From positions 62,001 to 126,000 of the forward strand of contig JANXCS010000003.1 in the NCBI GenBank assembly GCA_025060105.1: 64,000 nt of DNA. Direction: 5' to 3'. The notes under the pieces were generated by a model that did no database searches, was not told the origin of the DNA, and saw only the letters and a list, made by a program, of their open reading frames with translations. Source of the DNA: Pseudothermotoga sp. (GTDB taxonomy: Bacteria; Thermotogota; Thermotogae; Thermotogales; DSM-5069). Both the position numbers and the translations under genes were made by a program. Each line of letters starts with the position of its first letter. The stretch's first letter is position 1. Of the stretch, positions 1 through 64,000 are shown in pieces.

Positions 1-276
1 TTCGATCTTGACGAGGAAAGGTTGCATATACAAGTTGGATTTCGCAGTCACGGTTGGGCTGAGCTTGCCAAGTAACTTACAATTTTGCTTTAAAACTCCA
101 ACCTCTTCTTCAAGCTCACGGAACAAGGCATCCACCATCGATTCATTCTCTTCCACTATACCTCCAGGGAAAGCGACTTGATTTGGATGTCGTTTCAACC
201 TGCGCGCTCTCCTTATTAGAACAACGTATGGACTACCAAAAAGATGTACGATTGGAACTGCAACCACGGATAGCAA
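1..276 (-). CDS. Nudix hydrolase, CoA-pyrophosphatase-like (partial, N-terminal 92 codons)
   Basis: The gene reads leftward out of the window, so only the N-terminal 92 residues are present. A complete Nudix box is visible at residues 39-61 (G-x5-E-x7-RE-L-E-EE-V-G-V), the Mg-binding site that hydrolyses nucleoside diphosphates linked to another group. The residues just before it (RRARRLK..PNQVAFPGG) resemble the extra motif of CoA/NudL-type diphosphatases, so a CoA or related substrate is my inference. I chose TTG at 276 because GGTGAT lies five bases upstream and an in-frame TGA lies just before it; GTG at 267 is the alternative. It diverges from rnhB. Confidence 0.85.
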   Translation of the reverse strand, partial: MLSVVAVPIVHLFGSPYVVLIRRARRLKRHPNQVAFPGGIVEENESMVDALFRELEEEVGVLKQNCKLLGKLSPTVTAKSNLYMQPFLVKIE

Positions 277-352
277 GAACGATCACCAAACTTTTATATT
301 ATTATAGAGCTGAGTGCTGGTTCTACTCATTCTGGAGTATCATGTTATATCG

Positions 353-1030
353 ATGAGAAGAGAGCTTTTTTTATTCGACGATTTTTATCGAGCAAGTTTT
401 GGTACCATCATAGGGATCGATGAAGCTGGCAGAGGTTGTTTGGCAGGACCAGTCGTGGCAGCGGCCGTTATTCTGTTGGAGCCCGTCGATGTGTACGATT
501 CGAAAAAATTGACGCCTAAGCAGAGAGAAATCCTTTTTATGAGGATACAAACATGTGCAAAAGTGGGTGTTGGAATAGCAACACCAGAGGAGATAGACGT
601 GTACAATATTTTGAACGCAACAAAGGTGGCTATGAATCGAGCGCTTGAGAATCTCAATTGTCCAAGCGGCTTCGTTTTAGTGGATGGAAAATCTTTAAAG
701 CTTTCTCAACAAGGTGTGTGCGTCGTCAAAGGTGATATGAAAAGCGCCTCTATTGCAGCAGCATCTATAGTCGCGAAAGTGACGAGAGATCGATTGATGG
801 AACAATTCGACAAGCAATATCCAAACTACGGGTTTACAAGGCACAAGGGTTATTCGACAAAAGAACACCTCAAAAGCCTTCATCGTTATGGCCCTACTTC
901 TTTCCACAGGCTCACTTTCAAACCCGTTTTGAACTTACTCAATGAGCGCTTACTTGCAGAGATCGTCGAGAAAGATACGGAACGTTTCCGAATAGTTCTT
1001 CAAAAATTGAAGCAAATCGTTGCTAGTTAA
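353..1030 (+). CDS. rnhB: Ribonuclease HII
   Basis: Type 2 RNase H, which cuts the RNA strand of RNA-DNA hybrids and starts removal of single ribonucleotides from DNA. The N-terminus carries GIDEAGRG (catalytic Asp and Glu), followed by VDGK (Asp), the KVTRD segment and the YGFTRHKGY motif of type 2 enzymes. With ATG at 353 it is 225 aa, normal for the family; a GTG at 314 would add 13 poorly conserved residues and has no ribosome site. The only good ribosome site (GGAG at 334-337) is 15 bases from ATG 353 but four from an out-of-frame ATG at 342, which opens a four-codon ORF ending on the rnhB start (ATGA). Confidence 0.93.
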   Translation: MRRELFLFDDFYRASFGTIIGIDEAGRGCLAGPVVAAAVILLEPVDVYDSKKLTPKQREILFMRIQTCAKVGVGIATPEEIDVYNILNATKVAMNRALENLNCPSGFVLVDGKSLKLSQQGVCVVKGDMKSASIAAASIVAKVTRDRLMEQFDKQYPNYGFTRHKGYSTKEHLKSLHRYGPTSFHRLTFKPVLNLLNERLLAEIVEKDTERFRIVLQKLKQIVAS

Positions 1031-1183
1031 GACATTCTGGGTTGATCGTTCGTTGATATCGATGAAAAGTTTCTGTTACTTACTTCTACTGTTTTGTTCT
1101 GCGTAGCTTTTTATATTCTTCACGCATTTGAAAATTGACCCTGCATAAAATAATGGCATATGAAACTTTCTGGGGGGATCAAA

Positions 1184-2503
1184 ATGAGAGCTGAAGACAT
1201 TTTGAAGATCGTTGAGGAGGAGAACATCCAATTCATAAGGCTTCAGTTCTCGGATATCAACGGTAACATCAAGAACGTGGAGATACCTTCTCAAGAACTC
1301 CCAAGAGCTTTCGAAAGAGGTATCATGTTTGACGGATCATCCATCGAAGGTTTCGTGAGGATTGAAGAATCTGATATGTATTTAAAACCTGACCTCGACA
1401 CTTTTTCAATTCTACCTTGGACTACCAACGGTATCAAGAGCGCCAGGCTCATCTGTGATGTTTACAAACCGAACGGCACGCCGTTCGAGGGGGATCCACG
1501 CTACAGATTGAAGCTCGTTGTCGAAAAAGCTAGGAGAATGGGTTTTGAGCCTTACGCAGGTCCCGAGCTAGAATTCTTCGTTCTGCCCAGAGATCCAAAA
1601 GGTTTCCCAGTCGCCGAGTTACTCGATAAGGGTAGCTATTTTGATCTTCTACCACTCAATGAAGTAGAATCTTTGAGAAGTGAAGCTGCAGTTGCGCTCC
1701 GCACAATGGGAATAGAAGTTGAGGCTTCTCACCACGAAGTTTCTCCGTCTCAGCATGAAGTTGACTTTCGATATGGCGAGCTCGTGAAGACTGCCGACAA
1801 CGCACAAACTGTAAAGCTCGTCTTGAAAACGATCGCCATCAAGCACAATTTGCACGTTACGTTCATGCCAAAGCCTTTCTTCGGTATCAACGGATCAGGT
1901 ATGCACACTCATTTGAGCCTTTTCAAAAATGGAGAGAACGCATTCTATGATCCAAACGCTTCTGACGGGCTTTCGAAAATACTCTACCATTTCGTCGGGG
2001 GACTTCTCGCTCATGCAAAGGAGATCACGGCTGTCACAAACCCAACGGTGAACAGCTACAAAAGACTCGTACCAGGTTACGAGGCGCCTGTGAACATCGC
2101 TTGGTCGAAGGCTAATAGAAGTGCCCTCATAAGGGTCCCAGCTGCCAGGGGCAAATCGACGAGAATAGAATACAGAGCACCAGATCCAAGTTGTAATGCA
2201 TATCTGGCTCTAGCAGTGATCGTTGCAGCAGGTCTCGATGGCATCGAGAAAGGTATAGAGCCACCACTACCCATAGAAGAAAACATTTACACGATGAGCG
2301 AAGAAAGAAAAGCACAATGTAAGATAGAGGCCCTGCCTGGTTCACTGAGAGATGCCTTGGAAGAGATGAAAAACTCTGAGCTGGTGAGGGAGGTTCTGGG
2401 AGAACACATATTCAGGAAATTTTTGGATCTGAAGAGGAGAGAATGGAGAGAATTCAGCATCTCTGTGACAGATTGGGAGATCAAAAGGTACCTCTCGGTT
2501 TGA
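1184..2503 (+). CDS. glnA: Glutamine synthetase, type I (GSI-alpha)
   Basis: Makes glutamine from glutamate, ammonia and ATP; cytoplasmic dodecamer in this family. The 439-aa length and the NIYTMSEE segment fit the GSI-alpha subtype, which is controlled by feedback inhibition and not by adenylylation. MFDGSSIEGF near residue 50, the NGSGMHTH ATP/metal segment and the NPTVNSYKRL glutamate/ATP region are intact. I start at ATG 1184 because GGGGGGATC lies directly before it; an in-frame ATG at 1160 would put that ribosome site inside the gene. The 153 bases upstream hold no promoter I would defend (TTGACC at 1135 followed by TATGAA at 1159 is possible but leaves a 13-base leader). Confidence 0.97.
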   Translation: MRAEDILKIVEEENIQFIRLQFSDINGNIKNVEIPSQELPRAFERGIMFDGSSIEGFVRIEESDMYLKPDLDTFSILPWTTNGIKSARLICDVYKPNGTPFEGDPRYRLKLVVEKARRMGFEPYAGPELEFFVLPRDPKGFPVAELLDKGSYFDLLPLNEVESLRSEAAVALRTMGIEVEASHHEVSPSQHEVDFRYGELVKTADNAQTVKLVLKTIAIKHNLHVTFMPKPFFGINGSGMHTHLSLFKNGENAFYDPNASDGLSKILYHFVGGLLAHAKEITAVTNPTVNSYKRLVPGYEAPVNIAWSKANRSALIRVPAARGKSTRIEYRAPDPSCNAYLALAVIVAAGLDGIEKGIEPPLPIEENIYTMSEERKAQCKIEALPGSLRDALEEMKNSELVREVLGEHIFRKFLDLKRREWREFSISVTDWEIKRYLSV

Positions 2504-2537
2504 AATAGTGATAAACTACTAAATGATGTGAACAATC

Positions 2538-3149
2538 ATGGTAAACATCCTGGTCGTGGACGATGAGCGGCACGTTAGAAATCTCATCAAGAAGATCCTT
2601 GAAGAGAATGGCTACGATGTAGTCACAGTAGCCACAGGTGAGGAAGCTCTCGTAGAGCTTCGAAAGGCGAGATTCGATCTTTTGATACTCGATCTGAAGC
2701 TACCTGGTATCTCTGGGACAGAACTTTTGAGAAGAATGAAGCAAGAAGGTATAGACATTCCGATCCTCGTTGTGACGGCTATAACGAATGCAAATCCAAT
2801 TGTAGAAGCAATGAAGTACGGTGCGATGGACTATTTATCTAAACCATTTCCCGCACAAGATCTTCTCAAAAAGGTGGAAGAACTCCTCAACAAGGATCAG
2901 ATCAGCTTTGAAAAGCTGACACGTTTGGTGGAAGAAAAGTTAGAGCAGAACAAACCGATCATCGCTGAAAAGCTCGCACGACAATTGTTTGCAATTCGGC
3001 CTGACGCAGAAGCACACTATATCTATGCCATGGTGATGGAAAAACTTGGCAATCGAGAATTAGCGCACAAGTACTTGAAAGCTTGTCTTTCAATCGATCC
3101 AGAACACAAAAAAGCCCTCAAGGAGATCATCAAATATGAAGAAAGCTGA
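2538..3149 (+). CDS. Response regulator: receiver domain plus TPR-like C-terminus
   Basis: 203 aa. Residues 1-120 form a CheY-type receiver: acidic pair in VDDE near residue 8, phosphoacceptor Asp in LLILDLKLPG near 53, and Lys in SKPF near 103. Residues 120-203 are not a DNA-binding output domain; they read as tetratricopeptide-like helices (ARQLFAIRPDAEAHYIYAMV, then LKACLSIDPEHKKALKEII), so the output is probably protein contact. No kinase gene is adjacent. The 3' end overlaps the next gene by 14 bases, so it is almost certainly co-transcribed and translationally coupled with the potassium uptake genes, which suggests a link to osmotic or potassium signalling (inference). Confidence 0.85.
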   Translation: MVNILVVDDERHVRNLIKKILEENGYDVVTVATGEEALVELRKARFDLLILDLKLPGISGTELLRRMKQEGIDIPILVVTAITNANPIVEAMKYGAMDYLSKPFPAQDLLKKVEELLNKDQISFEKLTRLVEEKLEQNKPIIAEKLARQLFAIRPDAEAHYIYAMVMEKLGNRELAHKYLKACLSIDPEHKKALKEIIKYEES

Positions 3150-3561
3150 GCCATTGTATGTGGTTATAGTTGGTTGTGGACGTATAGGTTCTATAGTTGC
3201 AACGCGTCTTTCAGTTTCGGGGAACAACGTAGTAGTGATCGATTCCGATGAAGTTGCGCTCGATAGCTTACCCGATGAATTCACAGGTTTCAAAATCGCA
3301 GGCGATGCCACCGAAGTGTCGCATCTGCGTGATGCGAAGCTTGATAGAGCTGACATCTTGCTCGCTCTCACCGGCGATGACAACACCAATTTCATGGTTT
3401 CCACAGTTGCAAAAAGATTCTTCGGTGTCGAGAAAGTCATCGCTCGAGTGAACGATCCGAGCAATGAGGAGATTTTCAAAGAATTTGATATTGAAATCAT
3501 ATCACCCACGAAGCTCGCGGCACTGAAAATTTTGGCGGAGTTGGGAGTGGACGTGACTTGA
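3136..3561 (+). CDS. TrkA-type potassium regulatory subunit, single RCK-N domain
   Basis: 141 aa, one Rossmann-fold RCK-N domain with the nucleotide loop VIVGCGRIGS near residue 10, the acidic strand-2 end VVVIDSDE, GDAT near residue 57 and ALTGDDNTN near 78. Such subunits sit on the cytoplasmic face of Trk/Ktr channels and gate them through NAD(H) or ATP binding. It lacks the RCK-C domain that is present in the next gene. It overlaps the response regulator by 14 bases at its start, and its TGA overlaps the TTG start of the next gene. Confidence 0.9.
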   Translation: MKKAEPLYVVIVGCGRIGSIVATRLSVSGNNVVVIDSDEVALDSLPDEFTGFKIAGDATEVSHLRDAKLDRADILLALTGDDNTNFMVSTVAKRFFGVEKVIARVNDPSNEEIFKEFDIEIISPTKLAALKILAELGVDVT

Positions 3562-4217
3562 AGCTGGTAATAATAGGCGGGCACCGAATCGCTTATTATC
3601 TTGCACGAATGATGATCTCGAAAGGATATCACGTTTACATTGTGAACAAAGACCCACGAACTTGTGAGAATCTCGCAAAAAGTCTGTCGGCAGTCGTCGT
3701 CATGGGTGATGCGAGTAAAAAAAACGTACTCGATCAACTCGGTTTGACCGAAGAAGACCTCGTAGTGATTCTCACCGACACAGACAGGGACAATCTCATC
3801 ATATCTCAAATGGTCAAGCACTATTATGGAGTGGAACGTATAGTGACTTTAGTGAACGATCCAGAGGACATCGAAATATTCCGTAGACTTGGCGTAAAAG
3901 CAGCGGTGAGCCCAACGAACTTCTTAATTCAAACCATTCAAGGACTTTTGTTGGTGGATGAAATGGAGGAATTTTCACTGGTCGAGGAAGGTAGGTTGGT
4001 GTTTTTGAGACTAGAGATACCCGAGAGTTCTCCTTCCGCCGGGAAAAAATTGAAAGATCTACAGCTTCCAAATAACTGCGTGATTGGTGCGATCCTCAGG
4101 AACGATTTGATCGTGATCCCCCGTGGTGAAACGGAGATCTTACCCCGAGACAGAGTTATGGTCCTTTGTGAGCCTGCGATACAATCCCAAGTGATAAGCA
4201 AGCTCGTCGGGGATTGA
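3558..4217 (+). CDS. TrkA-type potassium regulatory subunit, RCK-N plus RCK-C
   Basis: 219 aa. Residues 1-135 are an RCK-N nucleotide-binding domain, although the glycine loop is the shortened IIGGHRIAYY, unlike the canonical GxGxxG of its partner, so nucleotide binding may be altered. Residues 135-219 form an RCK-C ligand domain (SAGKKLKDLQLPNNCVIGAI, then ILPRDRVMVL). With the previous gene it makes a split two-subunit regulator for the channel encoded next. TTG at 3558 is the start: it overlaps the upstream TGA, a typical coupling arrangement. Confidence 0.88.
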   Translation: MKLVIIGGHRIAYYLARMMISKGYHVYIVNKDPRTCENLAKSLSAVVVMGDASKKNVLDQLGLTEEDLVVILTDTDRDNLIISQMVKHYYGVERIVTLVNDPEDIEIFRRLGVKAAVSPTNFLIQTIQGLLLVDEMEEFSLVEEGRLVFLRLEIPESSPSAGKKLKDLQLPNNCVIGAILRNDLIVIPRGETEILPRDRVMVLCEPAIQSQVISKLVGD

Positions 4218-4218
4218 T

Positions 4219-5700
4219 ATGAACGCCACATTTCGTGAATACCGTATTGTATTTAGAACTTTGAGCCGTCTTTTCATGTTTTTTTCACTGATTTTAGTTA
4301 TCCCGCTAGTATGGTATTTCTCTGATCCAAGATCGCCCTCGTTACTGATCTCTTTCTTATTACCTTGTTCCATCTCTTTGATATTCGGTTTAATCATGAA
4401 AAGACTTTCACAAGGAGTTGTGAGTGAAGTCATCACGATGAAAGAAGGAACTGTAATAGTGTTGATTTCGTGGTTAGTCGTGATATTCATTTCTGCTCTA
4501 CCTTATCGAATCTGTGGCTTGCTCAATTTCTCCCAGGCGATTTTCGAATCGACGAGCGGCTGGACAACCACAGGTTTGACGATGTTCACGGATGTAGAAC
4601 GACTCCCAAAATCTATTCTTTTTTGGAGAAGTTTGACCCAATATTTAGGAGGAGCTGGCTTCGCCGTGATAGTCATGAGCACTCTCATAGGTCCTACAGG
4701 GCTTGGTTTCTACCAGGCCGAAGGTCACGTGGATAATATCATGCCAAACATAAGATATTCTGCAAGATTGATTATGACGTACTATTTGTTGTATGCGGTT
4801 CTAGGCACCGTTGCCCTCATGTTCAGCGGATTGAATTTTTTTGACGCTTTAAATCATTCGATGACGGCTCTCGCAACTGGTGGTTTTTCAACCAAGAGTA
4901 TGAGTGTTGCAGCTTTCAACAATTTCGTAGCGGAATTGATATTGATCCTTCTGATGTTCATCGGGGCTACGGGCTTCGGAATTCACCATACCTTTTGGAG
5001 TAAGGATTGGTACGCTTTGAAGAAGAATTCAGAACCAAGACAAATGATTACTTTGATTTTACTTGGTGGTTTTTGCATATCACTCGCAGGTGTTGGCAAG
5101 TTTTTCCCAAATTGGTCCGAGGCACTGCGCCATGGATTTTTCCAAGTCGTTTCAGCGCTCACTGGTACAGGTTTTTCCACAGTGGATCTGAAAGCTTGGC
5201 TTTTCTTTCCCACAGGTTTGTTCGTGTTAATAATTCTCATGTTGATGGGAGGATGTATGGACTCAACTTCTGGTGGTATAAAACAGTACAGAATAACAGT
5301 TTTACTGAAAACGTTGCGATTCTCCATCAAGAAGTTTCTGTTACCCAAGAATTCAGTCGTGTATGTGGAAATCTGGAAAGGTTCTGTGAAAAGATATTTA
5401 GACCTTCAACTTGTAAAAGAAGCTTTCATGATCGGCTCAGCTTACATTTTGTCGTACATCGTTGGAACGTTCGTTTTAACACTCATCGGTTATGACTTAG
5501 GACAGGCTATGTTCGAATTTGCTTCTGCTCTAGCAGGTGTTGGACTTTCCTGTGGAGTTACATCACCAAACATGCCGTTGGGAGCAATGTGGACATTGAC
5601 TTTAGGCATGTTCATGGGTAGACTCGAGTTCTTCGTAGTTATATATGCTTTTGCAAAGATCTTTTCAGATTTACTTGGACCTCTTCGTAAAAAAACTTGA
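4219..5700 (+). CDS. trkH: Trk/Ktr potassium uptake channel subunit
   Basis: 493-aa polytopic inner-membrane protein of the TrkH/KtrB superfamily, which moves potassium (often with sodium) into the cell. The four pore-loop repeats can be read in order: SGWTTTGLT near residue 113, LATGGFSTKS near 217, LTGTGFSTVD near 315 and LAGVGLSCGV near 438, each with the filter glycine. The start ATG follows GGGGATTGAT directly after the RCK gene. The 3' end overlaps the convergent beta-propeller gene by 30 bases. Confidence 0.95.
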   Translation: MNATFREYRIVFRTLSRLFMFFSLILVIPLVWYFSDPRSPSLLISFLLPCSISLIFGLIMKRLSQGVVSEVITMKEGTVIVLISWLVVIFISALPYRICGLLNFSQAIFESTSGWTTTGLTMFTDVERLPKSILFWRSLTQYLGGAGFAVIVMSTLIGPTGLGFYQAEGHVDNIMPNIRYSARLIMTYYLLYAVLGTVALMFSGLNFFDALNHSMTALATGGFSTKSMSVAAFNNFVAELILILLMFIGATGFGIHHTFWSKDWYALKKNSEPRQMITLILLGGFCISLAGVGKFFPNWSEALRHGFFQVVSALTGTGFSTVDLKAWLFFPTGLFVLIILMLMGGCMDSTSGGIKQYRITVLLKTLRFSIKKFLLPKNSVVYVEIWKGSVKRYLDLQLVKEAFMIGSAYILSYIVGTFVLTLIGYDLGQAMFEFASALAGVGLSCGVTSPNMPLGAMWTLTLGMFMGRLEFFVVIYAFAKIFSDLLGPLRKKT

Positions 5701-7632
5701 ATTGGTTGCATCTCCAAGGTACATAGGCCAGCCTGAGACAGGCAAACTGTTGAGTTTATAAACCAACAATTTGTCACCGATGATTACAGTTAGCAAACCT
5801 TGGGGGGACAATTTCAATTTGCCTGAGATCGGATTCGGTAAATCTTCCTGTTGTATGATGGAACCATCGCTAGTTGAGATCAAGTAGAGTTTCTCACCTG
5901 CTGCGAGCAAACCAGCTTCAGTCAACAGGATTGACTTTGCAAAAAGGCTTTCTTTCAACCATATAGTTTTTCCTGAGAAATTCAACGCATGTATTCTTCC
6001 AAGGTTATCACAGATATAAAGGGTTTTCAAATCACAAACGGCTTGAATCAGTTCTGCTCCGTCAAAGGATTGAGACCATTTTATCTTTCCATTCTTGATA
6101 TCGATAGACCATATTGTATCTTGGGTGATCACGAAAGCTGTATCAGCAGCGAGGATTATCTCGCCGGATTTTGCGGCTTTTGTTACGAGTGACCAAACTT
6201 CTTTACCAGAAAAATCCACTAAGCGTAGGATTCCAAGCCAATCTAGTAAGACCACACCGTACTCTTCATGGACGGCAGGGGGACAAATGAACCAAGCGGC
6301 GAGTCTGACTTTCCTTGGAGGTTCAGTTCCATTCAGATCGATGAAATAGAGCGTTCCTCCATCGTCCACAGCGACAAAACCGTTCGACGTTCTGGCTACA
6401 GGCAGTGAAATGTTTGATTCAACAGAAATTTTACTTGTTGTTTTGTCTGAGATAATGTATATGTTCTTGTCCCAGCCGCCGAGCACGATCGAACCATCTT
6501 CTAACAAAACCGGATCAGCGGTTAGTATGAAGGCTATTTTGTTCGATTGAACTTTTAAGCTTTTTGGATCTATTCTGAGGAGATTACCATCGAGACTGTT
6601 GGCACAAAAAACGTTTCCCAACGCCAAGCTGTTGTTCACCCTTTGAGAAAGTTTAATCTCTGCAAGAAAAGTCAAAGCTTTCTGAACTTCCTCTGTCTTT
6701 TTCTCCTCCTGAACTTTGGGTGTGGTACTCATGGTAGATTGGGTCGGTAAGCTGGCTGTTTGAAATAAATTCAAATTGATCATGTTTGCCAGTTTGACAC
6801 CAGCTCCAAAGGTTTGAAAGAGTTTCAACGAATTCAGAAGAACACCAACGATGGTAACGTTCCCCTTGTCTGTAACTACATAGAGGTAATCTCTATGGGA
6901 AACGATTGAAACGGCCGAAATATTCAAACGATCTTTCACTGAAAAATCAGCCATTGAGAGCAGTAAAATCGATCTGTCTTTCATCAACACAACAAAACCG
7001 TTTCTGAAAGGAATCATTTGCTGAAAATCCATTGTGAATTTGTATTTCGCCTCGAACACTGGCACAGTTCCAATCAGATTCATTACGTAGAATTCTTTCC
7101 TCGTGGAGAACATGAGTTTATTTTCCACAACCTGCATGGCAACGATGGGATCCGGTGCCGAAACCTCCCAGACCCGTTTCATTCTCTTATCGAAGGCAAT
7201 CACTTTTCCATCGCACAGTGCAACCAATGAATCACCGTAGATATCGATCTTAGTTATCTTCTCGTTGATAGCATAGGCGGCTTTTAACTTCAGATTTTTG
7301 TCGAAAACTGTCACAGAATAATCGTGGAGAACGTATATATCTTCAGCAACCATAACAGCATCGATGATCCTACGATCTGGTTCGACTGAATTGATCAAAT
7401 TGAGGTTACTATCGAACACATCAATTTTCAAAGGGCTCAGCACGTACAACGAATCACCTTGCGAGAACGATTTAATGGCGTTCGGTACATTAACTGTACC
7501 CAATCTAACTGGTAGCAACGGGATCGAAATATCATAAAGTTCAACTCCTCCTTCTTTCACGAGCGTAAGGATTGTTCCTAAAGATATTTGTGAGAAGATT
7601 AAAATCACTATCAATACTGGCAAACGTTGCAT
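5671..7632 (-). CDS. Secreted PQQ-type beta-propeller protein
   Basis: 653 aa. The N-terminus (MQRLPVLIVILIFSQISLG) is a signal peptide or single membrane anchor; the rest is made of short beta repeats of the PQQ/quinoprotein-like kind, for example GKIKWSQSFDGAEL, TLYICDNLGRIHALNFSGK and SDGSIIQQEDL. The C-terminus (PVSGWPMYLGDATNSS) is a signature often seen at an end of such propellers. A linker rich in Ser, Thr and Lys near residues 300-325 separates two propeller-like halves. No enzymatic residues are evident, so a scaffold or binding role outside the membrane is more likely than dehydrogenase activity. ATG 7632 has AGGTG six bases upstream; it lies 17 bases after the MFS gene. Confidence 0.8.
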   Translation of the reverse strand: MQRLPVLIVILIFSQISLGTILTLVKEGGVELYDISIPLLPVRLGTVNVPNAIKSFSQGDSLYVLSPLKIDVFDSNLNLINSVEPDRRIIDAVMVAEDIYVLHDYSVTVFDKNLKLKAAYAINEKITKIDIYGDSLVALCDGKVIAFDKRMKRVWEVSAPDPIVAMQVVENKLMFSTRKEFYVMNLIGTVPVFEAKYKFTMDFQQMIPFRNGFVVLMKDRSILLLSMADFSVKDRLNISAVSIVSHRDYLYVVTDKGNVTIVGVLLNSLKLFQTFGAGVKLANMINLNLFQTASLPTQSTMSTTPKVQEEKKTEEVQKALTFLAEIKLSQRVNNSLALGNVFCANSLDGNLLRIDPKSLKVQSNKIAFILTADPVLLEDGSIVLGGWDKNIYIISDKTTSKISVESNISLPVARTSNGFVAVDDGGTLYFIDLNGTEPPRKVRLAAWFICPPAVHEEYGVVLLDWLGILRLVDFSGKEVWSLVTKAAKSGEIILAADTAFVITQDTIWSIDIKNGKIKWSQSFDGAELIQAVCDLKTLYICDNLGRIHALNFSGKTIWLKESLFAKSILLTEAGLLAAGEKLYLISTSDGSIIQQEDLPNPISGKLKLSPQGLLTVIIGDKLLVYKLNSLPVSGWPMYLGDATNSSFFTKRSK

Positions 7633-7649
7633 ATGCAGCACCTCAGACT

Positions 7650-8801
7650 TTATGATACCAATTTTCCGAGTTTTTTCTTGAACCTCCAAGTGATCAAAGC
7701 GTTCATCGCATAGAAAAAACAGCTGAGTAATAACAGTTTCCCATAATCATTCGGACTCCTCACCAGAAGACCGTACAGATATGCAGCCAATGCCCTCGAA
7801 GAATTGCTGAGAAGAACGCCGAACCCATTCGCTGGCATCACCATTTCCTCAGGTAAATTGTTGAATATTAGGACAGTGAATGAAGGATTCACCATGTTCA
7901 TCAACATGAATCTTAAAACATACAAGCTTGAAAAAATCACCAAATTTCTAACGAAAGAAAGCACAAGCATCAAGGGAACGACGCTCGTATAACATGCCAA
8001 TATGATTCTGATTGCACCGAATTTCCTCTGTAGGAAGCCACTGCTGAGACTACCAATGGCCGTCATGATCTGCGCCAATGCCATTATGAGACCAACGAGG
8101 CTGAGGGATATTCCAAACAAATCATGGAACATGAGATTACTGAAGCTCAAAAACAAACCAGCCCCAAACCCGACGAGAACGTTGGACAGGATGTAGTACC
8201 ATAAAACACGCTTCTGAAGATCATTCAGTTTCAGTCGTCTCAAGTTGAATGAGCTGATAGCCCTCGCTGGAACAACTCTAAGAGCCACGCTCGAGAACAA
8301 CTGGAGCAAAGCTGAGAACGAAAGCGTAGGTAAATAACCGAGCTTGTCCCCCATGGCCCCTCCAAGAACATTTCCGAGAACGTTCGCCACCATAGAAACA
8401 GAAAACTGAGAACCGAACATGAAGTACCGTTTCTTCGATTCCGTCGTTCCCATGAGTACGACAGTGAAGATCAACCCGGAGAGACTCGATATGGCTCCAG
8501 AACCAAGAGCAAGAAAAACTTGAGTCGAATAGTCTTTGATCACAGCTCTCAATATCATCAGAATGCCAACGCATACGTTTGAAACAATCAAAAGTTTTCT
8601 TCTATTGATTTTCGAAAAGATAGCGGCGAGAATCAAACTCAAAACGGCGCTTCCCCAAAGGTTTGCAGAAACGATGGTACTTATATGTTGATTTGTAAAA
8701 TTTTCCCTGCGCATGTGCAGGTTGAAAATCACTCCATAAACTTGTCCAGCGAAGTTTGTCAAAAACGTGTAAATGTACAAAGAAAGCTCCGTTCGCTTCA
8801 C
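7650..8801 (-). CDS. Major facilitator superfamily transporter
   Basis: 383 aa with about 10-12 hydrophobic helices and basic inter-helix loops (SKINRRKLLIVSN, FLQRKFGAIRI) typical of MFS carriers. The overall pattern is that of 12-helix drug/metabolite exporters; the substrate cannot be read from the sequence. The start is GTG at 8801. A perfect TATAAT on the same strand ends eight bases before it, so the message is probably leaderless or nearly so, in keeping with the absence of a ribosome site. It is followed after 17 bases by the secreted beta-propeller gene, likely one transcript. Confidence 0.85.
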   Translation of the reverse strand: MKRTELSLYIYTFLTNFAGQVYGVIFNLHMRRENFTNQHISTIVSANLWGSAVLSLILAAIFSKINRRKLLIVSNVCVGILMILRAVIKDYSTQVFLALGSGAISSLSGLIFTVVLMGTTESKKRYFMFGSQFSVSMVANVLGNVLGGAMGDKLGYLPTLSFSALLQLFSSVALRVVPARAISSFNLRRLKLNDLQKRVLWYYILSNVLVGFGAGLFLSFSNLMFHDLFGISLSLVGLIMALAQIMTAIGSLSSGFLQRKFGAIRIILACYTSVVPLMLVLSFVRNLVIFSSLYVLRFMLMNMVNPSFTVLIFNNLPEEMVMPANGFGVLLSNSSRALAAYLYGLLVRSPNDYGKLLLLSCFFYAMNALITWRFKKKLGKLVS

Positions 8802-8809
8802 GTTTCCAA

Positions 8810-8815
8810 ATTATA
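8810..8815 (-). promoter_or_regulatory. -10 element (TATAAT) of a probably leaderless MFS transcript
   Basis: A consensus TATAAT on the minus strand lies eight bases before the GTG start of the MFS gene. Transcription would begin about one or two bases before the start codon. There is no convincing -35 at the usual distance. Confidence 0.45.
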
Positions 8816-8875
8816 CCTTTTATGATTGATTCTTCCTGCATATAGACGTTAAGTTTCTTCAACTTTCAACTTTTC

Positions 8876-8904
8876 TTGACTGAGGGATTAAAACGGCGTA
8901 GAAT
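8876..8904 (+). promoter_or_regulatory. Sigma-70-type promoter of araR
   Basis: TTGACT (8876-8881), a 17-base spacer and TAGAAT (8899-8904) form a near-consensus promoter. Transcription should start near 8911, so the TTG at 8904 cannot be the araR start codon. The AraR-type operator at 8919-8930 lies just downstream of the start point, which fits autorepression. Confidence 0.7.
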
Positions 8905-8918
8905 TGGATAGAACAAAA

Positions 8919-8930
8919 ATGTACGTACAT
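8919..8930 (+). promoter_or_regulatory. AraR-type operator (ATGTACGTACAT) in the araR leader
   Basis: Perfect 12-base palindrome ATGTACGTACAT located about 8 bases after the predicted transcription start of araR. Two further copies of the same core, one perfect and one with a single mismatch, flank the promoter of the arabinose transport operon, so this is most likely the repressor binding site used for autoregulation. Confidence 0.65.
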
Positions 8931-8936
8931 AAAGGA

Positions 8937-10001
8937 GTGAAAGTTATCATACCCAAGTACAGGCTCATCGAGCAGTTCTTACTATCAGAAATCAAATCCG
9001 GTAAATATACAGCCGACGGAAAGTTGCCCACGGAGAAGGAACTCATGGAAAAATTCAGCGCGAGCAGGGAAACTGTCAGAAAAGCGCTCGATAGATTGAC
9101 GGTAAAGGGCATCATAGTGAGAAAACCAGGTGTTGGAACATTCATCAACTCAGAAAGGAGCAACCATTTGGTGGGAATCATCGTACAACAGATAACTAGT
9201 TATATATTTCCCTATGTGGTCTTCGGTGCAGAGGATTATTTGTTCAGAAACAATTACAAGATGTTGCTTGGGAATGCATCTGAAGATCCATCTCGAGAAA
9301 GACAAGTCATAGAGGAATGGATCGAATCGGGAGTCTGCGGGTTGATAATTGATCCAGTTTACAGCGCCACGAAACGTTCGAATAGAGACTACATAAAGTC
9401 TCTGGTAAAGTTAGGGATAAAAGTTGTAGTCGTACATACTGACTGGAATATAGATGGAACGAGTTGCGTGATTCTGGACGATGCTTACGGTGGTGCAAAA
9501 GCGGCCGAGATATTTCATCAGTTTGGCCACAGAAGGGTCGCTGTGTTGTACAAATCGATACACTTGCCGAGTTTCGTCAGGGCAATGAGCTTCATTCAGA
9601 GGGCCAGAGAACTCGGATTTGAGAAAATTTACGAAAAATCATTCAATGTCTCAGAGTTCACAGGCGTACCCATGCAAATGGCATACGAGCTTCTAACGAT
9701 GCCTAGGCAGTTAAGACCAACTGCGGTGTTTTGCTACAACGACGCGACTGCACTTCAACTGCAGTTGGTTGCGAAGAGATTGGGCTTGAGTATTCCGGAA
9801 GATCTCTCAGTGATTGGTTTCGACGATGCACCGATAGGTGATTTCAGAGATATTCTCACAACTTTTGCCCATCCTAAAGAAGAAGTCGGCAGAAAAGCAG
9901 CTGAATTACTATTGAAGATGCTCGATAATGGTCAAGTAGAAAGATGTGTTCTCCCACCGGAACTGATTGAGAGAAGCTCGGTGGCATCCCCGAGTTTTTG
10001 A
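8937..10001 (+). CDS. araR: AraR-type transcriptional repressor (GntR head, LacI-type sensor)
   Basis: About 354 aa. An N-terminal GntR winged helix-turn-helix (IIPKYRLIEQFLL..., GKLPTEKELMEKF, SRETVRKALDRL, PGVGTF) is fused to a periplasmic-binding-protein-like sensor (HLVGIIVQQ near residue 80; IGFDDAPIGD near 300), the architecture of Bacillus AraR, which releases DNA on binding L-arabinose. It sits directly before an arabinose operon and beside three matching palindromes. The start is uncertain: the only ribosome site, AAAGGAG at 8931-8937, overlaps GTG 8937, while homologues begin at about IIPKYR, which would need ATC 8946 or ATA 8949. Confidence 0.9.
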   Translation: MKVIIPKYRLIEQFLLSEIKSGKYTADGKLPTEKELMEKFSASRETVRKALDRLTVKGIIVRKPGVGTFINSERSNHLVGIIVQQITSYIFPYVVFGAEDYLFRNNYKMLLGNASEDPSRERQVIEEWIESGVCGLIIDPVYSATKRSNRDYIKSLVKLGIKVVVVHTDWNIDGTSCVILDDAYGGAKAAEIFHQFGHRRVAVLYKSIHLPSFVRAMSFIQRARELGFEKIYEKSFNVSEFTGVPMQMAYELLTMPRQLRPTAVFCYNDATALQLQLVAKRLGLSIPEDLSVIGFDDAPIGDFRDILTTFAHPKEEVGRKAAELLLKMLDNGQVERCVLPPELIERSSVASPSF

Positions 10002-10020
10002 AAAACTTTGTGAAACATAA

Positions 10021-10030
10021 TGTACGTACA
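10021..10030 (+). promoter_or_regulatory. AraR-type operator, upstream copy
   Basis: Perfect TGTACGTACA palindrome in the 213-base gap between araR and the transport operon. It is centred 123 bases upstream of the operator at 10144-10153; the promoter lies between the two, an arrangement suited to repression by looping. Confidence 0.65.
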
Positions 10031-10098
10031 ATAAAAAACACACTGAGCCAAGCGATGCAAAAACAGGTTCTCGTTATAGTTGGTTTCTTCAAACGATC

Positions 10099-10128
10099 TT
10101 GACAAGACGGTGACAAGGAGTTTATAAT
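10099..10128 (+). promoter_or_regulatory. Promoter of the arabinose operon
   Basis: Consensus TTGACA (10099-10104), 18-base spacer and consensus TATAAT (10123-10128). Transcription would begin near 10135, about nine bases before the downstream AraR operator. This is the strongest promoter in the window. Confidence 0.8.
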
Positions 10129-10143
10129 ACTGATGTAAGTATT

Positions 10144-10153
10144 TGAACGTACA
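10144..10153 (+). promoter_or_regulatory. AraR-type operator, promoter-proximal copy
   Basis: TGAACGTACA, one mismatch from the perfect TGTACGTACA core, located just after the predicted transcription start so that a bound repressor would block early elongation. Confidence 0.6.
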
Positions 10154-10214
10154 TAACACAAGTTTTATCCATCATGGGGGATGCCAGTGATTCCACAGAA
10201 GGGAGGGGGATTAC

Positions 10215-11534
10215 ATGGTTAGAAGGTTGCTGACGGTGGCTTTAGTGATCCTTTTCATTGCGGTTGGGTTCTCCACAGTTAAGATCTCCGTTTTGTGCTC
10301 TCCAGATAATGCAGATGCTCTCAAATGGCTCGCAGGCGAATTCATGAAGCGAAATCCAGACATTCAGGTCGAAATCGTCCCACTCTCATGGGAAGTTCTC
10401 TATCCAAAGCTGTTACAAGATTTGAGATCGCAAGCAGGATCATTTGAAGCGTTCACCTATGACGTCATGACAACGGGTGCTGTTTCCTTCGGACTTGTAG
10501 ATCTTGGAGAATTCATGAGCAAATATCCACACCTTTTGCCTCCAGATTACGATCTGGGAGATTTCATTCCACAAGTGCTTGAAGAGTCCGGCAAGTGGCA
10601 AGGTAAGCTGATCGGTTTACCATTTTACAACAACACGATGCTTTTCTACTACAGAAAGGATTTATTTGAAGATCCGAAGTTGAAACAAGCATTCAAGGAA
10701 AAGTACGGTCGAGAGTTGACCTTGCCCGTCACATGGGAAGAAGTCAAGGAAATAGCTGAGTTCTTCACAAAGAAATTCAACAGGAACTCTCCCACCGAGT
10801 ATGGAATTGCCTTGATGTTCCCAAGAACTCACACTTTGTTCTACATGTATCTACTGTTCTTCGGTGAGTACAGAAACGCCCCACTCGGTATCATGAAACA
10901 TGGTCAAGCAGATTTAGAGTATGGTGAATACTTCACGGCCGACCGCAGGCCTGCATTCAACAGCGAAGAGGGACTTAAAGCTCTTGAAATGATGAAAAGG
11001 CTCATGCCTTACAGCCCAGATCCACTAGGCTCTGATTATGGTGAAACGATAGAATACTTCAACCAAGGGCTTGTAGCAATGGTTCCTCAGTGGACAGGTC
11101 CATACCTCATCTTCAAGTCGACCGTCGGAGCTGAAAAGGTCGGTATTATACCTATGCCTGGAAGATCGGTGAGTGGCCAATGGGCTCTCGCTATCAACAA
11201 GTTTATACCTGAGGAGAAAAAGGTGGCGGCTTTCAAATTCATAACCTTCGCCACAAGTAAATGGGCCGATAAAAGCAAATTCCTCAGATTTGCCGTAGCT
11301 CCAGCGAGGATGTCCACACTCAAAGATCCAGAGGTCAGAGCCGCCGATCCAAGAGTGCCAGCACTCGAGGTGACTTACATCACCCAGACACACAGGCCAA
11401 GAATTCCAGAAGAACCACGTCTTGAAGACATCACCGTTGAAACGTTCTCAAAAATACTTGCAGGTACATTGCCACTCTCCATGGACACACTCAACGATCT
11501 TGCAAGGAGATGGCGAGAAATACTCGGTAAATGA
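10215..11534 (+). CDS. ABC transporter sugar-binding protein (arabinose/arabinoside)
   Basis: 439-aa family 1 extracellular solute-binding protein. Residues 1-20 are a signal peptide with no lipobox Cys (MVRRLLTVALVILFIAVGFS); the mature part starts as a typical two-lobed sugar binder (KISVLCSPDNADALKWLAGEF..., NPDIQVEIVPLSW). Its position between AraR operators and a GH51 arabinofuranosidase points to arabinose or arabino-oligosaccharides as ligand (inference). A GGGAGGGGGGA ribosome site precedes the ATG. A strong hairpin follows the stop codon and separates it from the permease genes. No ATPase gene is in the cluster, so a shared ATPase encoded elsewhere must energise uptake. Confidence 0.9.
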   Translation: MVRRLLTVALVILFIAVGFSTVKISVLCSPDNADALKWLAGEFMKRNPDIQVEIVPLSWEVLYPKLLQDLRSQAGSFEAFTYDVMTTGAVSFGLVDLGEFMSKYPHLLPPDYDLGDFIPQVLEESGKWQGKLIGLPFYNNTMLFYYRKDLFEDPKLKQAFKEKYGRELTLPVTWEEVKEIAEFFTKKFNRNSPTEYGIALMFPRTHTLFYMYLLFFGEYRNAPLGIMKHGQADLEYGEYFTADRRPAFNSEEGLKALEMMKRLMPYSPDPLGSDYGETIEYFNQGLVAMVPQWTGPYLIFKSTVGAEKVGIIPMPGRSVSGQWALAINKFIPEEKKVAAFKFITFATSKWADKSKFLRFAVAPARMSTLKDPEVRAADPRVPALEVTYITQTHRPRIPEEPRLEDITVETFSKILAGTLPLSMDTLNDLARRWREILGK

Positions 11535-11543
11535 GGGGGTGAA

Positions 11544-11569
11544 GAGGGGGCGTAAGCCCCCTCGTTTTT
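11544..11569 (+). terminator. Hairpin with T-run between binding-protein and permease genes
   Basis: GAGGGGGC and GCCCCCTC pair around a GTAA loop, followed by GTTTTT whose last T abuts the ATG of the permease gene at 11570. It has the form of an intrinsic terminator inside the operon, so it likely lowers expression of downstream genes or protects the upstream message end. It also leaves no ribosome site next to the permease start. Confidence 0.8.
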
Positions 11570-12457
11570 ATGAAAGGCAGATTAATTCCTTGGTTGATGG
11601 TTCTTCCAACTTTGATTCTTTTTCTTTCTATGACCATCTATCCTTTCGCCTTCATGATCTGGGCTTCTTTCAGAGACTATGATCTCTCTAAACGCGCTGA
11701 AACTCACTTTATAGGTCTTTCGAATTATTTCCAAATACCGAAGGATAGAACCGCGATCGAGTCGTTCAAATTCACAGTTAAACTTCTTTCTATAGCTGTG
11801 CCGATTGAAATTCTCCTCGGAGTGGGTATAGCTTTCCTGGTTAGAGGTGCTAAAGGTGAGAAAATCATACGTTCTTCCTTCTTGATACCCATGATGGTGC
11901 CAGCCGCCGTATCCGGTGTGGCTTGGAAAATGCTTTATAACTATGCGTTTGGTCCAGTGAATTGGTTCCTTTCCTTGTTTGGTGTGTCCAAAATTTCCTG
12001 GCTCGGTGATATGAACTACGCTCAGCTCGGGATAATAATCATCGATGTGTGGCAGTGGACACCTTTCGTTTTTCTTATGATATACGCAGGTCTACAGTCT
12101 ATACCTCAAGATTTGATAGACGCGGCAAGGGTCGATGGTGCCGATTGGGGTAGAGTGTTTCTACACGTCGAGTTCCCTTTGCTCAGACCATTGATACTTG
12201 TTGCTCTTGTGCTGAGAATCATCGATTGTCTTAAGACGTTCGACATAGTCTTCATGACCACTTGGGGTGGCCCCGGGGCAGCAACACACACGTACAGCTT
12301 TTATATTTACAAGGTTGGAATTTCTTTCGGGTGGAATATCGGCTATGCTTCTGCGCTCAGTGTACTTCTGTTAATAGTCAGTATGGTCTTAGTCAATCTC
12401 GTCTTTAGGTTGGTGAAGATGAGGCGTCAACTGGGATTTGGAGGTGAAGAATTGTGA
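11570..12457 (+). CDS. ABC sugar permease, MalF/AraP type
   Basis: 295-aa inner-membrane permease with about six helices. The EAA loop that contacts the ATPase is at DAARVDGADWGRVFLHVEFPL near residue 185, with the conserved glycine. It pairs with the next gene, overlapping it by four bases (GTGA). The start codon directly follows the T-run of the operon hairpin and lacks a nearby ribosome site, so translation may depend on ribosomes arriving from the upstream gene or on the GAGGGGG segment in the hairpin's 5' arm. Confidence 0.92.
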   Translation: MKGRLIPWLMVLPTLILFLSMTIYPFAFMIWASFRDYDLSKRAETHFIGLSNYFQIPKDRTAIESFKFTVKLLSIAVPIEILLGVGIAFLVRGAKGEKIIRSSFLIPMMVPAAVSGVAWKMLYNYAFGPVNWFLSLFGVSKISWLGDMNYAQLGIIIIDVWQWTPFVFLMIYAGLQSIPQDLIDAARVDGADWGRVFLHVEFPLLRPLILVALVLRIIDCLKTFDIVFMTTWGGPGAATHTYSFYIYKVGISFGWNIGYASALSVLLLIVSMVLVNLVFRLVKMRRQLGFGGEEL

Positions 12458-13305
12458 AAAAAATTCTCAGAGTTTTCAAATACATCCTCATCGGCATCTG
12501 CTTAGTCTTTTTCCTTTTTCCTGTTTATTGGCTCGTGATAACAGCTTTTAAACCTTCGAACGAATGGTTCGGTTGGCCACCAAAGTTTTGGCCTTCGCAA
12601 CTAACTTTTTCGAATTTTTATGGCGCTAAAGAAACCGAAGTTTTCGGTGGAACGACGGGTTCCATAGAGAACATCTTTCCATACTTGAGGAACAGTATAA
12701 TCGTTGGAGTATCCGTTGCGCTCATCGGAACTATTGTCAGTGCCCTGTCAGCTTACGCCATAGCGAGGTACAAAGTTGGCGGAGCGTTTTTAGCGGAGTG
12801 GATCATTTCAATCAGAATGTTACCGCCTATCGTTTCCGCATTACCACTGTATGTGATATTTTCACGCTTGAGGCTTATAAACACATGGTGGGCCTTGATA
12901 CTTTCGCATTTGGTGATAGTGGTACCCTTGGGTGTGTGGTTGCTGATAAGTTTCTTCAGAGAAATCCCTAGGGAGATAGACGAGGCAGCTTATGTAGACG
13001 GTGCGAATCCTGTTCAAGCTTTCTTTTACGTGGTTTTACCGCTCAGCGCTCCTGGATTAGCAGCCGTTGCAGTGCTTTCTCTGATACAGAGTTGGAGTGA
13101 GTTCCTGCTCGCTTTAGTCTTGACCAACGATGCTCGAGCGCAAACGTTACCCATCTTTCTAGGTAGGTACATCACCGGTTGGCGCGTAGCTTGGGGCCCC
13201 CTTTCTGCTGCCGGAATAGTGACCATGCTGCCGGTGGTCGTGTTCGCAGTGATGGCTCAAAGATACCTCATAAGGGGACTAACTTTCGGAGCTGTGAAGG
13301 GATAA
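12454..13305 (+). CDS. ABC sugar permease, MalG/AraQ type
   Basis: 283-aa inner-membrane permease, six predicted helices, EAA loop EIDEAAYVDGANPVQAFFYV near residue 175. It forms the second half of the translocation pore with the preceding permease; the GTG start overlaps that gene's stop. The C-terminus ends LIRGLTFGAVKG, the usual tail of MalG-type subunits. Confidence 0.92.
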   Translation: MKKILRVFKYILIGICLVFFLFPVYWLVITAFKPSNEWFGWPPKFWPSQLTFSNFYGAKETEVFGGTTGSIENIFPYLRNSIIVGVSVALIGTIVSALSAYAIARYKVGGAFLAEWIISIRMLPPIVSALPLYVIFSRLRLINTWWALILSHLVIVVPLGVWLLISFFREIPREIDEAAYVDGANPVQAFFYVVLPLSAPGLAAVAVLSLIQSWSEFLLALVLTNDARAQTLPIFLGRYITGWRVAWGPLSAAGIVTMLPVVVFAVMAQRYLIRGLTFGAVKG

Positions 13306-13332
13306 CACACGAATTTTGGAGTGTGATGTGGT

Positions 13333-14787
13333 ATGCCTTATCAAATTGTTGTAAAAAAAAGCAAGGTTCTGGGCCCAGTTAGTAAATACATCTACGGTCA
13401 TTTCATAGAGCACCTTGGTAGATGCATCTATGGTGGTATCTATGATGAAAATTCTCCTCTTTCAGATGAGCGTGGTTTCAGAAGAGATGTTCTCGAATCC
13501 GTTAAAAAAATCAGAGTCTCGATATTGAGGTGGCCAGGAGGAAATTTTGCTTCGAATTATCATTGGGAAGATGGCATAGGACCAAAAGCATCAAGGCCTG
13601 TCAGATTCGATCTCGCTTGGCAGAGAGAAGAATCAAATAGGTTCGGTACAGACGAGTTCATAGAATACTGTAGAGAAATAGGAGCAGAACCTTATATTTG
13701 CATCAATATGGGTACTGGAACCTTAGATGAAGCCTTGCGTTGGTTGGAATATTGTAACGGAAAAGGGAACACGTATTATGCACAGCTGAGGACGAAGTTT
13801 GGTCATTCTGAACCGTACGATGTGAAGTTTTGGGGTATTGGCAACGAAATGTACGGCGAGTGGCAAATTGGCCACATGAAAGCAGAGGAATATGCGAGGA
13901 AAGCCAGAGAATATGCAAAATGGATGAAGGTTTTTGATCCCTCGATAAAAACCATTCTTGTAGGTTGCGATGATCCCACCTGGAACTTAGAAGTTCTGAA
14001 TACTGCTGGCGACATCATGGATTACATTTCTTATCATTTTTACACAGGATGTGAAGATTATTATGGTACAGTCGCCACGGTGTACTTGCTCAAAGAAAGG
14101 TTGTTGGGGCTCAAAAAGTTGATCGATATGAGTCGCGCCAGAAGAAAAGATATCATAAAGATCGCTTTGGATGAATGGAACGTTTGGTACAGGGTCGTAG
14201 ACAACCAGCTCGAAGAACCGTACGAATTTAAGGATGGTATCTTCGTGTGTGGGGTGTTGATAACACTACAGAAAATGAGTGATATAGTTCCTATAGCAAA
14301 TTTGGCGCAACTTGTGAATGTTTTAGGCGCGATACACACCGAAAAAAGTGGTCTGTACCTCACTCCCGTGTATAAGGCATTCGAGCTGATCGTTAACCAT
14401 TCAGGATCTATGCTTGTAGAAACACATGTTGAAAGCGAAACGTACGATGTGGAAAGCGTTATGTTTTTCAACAAAACTCCCTTTTCTCTATCGAACGTGC
14501 CTTATTTGGATGCCTCTGCAACTATCTCCGAGGACGGAAAAAAGTTGTATGTGACCGTCATCAACTATAAAAAGGATGAAGCTTTGAGAGTACCGATCAA
14601 AGTTGAGGGGGTTGACAAAAGGATAGCAAAAATGTACACATTAACAGGTCCAGATGTACATGCTCGCAACAGTTTTGAGAATCCAGACGTTGTTAGCATA
14701 CTGGAAGAAGCAATTTTGGTCGATGAGAACTTTAACCTCACCTTGAGGCCTTCCTCATGCTCGGTAATCGAGATGAATCTCGTTTGA
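13333..14787 (+). CDS. abfA: Alpha-L-arabinofuranosidase, GH51
   Basis: 484 aa with no signal peptide, so cytoplasmic. It releases terminal arabinofuranose from imported arabino-oligosaccharides. The GH51 TIM barrel is clear: FIEHLGRCIYGGIYD near residue 19, RWPGGNFASNYHW near 65, the acid/base Glu in WGIGNEMYGEW near 172 and the nucleophile Glu in ALDEWNVWY near 281; a C-terminal beta domain follows. Length equals that of other thermotogal GH51 enzymes. It lies downstream of the importer and upstream of the arabinose catabolic genes, giving the operon its substrate identity. Confidence 0.96.
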   Translation: MPYQIVVKKSKVLGPVSKYIYGHFIEHLGRCIYGGIYDENSPLSDERGFRRDVLESVKKIRVSILRWPGGNFASNYHWEDGIGPKASRPVRFDLAWQREESNRFGTDEFIEYCREIGAEPYICINMGTGTLDEALRWLEYCNGKGNTYYAQLRTKFGHSEPYDVKFWGIGNEMYGEWQIGHMKAEEYARKAREYAKWMKVFDPSIKTILVGCDDPTWNLEVLNTAGDIMDYISYHFYTGCEDYYGTVATVYLLKERLLGLKKLIDMSRARRKDIIKIALDEWNVWYRVVDNQLEEPYEFKDGIFVCGVLITLQKMSDIVPIANLAQLVNVLGAIHTEKSGLYLTPVYKAFELIVNHSGSMLVETHVESETYDVESVMFFNKTPFSLSNVPYLDASATISEDGKKLYVTVINYKKDEALRVPIKVEGVDKRIAKMYTLTGPDVHARNSFENPDVVSILEEAILVDENFNLTLRPSSCSVIEMNLV

Positions 14788-14801
14788 AAAGAGGTGAGCA
14801 C

Positions 14802-15455
14802 ATGTACGAAGTGGAGAAAAAGCAGTTGTACGAAGCACACTTGGCATTGGAGAAATACGGCTTGGTTTCATACACGAGTGGTAATGTGAGTGTTAGGGTG
14901 AATGACCATGTCATAATCAAGCCATCGGGTGTTCCGTATTCTCAACTCAAACCGGAAGATTTCGTGGTCGTTGATCTTTCGGGAAACGTGATCGAAGCCA
15001 GTAAAAAACCATCGATAGACACGGCAACTCATTTGTATCTCTACAGAAATGTGAGCTGGGCACGCTCCATCGTTCATACTCATTCAACTTTCTCTACCGT
15101 ATGGGCGGTCATTGAAAGACCGATACCTGTGTTGTGCACCGCGCACGCCGATGTTTTTGGAGAAGAAATCCCGTTGACGGAGTATGCGTCCGTTGGATCT
15201 GAAGCCATAGGTAAGGCCGTTCTGAAAGTGATGGGACGTTCTGGCGCGGTGCTGTTGAGGAAACACGGAGTGATGGTTCTTGGAACGAGCATAGAGGATG
15301 CACTTAAAAAAGCGATATTCCTCGAAGAAGTGGCTAAGATTGCGTACTTCGCCAACTTGATGACCATTCCAGTGCCATTAACCAATGTGGAAGTTGAGAA
15401 ACTCTTTGAGCAGTACCACAGTAGGTACGGGCAAAGAAGAGAAACTGGGAGTTAG
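14802..15455 (+). CDS. araD: L-ribulose-5-phosphate 4-epimerase
   Basis: 217-aa class II aldolase/epimerase. It converts L-ribulose 5-phosphate to D-xylulose 5-phosphate, the last arabinose-specific step. SYTSGNVSVR, PSGVPYS and the zinc ligands in VHTHSTFST (two His) plus KHGVMVLG (His) are present. Related class II aldolases act on fuculose phosphate, but the operon context favours AraD. ATG 14802 is chosen because GAGGTGA lies six bases upstream; an earlier in-frame ATG at 14757 would overlap the GH51 gene. Confidence 0.9.
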   Translation: MYEVEKKQLYEAHLALEKYGLVSYTSGNVSVRVNDHVIIKPSGVPYSQLKPEDFVVVDLSGNVIEASKKPSIDTATHLYLYRNVSWARSIVHTHSTFSTVWAVIERPIPVLCTAHADVFGEEIPLTEYASVGSEAIGKAVLKVMGRSGAVLLRKHGVMVLGTSIEDALKKAIFLEEVAKIAYFANLMTIPVPLTNVEVEKLFEQYHSRYGQRRETGS

Positions 15456-15487
15456 AATATAAGAAAACCGCATGAAGGAGGTAGATC

Positions 15488-16927
15488 GTGATGCAAGCAC
15501 GGACGACTGTGGGGTTACTCGTGGGGAACAGGGGATTCTTTCCAGGTTCACTCGTGGAGGAAGGTAGAAAGAGGATTCTGAAAGTGCTCAACGAGATGGG
15601 AGCGAATGTGATAACTCTCAGTCCTGCAGACACCAAGTACGGTGCGGTTGAAAACCTGAAGGACGCAGAAAAGTGTGCAAAGCTCTTTAGAGATCACGCG
15701 GATAAAATCGATGGCATCATAGTGACGCTTCCAAATTTCGGCGATGAAGGTTCGGCAGCGTTGGCAATACGCATGTCCGGTTTGGACGTACCAGTTTTGG
15801 TCCACGCTTTTGCTGACGAACTTGGAAAAATGGATGTGAGCCACAGGCGCGATTCTTTCTGCGGGAAGATATCTCTGTGCAACAACCTCGTTCAGTTTGG
15901 TATATCTTTCACAGATACAAAACTGCACGTTGAGGATCCTGAAAGTAAAGAGTTCAAAGAAGATATCGAGAAATTCTTTGCGATTTGTCGCATCGTGAAA
16001 GGTGTCAAAGGTTTAAAAATAGGTGCCATAGGTGCTAGACCAGCCGCTTTCAATACAGTCAGGTTCAGCGAGAAAATACTGGAGAAGTATGGGATCAGCG
16101 TGGTGACGGTAGATCTGTCAGAAATCATCGCGCGCGCCAAATCTTTTGAATCGAAATCCGAGAGGGTAAAACACGAACTTGAGAAACTTCGCACAACCTT
16201 CAACGTTAAGAATGTTCCAAGTGAAGCTTTAGAGAGAATGGCACGCCTTGCTGCAGCCATAAACGAGTGGATAGAGAACAACGGGGTAAAAGCCATGGCG
16301 TTGCAGTGCTGGACGGCACTAGAAATGCTCTACGGTGTGGTTCCATGCGCCGTGATGAGTCTCTTATCTGAATCTCTATTACCGAGCGCTTGTGAAACCG
16401 ACGTCATGGGAGCGCTCTCCATGTACGTCCTTCAACTTGCTTCGGGAAAACCTTCTGCACTGATGGATTGGAACAACAATTACGGTGATGATCCAGACAA
16501 AGCCGTCATGTTCCATTGTAGCAATCTGCCAGTATCGTTCTTCCAGAGTTGTGAGATGTCTTACCAGCAAATCATTGCAGGCACAGTTGGCGCTGAGAAC
16601 GCGTACGGTACATGTGTTGGTAGGATCTCACCCGGTCCAGCAACTTTTCTGAGACTTTCATCATTTGACACAGAAGGTATCATCGCAGGTTTTGTAGCTG
16701 AAGGAGAATTCACCGACGATCCAATAGAAACGTTTGGAGGTTATGGTGTTGCAAAAATAAACAATTTAAGATCATTGCTCCATTTGATAGTCAAATACGG
16801 TTTTGAGCACCACGTAGCTGTGAGTAAGAGCTTGGTCAAAGATGCAGTCATTGAAGCACTGGAGAACTATCTCAACTGGGAGATCTTCACAATTGGTGAA
16901 TGCTCATGCCATCGTGAGGAGGTATGA
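15488..16927 (+). CDS. L-fucose-isomerase-like sugar isomerase, probably the L-arabinose isomerase of this operon
   Basis: 479 aa of the FucI/COG2407 fold. A conserved Glu-Asp pair, E303 (PSACETDVMGA) and D327 (LMDWNNNYGDD), are 24 residues apart, the same spacing as the metal ligands E337 and D361 of E. coli FucI; H441/H442 (GFEHHVAVS) could be the third ligand. It is not of the classical AraA family, yet it lies between araD and a sugar kinase in an arabinose operon that has no araA, so L-arabinose to L-ribulose is the likely reaction (inference). Starts GTG 15488 or ATG 15491 both follow AAGGAGGT. Confidence 0.8.
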   Translation: MMQARTTVGLLVGNRGFFPGSLVEEGRKRILKVLNEMGANVITLSPADTKYGAVENLKDAEKCAKLFRDHADKIDGIIVTLPNFGDEGSAALAIRMSGLDVPVLVHAFADELGKMDVSHRRDSFCGKISLCNNLVQFGISFTDTKLHVEDPESKEFKEDIEKFFAICRIVKGVKGLKIGAIGARPAAFNTVRFSEKILEKYGISVVTVDLSEIIARAKSFESKSERVKHELEKLRTTFNVKNVPSEALERMARLAAAINEWIENNGVKAMALQCWTALEMLYGVVPCAVMSLLSESLLPSACETDVMGALSMYVLQLASGKPSALMDWNNNYGDDPDKAVMFHCSNLPVSFFQSCEMSYQQIIAGTVGAENAYGTCVGRISPGPATFLRLSSFDTEGIIAGFVAEGEFTDDPIETFGGYGVAKINNLRSLLHLIVKYGFEHHVAVSKSLVKDAVIEALENYLNWEIFTIGECSCHREEV

Positions 16928-16930
16928 GCT

Positions 16931-18451
16931 GTGTATTTGATTGGTACTGACATAGGAACGCAGGGGACAAAATCCGTCCTTGTGAACGAAAAGGGGAAGG
17001 TTCTCTCCGAAGCCACGAGAGAATACGATGTGATAACACCGAAACCGAACTGGGCTGAAGTATGGCCCGATGTGTGGGTCAAAGCAGCTTTTGAGACGAT
17101 AAAGGAAGTCATCGAAAGAGCGAACGTTCCAAAGAAGAACATCGCTGGTATCGCTATCAGTGGTTTGTACGGTGGTTCTGGCATTCCCGTCGACAGAAAC
17201 ATGGAACCGTTACGGCCTTGTTTGATATGGATGGACAGACGTGCGGTTCGGGAAACCGAGTGGGTCAAGGAGAATGTACCGAAGGACTTGATCTTTTCGA
17301 TAACTGGAAATTATGTTGATTCTTATTATGGTTTCACCAAAATCATGTGGATAAGAAACAACGAACCCGAGATTTGGAAAAAAGTCTACAAATTCGTCAC
17401 TCCGAAGGATTACGTTATTCATCGAATGACCGGGTGCCTTGCCATAGATTATTCCTCTGCTGGTAATCTTGGAGGCGTGTTCGATGTAAAAAAGCTCAAT
17501 TGGTCCAAAGAAATGTGCGACATTTTGGGCATACCTATGGAATATCTGCCAGAAAGGATAGTCAAGTCTTCCGAAGTGGTTGGAAAAGTCAAGCGGGAAG
17601 TTTCACAGCTCTGTGGGTTGTTGGAGGGTACGCCCGTCGTTGCTGGAGGTATAGATGCACCGGTGGCACAACTTTCCGCTGGGGCACTCGAAGAAGGAGA
17701 GCACGTCGCGATGGTTGGTACATCAACGTGTTGGGGTACTGTACACGATGGGAGTAAGCTTGCTTTCGGATTGGTCAGTTACCCATACGTCGTGTACGAC
17801 ACTGAGAGGATATACACCTTCGGTGGTTCTGCAACAACGGGTGCGTTGGCACGTTGGTTCAAAGAACAATTCGCAGAGAGCGAAACTGTTGTAGGTGAGC
17901 GAATCGGAGTATCACCCTATCAATTACTCGATGAAGAAGTCAAGCGAGTGCCGCCGGGAAGCGACGGCATCGTAGTGCTGCCTTACTTCATGGGTGAGAG
18001 GTCTCCCATCTGGGATCCAAGCGCACGCGGTGTCATCTTTGGCGTAACTCTCTATCATAAGAGATCTCATATCTATCGAGCTTTGATGGAGGCCGGTGCT
18101 TACGCTCTGAGGCACAATATAGAAGCAGGTTTGAAAGCCGGACTGAAATTGAACGAAGAGTGTTGGATCGTGGGAGGTGTTGCAAAGTCCTCCGTGTGGG
18201 TGAAAATATTCGCCGACGTCACCGGTTTCAAAATGAGACAAGTTGAAACCTTGGTCGAAGCACCTTTTGGTGACGCGTTCCTGGCAGGTCTCGGTACTGG
18301 CGTGATAGATAAACCTGAAAGGATTAAAGAGTGGGTGAAGTACAAAAAGCCCATCGAACCAGAACCTGAAAATAAGAAAATCTACGACAAGTATTACGAA
18401 ATTTACCTAAAACTCTATGAAAATACGAAAAAACTCATGCAAGAACTTTGA
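16931..18451 (+). CDS. FGGY-family sugar kinase, probable ribulokinase
   Basis: 506 aa. The FGGY kinase ATPase fold shows GTDIGTQGTKSVLV at the N-terminus (phosphate 1), the catalytic Asp in AGGIDAPVAQL near residue 240, AMVGTSTCWG near 260 and the adenosine segment GGVAKSSVW near 415. It lacks the long insertions of classical 560-aa AraB and is closer in size to xylulokinases, like the type used by other Thermotogae. Its operon with isomerase and epimerase supports L-ribulose as substrate, though xylulose cannot be excluded. The GTG start follows GAGGAGGT within four bases of the previous stop. Confidence 0.85.
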   Translation: MYLIGTDIGTQGTKSVLVNEKGKVLSEATREYDVITPKPNWAEVWPDVWVKAAFETIKEVIERANVPKKNIAGIAISGLYGGSGIPVDRNMEPLRPCLIWMDRRAVRETEWVKENVPKDLIFSITGNYVDSYYGFTKIMWIRNNEPEIWKKVYKFVTPKDYVIHRMTGCLAIDYSSAGNLGGVFDVKKLNWSKEMCDILGIPMEYLPERIVKSSEVVGKVKREVSQLCGLLEGTPVVAGGIDAPVAQLSAGALEEGEHVAMVGTSTCWGTVHDGSKLAFGLVSYPYVVYDTERIYTFGGSATTGALARWFKEQFAESETVVGERIGVSPYQLLDEEVKRVPPGSDGIVVLPYFMGERSPIWDPSARGVIFGVTLYHKRSHIYRALMEAGAYALRHNIEAGLKAGLKLNEECWIVGGVAKSSVWVKIFADVTGFKMRQVETLVEAPFGDAFLAGLGTGVIDKPERIKEWVKYKKPIEPEPENKKIYDKYYEIYLKLYENTKKLMQEL

Positions 18452-18477
18452 AACCCCGTCTCTCGGACGGGGTTTTT
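18452..18477 (+). terminator. Terminator of the arabinose operon
   Basis: AACCCCGTC and GACGGGGTT pair around TCTCG and run into TTTTT. The kinase stop codon ends at 18451. The convergent galA gene ends at 18477, so the same stem may also stop transcription from the other side, though the minus-strand T-run is short. Confidence 0.88.
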
Positions 18478-20030
18478 CAAAGCTTTTCAAACGAGAACTT
18501 CTTGCCGTTCAAATCCACGAAAAATTTTGTTCCCTTCGAGGTGATGAAGTAGGTCAAATCAGTACTAAGAACGTTTTCGACCCTCGCTTTTCCTCCGCGC
18601 AATGATACAGCATGTCTCAAAACATTCTTGGCTTCCTCATCCAGCAACGTTAGGTCATCACTGAGAACTATCATGTTATCCAACATTCCACAAACGTATG
18701 CATAGATTTGTCTTTCCTGCAAGTTCATTTGAGTTTGCTGTGCTCGTAACAAGAGACAATCTGGATCGTTGACCCAAAAACGTTTGTGCATGAAATATCT
18801 TGTAATCGCATTCCTAAGTGCCCACTTTGCTGATGGAAGACCCGCATCGGGTTTATCGTCTCCCCAGTACGGTGCCGTATCTGGACCGATCCTCATTCCA
18901 TCAACTAAACCAACTGCCGGGAGCAAAGGACAGCCGCAACCTAGGATGAAAGCACCTTGAGTCGCCTCTCTGATGACTTTCAAACCTTCCCGCAAGGCTT
19001 CCACTGGAGTTCGGCGCTCTGTTCTCTCACCGGGAATGGCACCAGCGAAAAGAAAGTCGATCTTGAAATATTCAACGCCGAGCTCTTTCAGATCTTTGAA
19101 CAAATTCCATAACCATCGCTTCACATCGTTCCTCGTGAGATCCAAAGCGTATATTTTCTTATTCCAATTCTTGTAAGCCATCTTCGGTTCACCGTTCTCG
19201 CTCACAAACCATTGAGGATGTTCCTTAAAAAGTTGGGATGTCTCCGAAGCACTGAACGGTGCCAGCCAGAGCCCCACTTTTAGACCATATCCTTTCAACG
19301 CCTCTATAATTTCTTCCAGCCTTGGAAAACTTTCTTTCGTGATAGTCCAATCACCTATATCATGTTCATACCCATCATCGATTTGAAACGTTGTGATTCC
19401 AAACTGGCCCGCTAGTTTCGCATTTTTCAACAACTCATCCCAACTCAAATCGAGGAAGTAATGATACCAACTACACCAACCAACAGTTTCGAAGGATTGA
19501 AACTCAACCTTGTTGTGAGCTTTTACAGCTTCTGCATAATGTTCGAGCAGAAGCGCCGTGTTCGAATTTTCAGCTATGAACAAAGGTTCAAGTTCCGTAG
19601 GTTCATCGAAACATCGATCGAAATATTCAAGACAGGCTACGACACGATCGTCCTCGATCGTGAAAAATCCATGACCGATTCTAGAGCTTAAAAATCCCGC
19701 TACCGAGCCCTCAGTTGCGAAGAAATAATCACTCACGAGTTTCTTTTCAAAAATTTCTGGAAACATTGAGGCACTGTATTTCCAATCTTCATTGAGTTTC
19801 ACCTGAATCTGCTGATTTTTCTTAACAGTACGACATGGCCCCCAAGATTGCCAATTGTTCAAAAGCAAAACCTCCTTAACCGGTAAAGCGAGTAGCTCTA
19901 TGCGTCCAGGTCTACCGACCACTGTTCCAGAAATTAACCAAACGTTGTTGATTCGTTGTACCCTCAATTCAATAGAACAGTCTTTCTGCTTAAAACAAAA
20001 TGTGCCTTCTTTCAAAACCTCCAATAGCAT
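18477..20030 (-). CDS. galA: Alpha-galactosidase, GH36
   Basis: 517 aa, cytoplasmic. It removes terminal alpha-1,6-galactose from oligosaccharides such as melibiose or raffinose and from galactomannan fragments. N-terminal beta-sandwich ends in LLNNWQSWGPCR; the TIM barrel carries GWCSWYHYF, the nucleophile Asp in YFKIDFLF and the acid/base Asp in RIGPDTAPYW. Length and motif order match thermotogal GalA. ATG 20030 follows GGGGAGGTAGGAAC; an upstream in-frame start at 20069 has no ribosome site. It stands alone, separated from galT-galK by 25 kb. Confidence 0.95.
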   Translation of the reverse strand: MLLEVLKEGTFCFKQKDCSIELRVQRINNVWLISGTVVGRPGRIELLALPVKEVLLLNNWQSWGPCRTVKKNQQIQVKLNEDWKYSASMFPEIFEKKLVSDYFFATEGSVAGFLSSRIGHGFFTIEDDRVVACLEYFDRCFDEPTELEPLFIAENSNTALLLEHYAEAVKAHNKVEFQSFETVGWCSWYHYFLDLSWDELLKNAKLAGQFGITTFQIDDGYEHDIGDWTITKESFPRLEEIIEALKGYGLKVGLWLAPFSASETSQLFKEHPQWFVSENGEPKMAYKNWNKKIYALDLTRNDVKRWLWNLFKDLKELGVEYFKIDFLFAGAIPGERTERRTPVEALREGLKVIREATQGAFILGCGCPLLPAVGLVDGMRIGPDTAPYWGDDKPDAGLPSAKWALRNAITRYFMHKRFWVNDPDCLLLRAQQTQMNLQERQIYAYVCGMLDNMIVLSDDLTLLDEEAKNVLRHAVSLRGGKARVENVLSTDLTYFITSKGTKFFVDLNGKKFSFEKL

Positions 20031-20127
20031 GTTCCTACCTCCCCATCTATTCTTGCTCGAACGAACCATAGCATTCCATCAATTAGAGTATCACTCTCTG
20101 CAAAAACTCTACCACTTATGAAGAATA

Positions 20128-20148
20128 AACCGGCCCAGACGGCCGGTT
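20128..20148 (-). terminator. Hairpin after the haem-module genes
   Basis: AACCGGCC and GGCCGGTT pair around a five-base loop. On the minus strand the stem is followed only by TATTCTT, so it is a weak terminator or a message-stabilising end. It lies 24 bases after the stop of the four-helix protein and before galA. The remaining bases of this 142-base gap should contain the galA promoter, but none is clear. Confidence 0.6.
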
Positions 20149-20172
20149 CAGACATCGCTCATAACTCATGGA

Positions 20173-20535
20173 TCATATCAACCATGGGAAGAAGAAGTGA
20201 ACAAAGAACATGGCCATGACTATGAAATCGGTCCACCTATGTATGCTGAGCCATTTTCTTTTCAAGATTTTCCTGAATAAATAGATCGAGAAAAGGGTTA
20301 AGATACCCAGCCAAAGCAGAGAACCTGTGTGGATTCTGATAGCACCGAGGGCAAGATAACCGTGAATCGATCCAGTGAACAAGAGAGCTATACCCGTGAA
20401 TCTGTGTATTTTAGAGCCGTAGAAGAGAAATCTCTTTGACCAAGAGAATTTTTTCAAAAGTCTTCGGAGCGGAAAGAGAGAAAAATTGTAGAACAAAAGT
20501 ACGACACTCGTCCAAGCTAAAATTTTGTACATCAT
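20173..20535 (-). CDS. Small four-helix membrane protein with two bis-His pairs, putative di-haem cytochrome b
   Basis: 120 aa with hydrophobic segments at about 4-22, 46-66, 70-87 and 102-119. Histidines H44 and H58 are 14 residues apart at helix 2 (KIHRFTG...GSIHG), and H99 and H113 are 14 apart at helix 4 (SIHRWT...FVHF); the two segments resemble each other, as if duplicated. Paired His with this spacing on two helices is how ferric-reductase/NOX-type and related membrane cytochromes hold two stacked haems. I do not recognise a named family; haem binding is inferred. It overlaps the preceding gene by four bases (ATGA), so the two are coupled and probably form one complex. Confidence 0.7.
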   Translation of the reverse strand: MMYKILAWTSVVLLFYNFSLFPLRRLLKKFSWSKRFLFYGSKIHRFTGIALLFTGSIHGYLALGAIRIHTGSLLWLGILTLFSIYLFRKILKRKWLSIHRWTDFIVMAMFFVHFFFPWLI

Positions 20536-21494
20536 AACATCCTGAACCCAACGATGCTGAATTCTTTCAAAATTGCAGGGTCTGGATGTTCATGGGAACA
20601 TGTTTCTCCAAGCTCGCATTCGAAATGAATCGTGTAGTCTCTTCCTGGGTGCTCATCTTCGTTCAAACCGAGTTTTTCGCGCCAATCTGTCACATCTGTT
20701 ACGTCATACACACGATCTGCCACCATGATGAAAGCTTTGTGCACTTGCTTTTGAACTGATGCCCGAATGGTTTTTCCATCGAATTTCGAAAGACTCACTT
20801 CATCGAAAACCAGTAAGCCTATCGCCGGTACACGTTTGAGGAGTTCCACGTGACCTGGACGTTGCTTTATCTCATAAGTCAATTCGTTTCCCATAGGATA
20901 ACCATAATGTTCACCGTCTTTAACGGTTTTTGAGTTGGTCATGTCGTAGACTACACCGAAAGCCGCCACGTAAGCTTTGCTTTTATTCCTTCCATTGAAG
21001 CGGGCAAGCTGTTCCACCCTGAAAACGAGTACTCCAAAAGGTTTAACTCTGCTGAGTAATCTGGTTCCATGTGGGGAGAGTTTCACTATGTCGTGAGTGA
21101 GTTCTTCACCTGCACTGTGCCTGTTTTGGTGAACACCATTTCTCCAACGAGCTGACGTGGAAACATCGTACACGATCCCATTCACAGCGACTAAGGCAGG
21201 CTTACCTTTGCCGTCGTGAGTTTTCAGTTCGTCAATGTTGATCGCTAGGAAACCCACGAACGTGGAGTCGTTCAACAACTTTGGATCGACTTCTGCACGT
21301 GTGAGAAATTTCTTGGGAGCTTTGATTCTATAGACTACACCCTCTACTGAGACGAACTCGTCCGTTTCCATGAGCCTCTGTAAACTTATCAGCGGAAATT
21401 GGCCTTTGAACTGAGTGATATCGAAGTTCGTAAGATCCTGCGCCAAAATCACAACCGACAAAAAGATCACCAAAAACAGAATGATCTTTTTCAC
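20532..21494 (-). CDS. Secreted or anchored protein of four tandem cytochrome-b5-like domains
   Basis: 320 aa. A signal peptide or anchor at residues 1-18 (MKKIILFLVIFLSVVILAQ) is followed by four units of the small bacterial cytochrome-b5-like haem/steroid-binding type (COG4892-like): about 30-87 (degenerate), 88-157, 160-230 and 232-320. Unit 2 is closest to the family pattern: ALVAVNGIVYDVSTS, then VHQNRHSAGEELTHDI and SPHG. Unit 3 keeps DGEHYGYPMGNELTYEI and PGHVELLKR; unit 4 has EDEHPGRDYTIHF and CSHEHPD. GTG at 21494 is chosen because GAGGTGAT lies four bases upstream, although GTG/ATG at 21503/21500 are in frame. Its partner is the four-helix bis-His protein. Confidence 0.75.
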   Translation of the reverse strand: MKKIILFLVIFLSVVILAQDLTNFDITQFKGQFPLISLQRLMETDEFVSVEGVVYRIKAPKKFLTRAEVDPKLLNDSTFVGFLAINIDELKTHDGKGKPALVAVNGIVYDVSTSARWRNGVHQNRHSAGEELTHDIVKLSPHGTRLLSRVKPFGVLVFRVEQLARFNGRNKSKAYVAAFGVVYDMTNSKTVKDGEHYGYPMGNELTYEIKQRPGHVELLKRVPAIGLLVFDEVSLSKFDGKTIRASVQKQVHKAFIMVADRVYDVTDVTDWREKLGLNEDEHPGRDYTIHFECELGETCSHEHPDPAILKEFSIVGFRML

Positions 21495-21589
21495 AAACAT
21501 CACCTCAATTTGATTCTATCACAATAATGAATCTCATTTGATCTAAACATGACAGAACAAAAACAAATCATTCTTGTAAATCTATTAAC

Positions 21590-22294
21590 TTAGTAACTCT
21601 TTGGGTTTTCGAAAGGGGTGTTCATAAAACCTGAACACCGACAAATGTCTTTCAGAACACACGAACCACATCTTGGATTATTCTTTTTACAAGTTCTTTT
21701 TGCATGTTCTACGATCAGTGCGTGAAATTCTTTCATAGTATAGACATCCTCAATCACTGAGTGGAACACGCGTTGTATTTCAACATAACTTGCCTTGTCG
21801 CTCAGCAATCCAAGTCTGTTCAAAATCCTTCTGGTGTAATTATCTACAACGAAGTATGGGCGATCAAACGCATACAAAAGAATAGAATCTGCCGTTTCTG
21901 GTCCTATTCCATCCACAGCTAACAGTTCTTCTCTTTTGAGGTTACTTTTGATCTTTTCAAAATCGAAGTCATACTCGGAAAGTTTTGTAAGAAGTCTTTT
22001 GAGCCTTTTCGATTTTACTCTCCAAAATCCAGCAGGCCTTATAAGTTGTGCGAGATCTTCTTCCGATATTTCCAACATTTTCTGCGGATCTAAAACACCA
22101 TTCTTTTTTAGATTATCGATGGCTTTTTCCACATTCCTCCAGGCTGTGTTTTGAGTGAGCACGGCTCCAACAACGATCTCAAACCAGCTCTCAGCTGGCC
22201 ACCAACCTTGAGGACCATACGCTTCATAAAGCCTTTGGTAGATATCTTTCAGCAGGTACAATTGAAAATCCTCCCGATCTTTGAATGCTATCAT
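21590..22294 (-). CDS. HhH-GPD DNA glycosylase, endonuclease III-like (COG2231 type)
   Basis: 234 aa. The helix-hairpin-helix plus GPD core (AVDGIGPETADSILLY, then catalytic Asp in VVDNYTRR) is followed by four cysteines spaced C-x6-C-x2-C-x5-C near the C-terminus, which bind a 4Fe-4S cluster in this superfamily. The position of the endonuclease III lyase Lys is Glu (GIGPETAD), so a monofunctional glycosylase is expected. GWWPAESWFEIVVGAVLTQ is typical of the COG2231 branch, which includes MagIII 3-methyladenine glycosylases. ATG 22294 is used; no ribosome site is present, and an upstream TTG at 22324 would overlap the divergent gene. Confidence 0.87.
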   Translation of the reverse strand: MIAFKDREDFQLYLLKDIYQRLYEAYGPQGWWPAESWFEIVVGAVLTQNTAWRNVEKAIDNLKKNGVLDPQKMLEISEEDLAQLIRPAGFWRVKSKRLKRLLTKLSEYDFDFEKIKSNLKREELLAVDGIGPETADSILLYAFDRPYFVVDNYTRRILNRLGLLSDKASYVEIQRVFHSVIEDVYTMKEFHALIVEHAKRTCKKNNPRCGSCVLKDICRCSGFMNTPFENPKSY

Positions 22295-22314
22295 AAACGT
22301 AGGAGGTGAAAAAA

Positions 22315-23196
22315 GTGAGAACAAACAAAGAAAAGTTAGTCATGATCTCCGTGCAAGGAACGATCGTGAAACCCGAACACACAGGAAGGCATGCCGTTGC
22401 ACACGATGGTAAACCCTTCATGCTTCCTGGAACGGGTGGTATCACTTATAACGTGAAGGTGGGTGATCCTGCTTTCGGTTGGGCTGCAGATCACGTTGAA
22501 CCGGGAGTTTCCACGATCCTCGATCAAGAAAAACGCGAATCTGGTCCAAACAAAGGTTACAATTTTTACGCATGTATCGGTAATGAAGCGAGAGTTGTGA
22601 CAGGAGATGCCAAGGGGGCGAAGGGTGTAGTTACTGGCCATCATGGTGGGGCAGAGCACGTTTTGATAGACTTTCCTGATGAAGTCTTAGAAAAGTTGAC
22701 ACTCGATGATAAGATCCTCATAAAGGCTTTCGGTCAAGGCTTAGAATTGCTCGATTATCCTGATGTTCACGTGTATAACATTGACCCAAATCTCTTTGAA
22801 AAACTCGGAATAGTTGAGAAAAACGGTAAATTGCTCGTTCCAGTCGTAGCCGTCGTGCCTTCGTATTTGATGGGTTCTGGCATCGGTTCAACGAGCATGG
22901 GCACAGGTGATTACGATATCATGACGGCAGATCGAGAAGCTCTGAAGGAAAACAACTTAATGAACCTTCGCTTTGGAGATATTGTTTTTATTCAAGATCA
23001 TGATAACAGCTATGGTCGTTGCTACCGAAAAGGTGCGGCAAGCGTTGGGGTGATCATTCACAGTGATTGCAAATATGCAGGTCATGGCCCTGGCGTGACC
23101 ATATTCATGACATGCGCAAAACCGTTGATCGAACCAGTCATAGATGCAGATGCGAACATAGGTAAAATACTGAAAATTGGTAGATATAGAGGATGA
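22315..23196 (+). CDS. DUF4438 family protein
   Basis: 293 aa, recognised as the DUF4438 family known from Thermotoga (TM1086-like), with no established function. Highly conserved glycine/histidine segments are visible: KPEHTGRHAVAHDGKPFMLPG near the N-terminus, GVVTGHHGGAEHVLIDFP near residue 115, GSGIGSTSMGTGDYDIMT near 205 and HSDCKYAGHGPG near 255. There is no signal peptide or membrane segment. GTG 22315 follows AGGAGGTGA by five bases; the earlier GTG at 22306 lies inside that ribosome site. It diverges from the DNA glycosylase and is followed by a strong terminator. Confidence 0.9.
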   Translation: MRTNKEKLVMISVQGTIVKPEHTGRHAVAHDGKPFMLPGTGGITYNVKVGDPAFGWAADHVEPGVSTILDQEKRESGPNKGYNFYACIGNEARVVTGDAKGAKGVVTGHHGGAEHVLIDFPDEVLEKLTLDDKILIKAFGQGLELLDYPDVHVYNIDPNLFEKLGIVEKNGKLLVPVVAVVPSYLMGSGIGSTSMGTGDYDIMTADREALKENNLMNLRFGDIVFIQDHDNSYGRCYRKGAASVGVIIHSDCKYAGHGPGVTIFMTCAKPLIEPVIDADANIGKILKIGRYRG

Positions 23197-23207
23197 TTTT
23201 TTTTAAA

Positions 23208-23241
23208 AAGCCCCATCTTGTTGCAAAGATGGGGCTTGATT
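23208..23241. terminator. Bidirectional terminator between DUF4438 and cupin PGI genes
   Basis: A 12-bp stem (AAGCCCCATCTT with AAGATGGGGCTT) around a six-base loop. The plus side runs into GATTTT; the minus side runs into a stronger TTTTT tract. It sits between two convergent genes and serves both, ending the nine-gene sugar operon on the minus strand. Confidence 0.88.
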
Positions 23242-23775
23242 TTACACCAAGACGAATCCATCGTTTTGACGGAAGACTCTTTTTTGGAAGCCAGATTCTT
23301 CAACTGTCACGTAATCGTGCCCAGCGTTGGCTGGATAAACTGCGAAGAACACCAACGGTTCATCTGAGATGTTCACCGATCTGTGAGCCCAAAATGGTGG
23401 AATATAAACTGCTTTATTCTTCTCTATGGGCACCGTCTCGAAATCTCCCGATTTTGTTTGGCACAATATCAATCCCTTACCACCCAAACCGTAGTACACT
23501 TCGGCCGTATCTTCAATGACATGGAAATGACCTTTAGTCATGAAATATTCGCCTTGAACCGTTCCTGGGTGAACAACCGTTATTAAGAAAATGAGTTCAC
23601 CCTCTCTTTCAGACACCGGCACTTCAAACACTTCATAAATAATAGGATTTTGTCTCTCAAGGTTTGGATCACGCTTTAAAAATATGTTTTTCACGTCACA
23701 ATATCTTCTTACGATATGTCGTCCTACAAAACTTTTTAAGTCGTTCAGATCGAACAAGACTGAGAATGGTCTCAT
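23242..23775 (-). CDS. Glucose-6-phosphate isomerase, archaeal cupin type
   Basis: 177 aa, single cupin domain. TKGHFHVIEDTAEVYYGLGGKG carries the His-x-His and Glu metal ligands and YIPPFWAHRSVN the last His, the signature of cupin phosphoglucose isomerases first known from Pyrococcus and Thermococcus. The family interconverts glucose 6-phosphate and fructose 6-phosphate with a bound metal. It is the last gene of a sugar operon, so it could instead isomerise that pathway's own sugar phosphate. It is unrelated to the usual bacterial PGI; transfer from archaea or a shared thermophile pool is plausible. Confidence 0.85.
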   Translation of the reverse strand: MRPFSVLFDLNDLKSFVGRHIVRRYCDVKNIFLKRDPNLERQNPIIYEVFEVPVSEREGELIFLITVVHPGTVQGEYFMTKGHFHVIEDTAEVYYGLGGKGLILCQTKSGDFETVPIEKNKAVYIPPFWAHRSVNISDEPLVFFAVYPANAGHDYVTVEESGFQKRVFRQNDGFVLV

Positions 23776-23788
23776 TTCTTGCCACCTC

Positions 23789-25228
23789 TCAGTAATCGAT
23801 CCTCACATGTTTGAGTAAGAGGTACTGTTCATAGGCGTGATGGGAATTTTCAACACCAAAGCCACTCTGTTTCCAGCCACCGTACGGATATGCGAATTCT
23901 CCTCCAACAACATTGTTTACGCCAACTGTGCCACATTGTAAGAGCATGGAAGCTCTGAGAGCCTTGGTCAAATCTTTCGTGTAAACGTACGCAACCAAAC
24001 CATAATCCGTATCGTTTGCCATCGAGATGGCTTCGTCGAAAGATTCAAAAACCATTATAGGTGCGGTTGGTCCAAACATCTCCTCTTTGACAACTTTCAT
24101 GGTGTGATCTGTCTCAACCAAAACCGTTGGTTCGTAGAAATAACCCTTTTCAAATTTATCCCCCGACGGTTTTTTTCCACCATACAGAACCTTTGCACCC
24201 TTTTCCAATGCTTCTTTAACAGCGCTCTCCACCCTCCTCCATCCTTCAAGAGTCGTGAGTGGACCCATAGTCACGCCTTCTTCTAAACCATTACCAACCT
24301 TGATCTTCTTGGTTTCTTCGAGAAAAACATCGACAAAATCAGAAAATATGGATTTATGTACGTACATTCTGTTAACGGCATTGCATATCTGACCTGCGTT
24401 TCTGAACGATCTTCGTACGCCATCCTTTGCAGCGATCGATACGTCAGCATCTTCAAAGACTATCATTGGACAGTTACCACCAAGCTCTAAGGTGAGTTTT
24501 TTGACGGTTTTTGATGCTTCACTCATCACGTGCTTTCCAACATCGGTACTACCTGTGAAAGCTATCTTCGAGATCAAAGGATGACTTATTAGTACCTCGC
24601 CAACTTCCTTGTTTGTCCCAGTGACGACGTTCAAAACCCCGGCAGGTAATCCCGCTTCTAAGAAGCATTTGACTAATTCGAGTGTTGACAGTGGGGTATA
24701 AGATGAGGGTTTGGCAACCACTGTGCATCCGACTGCTAGGGCTGGCCCAACTTTCCATGATAAAAGAAGCAATGGATAATTCCACGGTACTATGGCGGCA
24801 ACAACACCCACAGGTTGCTTAAGAACCAAGCTGAGTCTGTTGTTTTTCTCTGTGGAATAAGTCTCACCCAACACACTCAGAATATTATCTGCGAAATATT
24901 CTATAGAATCCAAGCTTGCCTTAACCTCTTCTTTAGCTTCACTGAAAGGCTTTCCCTGTTCCAGTGTCAACAACTTTGCGATTTCATTCTGACGCTCTCG
25001 AGCCACCTTCACTGCTTGTCTCAGAATTTCGGCTCTCTTGCTTGGACCTGTGTTGCTCCAAACCTTGAACGCTTCGTATGACGATCTTATGGCCTGTTCA
25101 GTTTCCTCAACCGTAAGTGAAGGAACCTCACCAACTACTTGTTCAGTGTTTGCTGGATTCCTCACTGGGATGGTTCTGCCCGAGGACGATTCCACAAATT
25201 TGTTATTGATGATGCACTTATAGATCAT
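23789..25228 (-). CDS. NAD(P)-dependent aldehyde dehydrogenase
   Basis: 479 aa, standard ALDH superfamily length. PWNYPLLL (active-site Asn loop), the general base Glu in LTLELGGNCP near residue 253 and nucleophile Cys in NAGQICNAVNRM near 287 are in order; FTGSTDVGK near 230 is the cofactor loop. It oxidises an aldehyde to an acid. In this operon the aldehyde would come from the FSA/TalC-type aldolase or the pathway upstream; lactaldehyde or glycolaldehyde are possible but unproved. A perfect copy of the AraR palindrome (24356-24367) lies inside the gene, encoding Met-Tyr-Val-His. Confidence 0.9.
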   Translation of the reverse strand: MIYKCIINNKFVESSSGRTIPVRNPANTEQVVGEVPSLTVEETEQAIRSSYEAFKVWSNTGPSKRAEILRQAVKVARERQNEIAKLLTLEQGKPFSEAKEEVKASLDSIEYFADNILSVLGETYSTEKNNRLSLVLKQPVGVVAAIVPWNYPLLLLSWKVGPALAVGCTVVAKPSSYTPLSTLELVKCFLEAGLPAGVLNVVTGTNKEVGEVLISHPLISKIAFTGSTDVGKHVMSEASKTVKKLTLELGGNCPMIVFEDADVSIAAKDGVRRSFRNAGQICNAVNRMYVHKSIFSDFVDVFLEETKKIKVGNGLEEGVTMGPLTTLEGWRRVESAVKEALEKGAKVLYGGKKPSGDKFEKGYFYEPTVLVETDHTMKVVKEEMFGPTAPIMVFESFDEAISMANDTDYGLVAYVYTKDLTKALRASMLLQCGTVGVNNVVGGEFAYPYGGWKQSGFGVENSHHAYEQYLLLKHVRIDY

Positions 25229-25244
25229 TGTTTATTCCTCCTTA

Positions 25245-26081
25245 TCAACGCCCGTTGAACGTTCTGTTGAGAGTTTTGGTCAACTTGGATTCTTTGTTGA
25301 GAACCTGTTCCAACTCGTCAGTTTCGATGTTGGAAGTTTTAAACAAACGTGTCACGAACCTGGCTCTATCGGCACGATGTTTGGCTTCGTAATACTCTAC
25401 CGGAACATTGTTGTGTGTGTAAGTTATGCTTCTCAGAAAGATCAATGGTGATCCCCTATCTATCCAAAGTAACTTGGCATCCTCTGAGCTCGCTGAAATT
25501 GCCTCGATGGTTCTTTCACCCCATACGAGCTCGATCTTGTACTTTGTTTCCAATATTTCATACAGTGATCGGTTTTCGAGGTCTTCATCGAGGAGATCTG
25601 GACAAAACTTTCGTGGTATATAGTTAACGACAATCAAAATAGGTTCATCCTTGACAAATCTCAGTCTTTGAAGTTCCACGATCTCGTCGCCTATGTTCAG
25701 ATCTAGATAATAAGCCAACAATTCATTTGCTTTTACCAACCTCTTTGATAAAATCTTGGTTCTAGGTTCTAATCCTTGAGACTTCATATCCGCATGGAAA
25801 CCTGTGAGCCTTGATACCAGATATTCGTTTATTTTCGGCCTGATCACTACCGTGCCAACACCTCGTCTTCTTTTGATCACACCTCGGTTCACTAGATCGT
25901 TTAGAGCTTGACGGACGACTATACGACTGACGCCGAAAGCTTCACACAACTCTTTCTCGGTTGGTAACATATCGCCAGGTTTTAAATTCTTAGAGATCCA
26001 CCTCAGAAGTATGCTCTCAATTTGGTAGTACAAAGGTACGGGAGAATCTTTGTTCACAGGTTCCAGCGGATGAAATTTCAC
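25245..26081 (-). CDS. GntR/HutC-family transcriptional regulator
   Basis: 278 aa. N-terminal winged helix (VPLYYQIESILLRWI, MLPTEKELCEAFGVSRIVVRQAL, GVGTV) followed by a UTRA effector domain (FHADMKSQGLEPRTKIL, LQRLRFVKDEPI, SLYEIL, EYYEAKHRADRARF). UTRA regulators sense a sugar, sugar phosphate or amino-acid derivative and control neighbouring genes. Its place in the middle of the operon makes it the likely local, self-limiting regulator. GTG 26081 is chosen because GGGAGG lies seven bases before it; the longer reading from TTG 26096 would start inside that site. The C-terminal 30 residues are a basic extension. Confidence 0.9.
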   Translation of the reverse strand: MKFHPLEPVNKDSPVPLYYQIESILLRWISKNLKPGDMLPTEKELCEAFGVSRIVVRQALNDLVNRGVIKRRRGVGTVVIRPKINEYLVSRLTGFHADMKSQGLEPRTKILSKRLVKANELLAYYLDLNIGDEIVELQRLRFVKDEPILIVVNYIPRKFCPDLLDEDLENRSLYEILETKYKIELVWGERTIEAISASSEDAKLLWIDRGSPLIFLRSITYTHNNVPVEYYEAKHRADRARFVTRLFKTSNIETDELEQVLNKESKLTKTLNRTFNGR

Positions 26082-26105
26082 CCCTTCGCCTCCCAATATA
26101 CTATG

Positions 26106-27083
26106 TTAATCAATAACGTTCATTTCTTGAACAACTTTTTCAATTTCATTGTAAATTTCATCGCTCAACTCCCAGTCGATTGCCTTCACGTTTTCCTCGA
26201 CTTCTTCGGGACCAGTAGCACCTGCAATGATCGAAGTTACCTCCTCGTGTTTGATGAGCCAGTTGAGACTCAAATGAGTTAGGGGTTTGTCGAACTTGGA
26301 TGCCAAAGTTTTCAGTTTATTTGCAGCGGCGATGTATCTTTTGTAGTTCTCACCGGTCAATTTAGGATTTGCTGAGCGTACATCCGTGAAGGATTCATTG
26401 TCTGACAACTTGCCAGTCAGCACACCTTGCATGAGGGGACTGTACGGGAAGAAAGCCAAACCGTTTTTCTTACAGAACGGTAGAACTTCACTTTCGGTAC
26501 GATACTCGAGTGGTATGTTGTGATAACTTTTTGGATTTCGTTCAAACAGATTGTATAAACCTTGCATACTGCTTATGTGCGGCAATAAACGTTGAGCGGT
26601 ATCTACTGAGAAGTTTGACAAACCAATGTATCTGATTTTACCTTGCTCTTTCAGTTTGAGCATGGCTTCCATCGTTTCCTCAATTGGTGTGTTAGGATCT
26701 GGCCAATGCAACTGATAAAGATCGACATAATCAACTTTGAGCCTCTTTAAACTAGCATCTATCTCTGTCATGATGCTCTCTTTGCTCAAACATCTTTTTA
26801 TTCTGCCTTGTTGGTCCCATATCAAACCACATTTTGTCGCTATAATGATCTTGTCGCGAGGAAAACCCTTGATGGCTTTCCCAAGAATTTCTTCTGCGTG
26901 ACCGAATCCGTAGACGGGCGCCACATCGAAAAAGTTGACTCCCAATTCTAGCGCTTTATGAACGGTTTTAATTGAGTTCTCATCACTGGAGTTTCTCCAA
27001 ACGCTCGGGCCTGATAATCCCCAACAGCCCAACCCTATTACTGATACCTTCACTGGAAATTTTTCAGTGCTCCTGTACCTCAT
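26106..27083 (-). CDS. Aldo/keto reductase
   Basis: 325 aa TIM-barrel oxidoreductase using NADPH. The family motifs are in order: GVNFFDVAPVYGFGHAEE (catalytic Asp and Tyr) near residue 50, ATKCG (Lys) near 82, YQLHWPDP (His) near 122, GLSNFS near 155 and the NADP-binding IIAGATGPEEVEEN near 290. It is closest in style to the small AKRs that oxidise or reduce sugars and polyols, such as the galactose/fucose dehydrogenase-like branch. It overlaps the kinase gene by four bases (ATGA), so its substrate is likely the operon's sugar. Confidence 0.9.
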   Translation of the reverse strand: MRYRSTEKFPVKVSVIGLGCWGLSGPSVWRNSSDENSIKTVHKALELGVNFFDVAPVYGFGHAEEILGKAIKGFPRDKIIIATKCGLIWDQQGRIKRCLSKESIMTEIDASLKRLKVDYVDLYQLHWPDPNTPIEETMEAMLKLKEQGKIRYIGLSNFSVDTAQRLLPHISSMQGLYNLFERNPKSYHNIPLEYRTESEVLPFCKKNGLAFFPYSPLMQGVLTGKLSDNESFTDVRSANPKLTGENYKRYIAAANKLKTLASKFDKPLTHLSLNWLIKHEEVTSIIAGATGPEEVEENVKAIDWELSDEIYNEIEKVVQEMNVID

Positions 27084-28630
27084 CGATCTTCCTCCTTCCT
27101 GGGTTTTTGTAGGGTTGCCAACTCATCGAACACGTTTATTAAAGATTGATAACTTTTCTCAAATAATTCATAGAGTTTCTCATAGATTTCCCAATGAATT
27201 TGCTTTGGCTCAATGGTGATGACATCTTTTACAAAGCTTTTTGCTTCTTTCAAACTTATCATCTCAGCTCCTATCGCACCAGTTATAGCTGCTCCTATCG
27301 ATGTAGCTTCCGCAGGATACTGAGGAACCGTCACAACCTTTTGAAAAATGTCTGAAATTATCTGTCTCCAGTTACGACCTTTGGCTCCTCCCCCGATCAA
27401 TCGGATTTTTTCGAACTTGAAACCACCAACTTTTTCAAAGATGTCGAGTATGATCTTCAAGTTCATCGAGACACCTTCCAAAACCGCCCTCAACAAATCA
27501 GCTTTATTGTGTAACACTGAAAGTCCAATGAAAGCGCCCCTCGCATTCACGTTCCAACGGGGACTTCTCTCTCCAAGTAAATACGGAAGAAAAATCAATC
27601 CCTTTGCCCCTGGTTCAGTGTTGTCGAGGATATCATCCAAGATCGTGTAAACATCCAGATGAAGATCTCGAGCAACTTTGCTTTCCAAATCACACACAGT
27701 GTTTTTGATCCACTGATAGGCTCCCCCTCCGCTTTGCATCGTACCAGTCGGGCAGAAAAAGCCGGGCACAGGATAGAAAAAGTTGAATGTTCTCGCAAAT
27801 GGATCAAAGAAAGGTTCATTAGAACAAGTACTGATCCAACTCGATGAACCAAGGTAAAGGTAGGCTTCCGTTGAATCGAAAACCCCAGCTCCCACAGTAG
27901 CACATGGGCCATCTCCAGCGCCTCTGACCACCAGCGTTTTTGGAGAGAGCCCCACTTCTTTCGCAACTTTCGGTAGAACATTGCCAACGATCTTTATAGA
28001 ATCTGTGGCTTCTGGGAGCTTTTCTAGATCCAAACCGAGGGCTGATACGAGTTTTTCTGACCAACGCTTCTTCTTTATGTCGAAAATATCACTCATAGAA
28101 GCGTCGGAGAAATCTGTTCCAAAAGCGCCGGTGAGTTTATACACAATGAAATCTTTAGGGAAAAGGAATTTATGAGTTCTTTTGTATACCTCTGGTTCAT
28201 TTTCTTTAATCCAAGCGATTTTTGGTCCAAAGTATGTAGGGGTGATTCTACCACCAGTGATGAGATAAACTTCGTTGTTCCCAACCGCCTGTTCTAGCTT
28301 TCTAGCTTGCTCGACACTCCTTTGATCGGCCCATATGATGGCTCTTCTGAGCACGTTACCTTCCTCATCCAGTGGTACCACTCCCATCATCTGTCCACTG
28401 AAACTCACACATTTTACTTGCTCCGGTTCTAGTTTGGTTTCCAAAAGTAATTTAGTGGTTGTCACTTTCACCGAATGCCACCATTGCTCTGGGTCTTGCT
28501 CAACCCAGTTGATAGCTGGATAAAAAGTTTCGTAAGGATAGAAGGAGCTGGCCAAAAGCTTTCCATCCGTTCTAAAGAGAGTCGCTTTGTTGCCTGTGGT
28601 TCCAAGATCGTATGCAATTATGTATTCCAC
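27080..28630 (-). CDS. FGGY-family carbohydrate kinase, xylulokinase-like
   Basis: 516 aa. YDLGTTGNKATLF at the N-terminus binds phosphate; SFSGQMMGVVPLD near residue 80, catalytic Asp in VRGAGDGPCATVGAG near 240, LGSSSWIS near 262 and GGGAKGRNWRQI near 420 are the FGGY landmarks and most resemble xylulokinases. The phosphorylated sugar is probably a ketose produced or imported in this operon. GTG 28630 is used because GAGGTGG precedes it; reading from 28708 would overlap the aldolase gene by 56 bases and add residues foreign to the family. It is different from the kinase at 16931-18451. Confidence 0.9.
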   Translation of the reverse strand: MEYIIAYDLGTTGNKATLFRTDGKLLASSFYPYETFYPAINWVEQDPEQWWHSVKVTTTKLLLETKLEPEQVKCVSFSGQMMGVVPLDEEGNVLRRAIIWADQRSVEQARKLEQAVGNNEVYLITGGRITPTYFGPKIAWIKENEPEVYKRTHKFLFPKDFIVYKLTGAFGTDFSDASMSDIFDIKKKRWSEKLVSALGLDLEKLPEATDSIKIVGNVLPKVAKEVGLSPKTLVVRGAGDGPCATVGAGVFDSTEAYLYLGSSSWISTCSNEPFFDPFARTFNFFYPVPGFFCPTGTMQSGGGAYQWIKNTVCDLESKVARDLHLDVYTILDDILDNTEPGAKGLIFLPYLLGERSPRWNVNARGAFIGLSVLHNKADLLRAVLEGVSMNLKIILDIFEKVGGFKFEKIRLIGGGAKGRNWRQIISDIFQKVVTVPQYPAEATSIGAAITGAIGAEMISLKEAKSFVKDVITIEPKQIHWEIYEKLYELFEKSYQSLINVFDELATLQKPRKEEDR

Positions 28631-28652
28631 TGATACCACCTCTGCGAAATAA

Positions 28653-29291
28653 TCATGGAAAATTTCGAACAAGTTTTGCAAAATCCCTACTGAATTCGAA
28701 GGCGTCATTCAAGGCCATTTCATCCTCTTGAAGTAGCCGTTCAAACAACTCTACCGGTACTGTCAGATGGGTCGCTCCAACGTTGATTGCTTCAATCACC
28801 TGTTCAATTGTTTTCAAACTCGCCACTATGACCGTCAATTCTCCTTCAGTTTTGTTTATCATCGAAATGAAACAGGACAATTTTTCGCGTGGGTCAAAAC
28901 CTTTTTTCGAAGATCTATCAAAATAAAAGGCCACATAATTGACTCCAAAAAGAACCGCGCTAACAATTTGTTGAGGAGTGTAGACTGCCGTGGCACAGAC
29001 ACGAAATCCGGCTTTTTTGAAAGTCAGAGCAAGATCGTATTTATTCCGGATCCAAGGCAACTTAATAACGAATTTGTTTGGATCGATTAAGCTGAGGATC
29101 GATTCGTCAAATGTTTCTAAATGAACGAAGATTTCAGGTACTTTCGCCAACTTGAGTCTCTCAATTACTTCTTCGATGGTTTCACCAGGTCGATCTCTGA
29201 GAATGATGGTTGGATTCGTCGTGATACCTAAATTGAAATCTTCAGCTATTTTTATTGCCGTTTCACTGCAACCATCTATGTAGAGTTTCAC
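28653..29291 (-). CDS. Transaldolase/fructose-6-phosphate-aldolase family protein
   Basis: 212 aa, the size of the FSA/TalC branch. MKLYIDGCSETAI and GITTNPTI open the barrel; K77 in FVIKLPW is the Schiff-base lysine, and Tyr in AFYFDR corresponds to the residue that is Tyr in FSA aldolases and Phe in transaldolase B. Reaction classes known: cleaving a ketose phosphate to dihydroxyacetone plus an aldehyde phosphate, or transferring dihydroxyacetone. It sits between the ABC permease and kinase genes, four bases after the permease stop. The sequence is somewhat divergent from typical FSA, so a different ketose may be used. Confidence 0.85.
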   Translation of the reverse strand: MKLYIDGCSETAIKIAEDFNLGITTNPTIILRDRPGETIEEVIERLKLAKVPEIFVHLETFDESILSLIDPNKFVIKLPWIRNKYDLALTFKKAGFRVCATAVYTPQQIVSAVLFGVNYVAFYFDRSSKKGFDPREKLSCFISMINKTEGELTVIVASLKTIEQVIEAINVGATHLTVPVELFERLLQEDEMALNDAFEFSRDFAKLVRNFP

Positions 29292-29294
29292 AGC

Positions 29295-30266
29295 TTATCC
29301 CCTCTTCGCTTTGATGTATTGGTCAAAGAATACTGCGGCTATTATGATCAAACCGATCATCATCTGCATGACAAACGGGTCTATTCCGAGCAGGTTCCCC
29401 CCATTCCTCAGTGTTTGAATCAGGATTGCTCCTATGACTGTTCCGAGTGCAGTCCCTACCCCACCACTCAGGCTCGCTCCACCTATTACAACGGAAGCTA
29501 TTGCATCGAGCTCATAGCCTTGACCAGCTGTTGGAACACCGGCAGCGAGTCTAGAAGCAAGCATTAAACCTGCCACACCGCTTAGAAAACCTGAAACTGC
29601 GTAGGCAAATAGATAGTTCAATCTCAGATTCACACCGGAAAGTCTTGCAGCTTCTCTGTTGCTACCAATAGCATACAAATTCCTTCCAAACTTTGTGTAT
29701 TTGAGAACGATCCCTGAGATCAAAGCTATAGCCAACCACAACCAAACGAGTGCAGGCACGTCCAAAAAGATCATGGAAGCAAAATTCGTAAAACCTCGAG
29801 GCAATCCTGTGATCATTCTTCCACCTGAGATGTACATCACCAACCCTCTGACAAACGTCATGACACCGAGAGTGGCTATGAAAGGAGGTATCTTCATATC
29901 GTACACTGCAAAACCATTCGCTAAGCCAAGCAAAATTGAAACGGAAAGTGCTATCAAAATCGCCTGAACGCTCGAAAGTTGATAATCCAGTCTGTTTGAA
30001 GTTAGCATCGCATAGACCATCCCTGAAATACCAACTATCGCGCCCACCGATAGATCTATTCCACCTGTGATGATCACGAACAACATGGCAAGCGCTACAA
30101 CACCATTTATGGATGTTTGCCGTAGCAAGTTGGTTATGTTTCCAAAAGACAGGAAGGCACCTTTCGTGGCAACGGCGAGCAACACGACGAGGACAGCGAA
30201 TATCAAAAGCAAATTTTTCTCACTAAAAGTTGTAAACCCTTTGAACACAGAGGCGCGATCTTTCAC
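29295..30266 (-). CDS. ABC sugar permease, RbsC type
   Basis: 323 aa, 8-10 predicted helices. ITGGIDLSVGAIVGISGM near residue 65 and YAIGSNREAARLSGVN near 195 are the standard permease motifs of the ribose/xylose/galactose (CUT2) class. The GTG start overlaps the ATPase stop (GTGA). It is presumed to form a homodimeric pore driven by the preceding ATPase. Confidence 0.93.
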   Translation of the reverse strand: MKDRASVFKGFTTFSEKNLLLIFAVLVVLLAVATKGAFLSFGNITNLLRQTSINGVVALAMLFVIITGGIDLSVGAIVGISGMVYAMLTSNRLDYQLSSVQAILIALSVSILLGLANGFAVYDMKIPPFIATLGVMTFVRGLVMYISGGRMITGLPRGFTNFASMIFLDVPALVWLWLAIALISGIVLKYTKFGRNLYAIGSNREAARLSGVNLRLNYLFAYAVSGFLSGVAGLMLASRLAAGVPTAGQGYELDAIASVVIGGASLSGGVGTALGTVIGAILIQTLRNGGNLLGIDPFVMQMMIGLIIIAAVFFDQYIKAKRG

Positions 30267-31783
30267 AGTACGTCCACCCCTCTTTTAGTTCCAATATAGT
30301 TGATCATCGCCAGAGTCAAAAGTTTTTCTTCAGAAAATTCGTTCCGCCCTACTTCACCAGCTATCGTCCCATTCGAGATGACGATGATCCTATCACTTAT
30401 ACCTATCAGCTCGGGGAGATAAGATGAGATGAAAACAACAGCCTTGCCTTGACTGACGAGCTCGTTGATCAACCTGTATATTTCAGCTTTTGCTCCAACG
30501 TCTATTCCATTCGTCGGTTCATCCAATATCAAGACATTGGCCACTCTACTTAGCCATCTGGCCAAGATGACTTTCTGTTGATTTCCTCCACTCAGCTTTT
30601 GAACAGGATGAAATATGCTTGGGGTCTTGATGGCCAATCTGTTGACCTGATGTGAAGCTATTTCTTTCGCTCTCTTATGGTTTACGAAAATTGCTAGAAA
30701 GGACAGTAGATCCGAGTAGTTCACGGAATTGACGTTGAATTCAACATTTTGTATAGAAAACACTCCCTGTGTTCGTCTGTCTTCGGGAAGATATCCAATA
30801 CCATGTCTAATAGCATCTCTCGGTGACCCTATGGTGACCTTCTTACCTTGCACATAGATCGAACCTGATTGAAAACGATCCAAACCGTATATTGCCCTTG
30901 CTATTTCCGTTCGTCCTGCTCCGACTAAACCGTAGATACCAAGGATTTCCCCCGCACGTAAAGAAAATGAAATGTTTTTGAATTTCTTCCCCGTGAGGTT
31001 TTCAACCCTCAACACTTCAGGCCCCAAGGTTACTTGTTGCTTATAATACATTTCTTCTATCTTCCTACCCACCATTAGTGGTATCAGCTCTTTCACGGAA
31101 CCTAATTCAGAAACATTATAAGTTCCAACAACTTTGCCATCTTTCAATACTGTGACCGAGTCGCATATCTCAAAAACTTCCTCTAAATTGTGTGAGATAT
31201 ATATCACACCGATATTTTGTTGCTTCAAAGTTCTTATCATGTTGAACAGAAGTTGTTTCTCTTTGCTGGTTAACACCGCTGTGGGTTCATCGAAAATGAC
31301 TAATCTGGGGTTCATGAGTAACACTTTTGCTATGGTTAGCATTTCTTTCTCAGCCAGGCTCAGTTCTTTTATTTGCTTGTTCACATCGACCTCGAGCCCC
31401 ATTTCTTTCAAAAATCTTTGAGCCTCAGCTTTCATCTTCTTCCATCTCACAAATCCCAAGCGTGTAGGTTGAGACCCGAGAAAGAAGTTTTCTGCAACGC
31501 TCATGTCTGGGGCTATCATTACATCTTGATACACAGCAAAGATTCCCAACTTTCTTGAAAGAATTGGATCTATCTTTTTAAGCTCCCGTCCCAAAAAATA
31601 GATGTTTCCACCATCTTTTTCATACGCGCCGGTGATTATCTTTATCAAGGTGGATTTACCAGCCCCGTTTTCACCGACCAATCCTCGAACCTCGCCTGAA
31701 CTTAAAGTAAAATTCACATTGTCGAGAGCTTTCACGCCTGGAAAAGACTTACTCACATTCTCAATTCTCAGCAGATCAACCAC
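30263..31783 (-). CDS. ABC sugar importer ATPase with two nucleotide domains, RbsA type
   Basis: 506 aa with two ABC domains in one chain, as in CUT2 importers. First half: Walker A GENGAGKST near residue 38, signature-like LSLAEKEM near 137, Walker B LVIFDEPTAVL near 157. Second half: VGAGRTEI replaces a strict Walker A near 280, signature LSGGNQQK near 395, Walker B VLILDEPTNGID near 415. GTG 31783 follows a run of six G; GTG 31786 is also possible. Carbohydrate is unknown; the operon has neither ribokinase nor xylose isomerase. Confidence 0.93.
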   Translation of the reverse strand: MVDLLRIENVSKSFPGVKALDNVNFTLSSGEVRGLVGENGAGKSTLIKIITGAYEKDGGNIYFLGRELKKIDPILSRKLGIFAVYQDVMIAPDMSVAENFFLGSQPTRLGFVRWKKMKAEAQRFLKEMGLEVDVNKQIKELSLAEKEMLTIAKVLLMNPRLVIFDEPTAVLTSKEKQLLFNMIRTLKQQNIGVIYISHNLEEVFEICDSVTVLKDGKVVGTYNVSELGSVKELIPLMVGRKIEEMYYKQQVTLGPEVLRVENLTGKKFKNISFSLRAGEILGIYGLVGAGRTEIARAIYGLDRFQSGSIYVQGKKVTIGSPRDAIRHGIGYLPEDRRTQGVFSIQNVEFNVNSVNYSDLLSFLAIFVNHKRAKEIASHQVNRLAIKTPSIFHPVQKLSGGNQQKVILARWLSRVANVLILDEPTNGIDVGAKAEIYRLINELVSQGKAVVFISSYLPELIGISDRIIVISNGTIAGEVGRNEFSEEKLLTLAMINYIGTKRGVDVL

Positions 31784-31905
31784 CACGTTCCCCCCGTTTT
31801 TCCAGCCCATTCAAGTTTGCTCTGGCCATTCCCATGTGCACGATCGATACACTCAAAGTTCTCAAATTTGTACCACACTGATTCTAATTCTATTTTTTGT
31901 TTAAG

Positions 31906-31932
31906 AAACGAGGGGGATAAACCCCCTCGTTT
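31906..31932 (-). terminator. Strong hairpin between binding-protein and ATPase genes
   Basis: An 11-bp perfect stem, AAACGAGGGGG with CCCCCTCGTTT around a five-base loop, about 20 bases after the binding-protein stop and 120 bases before the ATPase start. On the minus strand the stem ends in CGTTTCTT. It fits a partial terminator or an RNA-end stabiliser within the operon. Confidence 0.75.
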
Positions 31933-31951
31933 CAGTGGCAAGGAAACAGTC

Positions 31952-32917
31952 TCAATATCTCTTCCTCAAGTATGGATCAAGTACCCATTTGAGTTGGTCC
32001 ATATTTTCCCTCGTTACGACATAGACTCCTGTATCAAAATAGGTTGGGAGTGGTTCACCGTTGATGGCCATGAATGCGAACATGACACCTTTGTAACCCA
32101 TACCATGTGGATCTTGAACGATGAGAGCTTTGAGTATGCCCTTTCTCAATGCCTCAACTTCTTGAGGATCAGAGTCGTACGCAACCGCTATGATTTTATC
32201 TTGCAGTCTTCTCTCTTCGAGCACTCTAGCTACTCCCACACCAGTGTGGTTGTTATCCGCAAATATCGCTACGAGCTGGTCACCGTATGCGGTAATTAAA
32301 TCTTCAGTGGCAGCCATGGCTTTAGCTATGTCGTTGTCGACATACCTTGTTGGGAGAATTTCAAGTTCTGGTGCGAGTTCTTTGAGCCTAGCCTTGAACC
32401 CATCATCTCTGTCGATCAAAACCTGAACGCCTGCCATTGAACTGATGAGTCCAACTTTTCCTTTCAATGGTTTTCCAGCTTTTTTGAGGAACTCGACCAC
32501 TTTTTCTGCAGCTAATCCTCCACCGAGTTTGTTGTTGGTGGCAAGAAAGCTGTTATAACCTGTGTTGAACACGAAGTTGTCGATGAGAATGATCTTGATA
32601 CCCTGTTGATAAGCCCTGTTCAAAGCTGGTGCCGTTGCGTGAGAGCTTGTAGATGATATAACTATAGCAGCTGGTTTCGTTCTTATAACATCTTCGAGTA
32701 TGGCAACTTGTTTGTCAATGTCTGCTTCGGATGGAGGACCGTACACTGTAACCTTGATCAACCCCTGAAGATCCTTCTCGGCGTTCTTCGCCCCAACGAT
32801 GGTGTACTGCCAGAACTCCGAGTCTGTCGCTTTGACGATGAAAGCAATGTTGTAAGCTCCGAAGACTGTAACAACACACAGTGCAAGAACACTCAGCAAC
32901 GTGAACAACCTCTTCAT
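31952..32917 (-). CDS. ABC sugar-binding protein, RbsB type
   Basis: 321 aa, signal peptide at 1-21 (MKRLFTLLSVLALCVVTVFGA) without a lipobox Cys. The mature chain is a periplasmic-binding-protein fold of the ribose class: YNIAFIVKATDSEFWQ, VIRTKPAAIVISSTSS, DNDIAKAMAATEDLI, AIFADNNHTGVGVARV and AVAYDSDPQEVEAL. Such proteins bind free pentoses or hexoses. It is the first gene of the nine-gene minus-strand operon and is separated from the ATPase gene by the hairpin at 31906-31932. The ribosome site is GAGGGGGTG. Confidence 0.93.
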   Translation of the reverse strand: MKRLFTLLSVLALCVVTVFGAYNIAFIVKATDSEFWQYTIVGAKNAEKDLQGLIKVTVYGPPSEADIDKQVAILEDVIRTKPAAIVISSTSSHATAPALNRAYQQGIKIILIDNFVFNTGYNSFLATNNKLGGGLAAEKVVEFLKKAGKPLKGKVGLISSMAGVQVLIDRDDGFKARLKELAPELEILPTRYVDNDIAKAMAATEDLITAYGDQLVAIFADNNHTGVGVARVLEERRLQDKIIAVAYDSDPQEVEALRKGILKALIVQDPHGMGYKGVMFAFMAINGEPLPTYFDTGVYVVTRENMDQLKWVLDPYLRKRY

Positions 32918-32951
32918 ACAAACACCCCCTCACAAAAAGGATTCTATTATA

Positions 32952-32979
32952 ATGTTATAACTTTTAATGAACCCGTCAA
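32952..32979 (-). promoter_or_regulatory. Probable promoter of the unknown-sugar operon
   Basis: On the minus strand TTGACG (32979-32974), 16 bases, then TAACAT (32957-32952); a consensus TATAAT follows at once (32951-32946) but is 22 bases from TTGACG. The two overlapping -10 choices make an imperfect palindrome (TTATAA-CA-TTATAA) that could also be a regulator site. Exact start point is uncertain. Confidence 0.4.
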
Positions 32980-33086
32980 CTTCCAATTCGTCGGGTTTTC
33001 TTACCTTGAAAGCGCAAAATTTCCCATTATAGTTTTATGAGCTTTCGAATGCTCATTCAAGTTTTTGATTTCGCTTGTAATCTCAT

Positions 33087-33115
33087 TTGTTTATCACATC
33101 TATGATATCTATGAT
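33087..33115 (+). promoter_or_regulatory. Probable promoter of the chemoreceptor gene
   Basis: TTGTTT (33087-33092), 17-base spacer and TATGAT (33110-33115). The predicted start near 33122 leaves a short leader with GGAGGTGA at 33128. The rest of the 223-base gap between the divergent operons shows no other gene. Confidence 0.42.
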
Positions 33116-33140
33116 AGGATCTGTGACGGAGGTGAAAGCC

Positions 33141-35087
33141 GTGAAAACCATACGTTCTCGGATGCTCAGTTGGCTTTTGCTACCGATCGTGATGCTTTCC
33201 ACTGGCATCGCCTTGATCGTTTATATCAACGTCTCTAGATCGGCTGTGTCGATGACTGAAAAAGCGGCACAAAAACTGGTGGCCTCTGGAAGCAGAACCA
33301 TGACGGAGTGGCTCAACAGGATCGTGGATCGGGTGCGGGTTTTAGCAGAGAAAAAGGTGATAGCTCAAGCTGTAATTGAGGGCACAGAAGATCTCTTTAT
33401 CTGTTATGATGATGGGATAGCGCGATCCACCAAAGGACAAGAAGCAGATATTTCAAATAGATCCTACTTCAAGGAAATCTTTTCTGGTAAAGATTTGATA
33501 ATCAGTGATCCGGAACTTTCGCCGTTCAGTTCCAATCCTTGCTTTGTAGTGGCAGCATCTTTCAAAGATTATCAGGGAAAAACCTTGGGGTTCTACGCGG
33601 GAACGATACCACTCGAGACGTTGGCCAAAATGGTCGAGGAGATCAAACTGAGTGAAACTAGCTTTCCTGTCGTTGTTTCATCAACTGGGGTTGTGATGGT
33701 TTATCCCGACCGTTCAAAAGTTTTAAAGCTCAATTTGACCGATGCAGATAAAGAGTTAGGTTACAGAGGGCTCAGTCAAATTGGCCAAAGGATGGTGGAA
33801 TTGCAAACCTCCTATGGAAAGTATACAGACGATAAACATCAAGAGTATTACGCATTTTTCACACCGGTGAAGGGTACCCCTGGATGGTCCCTCGGAATAA
33901 TTGTTCCTTCAGCAGATATTCTGAAGGACGCTCGGAGAATGAACATCCTTTTAACCGTACTGTTCGTTGTTTTGGTCTTCGTGACGGCTTTAATCGTGTA
34001 CATCGTGTCTGGCAGCGTTGCCAATTCCATAAAAAAACTCGCTGCCGGTGTAGCGGACTTTGGTGAGGGAAATCTTTCAGTGAATTTCGCGATGAAGGGT
34101 AAAGATGAAGTTTCTCAAATGGCACACGCGTTGGATCGAATGACTCACACGCTCCGCAACACGGTCGAGGAAATTCTGAAAGTATCGAACAGCATAGATG
34201 AAGCTTCACAAAATTTTCATCAAGATTCTGCCCTGCTGGATAGATCAGTAGAACAACTCACACAGGGAATGAAAGAAATAGCTGAATCTGTTGAAGGTGC
34301 TACGAGTCTACTCAGCCAGATCACTACAGGCATCGATGAAGTTGCCAGCAGCGCGCAAAATGTTGCCAAAGCCTCCCAAGAATTGGCTGAAAAGTCGACG
34401 TATGCGAAGACGATCACGACGAAAGGCGAGCAAATCCTGAACTCAATCACAGCTGCTATGAATGAATCTCAGAACAAATCAAACCTTGCGGCTAAGATAG
34501 TTGAGGAGTTATTCATTAAAGCCCAGAACATCGGTGAAATAGTTAATACAATCAATTCAATCGCGGAACAAACAAATTTGCTGGCTTTAAACGCTGCCAT
34601 TGAAGCGGCGAGGGCTGGCGAAGCAGGAAGAGGTTTCGCGGTCGTGGCGGATGAGATAAGGAAACTTGCTGAACAAAGTAAACAAGCTACCGAGAAGATC
34701 AATCTGATCCTGGGAGGCATAAAGCAAGAAACCGACCGGGCAGCGAATGCCACGAAAGATTTGGTGCTCTCTATTCAGCACGTAATACAGCAGTCGAGTC
34801 ATGTTATGCAATCGTTGAAAGAAATAACACAGCGTGTAAACGAAATTGCTACTATGACGAACAACTTAGCTGCGAGTGCGGAACAACAGAGTGCAGCATC
34901 GGAAGAAATGGATGTGGCCGTTAAGTCTCTAGAGCAATCGATGAAAAAGATTGGGGACAGGATTCAAAAGATGAACGATAACGTCGAAAGTCAAGCGAAG
35001 ATCAGTCAACAAATAAGCGAAGCGAGTTCACAACTCGTAAAACTTGCGGAGGTTTTGAAGCAACGAATGGGGTGGTTCAGAGTGTGA
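33141..35087 (+). CDS. Methyl-accepting chemotaxis protein with dCache-type sensor
   Basis: 648 aa. Layout: short cytoplasmic basic start, TM1 at about 8-30, a 240-residue external double-Cache-like sensor ([35 protein letters not shown]), TM2 at about 272-296, HAMP linker, then the cytoplasmic coiled-coil. The hairpin tip is canonical ([20 protein letters not shown] near 474-493) and contacts CheA/CheW. There is no C-terminal pentapeptide for CheR/CheB. The GTG start has GGAGGTGA five bases upstream; a longer in-frame reading from 33087 would include the promoter. It diverges from the sugar operon and may sense its sugar (inference). Confidence 0.92.
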
Positions 35088-35105
35088 TGGAGGTACAGAT
35101 CGAAA

Positions 35106-37229
35106 ATGAACCCTGGTCCTGAAGTACGGTTACGAACGAAGAGAGGTTATCCAAAACTTGGGGCAACACCAGACGACAGCGGTGTGAATTTTGCTTTGTT
35201 CAGTAGGCATGGTAGGAGGGTTATACTCGAGCTTTATCAAAATTACTACGATGATAAACCATCACACAGATTTTTCCTCGATCCGATCAGAAACCGCACC
35301 GGTGATATTTGGCACATCTATGTATATGGTGTTGGACATGGTCAGTATTACGGTTGGCGTGTCGATGGAGAATACGATCCTGAGAATGGGAAGCGTTTCA
35401 ACGTGAACAAGTTGCTGTTCGACCCTTACGCCAAAGCGATTTCATCTACGATAGATTGGGATGAACCGTACATATACGGTTACGATAAGAATTCGCCGCT
35501 GAACGATCTGTCTTTCTCAACGCTCGATTCGGCACAAAGTCATGCCAAATGCATTGTGATCGACGATTCTGTTTACCATTGGGAGGATGACAGGAGACCC
35601 AAAATTCCATGGAAGGACACCATCATTTATGAAATGCATGTACGGTTTTTTACGATCAGTCCAACATCCGGGGTGCAGTATCCTGGCACTTATAAAGGGA
35701 TTTTGGAGAAACTCGAACATCTCAAGGAGCTCGGTGTGACCACGATAGAGTTGATGCCCGTGTTCGAATTTTCTGTGAACTCCAACATGAACGTGAATCC
35801 GTTCACCGGTAAGCGTTTGAAAGACATGTGGGGTTACAATCCCCTGGGTTTTTTTGCCGTAACTGGAAATTACTCAACTGGCATCAAACTCGGAGAGCAA
35901 GTTTTCGAGTTCAAGGATTTGGTCAAGCAATTACACAGAAATGGTTTCGAGGTGATCTTGGACGTAGTTTATAACCACACAGGTGAGGGAAACGAGCTTG
36001 GACCCACACTCTCATTCAGAGGCATAGACAACGAAATTTACTACATGCTTGATCCATCGAATAAGAGAAATTATTTGAATTATTCTGGTTGTGGTAACAC
36101 GCTGAACTGTAACCATCCCGTGGTGAAGGAAATGATCATAGATAGTTTGAGATATTGGGCCACGGAGATGCACGTGGATGGTTTCAGGTTCGACTTGGCC
36201 GCGATCCTTGGAAGAACACCGGATGGAAAATGGATAGGAGATCTGTCCCTTTTGAAAGACATCTCGGAAGATGCTGTCTTGCACGATTTGAAACTCATCG
36301 CTGAAGGTTGGGACGCGGCAGGAGGTTATTTCCTAGGCCAGTTCCCACAAGGATGGGCGGAGTGGAATGGAAGGTACAGAGACGTCGTGAGGCGTTTCGT
36401 CAGGGGTGATGAAGGAACTATCGCCGAGCTTGCGACTCGCATCGCGGGAAGTGCGGACCTGTATGCTGGAAGATCGCCACACGCGAGCATAAATTTTGTG
36501 ACGTGTCACGATGGTTTCACGCTGAGAGATCTGGTGAGTTATCGATACAAGCACAACGAAGCCAACGGGGAAGGTAACAGGGATGGTACAGATGAAAACT
36601 TCAGTTGTAACTACGGCGTAGAAGGCGAAACCGATGATTCCGAAATAAACAGGATAAGAAAGCAGCAAGTGAAAAACTTCATAGCGATACTCATGGTTTC
36701 GCACGGCACACCAATGGTGCTCATGGGTGATGAGATGTACAGAACACAGAAAGGTAACAACAATGCTTACTGCCACGATGATGAAACTACTTGGTTGGAC
36801 TGGTCCTTGAAGGATAAACATCACGATATTTTCAGATTCTTCAAGAAAATGATTCACTTCAGAAAAGCCCACCCGGCACTCAGGCGAGAGCATTTCTTCA
36901 CGGGACAAGCGACGAGTCGTGGTATACCCGATTTGACTTGGCACGGTGTGAAACCTTTTGAACCCGATTTTTCTTACCATTCTCACTCTATCGCTTTCAT
37001 GATCAGTGGAGATGTGAAAAATGGTGAGCAAGATGACGATATCTACGTGATACTCAATCAATGGAGAGAACCTTTGAGGTTTGTGTTACCGTACTTGCAC
37101 GGAAAAAGTTGGTACAGAGTGGTCGACACCTCGAAAGATTGCCCCGAAGATTTTCTAGATGAGCCAGAACACGTAGGTTATGTATACATTGCACAACCAA
37201 GAAGCACGGTGATTTTCATAAGCAAATGA
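35106..37229 (+). CDS. glgX: Glycogen debranching enzyme / isoamylase, GH13
   Basis: 707 aa, no signal peptide. An N-terminal CBM48-like domain (RGYPKLGATPDDSGVNFALF) precedes a GH13 barrel: VVYNHTGEGNE (region I), GFRFDLA with the nucleophile Asp (II), LIAEGWD with the acid/base Glu (III), FVTCHDGFTLRDLVSY with the third Asp (IV). DENFSCNYGVEGET is typical of the GlgX/TreX group that cleaves alpha-1,6 branches in glycogen or limit dextrins. Ribosome site GGAGGT is 11 bases upstream. It follows the chemoreceptor by 18 bases, probably on the same message. Confidence 0.93.
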   Translation: MNPGPEVRLRTKRGYPKLGATPDDSGVNFALFSRHGRRVILELYQNYYDDKPSHRFFLDPIRNRTGDIWHIYVYGVGHGQYYGWRVDGEYDPENGKRFNVNKLLFDPYAKAISSTIDWDEPYIYGYDKNSPLNDLSFSTLDSAQSHAKCIVIDDSVYHWEDDRRPKIPWKDTIIYEMHVRFFTISPTSGVQYPGTYKGILEKLEHLKELGVTTIELMPVFEFSVNSNMNVNPFTGKRLKDMWGYNPLGFFAVTGNYSTGIKLGEQVFEFKDLVKQLHRNGFEVILDVVYNHTGEGNELGPTLSFRGIDNEIYYMLDPSNKRNYLNYSGCGNTLNCNHPVVKEMIIDSLRYWATEMHVDGFRFDLAAILGRTPDGKWIGDLSLLKDISEDAVLHDLKLIAEGWDAAGGYFLGQFPQGWAEWNGRYRDVVRRFVRGDEGTIAELATRIAGSADLYAGRSPHASINFVTCHDGFTLRDLVSYRYKHNEANGEGNRDGTDENFSCNYGVEGETDDSEINRIRKQQVKNFIAILMVSHGTPMVLMGDEMYRTQKGNNNAYCHDDETTWLDWSLKDKHHDIFRFFKKMIHFRKAHPALRREHFFTGQATSRGIPDLTWHGVKPFEPDFSYHSHSIAFMISGDVKNGEQDDDIYVILNQWREPLRFVLPYLHGKSWYRVVDTSKDCPEDFLDEPEHVGYVYIAQPRSTVIFISK

Positions 37230-37281
37230 GATGAAATAGATAGAGTATAATACAAGAAACACCATAAGGGGGGATCACAAC

Positions 37282-39033
37282 GTGAGAAAGATCTCGATCA
37301 TATTCATCCTTTTACCCAGCATCGTTGCTCTATCGCTCGTTCCGATCACTGCAGATTTTGCATTGATTTTGAACGATATCGAAATGGTCCAAAACATATT
37401 GCCTCTGACCGTCAAATCGAAAGGACCATCGACTGGTTTTGTCTGTTTCTTTGGTAAGCTAACGTTGAATTTACCAGCGTTTTTTGAGATCATCGGGTCA
37501 GAAGATTTAGAGAAAATGCAGGATTTTCTGGACGTTTCGATCGTCACGAACGATCCTGAATGGGCAGAAACAAACTTGCAGCAGTTCATCCAAGGCAAGA
37601 CCCCCATTCAACACGAAGGCATGCATTATTTTGTGAGCAAGATCATGCTCGAAGATGTTGAAGCCATGGTACAAGGAAAACTGGCGGGGCTTGAACTCGA
37701 CAGAACCGTATTGGTTCATGGAAGGATCCGCACCGTTCCGATCCTCGGCATAATTTTGCATTTGCTTGGCTTCAGCGAAGGAATACCAATCGAGGATGAA
37801 TTCACGCTGAATATTGATCATGATGACATCTTGAGTATGCACATTGTTTCAAAGAAGGTTTGCAAGTCAGATTGGGAATTGGAACAGTTGAGAAAAAAGT
37901 CCGCACCGCATGGGCTCAAAGTCCTTCCGGATGCCGATCTGATTTTGATAGTTCCTACTTCTCTATTGAGACAGGTTCCCGGAGAATTCATAGAAGAATT
38001 CGATATGGATTTCGATGAGCTGGGATCGATCGCTCAAGGATCAACTTTCATTGCCTTGAGTGCTTCTCAAAAAGATTCTAAGCTTGCGATTTCCTTCGAT
38101 ATAGAACAAAAATTCATAGAGAAATTGGTCGAGCAGTTTGAAGAAAGAGCAAGCGTTCAAAGAACAGACGATTGGATCATCGCCGTTTCTGAAGATTTCA
38201 CATTGAAAGTACCCAGTAAAGGTGGGGTAGCTTTTCTTCTTTTCAACGTTGAAGAGCAAGATCTAACCGGCATCGAGATGAACGTTGTTGCGAGATTTTC
38301 TCTCAGTCAGGAAGAATTATTCATCGATGTTTCAATCTCTAGAGACGGCTGTTCTTTGATCATAGACGCCAAAATTTCCAGTTCTGCCCTCAAGGAACTT
38401 CTGTCTGAGATCTTGTCAGATTTACTTCCCATGCCAGAAGAACTCAAAATGCTTCAGAAGATTTTGAATGTCATAGATGAAGCATACTACTATGAAAATG
38501 CCAATCCACCTGAAAATCTGGAGCAATTGCAGTCGCTGATCGGCGAGGAACTTTCAAAAGATATACTCTATTCTCGGGAAGAACAAGACGGAACGTTCAT
38601 CGTTCGTGTTGGTATCAAGACCGATTTGGTTGAACATTTCAGCGAAGACGATATCTACGAAATCATAGAGATCGCTGTCGATGAAATCGAGATCGATGAA
38701 TTGAACAGGATAATTTATTTCATCAAGAGCTACGAAAAGTATGAATTACCCTCGATACCCGAGATCGTGAGAAACTTGGTCGAAGGCTTCAGGATGTACT
38801 ATCGCGACTATGGAACTTTACCAGAAGATTTGAAGGAAGTGCTGGTTTGGTACACTTGGTTGCCTTCCACAGTTCGTGAAATGGTGGACTTCAGTGGAGA
38901 AAATGAGGAAAAAAGAATAACTTTGAAGATCAAGAGTGATGAAGAACTCGAGAAGGATCTGATTGAAGAACTTTCGTTGGAAAAAGTTGTGTATGAAAAC
39001 GGTGTCATGATCGTGATCTTCAAGGTTGAATAG
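37282..39033 (+). CDS. Secreted acidic protein of unknown function
   Basis: 583 aa. Signal peptide at 1-18 (MRKISIIFILLPSIVALS), then a strongly acidic chain with no family I recognise. The first half (25-350) alternates beta strands and helices. The second half holds two similar segments: IDEAYYYENANPPENLEQLQ near residue 400 and FRMYYRDYGTLPEDLKEVLV near 513, each followed by an acidic helix, reminiscent of the turn after the helix in type II pseudopilins. A tail of Glu/Leu helices ends the protein. Ribosome site AAGGGGGGATC precedes the GTG; TATAAT at 37243 is a plausible -10. A terminator follows, so it is monocistronic or ends the glgX message. Confidence 0.7.
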   Translation: MRKISIIFILLPSIVALSLVPITADFALILNDIEMVQNILPLTVKSKGPSTGFVCFFGKLTLNLPAFFEIIGSEDLEKMQDFLDVSIVTNDPEWAETNLQQFIQGKTPIQHEGMHYFVSKIMLEDVEAMVQGKLAGLELDRTVLVHGRIRTVPILGIILHLLGFSEGIPIEDEFTLNIDHDDILSMHIVSKKVCKSDWELEQLRKKSAPHGLKVLPDADLILIVPTSLLRQVPGEFIEEFDMDFDELGSIAQGSTFIALSASQKDSKLAISFDIEQKFIEKLVEQFEERASVQRTDDWIIAVSEDFTLKVPSKGGVAFLLFNVEEQDLTGIEMNVVARFSLSQEELFIDVSISRDGCSLIIDAKISSSALKELLSEILSDLLPMPEELKMLQKILNVIDEAYYYENANPPENLEQLQSLIGEELSKDILYSREEQDGTFIVRVGIKTDLVEHFSEDDIYEIIEIAVDEIEIDELNRIIYFIKSYEKYELPSIPEIVRNLVEGFRMYYRDYGTLPEDLKEVLVWYTWLPSTVREMVDFSGENEEKRITLKIKSDEELEKDLIEELSLEKVVYENGVMIVIFKVE

Positions 39034-39053
39034 TTACCATTCCACACCTCATT

Positions 39054-39075
39054 GGGGCAGTGAACTGCCCCTTTT
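39054..39075 (+). terminator. Intrinsic terminator after the secreted-protein gene
   Basis: GGGGCAGT and ACTGCCCC pair around a very small loop (effectively TGAA), followed by TTTTGTTTTTT. Confidence 0.85.
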
Positions 39076-39119
39076 GTTTTTTGCATAAAATGTTAGTCTA
39101 AACAATTGGAGTGATAGGT

Positions 39120-40823
39120 TTGTTCCTTCCAACAACCAAAGAAGAAATGGAAAAACTCGGTTGGAAAGAACTGGATGTGATATTGATCACGGGTGACGCT
39201 TACGTGGATCATCCATCTTTCGGTATCGCCTTGATAGGTCACTACCTCGTTTCGAAAGGGTACAGAGTGGGTATCATTTCACAGCCTGATTGGAATTCAG
39301 AGAAAGATATCACACGGTTGGGAAGACCGAGGCTTTTCTTCGGTATCACAGCGGGAAACGTTGATTCTATGGTTGCCAACTACACCGCATCGATGAAGAA
39401 AAGAAAGAACGATGATTACAGTCCAAACGGTGTGTCAGGAAAGCGTCCGGATCGAGCGACCATCGTGTATTCAAACTTAGTGCGAAGGTTTTTTCCAGAC
39501 GTCCCCATAGTACTTGGAGGCATTGAAGCCAGTTTGAGAAGATTTGCACATTATGACTGGTGGCAGGACAAAATCAGAAAATCTGTACTTTTGGATGCGA
39601 AAGCGGACTTGTTGGTGTATGGAATGGGTGAAAAAACTGTGCTGAACATAGCAAAAATTTTGGAAAAAACAGGTGATATCGAGAAGTGCAAAGATATCAG
39701 AGGTGTTGTGGTATGGACATCGAAGAAACCCGAAGGTGCTGTAGAACTTCCAAGTTATGAAGAAATCTGTTCTGACAGGTACAAATACGCAGAATCAGTG
39801 AAGATGCAAATCTTATTGACAGATCCTTTTAAACCAGTTAAGTTGTGCCAAAAGCAAGACACCAGATACGTGGTGCAGAATCCTCCAGAGTTTCCTTTGG
39901 ATCAGAGAGAGCTGGACGAGCTGTACCTTTTACCTTTCGAAAGGAAAGTCCATCCTTATTACGAATCGATGGGACACGTCAAGGCCATAGACACCGTTCA
40001 GTTTTCCATCACCGCTGTGAGAGGTTGCTACGGTGGTTGCTCCTTCTGCGCCCTAACGCACCATCAATCGATCCATATAACCTACAGGAGTGCAGAATCG
40101 ATCTTGGAAGAAGTCAGGATGCTGACGAAACATCCCGATTTTAAAGGTACAATAAGCGATGTTGGTGGTCCTACAGCCAATTTGTATGGCTCTAAATGTG
40201 TGAAAAGAGAAACTCAGGGCCCATGCGATCGGCCCTGTGCTTTCCCAAAAACTTGTTCCAACGCGATACCAAATCATCGAATTTTCATCGATCTTCTTGA
40301 AAAGATTCGATCGATACCAAAAGTGAAGCACGTATTCATTTCATCGGGTATACGACACGATCTCGTTCTAGCTGATCCGTTCGGCAAGGAGTTCATTCGA
40401 AAACTGGTTCAGTTCACACCAGGCCAATTGAAACTCGCACCTGAACATGCTCATCCGAAAGTTTTGAAACTGATGAGAAAGCCACCTGTAGAACTCTTTC
40501 TGAGATTCAAAGATGAGTTCGAAAAGGCCGCAAAACTTCAAAACAAAGAAAGGTACGTCGTGGGTTACTTCATAGTGGCACACCCAGGTGAATCGGTAAA
40601 GGAGAATGAGTATCTCAAGAAATTCATTCAAGAAAAGCTCAACTACAAGCCTCAACAAGTGCAGATCTTTACACCCACACCAGGCACCATCAGCACTGCA
40701 ATGTACTACAGTGGGGTTGATCCCATGACCGGAGAAGAAGTGTTCGTGGAAAAATCCTTAAAGAAACGGAACTGGATGAAGCAGAACATCACGGGATCAA
40801 ATTCCTCAAACTCGATTGAATGA
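39120..40823 (+). CDS. YgiQ-family radical SAM protein
   Basis: 567 aa. FLPTTKEEMEKLGWKELDVI, ITGDAYVDHPSFGIALIGHYL and the VNDYSPNGVSGKRP-like segment match the YgiQ family (UPF0313). The radical SAM cluster is CYGGCSFC near residue 305 (C-x3-C-x2-C), preceded by a B12-binding-like N-terminal domain and followed by further conserved Cys (GPCDRPCAFPKTC). The reaction is unknown. TTG 39120 is chosen because GGAGTGAT ends four bases upstream and the protein then starts at the family's FLP motif; GTG 39111 lies within the ribosome site. Confidence 0.92.
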   Translation: MFLPTTKEEMEKLGWKELDVILITGDAYVDHPSFGIALIGHYLVSKGYRVGIISQPDWNSEKDITRLGRPRLFFGITAGNVDSMVANYTASMKKRKNDDYSPNGVSGKRPDRATIVYSNLVRRFFPDVPIVLGGIEASLRRFAHYDWWQDKIRKSVLLDAKADLLVYGMGEKTVLNIAKILEKTGDIEKCKDIRGVVVWTSKKPEGAVELPSYEEICSDRYKYAESVKMQILLTDPFKPVKLCQKQDTRYVVQNPPEFPLDQRELDELYLLPFERKVHPYYESMGHVKAIDTVQFSITAVRGCYGGCSFCALTHHQSIHITYRSAESILEEVRMLTKHPDFKGTISDVGGPTANLYGSKCVKRETQGPCDRPCAFPKTCSNAIPNHRIFIDLLEKIRSIPKVKHVFISSGIRHDLVLADPFGKEFIRKLVQFTPGQLKLAPEHAHPKVLKLMRKPPVELFLRFKDEFEKAAKLQNKERYVVGYFIVAHPGESVKENEYLKKFIQEKLNYKPQQVQIFTPTPGTISTAMYYSGVDPMTGEEVFVEKSLKKRNWMKQNITGSNSSNSIE

Positions 40824-40829
40824 AAGGCA

Positions 40830-42560
40830 TCAAAGTGTTTCTTTGAATTTGTTGGTCAAAGGCATTCGCCAATCTTTACCAAAAGCTCTCTTCGATACTT
40901 TGATACCTATCGGTGCTTGTTTTCTTTTGTACTCATTGGCGTGAATCATTCGCAAAACCTCCACCACCGTCTTGGAATCATAGCCTCTCTCGACGATCTC
41001 CTTAGCATCTAAACCTTCTTCAACGTACAAGCGGAGTATCTCATCCAGTACCTCGTACGGTGGCAGTTTTTCTTGATCGAACTGTCCTGGTTTCAACTCG
41101 GCCGTGGGTAGTTTGGTGAACACCCTTTCTGGTATGATCTGCTTACCTTTCCAACGGTTGTACCACCTTGCGATCCTATAAACATCTGTTTTGTAAATAT
41201 CTTTTATGACCGCAAAGCCACCCGCCATGTCACCGTAGAGAGTACAATAACCCGTGGCGATCTCGCTCTTGTTACCCGTCGTCAAGACGAGCCAACCGAA
41301 CTTGTTCGAAAGAGCCATCAGGTAGTTTCCTCGGATGCGTGCCTGTATGTTCTCCTCGGTTACGTCCATCGGCTTGCCAGAAAAAACAGATTTCAAGACC
41401 TGAAGGTATTCTTTAAACACCTCGTTGATCGGCAGAATGAACGTTTCTATGCCAAGATTATCTGCCAATAGCAGAGCATCCTCAACACTTTCCTTCGACG
41501 TGTACATAGATGGCATCAACACGCCTTTGACGTTTTCAGCTCCAAGAGCTTCGACCGCAATGGAAGCAACGAGGGAAGAGTCTATACCTCCGCTCAGTCC
41601 CAAAACGACCTTTTTGAAACCGTTTTTTCCTATGTAGTCTCTGAGCCCTGTTACCAGCGCTGTGAACATCTCTTGTTCCCGTTCGTAAAGTTGTGAAACA
41701 GAATTTTTCAGCCGATCACTCTTCAACCTCGGTTCATCGAACTCGACTACCTCGACTGGATAATTTTCAATGTGTGTATAACGACGCCTCGGATCGGTCA
41801 GATTCACCCTCAAATTCTCGTCCAAATCCACGTCTACAGTGAGAAGATCTTCCTCGAACAACTTGGCCCGTACTAACAGATCTCCGTTCGCGTCGCACAC
41901 GAAACTCGCTCCATCGAACACGAGTTCGTCCTGACCTCCAACCATGTTGCAGTAAGCGATCGCAACGTGATGCTCGTACGCTTTCGCCGAGACATACTTT
42001 TCTCTGAGTTTGGCTTTTTCAATACAGTACGGCGAGGCGGAGATGTTCAAGATCAACTGAACTCCGTTCCCGCTGACCAGAGTGGCCAAGGGCTCGGCTG
42101 GGCTCCAGATATCTTCGCACACCGTCAAACCGATCTTGATCGAGCCGAATTTGAGGATCATCAATCTTTGACCTGGACGGAAGTATCTTTTTTCATCGAA
42201 CACACTGTAGTTTGGCAAGAAAATCTTTCTGTATATGCCACGCACTTTCCCATCATGGATGACTGCTGCGGCGTTGTACACATCTTCATCGAAATCTATG
42301 AAACCAACGACACAAACGGTTCTCTTTCCTAAGGTATAGCGCACCACTTCGTTCAGAGCATGGCGGTTGGATTCTAAAAATGAAAGTCTGAATGTGAGAT
42401 CTTCCGGTGGATAGCCCGTGATGAAGAGTTCAGGTAAGAGTAGTAAGTCGCTCTGTGTTGATTCTGCAAGGTCTATCGCTTGTTTTGCCTTCATCACGTT
42501 ACCTTCGAAATCTCCTAAAGTTGGGTTGAGTTGAGCTAGTGTGAGTCTCACTCTCTTCAC
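40830..42560 (-). CDS. nadE: Glutamine-dependent NAD synthetase
   Basis: 576 aa with two domains. Residues 1-260 are a nitrilase-fold glutaminase: Glu in [11 protein letters not shown], Lys in [14 protein letters not shown], Cys in GLTVCEDIW. Residues 300-576 are the synthetase: [15 protein letters not shown] is the PP-loop for ATP, followed by [21 protein letters not shown]. It makes NAD from deamido-NAD with ammonia channelled from glutamine. The size equals that of other thermotogal NadE proteins. GTG 42560 is preferred (GGTGAT nearby); ATG 42566 is the alternative. It diverges from the UPF0173 gene. Confidence 0.95.
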
Positions 42561-42645
42561 AACCATCACCAGAAAAATGATACCATTGAGTTTTGAAAGA
42601 AAAAAGCATCGCTCGATGATAAAATGTTTTTTGGAGGTGATTCGA

Positions 42646-43329
42646 TTGAAGATCAAATACCTTGGTCATGCCGCGGTGTTGATCGTTCATGGGGAAAAAA
42701 GAATCATGATCGATCCGTTCATCACGAACAACCCCCAATCGCCCGTGAAACTTCAAGACATTCCCAAGGTGGATTACATACTCGTTACTCATGGACATGC
42801 CGATCATTTGGGTGACACTGTGAAGTTGGCGAAGCGTGATGGATCAACGGTCATAGCAAATTTTGAATTGTGTAGCTATATCTCCAAACATGGTGTGAGC
42901 ACACATCCGATGCACATAGGTGGCAAGTACGCCTTCGACTTTGGGAGTGTAAAACTGACGCCTGCACTGCATGGTTCCAGCGTCGTCGAAGGTGACCTTC
43001 CAGTTTATGCGGGCAATCCCTGCGGCTTTTTGATTGAAATCGGTGGTAAGAAGATCTACCATGCTGGCGATACGGGTTTAACGAAAGACATGGAATTGCT
43101 CAAAAAAGAGAACATAGATTTGGCTTTCCTTCCAATAGGTGGTAACTTCGTGATGGATCTTTGGGACGCAGTCGAAGCTGTGAAAATGTTGCAACCTAAG
43201 ATCGTAGTCCCCATGCACTACGATACTTGGCCCGTCATCAAGTCGGATCCTTCGAGATTCAAAGAGGAAGTCGAGAAATTGAACGTGAAGTGTGTCATAA
43301 TGAAACCTGGTGAAACACTCGAGCTGTGA
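42646..43329 (+). CDS. UPF0173 metal-dependent hydrolase (metallo-beta-lactamase fold)
   Basis: 227 aa. [10 protein letters not shown] is the HxHxDH zinc motif; further ligands are LHGSSV (His), HAGDTG (Asp) and MHYDTW (His), the order seen in the MBL superfamily and the UPF0173 family. Substrate is unknown; homologues are often annotated as YtkL-like or L-ascorbate-6-phosphate-lactonase-like proteins. TTG 42646 is chosen because GGAGGTGATTC directly precedes it and MKIKYLGHA is the usual N-terminus. Confidence 0.92.
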
Positions 43330-43339
43330 GGCGATTCAC

Positions 43340-44086
43340 ATGCGTCTCACATTCTTTTTCTTTTTATCGTTGGCGAGTGTTGTGTTGTCGATGATCTATC
43401 ACATTCCAACCGACGTGGCGTTACCGGACGAGTTGTATTTACGTTCTGGAAGCAAATCTGTGAATTTTCAATACTTGATGCTCTCCTCTGAGCCTGACAT
43501 AGTCATGCTTTTGAAAGGTTGGATCTTTTCTCCTGTGGAATGGCCCGGGGAACGTAGTTTTACTGTGATCATAGAGGGCGAGGATTTCAAACACGAGTTC
43601 TCCGTCAAAGGTGTACGGAAAGGTATCTATTTCTACATGCCTCAACATCTACTTGTGTTGCCTACAAACACGAAGAGCATAACGGTGAATGGGATCGCGA
43701 TCGAACTTCCAAGGAAATTGGGTTTTTCTGTGAAACGTATCAACGTTGGAGCATCGGAGGCGGGTTTAGTAACGTTGAACGAGCTCATGAAAGAAACTTA
43801 CGATTTCAGACAAGGTGAAAAAGTATTTTTCAGGATCGACGCTGGACGCAAGAACACCGGTGGTTACGACGTGCGCGTTGAAGATCTCAAACTGGTAGGT
43901 TCGACCATCATGGTCAAAGTTCGCGTTGTACCACCCCCTCCGGGCGCGATGGTGACCCAAGCGATAACTCATCCATCCGTTCTGTTGGAGATCACCGACA
44001 CATTACCATCTGGCTATTACACAGTCAGGTGCACTCTCATCGACGAAGATGAGAAATATTTTCAAGTGAAGTTCGAGGTGCGTTGA
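43340..44086 (+). CDS. Secreted protein with a PrcB-like C-terminal domain
   Basis: 248 aa. Signal peptide at 1-17 (MRLTFFFFLSLASVVLS). Residues 30-130 are beta-rich and unrecognised. From about residue 170 the sequence NTGGYDVRVEDLKLVGSTIMV and PPPPGAMVTQAITHPSVL matches the pattern of the C-terminal domain of PrcB, a protein that stabilises a surface protease in spirochaetes; in other bacteria it occurs as a stand-alone secreted domain. ATG 43340 follows GAGGCGAT. It precedes the gal genes by three bases, so it is probably translated from the same message, though it has no evident galactose role. Confidence 0.75.
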   Translation: MRLTFFFFLSLASVVLSMIYHIPTDVALPDELYLRSGSKSVNFQYLMLSSEPDIVMLLKGWIFSPVEWPGERSFTVIIEGEDFKHEFSVKGVRKGIYFYMPQHLLVLPTNTKSITVNGIAIELPRKLGFSVKRINVGASEAGLVTLNELMKETYDFRQGEKVFFRIDAGRKNTGGYDVRVEDLKLVGSTIMVKVRVVPPPPGAMVTQAITHPSVLLEITDTLPSGYYTVRCTLIDEDEKYFQVKFEVR

Positions 44087-44089
44087 TAC

Positions 44090-45157
44090 ATGTTGCTGTT
44101 CGGTCGGGATATAAACGAATTTTTTGAGACTGTAGAGTGTGATGCTCCAATTTCTTTGGCTCTAAGGAAAACGAGGTACGGTTTTGTGATGAACTATCGA
44201 GACGAACAACACGTGCAACCGGTGAAAATACTCGAATACGATCGAAACACAGTTTGGTGTCCACAGAGTCAATCTCTAAAAGGTATTGTCGTGAAAGACG
44301 ACATTTTGGTTGGATTGGTGGGGTTCACAAACGTTCAGGCAAAGGAAGAAGGCGAAAATGTCGTCGTGTCAGCTGAGCCTGAGAAGGGTTCTTTCATCGT
44401 CATTTTGAAAGCATCTGAAAAGTTCGAATTGTTCAAAAGATTTCTCGAAACGTTGTTGATTTCTTTCGAGGGGATGCGTGTTCAGATCCCAAAATCTTTC
44501 ATCCCATACGATCAGGAAAAGAACGTTCAGTTCGACAAGCCCGATCAGATCGCTCTGTTGAAAACAACCGATCAAAATCTTGCACAAAAGCTTCTTCAAA
44601 GAGGTCTTCAAGTTGCAATCGAGGCTGAAAGTGAAGAGGAAGTGGAAAGTTTTTATCGACTAGGCGTTCGATATTTCCACCTGAAAGACTACAACAAAAA
44701 TTTGTGTAGAAAATTTCCAGATTGTTGTTTTGTGATAAAGCACGGAACACTGATCGAATCTTTGAGGTTCGCACACGGAATCGTTTTTGACGCAGAAGGA
44801 TTATCACTCGAAGATATAATTCTGTCGAGCATGTTGAACCGTTTGCTGGTTCTTTATGTGAAAGTCTTCCCTACGTGGACCAGACTTCTGGATATACTGG
44901 GTTTCGGCGCACTCGGTTGGATTAGATCCATCAATCCGCTTTTTACAAGGATCGAAAAGTTGAATGAATCATCGTACCGCATACTTTTCATTGACGAGAC
45001 CAACCTGCCGAGTGTCGCGATTTTGAACACTTTGAATGGTGAAATCGAATGGATTCAGAGTTCCAGACGGGTCAAGGTTGTCCGAAACACAAAGCTCAAC
45101 GATGATGGAAGACGGTTTCATTTCTATGTGGAGGGAGAAAGTGAATGCTCGAGCTGA
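44090..45157 (+). CDS. Unknown protein of the gal operon, possible degenerate GH36 homologue
   Basis: 355 aa, no signal peptide, no family recognised directly. By eye it shares landmarks with alpha-galactosidase at 18477-20030: a beta-rich N-terminus, LGVRYFHLKDY against LGVEYFKIDFL, FVIKHGTLIESLRFAHGIVF against FILGCGCPLLPAVGLVDGMR, then a C-terminal beta region. At the nucleophile the aligned Asp becomes Lys, and the GPDT acid/base segment becomes FDAEG, so catalysis is probably lost. If the match is real it is a shortened pseudoenzyme, perhaps a sugar-binding sensor. It overlaps galT by 13 bases at its 3' end, so it is tightly coupled to galactose metabolism. Confidence 0.65.
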   Translation: MLLFGRDINEFFETVECDAPISLALRKTRYGFVMNYRDEQHVQPVKILEYDRNTVWCPQSQSLKGIVVKDDILVGLVGFTNVQAKEEGENVVVSAEPEKGSFIVILKASEKFELFKRFLETLLISFEGMRVQIPKSFIPYDQEKNVQFDKPDQIALLKTTDQNLAQKLLQRGLQVAIEAESEEEVESFYRLGVRYFHLKDYNKNLCRKFPDCCFVIKHGTLIESLRFAHGIVFDAEGLSLEDIILSSMLNRLLVLYVKVFPTWTRLLDILGFGALGWIRSINPLFTRIEKLNESSYRILFIDETNLPSVAILNTLNGEIEWIQSSRRVKVVRNTKLNDDGRRFHFYVEGESECSS

Positions 45158-46104
45158 GATACAACCCACTCACCGACGAATGGATCATAGTTTCTGCCGA
45201 AACTCAACGCAGGCCAGTTCAACCATCCCAACAGAGCTGCCCAATATGTGTTGGAGGGTTGGAACTTCCAGAAGGATACGATTTGGTCAGCTTTGAAAAC
45301 AGATTTCCGGCGCTCAAAAGGAACCCACCCAACGTCGAATCTGAATCGAGCATCTTTTCGAAGAAGCGATCTTTCGGTGTGTGTGAAGTGGTTGTTTACA
45401 CTTCCCAACACGATACGGCACTACCGGGCATGCCATTGAAACAGATAGAAAAACTCATAGACATGTGGATTGACAGGACCATTCAACTGTTTTCGCTCGA
45501 TTTTGTCGAGTACGTTTTCATATTCGAAAACAGAGGTAAAGAGGTGGGAGCGAGTCTTTCACACCCACATGGTCAAATATACGCATTTCCATTCCTTCCG
45601 AAGCGAATCCTCGCTAAAATGGAGGCCATCCAGAAATGGTATACGGAAAAAAATTCCTGCGTCATTTGCGACGTGGTTGCTGAGGAAACTAGTGTGAAAA
45701 AAAGGACCGTTTTCGAAACCGAAAGCTTCGTTTCTTTGGTGCCTTTTTATGCGCGTTTTCCATTCGAAGTGCATATCTATCCAAAACGCCACATTGTCTC
45801 ACTACCGGAATTAACGGCTCAAGAAAGATCCGAGCTGGCGAAACATCTGAAGGTGATCACATCCAAGTACGATGGACTTTATGACCAAGAGTTTCCATAC
45901 ATGATGATGTTTTTTCAAGCACCGATCAAAGCTGTTGGTGCTGAACTTTTTCATCTCCATGTGGAATTCAATCCACCCAAAAGGGATAGAGACAAAATCA
46001 AATGGATGGCCAGTGTGGAGACGGGTACCTGGGCCTTCATAAACCCCATGGTGCCTGAACAGGCCGCTGAGATGTTGAGAAGGATCGAGGTGAGTGAACC
46101 GTGA
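45145..46104 (+). CDS. galT: Galactose-1-phosphate uridylyltransferase
   Basis: 319 aa. Swaps UMP between UDP-glucose and galactose 1-phosphate in the Leloir pathway. SCPIC near residue 31 (metal Cys pair), the VEYVFIFENRGKEVGASLSHPHGQIYAFP region with the HxHxQ nucleophile motif near 150, and the second HIT-like motif FEVHIYPKRHI plus ELFHLHVEFNPP are present. The ATG lies 13 bases inside the previous gene; the GTG of galK overlaps its stop (GTGA). Confidence 0.96.
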   Translation: MLELRYNPLTDEWIIVSAETQRRPVQPSQQSCPICVGGLELPEGYDLVSFENRFPALKRNPPNVESESSIFSKKRSFGVCEVVVYTSQHDTALPGMPLKQIEKLIDMWIDRTIQLFSLDFVEYVFIFENRGKEVGASLSHPHGQIYAFPFLPKRILAKMEAIQKWYTEKNSCVICDVVAEETSVKKRTVFETESFVSLVPFYARFPFEVHIYPKRHIVSLPELTAQERSELAKHLKVITSKYDGLYDQEFPYMMMFFQAPIKAVGAELFHLHVEFNPPKRDRDKIKWMASVETGTWAFINPMVPEQAAEMLRRIEVSEP

Positions 46105-47186
46105 CTTTGAAAGTGAGAGCGCCAGGGAGAGTGAACATCATAGGAGAACATACCGATTACAACGACGGTTTCGTACTACCATTCGCGATAGATAGGTACA
46201 TAGAGGTGGAAGCGAAACCTTCGAGCAGGTTCATCCTCACTTCAAAACTGTACGGGCAAACCCTCGAAGTTGTGAAACATCGAAGAACTGGTAACTGGAC
46301 CGATTACATCATGGGCGTTGTGTGGGCTTTGGAAGAATCGGGTTATCGCGTGGAACCTTTCGAAATGGTTGTAGATTCCACGTTACCAACCGGTGCTGGT
46401 CTTTCAAGTTCTGCGGCTCTCGAAGTTGCGAGCGCCGTAGCCATCATAAAGATGATGGGATACAAGATCGATCCCATGGATCTAGTTCATCTGTGTGTGA
46501 AAGCTGAGCGCGAATTCGTCGGTGTTAGATGTGGGATCATGGACCAATTCACGGCAGTTTTTGCCAAAAAAGATCACGCCATCTTGCTGGACACGATGAC
46601 GCTCAAGTATGAATATGTGCCACTCAATTTGGATGATCACGAGTTCGTGTTGATAGATTCCAACGTCAAGCATGAACTGTCGGCGTCCGAGTACAACAGG
46701 AGAAGACAGGAATGCGAGATGGTTTTGAAAAGTTTGAACAAAAAGTCTTTCAGAGAACTTTCCGAGAATGATCTGGCATCTTTGGATCCGATTCTGAGGA
46801 GACGTGCCAAACACGTCATTAGCGAGAACAAAAGAGTTTTAAAAATGGTTGATGCTTTGAAAAAAGGCAACATGTTCCTCTCAGGATGTTTTCTTTATGA
46901 ATCGCACGCCAGTTTGAGGGATCTTTATGAAGTTTCCTGCGAAGAGATCGACTTCATCGTAGGTTTTTTGAAAGGTAGGGTAGGTATAATAGGGGCCAGA
47001 ATAGTCGGTGGTGGATTTGGAGGAAGTGTGCTCGTCCTCGCTCGCAAGGGGTATATTCAGTTCAGCTTCGAAGAGTTGAGCAAGGAGTACAAAAAGTACT
47101 TCAAAAGAGAGATAAAAATGCTGCACGTGAACAGCAGTGATGGCGTTTTGAAACTCATAGCTCCTGAATCCTCGAGTGTGATTTGA
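46101..47186 (+). CDS. galK: Galactokinase
   Basis: 361-aa GHMP kinase. GRVNIIGEHTDYNDGFVLP is the galactokinase signature near residue 10, PTGAGLSSSAALEVA the ATP loop near 97, and GARIVGGGFGGSVLVL the C-terminal motif near 300. It phosphorylates galactose at C1. Together with GalT and the distant GalA it would channel alpha-galactosides into glycolysis; galE is not in the window. Its 3' end overlaps the convergent permease gene by 32 bases. Confidence 0.96.
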   Translation: MTLKVRAPGRVNIIGEHTDYNDGFVLPFAIDRYIEVEAKPSSRFILTSKLYGQTLEVVKHRRTGNWTDYIMGVVWALEESGYRVEPFEMVVDSTLPTGAGLSSSAALEVASAVAIIKMMGYKIDPMDLVHLCVKAEREFVGVRCGIMDQFTAVFAKKDHAILLDTMTLKYEYVPLNLDDHEFVLIDSNVKHELSASEYNRRRQECEMVLKSLNKKSFRELSENDLASLDPILRRRAKHVISENKRVLKMVDALKKGNMFLSGCFLYESHASLRDLYEVSCEEIDFIVGFLKGRVGIIGARIVGGGFGGSVLVLARKGYIQFSFEELSKEYKKYFKREIKMLHVNSSDGVLKLIAPESSSVI

Positions 47187-48081
47187 TCCTCAGCCTTGCA
47201 TAGATGACTAAGACGATCAAGGTGAGAATGAAGGGTATCATGTTGGTTATCTCCGATGGAATCCTTAAACTTTGAAGGGTGAAACCGAACGCTTCAGCTA
47301 TTCCAAACAGAAGAGCACCGAAGGCTCCAAAAATTGCAGATTTTCCCCCTAAAGCCTGTGCTGCAAGTGCTATGAAACCTCTACCGCTGGTCATATCCCT
47401 GGCGAACCATGATACATAACCCATGGATAAGAAAGCACCAGCAAAACCTGCAAAAATTCCGCTCAAGATCAATGAAAGATACCTCATTTTTGAGACAGAG
47501 ATACCGACGGAAACTGCCGCATTGGGATTTTCTCCAACAGCCCTCATCCTGACACCGAGGGGGGTTTTTCTAATAAAATAATCGACGACGAAGATCGAGA
47601 TGATCGCCAAATAAGTGAGCGCGTTATGGTTGTTCAGCATCTTGCCAACGAACGGTATATCTCTCAACAACGGTACGTCCAACCTAGGTATCGGTTGGCT
47701 CCCAAGGGATGCTGAAGTACCTTTCTCACCCGTCAGCAAGAACAGCATGAACACCGTAAAACCGGAAGAGAGTAAGTTGATCGCCACACCAGCTATCACC
47801 AAATTAGCGTTCAATCTGAGATGGACGAACGCCAAGATCAAAGCGAGGATGGTGGATGAGAAGATACCAACCATCAAACCGATCCAAGGGTTTCTCGTGA
47901 AAGCACCGATTATGGTACCCCAAAAGGCAGACATGAGCATCATGCCTTCGATGGCGATATTTATGGTACCAGTTATTGAACTCAGCAAAGCTGCCATGAC
48001 GGCGAACAGCAAAGGAGTTGAGACCCTCAATACGCTGTACCAAAAGGCTGGATCGACGATGTTTGAAACGACTATATTCAT
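47155..48081 (-). CDS. Nucleoside ABC permease, second subunit (YufQ/NupC type)
   Basis: 308 aa, about eight helices. TINIAIEGMMLMSAFWG near residue 38 and VGENPNAAVSVGISVSKMRYL near 185 are the standard motifs of the smaller permease in BMP-type nucleoside importers. The ATG overlaps the preceding permease by four bases, and the gene ends inside the 3' end of galK on the other strand. Confidence 0.9.
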   Translation of the reverse strand: MNIVVSNIVDPAFWYSVLRVSTPLLFAVMAALLSSITGTINIAIEGMMLMSAFWGTIIGAFTRNPWIGLMVGIFSSTILALILAFVHLRLNANLVIAGVAINLLSSGFTVFMLFLLTGEKGTSASLGSQPIPRLDVPLLRDIPFVGKMLNNHNALTYLAIISIFVVDYFIRKTPLGVRMRAVGENPNAAVSVGISVSKMRYLSLILSGIFAGFAGAFLSMGYVSWFARDMTSGRGFIALAAQALGGKSAIFGAFGALLFGIAEAFGFTLQSLRIPSEITNMIPFILTLIVLVIYARLRIKSHSRIQEL

Positions 48082-49124
48082 TCTTTCATCGCCTCTCTCT
48101 CGATGATTCTCTGTTTGAATTTAGCAAGCAACGCCTCAGCGGTGATGAGCAAGATCATGATGCTCTGTAGAACGATGACGACTTCTGGAGCTATCCCAGT
48201 GAGTCTACCCATGATGTTCGCACCGACTCTCAGATAAGCGATGAAAAATGCACTTGGTATCACCAAAAATGGATTGTTACGCGCGATGATCGCCACCACT
48301 ATTCCATCGAAACCATAGCCAGGAAACGATTGCCACACGAACCGCCTGTACATCGCTGAAATCTCGATACCGCCAGCGAGTCCAGCGATGGCACCAGCAA
48401 GGATTTGCACCCAGAACATAACGTGTGAGACGTTTATACCCGAATAGAAAGCGAACTTTTTGTTGGCACCCATTGCCCTTATTTCGTAACCGAACTTCGT
48501 GCGATACACGAGTAACCCGATCACTATGACCACGCCGACCGCCACGAACAAGCCTGAATTGAGTCTAAAGCGCGTTAAAGTTGCTAACCACGCGGTTTGT
48601 GGGAATCTGTAGGAAACCAACGCACCCGCAGCTTTGTCTCTGAAATAGTTGTTGACCAAAAACAGAACGAGCAGATACGATATGTAGTTCATCATGAGCG
48701 AAGAAACGAGCTCGCTCGCTTTCCATCGAGTTTTCAACCAAGCTGGCACAAAAGCCCAGGCGGCGCCAAACAACGCCGCACCAAGGAGTGTCAGTAAAAG
48801 ATGTATCCAGGAAATGGCTGGAAATGTGAGTGCGATCAACATCGCACCGAAGGCTCCAAAGAAGAATTGCCCTTCAGCTCCTATGTTGAATATTTTCGCT
48901 TGGAACACAAGGCAGAGCGAAAGGCCTGTGAACATCAGTGGAACAGCGTTGTTCAAAAACTCGACGAACCTTCTCTGTGTGGATATCGGGCCATAAAGGA
49001 ACCATTTGAAAGCCTCCGAAGGATTTTTAGTACCAAACAGAAGGAACACATAACCTATGAACAGAGCGATCAGAATACTGAGAGCGAATCGAAGAAATTC
49101 GAGCCATGCGATCTTTGCCTTCAT
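48078..49124 (-). CDS. Nucleoside ABC permease, first subunit (YufP/NupB type)
   Basis: 348 aa, about ten helices. KIFNIGAEGQFFFGAFGAML near residue 72 and MGANKKFAFYSGINVSHVMF near 220 identify the larger permease of BMP-type nucleoside importers. It overlaps both neighbours by four bases, so ATPase and both permeases are translationally coupled. Confidence 0.9.
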   Translation of the reverse strand: MKAKIAWLEFLRFALSILIALFIGYVFLLFGTKNPSEAFKWFLYGPISTQRRFVEFLNNAVPLMFTGLSLCLVFQAKIFNIGAEGQFFFGAFGAMLIALTFPAISWIHLLLTLLGAALFGAAWAFVPAWLKTRWKASELVSSLMMNYISYLLVLFLVNNYFRDKAAGALVSYRFPQTAWLATLTRFRLNSGLFVAVGVVIVIGLLVYRTKFGYEIRAMGANKKFAFYSGINVSHVMFWVQILAGAIAGLAGGIEISAMYRRFVWQSFPGYGFDGIVVAIIARNNPFLVIPSAFFIAYLRVGANIMGRLTGIAPEVVIVLQSIMILLITAEALLAKFKQRIIEREAMKE

Positions 49125-50665
49125 CCACCGGCCAACTCCCTTATCTGCGCTTCTGACTGTCTTCTGACACCGAGCATGTAATAACCTATATCGGTTTCAG
49201 TGAGTCCATCGTTTCTGAAACTCGCCACGATCTCTCCTTTGTACATGACTATGATTCTGTCAGCGATCTGGAGAACTTCCTGTAGATCCGTTGAAACTAA
49301 CAAAACGGCTTTTCCTTCATCACGCATCTGTAAAAGCTTCTTCCTTACGAACTCGCTCGAGGCAACGTCTATTCCATGGGTGGGTTGGTTGGCAATTATT
49401 ATCTTTGGTTCATTCGTCATCTCACGTGCGACGACGACCTTTTGCATGTTTCCACCGGAAAGCATTCGCATCAAAGTTGTGGGACTCTTCGCTCTGATGG
49501 TGAACCCTTTGATGAGATTTTGTGCATGGTTCAAAACAACTTTCGTTCTATAGATCAAACCCTTGCTGAAAGGTTCCTGCGAGTATCTATCTGAAATCAA
49601 ATTCTCTGCCACAGTTAGATCGAGGGCGCTACCAACTTCAACTCTATCTTCGGGTATGTGTGAGATGCCGAGCTTTCTCAATTTCCACGGTTTGACTCCG
49701 AGGACGTTTCTTCCACTCACGATGATCTCGCCAGTTGCTTTTTCTCTAAGGCCCGTTATTATCTCAACGAGCTCCTTTTGACCGTTTCCTTCCAAACCAG
49801 CTATAGCGAGTATTTCGCCTGATCTCAGCTCAAAATTGATGTTCTTGAGTATGTGTGCTCCATCTTCTCTGAAGTAATTCAAATTCCTCACGGTCATGAC
49901 CGCTTCTCCGGGCTCACGGAATGTCCTTTTTATATCGTATTCAAACTTTCTACCTATCATGAGTTCAACGATATCTGTTTCGCTCAGATCCTGATTTCTG
50001 TAAGTACCGACAACTGTACCGTTGCGCATTATCGTTATTCTGTCGGATATCTGCTTCACTTCGTTCAATTTGTGGGTGATGAATATCACAGTTATTCCGT
50101 TCCTAACCAAATTTTTCAGTACGACGAACAGTTCTTGGACTTCCTGTGGTGTCAATACAGATGACGGTTCGTCGAGTATGAGTATCTTCGCACCCCTTAT
50201 GAGCGCTTTCATGATCTCCACACGTTGCTTCACACCCACCGGGAGATCCAACACCTTTTCTCTAAGTGGTAGCTCGAAGTTCAATTGCTTTGCAAGTTCA
50301 CTTATGCGGCGTTCCATTTCTTTGATGTCCACACTCAGACCTTTGCGGGGTTCGATACCCAACATGATGTTTTGAGCGACTGTGAAGGAAGGTACCAACA
50401 TGAAATGTTGATGCACCATGCCGATGCCGAGCGATATAGCTTCTTTCGGTGAACTCAGATGCACAGTTTTCCCAAAAACTCTGATTTGTCCAGTGGTTGG
50501 TTTTTCCATGCCAAACAAAATCTTCATCAACGTAGTTTTACCTGCTCCGTTTTCTCCAACCACGGCGTGTATTTCACCGATATCCGCCGAAAAATTCACT
50601 TCTTTGTTCGCAACGACACCGTTGGGATAGATCTTCGTAATGTTGATAGCTTCAATCGCTTTCAC
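49121..50665 (-). CDS. Nucleoside ABC importer ATPase (YufO/NupA type)
   Basis: 514 aa with two ABC domains. First half: Walker A GENGAGKTTL near residue 36, LPVGVKQRVEI as the signature, Walker B ILILDEPSSVL near 160. Second half: LEGNGQKEL near 290, signature MLSGGNMQKV near 400, IIIANQPTHGIDVAS replacing a strict Walker B. This asymmetry is normal for the family. GTG 50665 is chosen because GGGGAG lies six bases before it; ATG 50671 abuts that site, and a longer reading would run through the hairpin. Confidence 0.92.
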   Translation of the reverse strand: MKAIEAINITKIYPNGVVANKEVNFSADIGEIHAVVGENGAGKTTLMKILFGMEKPTTGQIRVFGKTVHLSSPKEAISLGIGMVHQHFMLVPSFTVAQNIMLGIEPRKGLSVDIKEMERRISELAKQLNFELPLREKVLDLPVGVKQRVEIMKALIRGAKILILDEPSSVLTPQEVQELFVVLKNLVRNGITVIFITHKLNEVKQISDRITIMRNGTVVGTYRNQDLSETDIVELMIGRKFEYDIKRTFREPGEAVMTVRNLNYFREDGAHILKNINFELRSGEILAIAGLEGNGQKELVEIITGLREKATGEIIVSGRNVLGVKPWKLRKLGISHIPEDRVEVGSALDLTVAENLISDRYSQEPFSKGLIYRTKVVLNHAQNLIKGFTIRAKSPTTLMRMLSGGNMQKVVVAREMTNEPKIIIANQPTHGIDVASSEFVRKKLLQMRDEGKAVLLVSTDLQEVLQIADRIIVMYKGEIVASFRNDGLTETDIGYYMLGVRRQSEAQIRELAGG

Positions 50666-50682
50666 ATCCATCTCCCCATGAA

Positions 50683-50706
50683 AGCTGGGGGCTAAAACCC
50701 CCAGCT
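50683..50706 (-). terminator. Hairpin between nucleoside-binding-protein and ATPase genes
   Basis: AGCTGGGGG and CCCCCAGCT form a perfect 9-bp stem around six bases. It begins five bases after the binding-protein stop and ends just before the ATPase ribosome site; only TTTC follows the stem, so read-through or RNA stabilisation is more likely than full termination. Confidence 0.7.
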
Positions 50707-50711
50707 GTCCA

Positions 50712-51776
50712 TCACGGTTTGACACTCTGTCTCAGCTTGTCGAGCTGTTCTTGAGGCATGCCGAAGACCGTGCTGACTTTGATTTCACCTTTGAGTATCT
50801 TTTGTTCAAGTTCTTTTATTCTGTTTCTGAACTGTTCCGGTACGAGTTCTCTGTAATATTTGTTATCAGCTACACCCACTCCTCCTTCAGCTATTCCGAG
50901 CGCTTCCGCTTGACCGTATTTTAACTTGCCTTCCAAATGGAGTTTCAAACCACGGAAGATCGATACATCCACGTTTTTCATCATGGAAGTTACGATGCGT
51001 TTAGCGATTTCTTTATCGATGTCTTCGTAGATCAGCGCCTGATCGGAATCAACACCGATTGCCCATCTATCAGCTTCTTTCGCTGCCTCCAGTAGGCCAA
51101 TACCAGTGTTACCTGCCACGTTGAAAATGATGTCTGCACCTTGTCGGTACATGGCTAAGCTGAGTTCTTTACCTTTCGCCGGGTCGTTGAAGCTACCGAC
51201 GTATGAGATCAGGACCTTGATGTTCGGATTGACGTATTTCGCACCTTCAATGTAACCCACCAAGAAGTCGTTGATGACGGGTATATCCATTCCCCCGAGG
51301 AATCCTATGATGGGCTCAGGGTTGGTTTTTGGCATACCAGATGTGGTGATCAAAGCCGCAAGAGCGCCAACTAGGAAAGAACCTTCGTTTTGTTTGTAGA
51401 GAATAGAATAGACATTCTTCAGACCGGGTTTCTTGTAATTTACCGATGTGTCGAAGATGAAATACTTCTTCTCAGGATGCATTGGGGCGATCTCTTCTAA
51501 GATCTCTTGCATCTGCCAAGTTCCGACGATGATGATGTCATAATCTTCATCTGAAATGTCTTCCAAATATGGCCTCCAGTTTGCCGGATTGTAACCTGCT
51601 TCGATTATCTTACCTTGAACTCCCAGCTCCTTGATGGCCATTTGGATGCCTCTCCCTGCCGAATCAAAGAAAGACTTGTCTCCGAGAGCGCCGTTCAACA
51701 AAAGTACCACCTTCAACGGCTTTGCAAAGCTCAGTAAGACCATCAACACCAGCGCAAGGATCAAGAATCTTTTCAT
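50712..51776 (-). CDS. BMP-family nucleoside-binding protein
   Basis: 354 aa. Signal peptide at 1-18 (MKRFLILALVLMVLLSFA) lacking the lipobox Cys of typical PnrA/BmpA lipoproteins. The fold motifs are KVVLLLNGALGDKSFFDSAGRG, IIIVGTWQMQEI, NEGSFLVGALAALIT, IGFLGGMDIPVINDFLVGYIEG, GADIIFNVAGNTGIGLLEAA and AIGVDSDQ. The family binds purine or pyrimidine nucleosides outside the membrane. ATG 51776 shares a base with the upstream TGA and has GGAGGTGA six bases upstream. Confidence 0.92.
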   Translation of the reverse strand: MKRFLILALVLMVLLSFAKPLKVVLLLNGALGDKSFFDSAGRGIQMAIKELGVQGKIIEAGYNPANWRPYLEDISDEDYDIIIVGTWQMQEILEEIAPMHPEKKYFIFDTSVNYKKPGLKNVYSILYKQNEGSFLVGALAALITTSGMPKTNPEPIIGFLGGMDIPVINDFLVGYIEGAKYVNPNIKVLISYVGSFNDPAKGKELSLAMYRQGADIIFNVAGNTGIGLLEAAKEADRWAIGVDSDQALIYEDIDKEIAKRIVTSMMKNVDVSIFRGLKLHLEGKLKYGQAEALGIAEGGVGVADNKYYRELVPEQFRNRIKELEQKILKGEIKVSTVFGMPQEQLDKLRQSVKP

Positions 51777-52528
51777 CACCACTCACCTCCCTCGATGAGT
51801 ATTTCTATCGCCTTTATGGCAATTTGAATTGATTTTTCCAACCCCTCTTCGAATTTTGGACCAGCTTGGATGTAACCATCTTCCGAGAGTTCTTCTCTGA
51901 CCGTTAAGATCGCACCAGTCTTTAGACCTTTGATCCTTCCCACCACGTAGAGTGCACCTATCTCCATCTCTACAGCTAAGACTCCCGCTTTGACGAGCAA
52001 GTTTTCTACGTGAGAATGCCTTTCGGGATCGAAATTTCTGCCATAATAAGAATCTGTGGATGCCACCACACCGACGTGATAGCGGTTGTTCACAATCTTT
52101 GCGGCTTTCACGAGTGACTGAACCACACTGAAGTCCGCAACGGCAGGATATTCAGGTATGATGTACTGTGCCGTTGTTCCATCCAACCGAACCGCCGCTG
52201 TGGCGATCACGCTATCACCGAGTTTGAGATGTTTTTGAAAAGCACCCGTGGTACCGACACGGATCACAACCTTGGCGTTCGTCGTTGCGAGCTCTTCAAT
52301 GCCTATCGCCATCGCTGGAGCACCCATACCCGTAGACATCACGCTGACTTTTTTCCCGCTGAGGAAACCTGTATAGGTCAGATACTCTCTGTTCTCCCCA
52401 ACTTTTTTTGGTTCTGAGAGATACTTAGCAACACGCTCAACTCTTCCTCTGTCACCGACAACGATTACGTATTCCCCAACATCTTCAGGGTTCACTCGAA
52501 TGTGGTATCTTGGATCAACCAAGATCAT
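51776..52528 (-). CDS. Uridine phosphorylase-like nucleoside phosphorylase
   Basis: 250 aa, PNP/UDP family trimer/hexamer fold. VVGDRGRVERVAKYL near residue 24 (phosphate site), STGMGAPAMAIGIEEL near 65, VIRVGTTGAFQ near 88 and the ribose/base Glu in VEMEIGALYVVG near 190. It splits a nucleoside with phosphate to base plus (deoxy)ribose 1-phosphate. The RVGTTG and EMEIGALY patterns favour uridine phosphorylase over purine enzymes. It overlaps the hydrolase gene by four bases. Confidence 0.87.
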   Translation of the reverse strand: MILVDPRYHIRVNPEDVGEYVIVVGDRGRVERVAKYLSEPKKVGENREYLTYTGFLSGKKVSVMSTGMGAPAMAIGIEELATTNAKVVIRVGTTGAFQKHLKLGDSVIATAAVRLDGTTAQYIIPEYPAVADFSVVQSLVKAAKIVNNRYHVGVVASTDSYYGRNFDPERHSHVENLLVKAGVLAVEMEIGALYVVGRIKGLKTGAILTVREELSEDGYIQAGPKFEEGLEKSIQIAIKAIEILIEGGEW

Positions 52529-53451
52529 CTACCTCCCTCTAGGGAGCGAAGTTTTTCGAAAAGAATTTCAAAGAATCTCTCCCTATCGACTTTCAGAAGG
52601 ATCTCAGCGTTGGGTTGATTACCAGTGGTCCTCCATAGATCGACGACCGTTTGACCGTACGTCAGTTCACCTTTCGTTTCGACGTCCACGAAGTATTCCT
52701 TAGATTCAAAAATTTCTGGATGTATCAAATACATCACAGTGCATGGATCGTGCAGAATCGCTCCATCGATGTTGAAAATTTTTTTGTAAGTGGACTTGAA
52801 GAACATCAACAAATCTGCAAGTATTTCGAATTTCGGTCCAAAAGTTCTCAATCTGCTCGCTTCAGCCTCCGTCGCCACAACTTGATGGGTCAGATCCAGT
52901 GGGGCCATCACTATAGGTATTCCAGATCTGAAAACTATCTTCGCCGCTTCTGGATCGGCAAAGATGTTGAACTCAGCAACGGGCGTGACATTACCAAAAG
53001 CGATACCTCCACCCATGAGCACGATCTTGCTCACCCTGTGGGCAAGCTTTGGATACTTCAAAAGAAAGATCGCGATGTTCGTGAGAGGACCGGTCGGTAC
53101 GAGAACTACTCCTTCGTATTTTTCAACCATATCTGCGATGAAATCAACTGCGTGCATTTTCTCGATCTTTCTCTTCGCCGGTGGGATCTCCGCTCCATCT
53201 AACCCAGATTGACCATGTATGTTCGGAGCCACCACGATGTTCCTAATCAAAGGTTTGGCTGCACCAGCGAACACAGGAACGTCGATGTCGAACAAATCCA
53301 AGATCCTCCGCGCGTTGTTGGTGGTGTTCTCAAGATACGAATTCCCCACAACCGTTGTAACACCAAGCAATTCGATCTCCTTCGACGCAGCAGCAAGTAA
53401 TATTGCGAATGCATCGTCATGTCCCGGATCACAATCTAGTACGATTTGCAA
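52525..53451 (-). CDS. Inosine-uridine-type nucleoside hydrolase
   Basis: 308 aa. MQIVLDCDPGHDDAFAILLA carries the calcium-binding Asp cluster at the N-terminus; VVGNSYLENTTNNARRIL, VLVPTGPLTNIAIFL, VLMGGGIAFGNVTPVAEFNI (substrate Asn/Glu) and the active-site HDPCTVMYLI follow. It hydrolyses nucleosides to base and free ribose. TTG 53451 is chosen because GGAGGTGA lies just upstream and the protein then starts at the usual position. It is the first gene of the nucleoside operon; ribokinase is encoded 2.5 kb away. Confidence 0.94.
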   Translation of the reverse strand: MQIVLDCDPGHDDAFAILLAAASKEIELLGVTTVVGNSYLENTTNNARRILDLFDIDVPVFAGAAKPLIRNIVVAPNIHGQSGLDGAEIPPAKRKIEKMHAVDFIADMVEKYEGVVLVPTGPLTNIAIFLLKYPKLAHRVSKIVLMGGGIAFGNVTPVAEFNIFADPEAAKIVFRSGIPIVMAPLDLTHQVVATEAEASRLRTFGPKFEILADLLMFFKSTYKKIFNIDGAILHDPCTVMYLIHPEIFESKEYFVDVETKGELTYGQTVVDLWRTTGNQPNAEILLKVDRERFFEILFEKLRSLEGGR

Positions 53452-53483
53452 ACTATTCACCTCCAGAGTTTTCACTGATTGAT

Positions 53484-53511
53484 ATTATCATAAGATCATC
53501 TGCCATGACAA
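53484..53511 (-). promoter_or_regulatory. Promoter of the nucleoside operon
   Basis: On the minus strand TTGTCA (53511-53506), 16 bases and GATAAT (53489-53484). The same few bases read on the plus strand give ATGACA (53505-53510), a possible -35 for TATACT (53530-53535) serving the peptidase gene, so two divergent promoters may share one site and compete. Confidence 0.5.
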
Positions 53512-53562
53512 TGAAGGACTTTTCCACGGTATACTCAAAATAGTTCGTGGGAGGTGTTGATC

Positions 53563-55266
53563 GTGAAGTTCTCACAAATTGTATATCAAAGACCAGACTT
53601 TGAAAAACTCGAGCAACAGTTCATGGAATCTTTGGAGAAACTGACCACAGCGAAGAATTTGTCTCAAGCAGTGGAGTCCATTAAGTTCATCAACAACATT
53701 AGGAAAAGTTTTATCTCAGCTATGAGTGTGGCAACCATTCGTTACTGCATGGACACGAGGGACGAGTTCTACTCGAAAGAACGAGAATTCTACAACGAGG
53801 CCGCTCCTAGAGCGGAAGCGTTACTCTTTCGTTTCTATGAAGCTTTGATCAAATCTAGCCTGAGAGACCAACTCGAGAGAATCTTTGGAACACGGCTTTT
53901 CAACATCGCTGAAATGACCATCAAAACCTTTGTACCGGAAATACTTGAAGACCTGATAGAAGAAAACAAACTGTCCAACGATTACGCTAAGCTCATATCC
54001 TCAGCCAAAATTCAGTTCGATGGCCGTCAGCTCACTTTACCCCAGCTCAAGGCGTTCGAGATGTCACCCGAAAGAGATGTTCGTAAACGCGCATGTGAAG
54101 CAAGATATCAGTTTTTCGCACAGAACGAGAGACAACTGGATGAGATCTACGATCAACTTGTGAAGGTTAGGCACCGAATCGCCACCAAGCTTGGTTTCAA
54201 ATCCTTCGTACCAGTTGCATACCTTCGGATGAAGAGATCCGATTATTCACCACAGGATGTTAAATCGCTCAGAGACGTTGTTCAAAGGCACGTTGTACCG
54301 TTGATTCAAAATTTGAGGAACCAGCAACGAAAAATCCTTCAGATCGATGAATTGAAGTACTACGATCGACCGATCCTTTTGAGAGATGGAAATCCACGGC
54401 CCCAAGGTGATCTCCACGAAATTGTCAAGTCAGCCAAAACTATGTACGAACAGATGTCGAAGCACACGAAAGAGTTCTTCGATTACATGTTGGACAACGG
54501 TCTGATGGATTTGGAAAGCAGAGAGGGTAAATATCCTGGAGGATTTTGCGATTTCATACCCGATCACGGTATGCCGTTCATCTTCGCCAATTTCAACGGT
54601 ACCGCACACGATGTCGATGTTTTGACGCACGAGGCGGGTCATGCTTTTCAAGTGTACAGGAGCCGGCACTTTGAAGTACCCGAATACTACTGGCCCACTG
54701 CCGAGGCTTGTGAGATTCATTCTATGGGCATGGAGTTTTTCGCCTGGCCATGGTTAGAACTTTTCTACAAAGAACGTGCTGAAGAGGCCAGGCTCGTACA
54801 TGCTTGGGGTGGTTTGAACTTCATAGCGTACGGCGTGAGTGTCGATGAATTTCAACACGTGGTGTATGAAGATCCGTCCCTCACTCCAGAAGAGCGAAGA
54901 AAAGTTTGGCGACAGATCGAAATGAAGTACATGCCTGAGATAGATTACGAAGGTAACCGTTATCTGGAAAGTGGAGGTTTCTGGCAGCAACAAGCCCACA
55001 TATATGAAAGTCCCTTTTATTACATTGACTATGTCATCGCTCAATTGTGTGCGATGCAATTTTTACAAAAGTTCTTTCAAGATCGAGTCACTGCATTCGA
55101 TAGATATTTGAAACTCTGCGATCTTGGTGGTAGTTTGTCGTTCTACCAACTGCTCAAAGCCGCTGACTTGGGTTCACCATTCAACGAAGAAGTTGTCAAA
55201 TCAACTGTCAAATGGCTCTACGATTGGATAGAATCTCGCGTCAATAAATTGAAGAGTTCTCCGTAA
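53563..55266 (+). CDS. M3-family metallopeptidase, oligoendopeptidase F-like
   Basis: 567 aa, cytoplasmic. The zinc site THEAGHAFQVY (HExxH) near residue 355 is followed about 25 residues later by the third ligand Glu in EACEIHSMGMEFF, as in the thimet/PepF group. Such enzymes degrade peptides of about 6-18 residues. GTG 53563 follows GGGAGGTGTTGATC; the earlier in-frame GTG at 53554 lies within the ribosome site. The last 49 bases overlap the convergent HAD gene. Confidence 0.93.
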   Translation: MKFSQIVYQRPDFEKLEQQFMESLEKLTTAKNLSQAVESIKFINNIRKSFISAMSVATIRYCMDTRDEFYSKEREFYNEAAPRAEALLFRFYEALIKSSLRDQLERIFGTRLFNIAEMTIKTFVPEILEDLIEENKLSNDYAKLISSAKIQFDGRQLTLPQLKAFEMSPERDVRKRACEARYQFFAQNERQLDEIYDQLVKVRHRIATKLGFKSFVPVAYLRMKRSDYSPQDVKSLRDVVQRHVVPLIQNLRNQQRKILQIDELKYYDRPILLRDGNPRPQGDLHEIVKSAKTMYEQMSKHTKEFFDYMLDNGLMDLESREGKYPGGFCDFIPDHGMPFIFANFNGTAHDVDVLTHEAGHAFQVYRSRHFEVPEYYWPTAEACEIHSMGMEFFAWPWLELFYKERAEEARLVHAWGGLNFIAYGVSVDEFQHVVYEDPSLTPEERRKVWRQIEMKYMPEIDYEGNRYLESGGFWQQQAHIYESPFYYIDYVIAQLCAMQFLQKFFQDRVTAFDRYLKLCDLGGSLSFYQLLKAADLGSPFNEEVVKSTVKWLYDWIESRVNKLKSSP

Positions 55267-55922
55267 GACCTAGCTTTGTTACCCTCAAAGTCTGCTTGAA
55301 GTTGATCTAGATCGATCAGTATGAAATCTATTCCCGCATTCTTTGCGGCAAGAAAATCTATGATTGGATCGTCTCCAACGTAAACTGACTCTTTCAAGGG
55401 TACCCCACTCTTTGAGGATGCTACGAAAAACATCGTCGGATCAGGTTTTGGCTTACCAGCAACTTCTGAAGTGAGTATAAATTCGAAGAATCTTTCGAGT
55501 TTTAAAAGCTTGGCTCTATTTTCTTGCACCATTTGAACCCCGTTGGTGAGCACAGCCATTCTGAATCCGGATGCTTTCATCCTCTCCAAGAACGTTTCTG
55601 CTCCCGGTAAGAAATGAGCGGTTTGAGACAATTTTCTCAGATATTGCCACGAAATTTCCTGTGCATCGAGATCAGATCTTCCCAACAGAGAAATGAATTC
55701 TTTGAACCTCGCCACAACTATTTCCTCTTTTGAAAAACGACCTTCAGAGAAAAATCTCCACCATTTTTTGTTTATCTCTACATAAGTTTCAATCTCTTTC
55801 TCAGTCAGAAACGCTCCATGTGTAGAGAAAACAGCTGTCAAAGCTTCTCTCTCTGATCGAGCAAAGTCCAACAGTGTGCCATCCAAATCGAAGTAAACCA
55901 TGCGATAGCTCAAGTTCATCAT
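55218..55922 (-). CDS. HAD-superfamily phosphatase, YjjG-like
   Basis: 234 aa. Motif I YFDLDGTLLDF (nucleophile Asp), motif II LTNGV near residue 125, motif III Lys in VAGKPKPDPTMF and motif IV VYVGDDPIIDFLAAKNAG. The helical cap between motifs I and II is of the YjjG/5'-nucleotidase type. The ATG overlaps the ribokinase stop, so a linked role in nucleoside or pentose phosphate turnover is plausible. The substrate cannot be read from sequence. Confidence 0.9.
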   Translation of the reverse strand: MMNLSYRMVYFDLDGTLLDFARSEREALTAVFSTHGAFLTEKEIETYVEINKKWWRFFSEGRFSKEEIVVARFKEFISLLGRSDLDAQEISWQYLRKLSQTAHFLPGAETFLERMKASGFRMAVLTNGVQMVQENRAKLLKLERFFEFILTSEVAGKPKPDPTMFFVASSKSGVPLKESVYVGDDPIIDFLAAKNAGIDFILIDLDQLQADFEGNKARSYGELFNLLTRDSIQS

Positions 55923-56818
55923 CCCTTCACACTCTGCTCTTTCAGAAACCGTATCACTTCCTCAAAAGATGGAATAGAACTCTGTGCACCGAGTCTTGTG
56001 ACACTTATTGCGGCGGCCGCTGAAGCAAAACGAAGAGAGTCATAAACATCTTCGGTTTTCTCGTACCAAACAGCGAATGCAGCGTTGAATATGTCACCCG
56101 CGGCTGTTGTGTCGACAGCTTTCACTTTGAACGCGTCAAGTTTGTATCTCCCCAGATGCCCAACGAAGAGGCAACCTTTTTCTCCAAGTTTCAATAGAAC
56201 ATTGGAGCATCCCATTTCGAGGAGAGTCTCAGCGGCGGATTCCCCTTGTTTTCCAGTGATCTGTTGAGCTTCAGCCTCGTTGGGAGTTATGATATCGACG
56301 TATTTGAAGATTTCCCCATCGATGTTGCTCGCTGGCGCAGGATCAAATATGACGAACTTTCCTTTTTGTTTGAATTTTCTTGCTATCTCCAGGTTCACAT
56401 CGAACGGTATTTCGTTCTGAAGGAGCAAGATATCGGCGTTCAAAAGTTCGTCGAGATGCTTCTGAACCAATTCGACATTCATTGAAGCGTTGGCACCTGG
56501 GAAGATGATTATTCTGTTTTTTCCTTCACGTGTGACCTCAATCATCGCAAAACCGTTCGGAAGCTCGACACGAACAAGGCCTTTCTCAAGGCCAGCATCG
56601 AGCAGAGTTTTATACGAAAAATCTCCATTTCCATCGTTTCCTACACACGTTAAAAAGTAGACACTTGCCCCGAGTTTCTTGCAAGCAACCGCTTGGTTGG
56701 CACCTTTACCTCCCGGAAAGCGGTTGTAAGAAATGCATCTTTGAGTTTCTCCAGGTTCTGTGAAGTGATCCACGGTCAAAACCAGATCAACGTTGTTACT
56801 TCCAACCACTGCGATCAT
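55919..56818 (-). CDS. rbsK: Ribokinase
   Basis: 299-aa PfkB-family kinase. GSNNVDLVLTVDHFTEPGET, GGKGANQAVACKKLGA near residue 40 (substrate signature) and DTTAAGDIFNAAFAVW near 240 with the catalytic base Asp. The pattern fits ribokinase best, making ribose 5-phosphate. In this location it could use ribose released by the nearby nucleoside hydrolase. Ribosome site GGGAGGACG precedes the ATG. Confidence 0.88.
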   Translation of the reverse strand: MIAVVGSNNVDLVLTVDHFTEPGETQRCISYNRFPGGKGANQAVACKKLGASVYFLTCVGNDGNGDFSYKTLLDAGLEKGLVRVELPNGFAMIEVTREGKNRIIIFPGANASMNVELVQKHLDELLNADILLLQNEIPFDVNLEIARKFKQKGKFVIFDPAPASNIDGEIFKYVDIITPNEAEAQQITGKQGESAAETLLEMGCSNVLLKLGEKGCLFVGHLGRYKLDAFKVKAVDTTAAGDIFNAAFAVWYEKTEDVYDSLRFASAAAAISVTRLGAQSSIPSFEEVIRFLKEQSVKG

Positions 56819-56865
56819 GACTCTCGTCCTCCCGTTCGATCTCTGTAGTTTAATTGTATCTGAAA

Positions 56866-57588
56866 ATGGTGCAGGAGCTGTTCGTCAAAAAGTTGGCAAC
56901 CCCAACAAAGATTCCCATAGCGAGATACGTTGTCAACCCATACATCGGTTGTGAGCATGGTTGTTTGTACTGTTATGCAAGATTCATAGGTCCTTTCAAG
57001 AAAATGGCAGGTGTTTGGGGTAAAGATATCTTCGTGAAAGTCAATGCCGTTGAAATCTTCGAAAGAGAAATGCCACATTTGAAGGGACCGATACTCCTTT
57101 CAAGCGTGTGTGATCCATACCAACCACTAGAAGAGCGCTACCAACTGACACGCAGAATTTTAGAACTGATCAACTCTCATTTCAAATCGGCTCATATCCT
57201 AACAAAATCGAGCCTCGTTTTGAGAGACATCGATCTCTTGATCGATTCGAATGTAAAAGTCACCATCACCATCACGACCGATGATGATAGAGTCAGACGA
57301 ATTTTAGAACCGAACGCGAGCCCCATAGAAGAAAGATTTGAAGCACTCTCACAGTTGAAAAGAGCTGGTGTAGACGTATCCGTTTTCGTTGGTCCGATTC
57401 TGCCCATGAACCCCGAAAAACTGGCCAGGGAACTGTCGAAATATGTGGACAAGGTATCGATCGATGGGATGAACTACACTTGGCAGGTTGAAAGAATTTA
57501 CCAAAAATATGGTTGGGCAAGGTGGCTCAGGAAAGAAACCATGAATGCTGTTGCGAACGTGTTCAGAAACTTCCTCGAAGTCGTGTGA
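56866..57588 (+). CDS. Radical SAM protein, SPL/Rv2578c-like family
   Basis: 240 aa. PYIGCEHGCLYCYARF carries the C-x3-C-x2-C iron-sulfur motif near residue 33; LLSSVCDPYQPLEERYQLTR and the ILTKSSLVLRDIDLL segment are typical of the spore-photoproduct-lyase-related branch (COG1533) common in non-sporulating bacteria. Function unknown. ATG 56866 is used; TTG 56854 is an in-frame alternative. There is no clear ribosome site. It diverges from rbsK and ends one base before the ROK gene's end. Confidence 0.88.
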   Translation: MVQELFVKKLATPTKIPIARYVVNPYIGCEHGCLYCYARFIGPFKKMAGVWGKDIFVKVNAVEIFEREMPHLKGPILLSSVCDPYQPLEERYQLTRRILELINSHFKSAHILTKSSLVLRDIDLLIDSNVKVTITITTDDDRVRRILEPNASPIEERFEALSQLKRAGVDVSVFVGPILPMNPEKLARELSKYVDKVSIDGMNYTWQVERIYQKYGWARWLRKETMNAVANVFRNFLEVV

Positions 57589-57589
57589 A

Positions 57590-58627
57590 TCAGAAATGAA
57601 AATTTGCCAAGCTTTTCTCAACCAAGTATTCCATAGCCCCTGTTAGGACAGGGTTATTGGTGGATTTTCTTATCTCGATATCGAAACCATAGAAATTGTC
57701 CTTGACCGTTCTTTCAACCTGTGAGAGGATCTTATCGGTGATATTGACTCCCGTTCCTCCGACCACGAAATGTGTCACGTCAAGAGTGGATACCACATTC
57801 AAAACTATCGTGGAGAGCAATCTGACAATATCATCTTCGCTGAGATTCTCTTTCTTCAACATCTTCGCGTATGCATCACCAACGGTCTCGAATGGCTCGG
57901 TGTTGTAAACGATCCTACCGATCTCTCCAGCGTAACCTCTATCACCGCGGAATATGCTTCTATCGATTATCAAGCCACCGCCTAGCCCTTCACCCATGTG
58001 GATGTAGAACATGTTGCTCGTCTCCTTGTCCATTTTCATGAACTCCCCCAGAGCCGATAGATTCGCATCGTTTTCGATGAACACCGGTATTTCTAACGCT
58101 GATTTTAAGTAGTCTGCCAATCTCACCGTTTCTAAACCTTTGATCAAACTACTGCTTATCTTGCCAGTCTCTGGATTCATAACTCCAGAGATCGCGACAC
58201 ACATGCCGAGCATCCTCGCTCGGTTGATGCTTTCGAGCAACCGCTTCGATTCTCGCACGATCGATTCGAGGCCAGTATAAATATCTTCACTCAACTCAAC
58301 GTGGCCAACATCGATCGTTTCCAGTGCACAGTTCATGAGAGCTATTCTGACTCTGTGGCTAGATAGATCAACCACTATTCCTAAAACTGCTTCGGAATCG
58401 ATTTTCAAGAGCATAGGTGGGCGACCGCCCGTTGAAACACCCAACATTGTTTCTACAACTATCTTCTGGTCGATCAAAGGTTTCAAAAGTTGAGCCACAG
58501 TTGAATGACCAACTTGCAGTTTCTTCGCAAGCGCCGCTTTGGATATGGGTTGATGCTTTAAAATTTCTCTGAGCACAACTCTCAAGTTGCTCGACCTGAG
58601 GAATGAAGAGTTCCTTATCCTGCTCAT
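57590..58627 (-). CDS. ROK-family transcriptional repressor
   Basis: 345 aa. N-terminal winged helix-turn-helix (PISKAALAKKLQVGHSTVAQLLKPL near residue 27) is fused to a ROK sugar-sensor domain: GIVVDLSSHRVRIALMN, PVFIENDANLSALGE, MGEGLGGGLIIDRSIFRG and GYAGEIG. The usual zinc motif CxCGxxGC is missing after GYAGEIG, where the sequence goes straight to RIVYNTEP. It diverges from the sugar ABC operon across a 131-base region holding a near-perfect palindrome over that operon's -35, so it most likely represses the operon and itself. Confidence 0.9.
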   Translation of the reverse strand: MSRIRNSSFLRSSNLRVVLREILKHQPISKAALAKKLQVGHSTVAQLLKPLIDQKIVVETMLGVSTGGRPPMLLKIDSEAVLGIVVDLSSHRVRIALMNCALETIDVGHVELSEDIYTGLESIVRESKRLLESINRARMLGMCVAISGVMNPETGKISSSLIKGLETVRLADYLKSALEIPVFIENDANLSALGEFMKMDKETSNMFYIHMGEGLGGGLIIDRSIFRGDRGYAGEIGRIVYNTEPFETVGDAYAKMLKKENLSEDDIVRLLSTIVLNVVSTLDVTHFVVGGTGVNITDKILSQVERTVKDNFYGFDIEIRKSTNNPVLTGAMEYLVEKSLANFHF

Positions 58628-58645
58628 CTATCCCACACCAGCTGA

Positions 58646-58651
58646 ATTATA
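58646..58651 (-). promoter_or_regulatory. -10 element of the ROK repressor gene
   Basis: Consensus TATAAT on the minus strand, 19 bases before the ATG. A good -35 is lacking, but TTATGTCA at 58670-58677, a repeat of the operator half-site, lies over that position and could allow autoregulation. Confidence 0.45.
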
Positions 58652-58681
58652 TCAAACCGATCGAAGATGTTATGTCACGAC

Positions 58682-58702
58682 TTATTTCAAGACTTGACAT
58701 AA
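58682..58702 (+). promoter_or_regulatory. Palindromic operator, probable ROK repressor site
   Basis: A 21-base palindrome centred on 58692: left arm TTATTTCAAG, right arm CTTGACATAA, with only one mismatched pair. It covers the -35 hexamer TTGACA (58694-58699) of the downstream operon. A second half-site, TTATGTCA (58670-58677), exactly complements TGACATAA of the right arm. Confidence 0.7.
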
Positions 58703-58722
58703 GAGTTGAAAGGTGATAGATT
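58694..58722 (+). promoter_or_regulatory. Promoter of the ROK-controlled sugar ABC operon
   Basis: Consensus TTGACA (58694-58699), a 17-base spacer and TAGATT (58717-58722) with an upstream TGA that may act as an extended -10. It overlaps the operator palindrome. Confidence 0.65.
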
Positions 58723-58758
58723 AAAAATCGGTGAACATCATTTCGAGGGGGTGACGTT

Positions 58759-60000
58759 ATGAAGAGGTTTGTGGCGTTGATTTTAACAGTAGTGGCAATC
58801 TACGCATTCTCTGCAACAAAAATAAGGTTTTCGTTCTGGGGTTCACCTGCAGAGCTTCCTCCCTATCAAGAAATCGTGAAGCAATTTCAAGCTGAAAATC
58901 CAGACATTCAAATTGAGATCATCAACTATCCTTGGTCAACGTATTTTGACAAGATCCAAGCCATGATGGCCGCTGAGGATGCCCCAGATGTGATGTTCTT
59001 ACACACGATTCCAAGTTGGGCGGCCAAAGGTGTGCTCGAAGATCTCACACCTTACATTGAGAAATCGAATTTCCCGGTTAAAGCTTACAACCAAGAACTT
59101 CTGAGTACGTTCATGTACAAAGGACGCATCTATGGATTTCCACGTGACAACGACACCACTGTGCTCTTTTACAACAGAGATCTGTTCGACGAAGCCGGCG
59201 TACCTTATCCTGACTACTCCTGGGATTGGCAGAAATTCTTGGATGCCGCCAGAAGACTCACCAAGAGGGATGCACGCGGTAGAGTGACTCAGTGGGGAGT
59301 AGTACTTGAAAGAAACAAGTGGCACTTATGGATACACATGAACGGCGGTAGAATTGTTGATAACTATGACAATCCAACGCGTTGCACACTCAACGAAAGG
59401 GCAGCGGTTGAGGCTATCCAGTTCATAGCCGATATGATCCTGAGCTACAAGGTTGCTCCATCGATCGCTGAACTCGCACAGCTTGGCTCAGCTGCCGAAC
59501 TTTTCACCACAGGTCGTGTGGCTATGGTTTTGACGAACGCCGCTCAAATAAACATGTTCTTGACGAACAAGAACTTGAAGTTCGGGGTTGCCCCACTGCC
59601 TTACAAAGTGACGAGAACCAACACGCTCGGTGGTGCTGGTTTCGTCATGTACTCAAAATCCAAGAACAAAGAAGCAGCATGGAAGTTCATGCAATTTCTC
59701 TGCGGTCCAAGAGGGCAAGCCATATTCGCCAAGAGTGGAGACGCAGTACCAGCGATGAGAACGCCTGAGACAGTGAAAGCTTTCACGAACAACCCACCAA
59801 GTGAACAAGAAAGATTGATATTCTTCACTGAAACGAGCTTCGGTGTCAAGTTCCCACAGATCCCTGGCTGGTGGGAAATATTTGAGTACGTCACTCGAGA
59901 ATTGGACTACGTTTGGACTGGTCAAAAATCGACGGTTGAAGTGCTTGAATACGTCACTGAAGAAGTGAACAAAATGATAAAGAAATTTGGAACCTGGTGA
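58759..60000 (+). CDS. ABC sugar-binding protein, family 1
   Basis: 413 aa. Signal peptide at 1-18 (MKRFVALILTVVAIYAFS) without lipobox, then KIRFSFWGSPAELPPYQEIV and NPDIQIEIINYPWSTYFDKIQAM, a maltose-class two-lobed sugar binder; APDVMFLHTIPSWAAKGVLEDL and YGFPRDNDTTVLFYNRDLFDEAG follow. The ligand is unknown: no glycosidase accompanies it. Ribosome site GAGGGGGTGA precedes the ATG, and a strong hairpin follows the stop. Confidence 0.9.
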   Translation: MKRFVALILTVVAIYAFSATKIRFSFWGSPAELPPYQEIVKQFQAENPDIQIEIINYPWSTYFDKIQAMMAAEDAPDVMFLHTIPSWAAKGVLEDLTPYIEKSNFPVKAYNQELLSTFMYKGRIYGFPRDNDTTVLFYNRDLFDEAGVPYPDYSWDWQKFLDAARRLTKRDARGRVTQWGVVLERNKWHLWIHMNGGRIVDNYDNPTRCTLNERAAVEAIQFIADMILSYKVAPSIAELAQLGSAAELFTTGRVAMVLTNAAQINMFLTNKNLKFGVAPLPYKVTRTNTLGGAGFVMYSKSKNKEAAWKFMQFLCGPRGQAIFAKSGDAVPAMRTPETVKAFTNNPPSEQERLIFFTETSFGVKFPQIPGWWEIFEYVTRELDYVWTGQKSTVEVLEYVTEEVNKMIKKFGTW

Positions 60001-60005
60001 TCCTC

Positions 60006-60030
60006 GCGCGGTGCGTTTGCACCGCGCTTT
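60006..60030 (+). terminator. Hairpin between binding-protein and hydrolase genes
   Basis: GCGCGGTGC and GCACCGCGC form a perfect 9-bp stem around GTTT, starting five bases after the binding-protein stop and followed by only TTT, then the next ribosome site. It is more likely a partial terminator or mRNA-end protector than a full stop. Confidence 0.72.
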
Positions 60031-60046
60031 CAAAGGAGATGATTGA

Positions 60047-60868
60047 GTGGTCCAACGCGTCTTTGACGTCCACGTTCATTTCGTGAGCAGAGATGACGAA
60101 TACACAGAGAGAGTGGAACGTTTATTGGAATATGCTCAAGAATTCAATGTGAAGAAGATCGTTTTGATCGGAAATTTTGGATCCAACCATTTGGTGGAGA
60201 GGGCTTTCAAGGAATATCCCGATATCTTCTTGGGTCTCGCACGTATCGACATGGACAGTGAGAAACCAGATATCGTGGACGAATACAAAAACAGGGGGTT
60301 TGCTGGTCTGAAAGTCATCCTCACCGCGAAGGACTACGACGATCCTTCTTATTTTCCATTCTACGAGAAAGCCGAACGGAACAACATGGTCGTGCTGTTC
60401 CACACAGGCATCATAGGTGGGCCGGTGGATTATCTTCTACAAGAGCGGAGTGCGATGAGTGAATATGAAGACCAAATACAGCAGATACTGAAAGGCAAAT
60501 CGTCGGCCAGGATGAGATCCATATTCCTTGACACGATAGCCAACACTTTTCCGAAGTTGAAGATCATAGGTGCTCACCTAGGCTGGCCAGAGTACATGGT
60601 TTCATGTGCTATAGCGAGATGGAGAAAGAACGTCTTCTTCGATGTTTCCGGTGGAGAGGTGGTGAGGAGACACATCATAGAAGGTAAATACATAAAGAGA
60701 GAGATTTCAGTGAGCAAAGTCTTGTTCGGAACCGACAGCAACATCGAAAAGATGCCGACGGAGGTTATTTGCTGGTACGATTCGCTCCGTGCCATGGGCT
60801 TGAGTTATGAGGAGATCGATGCGATCATGTACAGCAACGCGGCGAGAATTTTTGATGTGGAGGAATAG
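60047..60868 (+). CDS. Amidohydrolase-superfamily TIM-barrel hydrolase
   Basis: 273 aa. FDVHVHF at residue 6 gives the two metal His of the amidohydrolase-2 (COG2159/COG3618) family; VVLFHTG near 120, IIGAHLGWP near 180 and the catalytic Asp in VLFGTDSNIE near 230 complete the site. Members include lactonases, decarboxylases and other hydrolases acting on ring carboxylates. Being the second gene of a sugar importer operon, with no other enzyme, suggests that it acts on the imported compound, perhaps a lactone (inference). GTG follows GGAGATGAT. Confidence 0.82.
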   Translation: MVQRVFDVHVHFVSRDDEYTERVERLLEYAQEFNVKKIVLIGNFGSNHLVERAFKEYPDIFLGLARIDMDSEKPDIVDEYKNRGFAGLKVILTAKDYDDPSYFPFYEKAERNNMVVLFHTGIIGGPVDYLLQERSAMSEYEDQIQQILKGKSSARMRSIFLDTIANTFPKLKIIGAHLGWPEYMVSCAIARWRKNVFFDVSGGEVVRRHIIEGKYIKREISVSKVLFGTDSNIEKMPTEVICWYDSLRAMGLSYEEIDAIMYSNAARIFDVEE

Positions 60869-60873
60869 TTCGA

Positions 60874-61755
60874 ATGACACTCAGGAAAAAAGAAGCTCTT
60901 GCAGCATGGTTTTTCTTATTGCCCGGTTTCGTCGGTTTCACGATTTTCGTTTTTGGAGCGGTGTTGTTTTCTTTGGGCTTGAGTTTCTTCGAGTGGGACA
61001 TGCTGACCCAACCCACCTTCGTTGGACTAAAGAATTTTACCAGGTTACTTTTTGAAGATAAGACTTTCCACTTGGTTTTCAAGAACACTCTTTGGTTCGT
61101 GGTTGGCACAGTTCCAACCCGTGTGCTATTGGGTTTGCTATTCGCACTCATTCTGGTTAGGAACGTTCCAGGTAGAACCTTCTTCAGAGCTGTCGTGTTT
61201 TTGCCTGTGATAATACCGACGGTTGCCGCTGCTATGGTTTGGAGATGGATTTTCAACGCAGACTTTGGCCTTCTGAACGATTTTCTCTATCACATAGGGG
61301 TTTCAAATCTTCCAAGATGGTTGTCACATCCGAGGTGGGCCCTCACCGCCATCGTGATACTCAGCGTTTGGAAAGATGTTGGGTTCTCAACGGTTCTCTT
61401 CATGGCGGGACTACAATCTATTCCTTCCACAGTCTACGAAGCCGCTAAGCTCGATGGAGCAAACAGTTGGAAGATTTTCCTTCACATCACGCTGCCGTTG
61501 CTCTCCCCAACCACTTTCTTTGTGATCGTCATCAACGTCATAGCTTCTTTTCAAGTGTTCGATCAAGCTTACGTGCTGACGGGGGGAGGGCCAGGTAACG
61601 CAACCAACACGATCGTTTACTACATTTACAACAACGCTTTTCAATGGTTCAGAATGGGTTATGCCGCTGCGGTCGCTTGGATTCTATTCGGCGCAATCTT
61701 CATCGCAACGTTCATTCAGTTCAAATATCAAAAAAGGTGGGTATATTACGAATGA
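60874..61755 (+). CDS. ABC sugar permease, MalF/UgpA type
   Basis: 293 aa, six predicted helices. EAA loop AAKLDGANSWKIFLHITLP near residue 190 with the conserved Gly. It starts six bases after the hydrolase and overlaps the next permease by four bases (ATGA). No ATPase gene is in this operon. Confidence 0.92.
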   Translation: MTLRKKEALAAWFFLLPGFVGFTIFVFGAVLFSLGLSFFEWDMLTQPTFVGLKNFTRLLFEDKTFHLVFKNTLWFVVGTVPTRVLLGLLFALILVRNVPGRTFFRAVVFLPVIIPTVAAAMVWRWIFNADFGLLNDFLYHIGVSNLPRWLSHPRWALTAIVILSVWKDVGFSTVLFMAGLQSIPSTVYEAAKLDGANSWKIFLHITLPLLSPTTFFVIVINVIASFQVFDQAYVLTGGGPGNATNTIVYYIYNNAFQWFRMGYAAAVAWILFGAIFIATFIQFKYQKRWVYYE

Positions 61756-62579
61756 GAATCAAAGAAAGAATTCTAAATTGGTTCTTGTTCTCCATAATGG
61801 TCTTGGTAGCTTTCTTCATGTTGATTCCTTTCTTTTGGATGTTTTCTACATCTTTGAAGAGTTTAGGGGAAGTGTTCGAATATCCACCCAAATGGATACC
61901 GCGTGAACCTCTCTGGGAGAACTACTCCCGAGTTTGGTCGGTCGTTCCGTTTGGAAGGTATCTTCTGAACAGTTTGATCGTTTCAAGCTGTATAACGTTT
62001 TTACATCTGCTGGTCGCTTCGCTCAGTGCTTATGCGTTCGCGAGATTGAACTTCCCTGGCAGAGACAAACTTTTCCTGCTCTATCTAGCGACTCTCATGA
62101 TACCAGGTCAAGTCACGATGATTCCGAACTTCATCCTCATAAAGTTGCTGAGGTTGACCGACACTTACACTGGTCTGATTCTGCCGAACGTTTTCACAGC
62201 CTTCGGAGTTTTTCTATTGAGACAATTTTTCTTGACCATACCCAAAGACTACGAAGACGCTGCGAGAATAGATGGTGCCTCGAGGTTTTACATCTATTCT
62301 AGAATAATTCTGCCGCTCTCTATCCCTGCTGTGTCCACTTTGGCCATCTTCACGTTCGTGTTCCAATGGAACAATCTCCTCTGGCCACTCGTGGTTGTGA
62401 GCAAAGATTCGATGAAGACCATAACTTTGGGGCTTGCAAGTTTTCAAGGCATGTATGGTACCACATGGAATCTGCTCATGGCCGCAGCGATGATGGGTGT
62501 GTTACCATCCATAGTGGCATTCCTGCTGGGGCAAAGGTATCTCATAAAAGGTGTGACGCTGACGGGTTTGAAAGCCTAA
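61752..62579 (+). CDS. ABC sugar permease, MalG/UgpE type
   Basis: 275 aa, six predicted helices. EAA loop YEDAARIDGASRFYIYSRI near residue 167; the C-terminus LIKGVTLTGLKA is typical of this subunit. ATG 61752 overlaps the preceding stop; a longer reading would run far into the upstream gene. The stop codon overlaps the end of purD on the other strand by four bases. As with the arabinose system, a shared ATPase must come from elsewhere. Confidence 0.92.
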   Translation: MRIKERILNWFLFSIMVLVAFFMLIPFFWMFSTSLKSLGEVFEYPPKWIPREPLWENYSRVWSVVPFGRYLLNSLIVSSCITFLHLLVASLSAYAFARLNFPGRDKLFLLYLATLMIPGQVTMIPNFILIKLLRLTDTYTGLILPNVFTAFGVFLLRQFFLTIPKDYEDAARIDGASRFYIYSRIILPLSIPAVSTLAIFTFVFQWNNLLWPLVVVSKDSMKTITLGLASFQGMYGTTWNLLMAAAMMGVLPSIVAFLLGQRYLIKGVTLTGLKA

Positions 62580-63820
62580 TTCATGTTCAACGCGACATCT
62601 TTTCTATAATGTACGCCTTTGAAATGTATTTTTTGAACCTCGCGGTACACCCTTTCCCTAGCTTCTGTGTATGTTTTTGCCGTCGCACAGACGTTGAGCA
62701 CTCTACCTCCGCTCGTGATGAATCTGCCGTCTACAAGTTTCGTACCAGCATGGAAAATCAGAACCTCAACTAATTCTAAGCCTTCTATGGTGAAACCAAC
62801 TTCGTAGTCCCCTGGATACCCCGCACTGGCCAGAACAACACACACACATTTTTCATCCAACCAGTCGAGCTTGAGTTTTGACAATTTGCCCTCAACTACA
62901 GCGAAACATATTTCACTGAGATTCGTCTTCATTAGTGGAAGTACAACTTGAGTTTCAGGATCGCCAAATCTCGCGTTGAACTCCAACACTTTTGGCCCTT
63001 GGTTTGTGATCATGAGGCCGATGTAGAGTATCCCTTTGTAGATGATGCCCTCTTTTTGAAACGCAAGTGAGAGTTTCTCAAGAACGTTCCTTCTCACCAT
63101 TTCGAAAATTTCTTCGCTGTAATGAGGTGCCGGAGCAACGGCTCCCATACCACCGGTGTTCGGGCCTCGGTCGTGATCGTGAGCTCTTTTGTAATCCATG
63201 GCACTCAAAAGCGGTACGAAATCTTCACCGTCACTCAAGACCATCAAGCTCACTTCTCTTCCTGAGAGAAACTCTTCGATGATGATCATCTTTCCAGCCT
63301 CACCGAAAATTCGCTTTCTCATGAGTGAATCGATCGCTCGAAGGGCTTCGTGATGATTCAAAGCGATGTAGGTCCCCTTCCCTTGCGCCAGTCCGTCTGC
63401 CTTTATCACTATTGGAAATTCGCACGTCTCGATGTGCCTTTCTGCTTGCACGGCGTCATCGAATACTCTGAACCTTGCCGTGGGCACACCGTACTTTTCC
63501 ATCAGGCATTTAGCGAAAACTTTGCTGCTCTCAATCTTTGCAGCTTTTCTATTCGGTCCGAAAACTTTCAAACCTTTCGCTTCGAACTCATCGACTAAAC
63601 CTTCCGCGAGGTATGCCTCAGGACCAACCACGGTTAAATCCACACGCTCTTTCAACGCGAGTTCCAATATATCGTGAACCGTTCGCGCATCGAAGCACTT
63701 TGCGTTCAACGATATGCCACCGTTTCCTGGGGCACAAAGTATCTCTAAACTTTTTTCTTGCGAAAACTTCCAAACAAGCGCGTGCTCCCGACCACCGCCG
63801 CCGACAACCAAGATCTTCAT
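62576..63820 (-). CDS. purD: Phosphoribosylamine-glycine ligase
   Basis: 414 aa. Second step of purine synthesis, joining glycine to phosphoribosylamine with ATP. MKILVVGGGGREHALVWK opens the N-domain; the ATP-grasp part shows IVIKADGLAQGKGTYIA near residue 135, RGPNTGGMGAVAPAP near 218 and LEFNARFGDPETQVVLP near 278. ATG 63820 follows GAGGTGATC; a longer reading would overlap purH. The ribosome site overlaps the purH stop, so the genes are coupled. Confidence 0.97.
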   Translation of the reverse strand: MKILVVGGGGREHALVWKFSQEKSLEILCAPGNGGISLNAKCFDARTVHDILELALKERVDLTVVGPEAYLAEGLVDEFEAKGLKVFGPNRKAAKIESSKVFAKCLMEKYGVPTARFRVFDDAVQAERHIETCEFPIVIKADGLAQGKGTYIALNHHEALRAIDSLMRKRIFGEAGKMIIIEEFLSGREVSLMVLSDGEDFVPLLSAMDYKRAHDHDRGPNTGGMGAVAPAPHYSEEIFEMVRRNVLEKLSLAFQKEGIIYKGILYIGLMITNQGPKVLEFNARFGDPETQVVLPLMKTNLSEICFAVVEGKLSKLKLDWLDEKCVCVVLASAGYPGDYEVGFTIEGLELVEVLIFHAGTKLVDGRFITSGGRVLNVCATAKTYTEARERVYREVQKIHFKGVHYRKDVALNMN

Positions 63821-63830
63821 GTAGATCACC

Positions 63831-64000
63831 TCAGTGTTTGAAATGACGTGTCCCCGTGAAAACCATCGCCATGCCATATTTGTTTGCAACTTCGATCACT
63901 TCATCGTCCCTGATGGAACCTCCAGGTTGGATGATGGCCGAAACCCCACTCTTCGCTGCGAGTTCCACCGCGTCGGGAAAGGGAAAAAATGCGTCGGAGG
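63831..64000 (-). CDS. purH: Bifunctional AICAR transformylase/IMP cyclohydrolase (C-terminal 56 residues)
   Basis: Partial gene entering from the right edge. The visible end reads [18 protein letters not shown], then [17 protein letters not shown] and [10 protein letters not shown], the unmistakable C-terminus of the AICAR formyltransferase domain of PurH. It makes IMP in the last two steps of purine synthesis. Its TGA is 10 bases before the purD start; purH-purD order is common. Confidence 0.95.

Follow-up and report, generated by a model that had tools for sequence, protein, structure and literature searches.

Pairs of a DOMON protein and a cytochrome b561 of the CYBDOM type join an extracytoplasmic haem domain with a di-haem membrane protein. 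Membrane cytochromes of the ferric reductase and cytochrome b561 types (FdnI, NOX and STEAP folds) contain two bis-His sites, one per membrane face, with the ligands spaced 14 residues apart on each of two helices. Cytochromes of the DUF4405, FezC, MsrQ-like and PepSY-like kind (PF14358 and relatives) place four His in two pairs on membrane helices and are associated with FMN_bind proteins and Rnf/NQR-type systems (PMC11334425). Haem b binding has been shown for DUF4405 and FezC, and such cytochromes have been linked to iron stores (PMC11334425). In methanogens, a multihaem cytochrome c sits beside Rnf, an FMN-based ion pump, and provides a route to other acceptors (PMC8238504). The NqrBCDEF pumps of Pseudothermotoga and Clostridium ultunense lack the quinone-binding NqrA, which leaves their reaction partner or final acceptor unknown (PMC4148951, PMC5924567). 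Here we describe a two-gene module from the fermenting bacterium Pseudothermotoga sp., located in a 64,000-nucleotide stretch of DNA that was analysed as a whole (the window). Judged from its sequences, the module is probably a haem electron-transfer unit.

The first-pass annotation of this locus proposed two coupled genes. Both are real, lie on the minus strand, as do all features given below for the window, and share an ATGA overlap. The upstream gene (20532..21494) encodes an exported tandem cytochrome-b5 protein. Its longest open reading frame (20532-21503) counts 323 residues from the first GTG, and the residue numbers of the b5 protein follow this frame. A GAGGTGAT ribosome site directly before the GTG at 21494 favours a 320-residue protein, which is the start chosen in the first-pass annotation. 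The downstream gene (20173..20535) encodes a four-helix membrane protein of 120 residues, a candidate di-haem transmembrane cytochrome. The unit is closed by a terminator-like hairpin (20126..20150) with a 10-pair stem and a T-rich tail, identified as a consensus match only. The b5 protein carries the signal peptide noted earlier (VKKIILFLVIFLSVVILAQ, by inspection). Its match to the Pfam family Cyt-b5 (PF00173; 4.3e-11) lies above the curated cut-off (43.1 against 23.7 bits), and a PDB sequence search aligns 6nzx with repeat 2 (5e-11) and 6vz6 with repeat 3 (1e-8). The AlphaFold2 model (pLDDT 87) retrieves b5 structures in Foldseek, from 6nzx (3e-7) down to mammalian b5. The profile, the PDB matches and the modelled fold bear out the four b5-like repeats that had been proposed. 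An NCBIfam search returned no match for either window protein.

Compared with the small archaeal cytochromes b5 (PDB 6nzx and 6vz6), the window protein has the same repeat sequence, fold and GxH...PH ligand pattern; however, it is exported, forms a tandem of four and has lost the ligands in two repeats. Repeats 2 and 3 each contain a GxH...[PG]H pair with a spacing of 19-20 residues. In repeat 2 (residues 90-161; 21021..21236), which was delimited by conservation and the spacing pattern, H125 (21129-21131) and H145 (21069-21071) are invariant in 20/20 aligned homologues. H125 and H145 are the likely ligands of this repeat because H129 (NRH) is absent in some homologues. In repeat 3 (residues 164-233; 20805..21014), alignment and spacing point to H199 (20907-20909) and H218 (20850-20852) as likely ligands, a pair that three congeneric species have lost. 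The spacing pattern detects no such pair in repeat 1 (21240..21395), which is shortened in the structure model, or in repeat 4 (residues 234-322; 20538..20804), where alignment likewise gives no conserved His pair. Judged by these residues, haem binding of the usual kind is possible in only two of the four repeats. The ligands suggested in the first-pass annotation were partly retained: the repeat 2 pair is likely, the EDEHPG histidine (H285) varies among relatives and was dropped as a haem ligand, and the repeat 3 pair had been overlooked. Among relatives, the same spacing pattern gives one to four intact sites: most f10/g32 proteins have four, those of f9/g27 three and some same-genus proteins one (f and g codes are labels of the genome collection used). 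Repeat 4 also contains an insert, C-x5-C-x-H-x-H (C296, C302, H304 and H306; window 20580-20625), which is conserved in f1 b5 proteins and absent elsewhere; it is perhaps a metal site or a disulfide.

The membrane protein contains the two His pairs exactly as first described, H44/H58 and H99/H113, each 14 residues apart. The AlphaFold2 model comprises four helices (pLDDT 95). The top five Foldseek matches are all cytochrome-type membrane proteins (FdnI, NOX5 and SpNOX), with a best E-value of 0.27, which is not significant, and a probability of 0.98; bis-His membrane cytochromes make up most of the closest solved folds, again at E-values that are not significant. Searches of Pfam, NCBIfam and PDB sequences with the window protein, and of PDB sequences with the family profile, returned no match. 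Loss of the four His in homologues had been named as a sign against the haem reading; all four are conserved in 57/57 full sequences from Thermotogota and Bacillota (57 correctly cut rows, with a 58th row excluded). They account for four of the 9-10 invariant columns in diverse alignments, and the 14-residue spacing is also kept in distant FMN_bind fusions. The mean loop charges of the family (+7.6, +0.4 and +4.1) place loops 1-2 and 3-4 inside. Therefore, by the positive-inside topology, H44 (20404..20406) and H99 (20239..20241) are predicted to lie near the cytoplasm, as ligands of an inner haem, and H58 (20362..20364) and H113 (20197..20199) near the outside, as ligands of an outer haem. 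This prediction matches the two-haem layout envisaged earlier. The FMN_bind fusions agree with the topology, as their flavin domain follows the last helix and this domain is extracytoplasmic in known systems (PMC8238504).

Weak profile matches of the membrane-protein relatives fall most often in DUF4405, Ferric_reduct and Ni_hydr_CYTB, which are all bis-His membrane cytochrome kinds; no profile places the protein in a non-haem family, an outcome that had been listed as counter-evidence. The closest Pfam family is DUF4405, below its cut-off. Membership of DUF4405 (PF14358) was rejected, with 22.4 bits for the best relative, scanned singly, against a cut-off of 26.7 and no match for the window protein. 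Membership of Ferric_reduct (PF01794; best relative 20.9 bits against 28) and of prokaryotic cytochrome b561/Ni_hydr_CYTB (PF01292; 19.3 against 30.1) was rejected as well. An hhalign comparison with one true DUF4405 protein gave 0.1%. The four conserved membrane His in two pairs that characterize DUF4405 are found in 57/57 sequences; however, DUF4405 has six membrane helices and FezC forms a homodimer, whereas the present protein is modelled with four helices and its partner is usually a b5 protein. In contrast to the ferric reductase and cytochrome b561 types, it reaches no Pfam cut-off, has no NAD(P)H/FAD domain and spans 120 residues only. The likeness to the three families is retained in the sense that the protein may work like them. 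The module also resembles the CYBDOM type in combining an outer haem domain with a predicted di-haem membrane protein, and some relatives have a DOMON protein as partner. Here, however, the two parts are separate genes, the membrane protein is short and unrelated, and b5 takes the place of DOMON in most cases.

Among 103 Thermotogota genomes, the membrane protein occurs in 43, the b5 protein in 44 and both in 36. Where both are present, the genes mostly stand side by side in either order; they are apart in the f9/g27 group. Relatives of the membrane protein were also found in Bacillota, including Clostridia, by a scan of GTDB contigs, and a profile search detected one in 27/391 genomes of the Lacrimispora class. 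In three genomes (G057, G064 and G070; loci L012, L016 and L043), an intact b5 gene adjoins a membrane gene that is disrupted or survives as a remnant, so some lineages can do without the unit. The extracytoplasmic partner differs across relatives and comprises a tandem b5, a single b5 lipoprotein, a DOMON protein or a fused FMN_bind domain. In Lacrimispora, Hungatella, Alkaliphilus serpentinus and other Clostridia, a single-domain b5 gene, mostly with a lipobox, precedes the membrane gene. An exported DOMON protein gene follows the membrane gene in two f10 Thermotogota (G038 and G046), and a DOMON gene adjoins it on the opposite strand in Halobacteroidaceae. Met and His are the ligand types expected in haem DOMONs, and the DOMON partners retain one Met and the RHS histidine. 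In Alkaliphilus transvaalensis, the divergent neighbour of the membrane gene encodes an FMN_bind lipoprotein. Elsewhere in Clostridia, FMN_bind and a related four-His domain form one protein, whose gene comes straight after RnfA-RnfB-like genes in four genomes. The fusion loci are L141-L147, L155 and L156; others among them follow a pair of membrane genes that look like chromate transporters (by inspection). On the tree of the membrane protein, the partner label switches 11 times or more. A membrane protein with exchangeable outer haem or flavin heads is the form expected of a general transmembrane electron conduit.

The recurrent neighbours of the module are Rnf and NQR genes. In Lacrimispora, the module lies directly 3´ of RnfG-E-A-B, of which RnfE was confirmed by NCBIfam. 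In six f2/g5 Thermotogota, the start of a second NqrB-type gene lies 253-483 bp from the module on the other strand; the NQR operon was read in three of these genomes, in one as far as NqrF, without NqrA. Two of the six (G071 and G073) have the membrane protein, and no b5 protein was found in them. In three Clostridia, an NqrF-like gene and a conserved gene for a protein of ~152 residues precede the membrane gene. The window genome encodes NqrBCDEF at C3:767-4625 (L113:767-4625), ~78 kb from the module, with an NqrF at 306 bits against a curated cut-off of 295 and an NqrC that contains the TGAT FMN site. No NqrA was found beside this operon, and the weak NqrA-profile match of the genome sits on the RnfC of the universal Rnf. 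Weak PF05896 matches elsewhere in Thermotogota, just upstream of the universal RnfD, were likewise rejected as RnfC, an assignment confirmed in the window genome. The ~152-residue protein (ENMKPG.xTAxGFLGDDDR) is encoded 3´ of NqrF in NqrA-less operons of Thermotogota and Clostridia (L113:4625-5089 in the window genome, contig C3; L115:5104-5553; L137:1012-1470; L140:1888-2346). Its window-genome copy has no match in Pfam or NCBIfam, and the protein may be a missing subunit in the NqrA-less pump.

A second NqrB-type gene is present in 37/43 genomes with the membrane protein and in 16/60 without it (Fisher p 2e-9, which ignores kinship). Counted by genus, by hand, the ratio is 13/14 against 5/24 (p 2e-5, which also ignores kinship). 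The link is not one-to-one, as six genomes with the membrane protein have no second NqrB and sixteen with NQR have no membrane protein. The module also adjoins an NfnAB-like pair in two f1 genomes, and in two f2 genomes, including a named Thermosipho, its neighbour is a 2-oxoacid:ferredoxin oxidoreductase. Taken with the b5, DOMON and FMN_bind partners, the gene neighbours surveyed point to extracytoplasmic electron transfer. Gene context makes a link of the module to NQR/Rnf plausible, at slightly less than an even chance. As haem proteins do in the methanogen Rnf system, the putative ones of the module stand beside an FMN-based pump in relatives; the cytochromes are of the c type there and of the b5 type here, and the link to the pump is drawn from gene context only in the present case. 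Titles and abstracts, from which this literature was mainly judged, joined no b5 protein or small membrane cytochrome to an NqrA-less NQR and held nothing relevant on b5 in Thermotogota or on b5 with Rnf. COG4892 in a C. indolis paper proved to be an unrelated annotation.

Ferrochelatase is absent from all hosts checked (103/103 Thermotogota and 13/13 Bacillota), with a control that is positive in 8/14 known genomes. Porphobilinogen deaminase occurs in 4/103 Thermotogota, and the window genome is without it. No AhbD was found above the cut-off, only distant radical-SAM paralogues. Because ferrochelatase, AhbD and porphobilinogen deaminase are missing in the window genome, this host cannot reach haem by any known route, and no system for haem uptake was recognized in the hosts. 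Given the absence of ferrochelatase, haem, if used, would have to be scavenged or imported. Cytochrome bd occurs in four genomes of one Thermotogota genus (G008-G011; f8, g20), also without ferrochelatase, and so scavenged haem is indicated there too, which suggests that scavenged haem is in use within Thermotogota. These four genomes encode a different b5 protein of 240 residues elsewhere in the genome (L122:5776-6498).

We propose that the pair would act as an electron-transfer unit with b-type haems only. The membrane protein would be a minimal transmembrane cytochrome whose helices 2 and 4 share an inside-to-outside orientation; one haem would be bound by H44 and H99 close to the cytoplasmic face, and another by H58 and H113 close to the outer face. 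Its extracytoplasmic redox partner would be the exported b5 protein, with two putative haem sites here and one to four in relatives, and single electrons would pass between the b5 haems and the outer haem of the membrane protein. The most likely electron source, or sink, would be an NQR- or Rnf-type ion pump, which works with FMN. In the window species, NADH would reduce NqrBCDEF and electrons would reach the outer FMN subunit; the b5 string and the membrane cytochrome would accept them, replacing the missing NqrA and quinone, with haem for the unit taken up from outside. We infer both the electron flow and its direction. The complete scheme, in which electrons from the outer FMN of a sodium-pumping NqrBCDEF enter the b5 haems and a 14-kDa two-haem cytochrome and form a quinone-free, c-haem-free respiratory chain on scavenged haem in an anaerobe regarded as fermenting, is doubtful.

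An extracytoplasmic role in electron transfer or in haem and iron handling was anticipated in the first-pass annotation. The electron-transfer part is supported by the four-His conservation, the profile matches, the topology and the gene context; the iron-handling part finds scattered support. One form of the latter is a ferric reductase that moves electrons outward from the cytoplasm to Fe(III), serving iron uptake or respiration independently of NQR/Rnf. The layout resembles ferric-reductase-type cytochromes, the FezC/DUF4405 kind has its tie to iron stores (PMC11334425), and FeoA/FeoB-like genes lie shortly downstream of the module on one Thermosipho contig (L061:7784-10157, by inspection). 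That FeoAB neighbourhood was seen only once, however, and the unit has no cytoplasmic flavin reductase domain, which together with the recurrent Rnf and NQR neighbours makes this function unlikely. Separately, a relative encodes a 77-residue single-domain b5 without signal peptide whose gene overlaps a ferritin-like gene (PF00210; L123:4747-5543); this b5 is a possible electron donor for ferritin iron. A haem acquisition relay, in which the b5 string serves to catch or store external haem, to be handed inward by the four-helix protein via its outer and inner bis-His sites, would suit hosts that need imported haem, if they use it, for want of ferrochelatase in 103/103 Thermotogota and 13/13 Bacillota. 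The swapping of DOMON and FMN_bind partners, the FMN_bind fusion and the Rnf/NQR neighbourhoods point instead to redox work, and the four cytochrome bd genomes have a b5 protein without the membrane protein; we regard such a relay as quite improbable.

Oxidant defence, with the unit giving electrons for the removal of oxygen or peroxide, appears very unlikely. In a species of the same genus, an AhpC/TSA peroxiredoxin gene (L078:6526-6978) starts 13 bp after the membrane gene, but the peroxiredoxin is not recurrent among the loci read. It is harder still to credit that no haem is involved, with the b5 repeats structural or binding another ligand and the membrane protein of a non-haem kind. The host lacks haem synthesis and two of the four b5 repeats lack the ligand pair; against this, H125/H145 are invariant (20/20), the four membrane His are kept in 57/57 sequences, and the DOMON partners keep the Met and RHS histidine, whose ligand roles are general knowledge.

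For the haem electron-transfer unit that we favour, an exchangeable-head, minimal di-haem cytochrome would be of a known kind, and the NQR/Rnf link would be the new, testable claim. If two haems are bound, the 120-residue membrane protein would have ~7 kDa per haem and would undercut, on that measure, the smallest di-haem b-type cytochrome listed in a 2019 review (11.1 kDa; PMC7096707). If the reading is true, the exported partner would hold b-type haems in tandem outside the membrane; among the solved structures in that review, proteins with more than three haems are only of the c type (PMC7096707). Cytochromes in Thermotogota would then not be confined to the bd type of one genus, and anaerobes unable to make haem would have a use for scavenged haem. 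The module may be the unknown electron acceptor of NQR/Rnf pumps: as a conserved, putative cytochrome unit tied by gene order to these pumps in two phyla, it makes the acceptor question testable with named genes.
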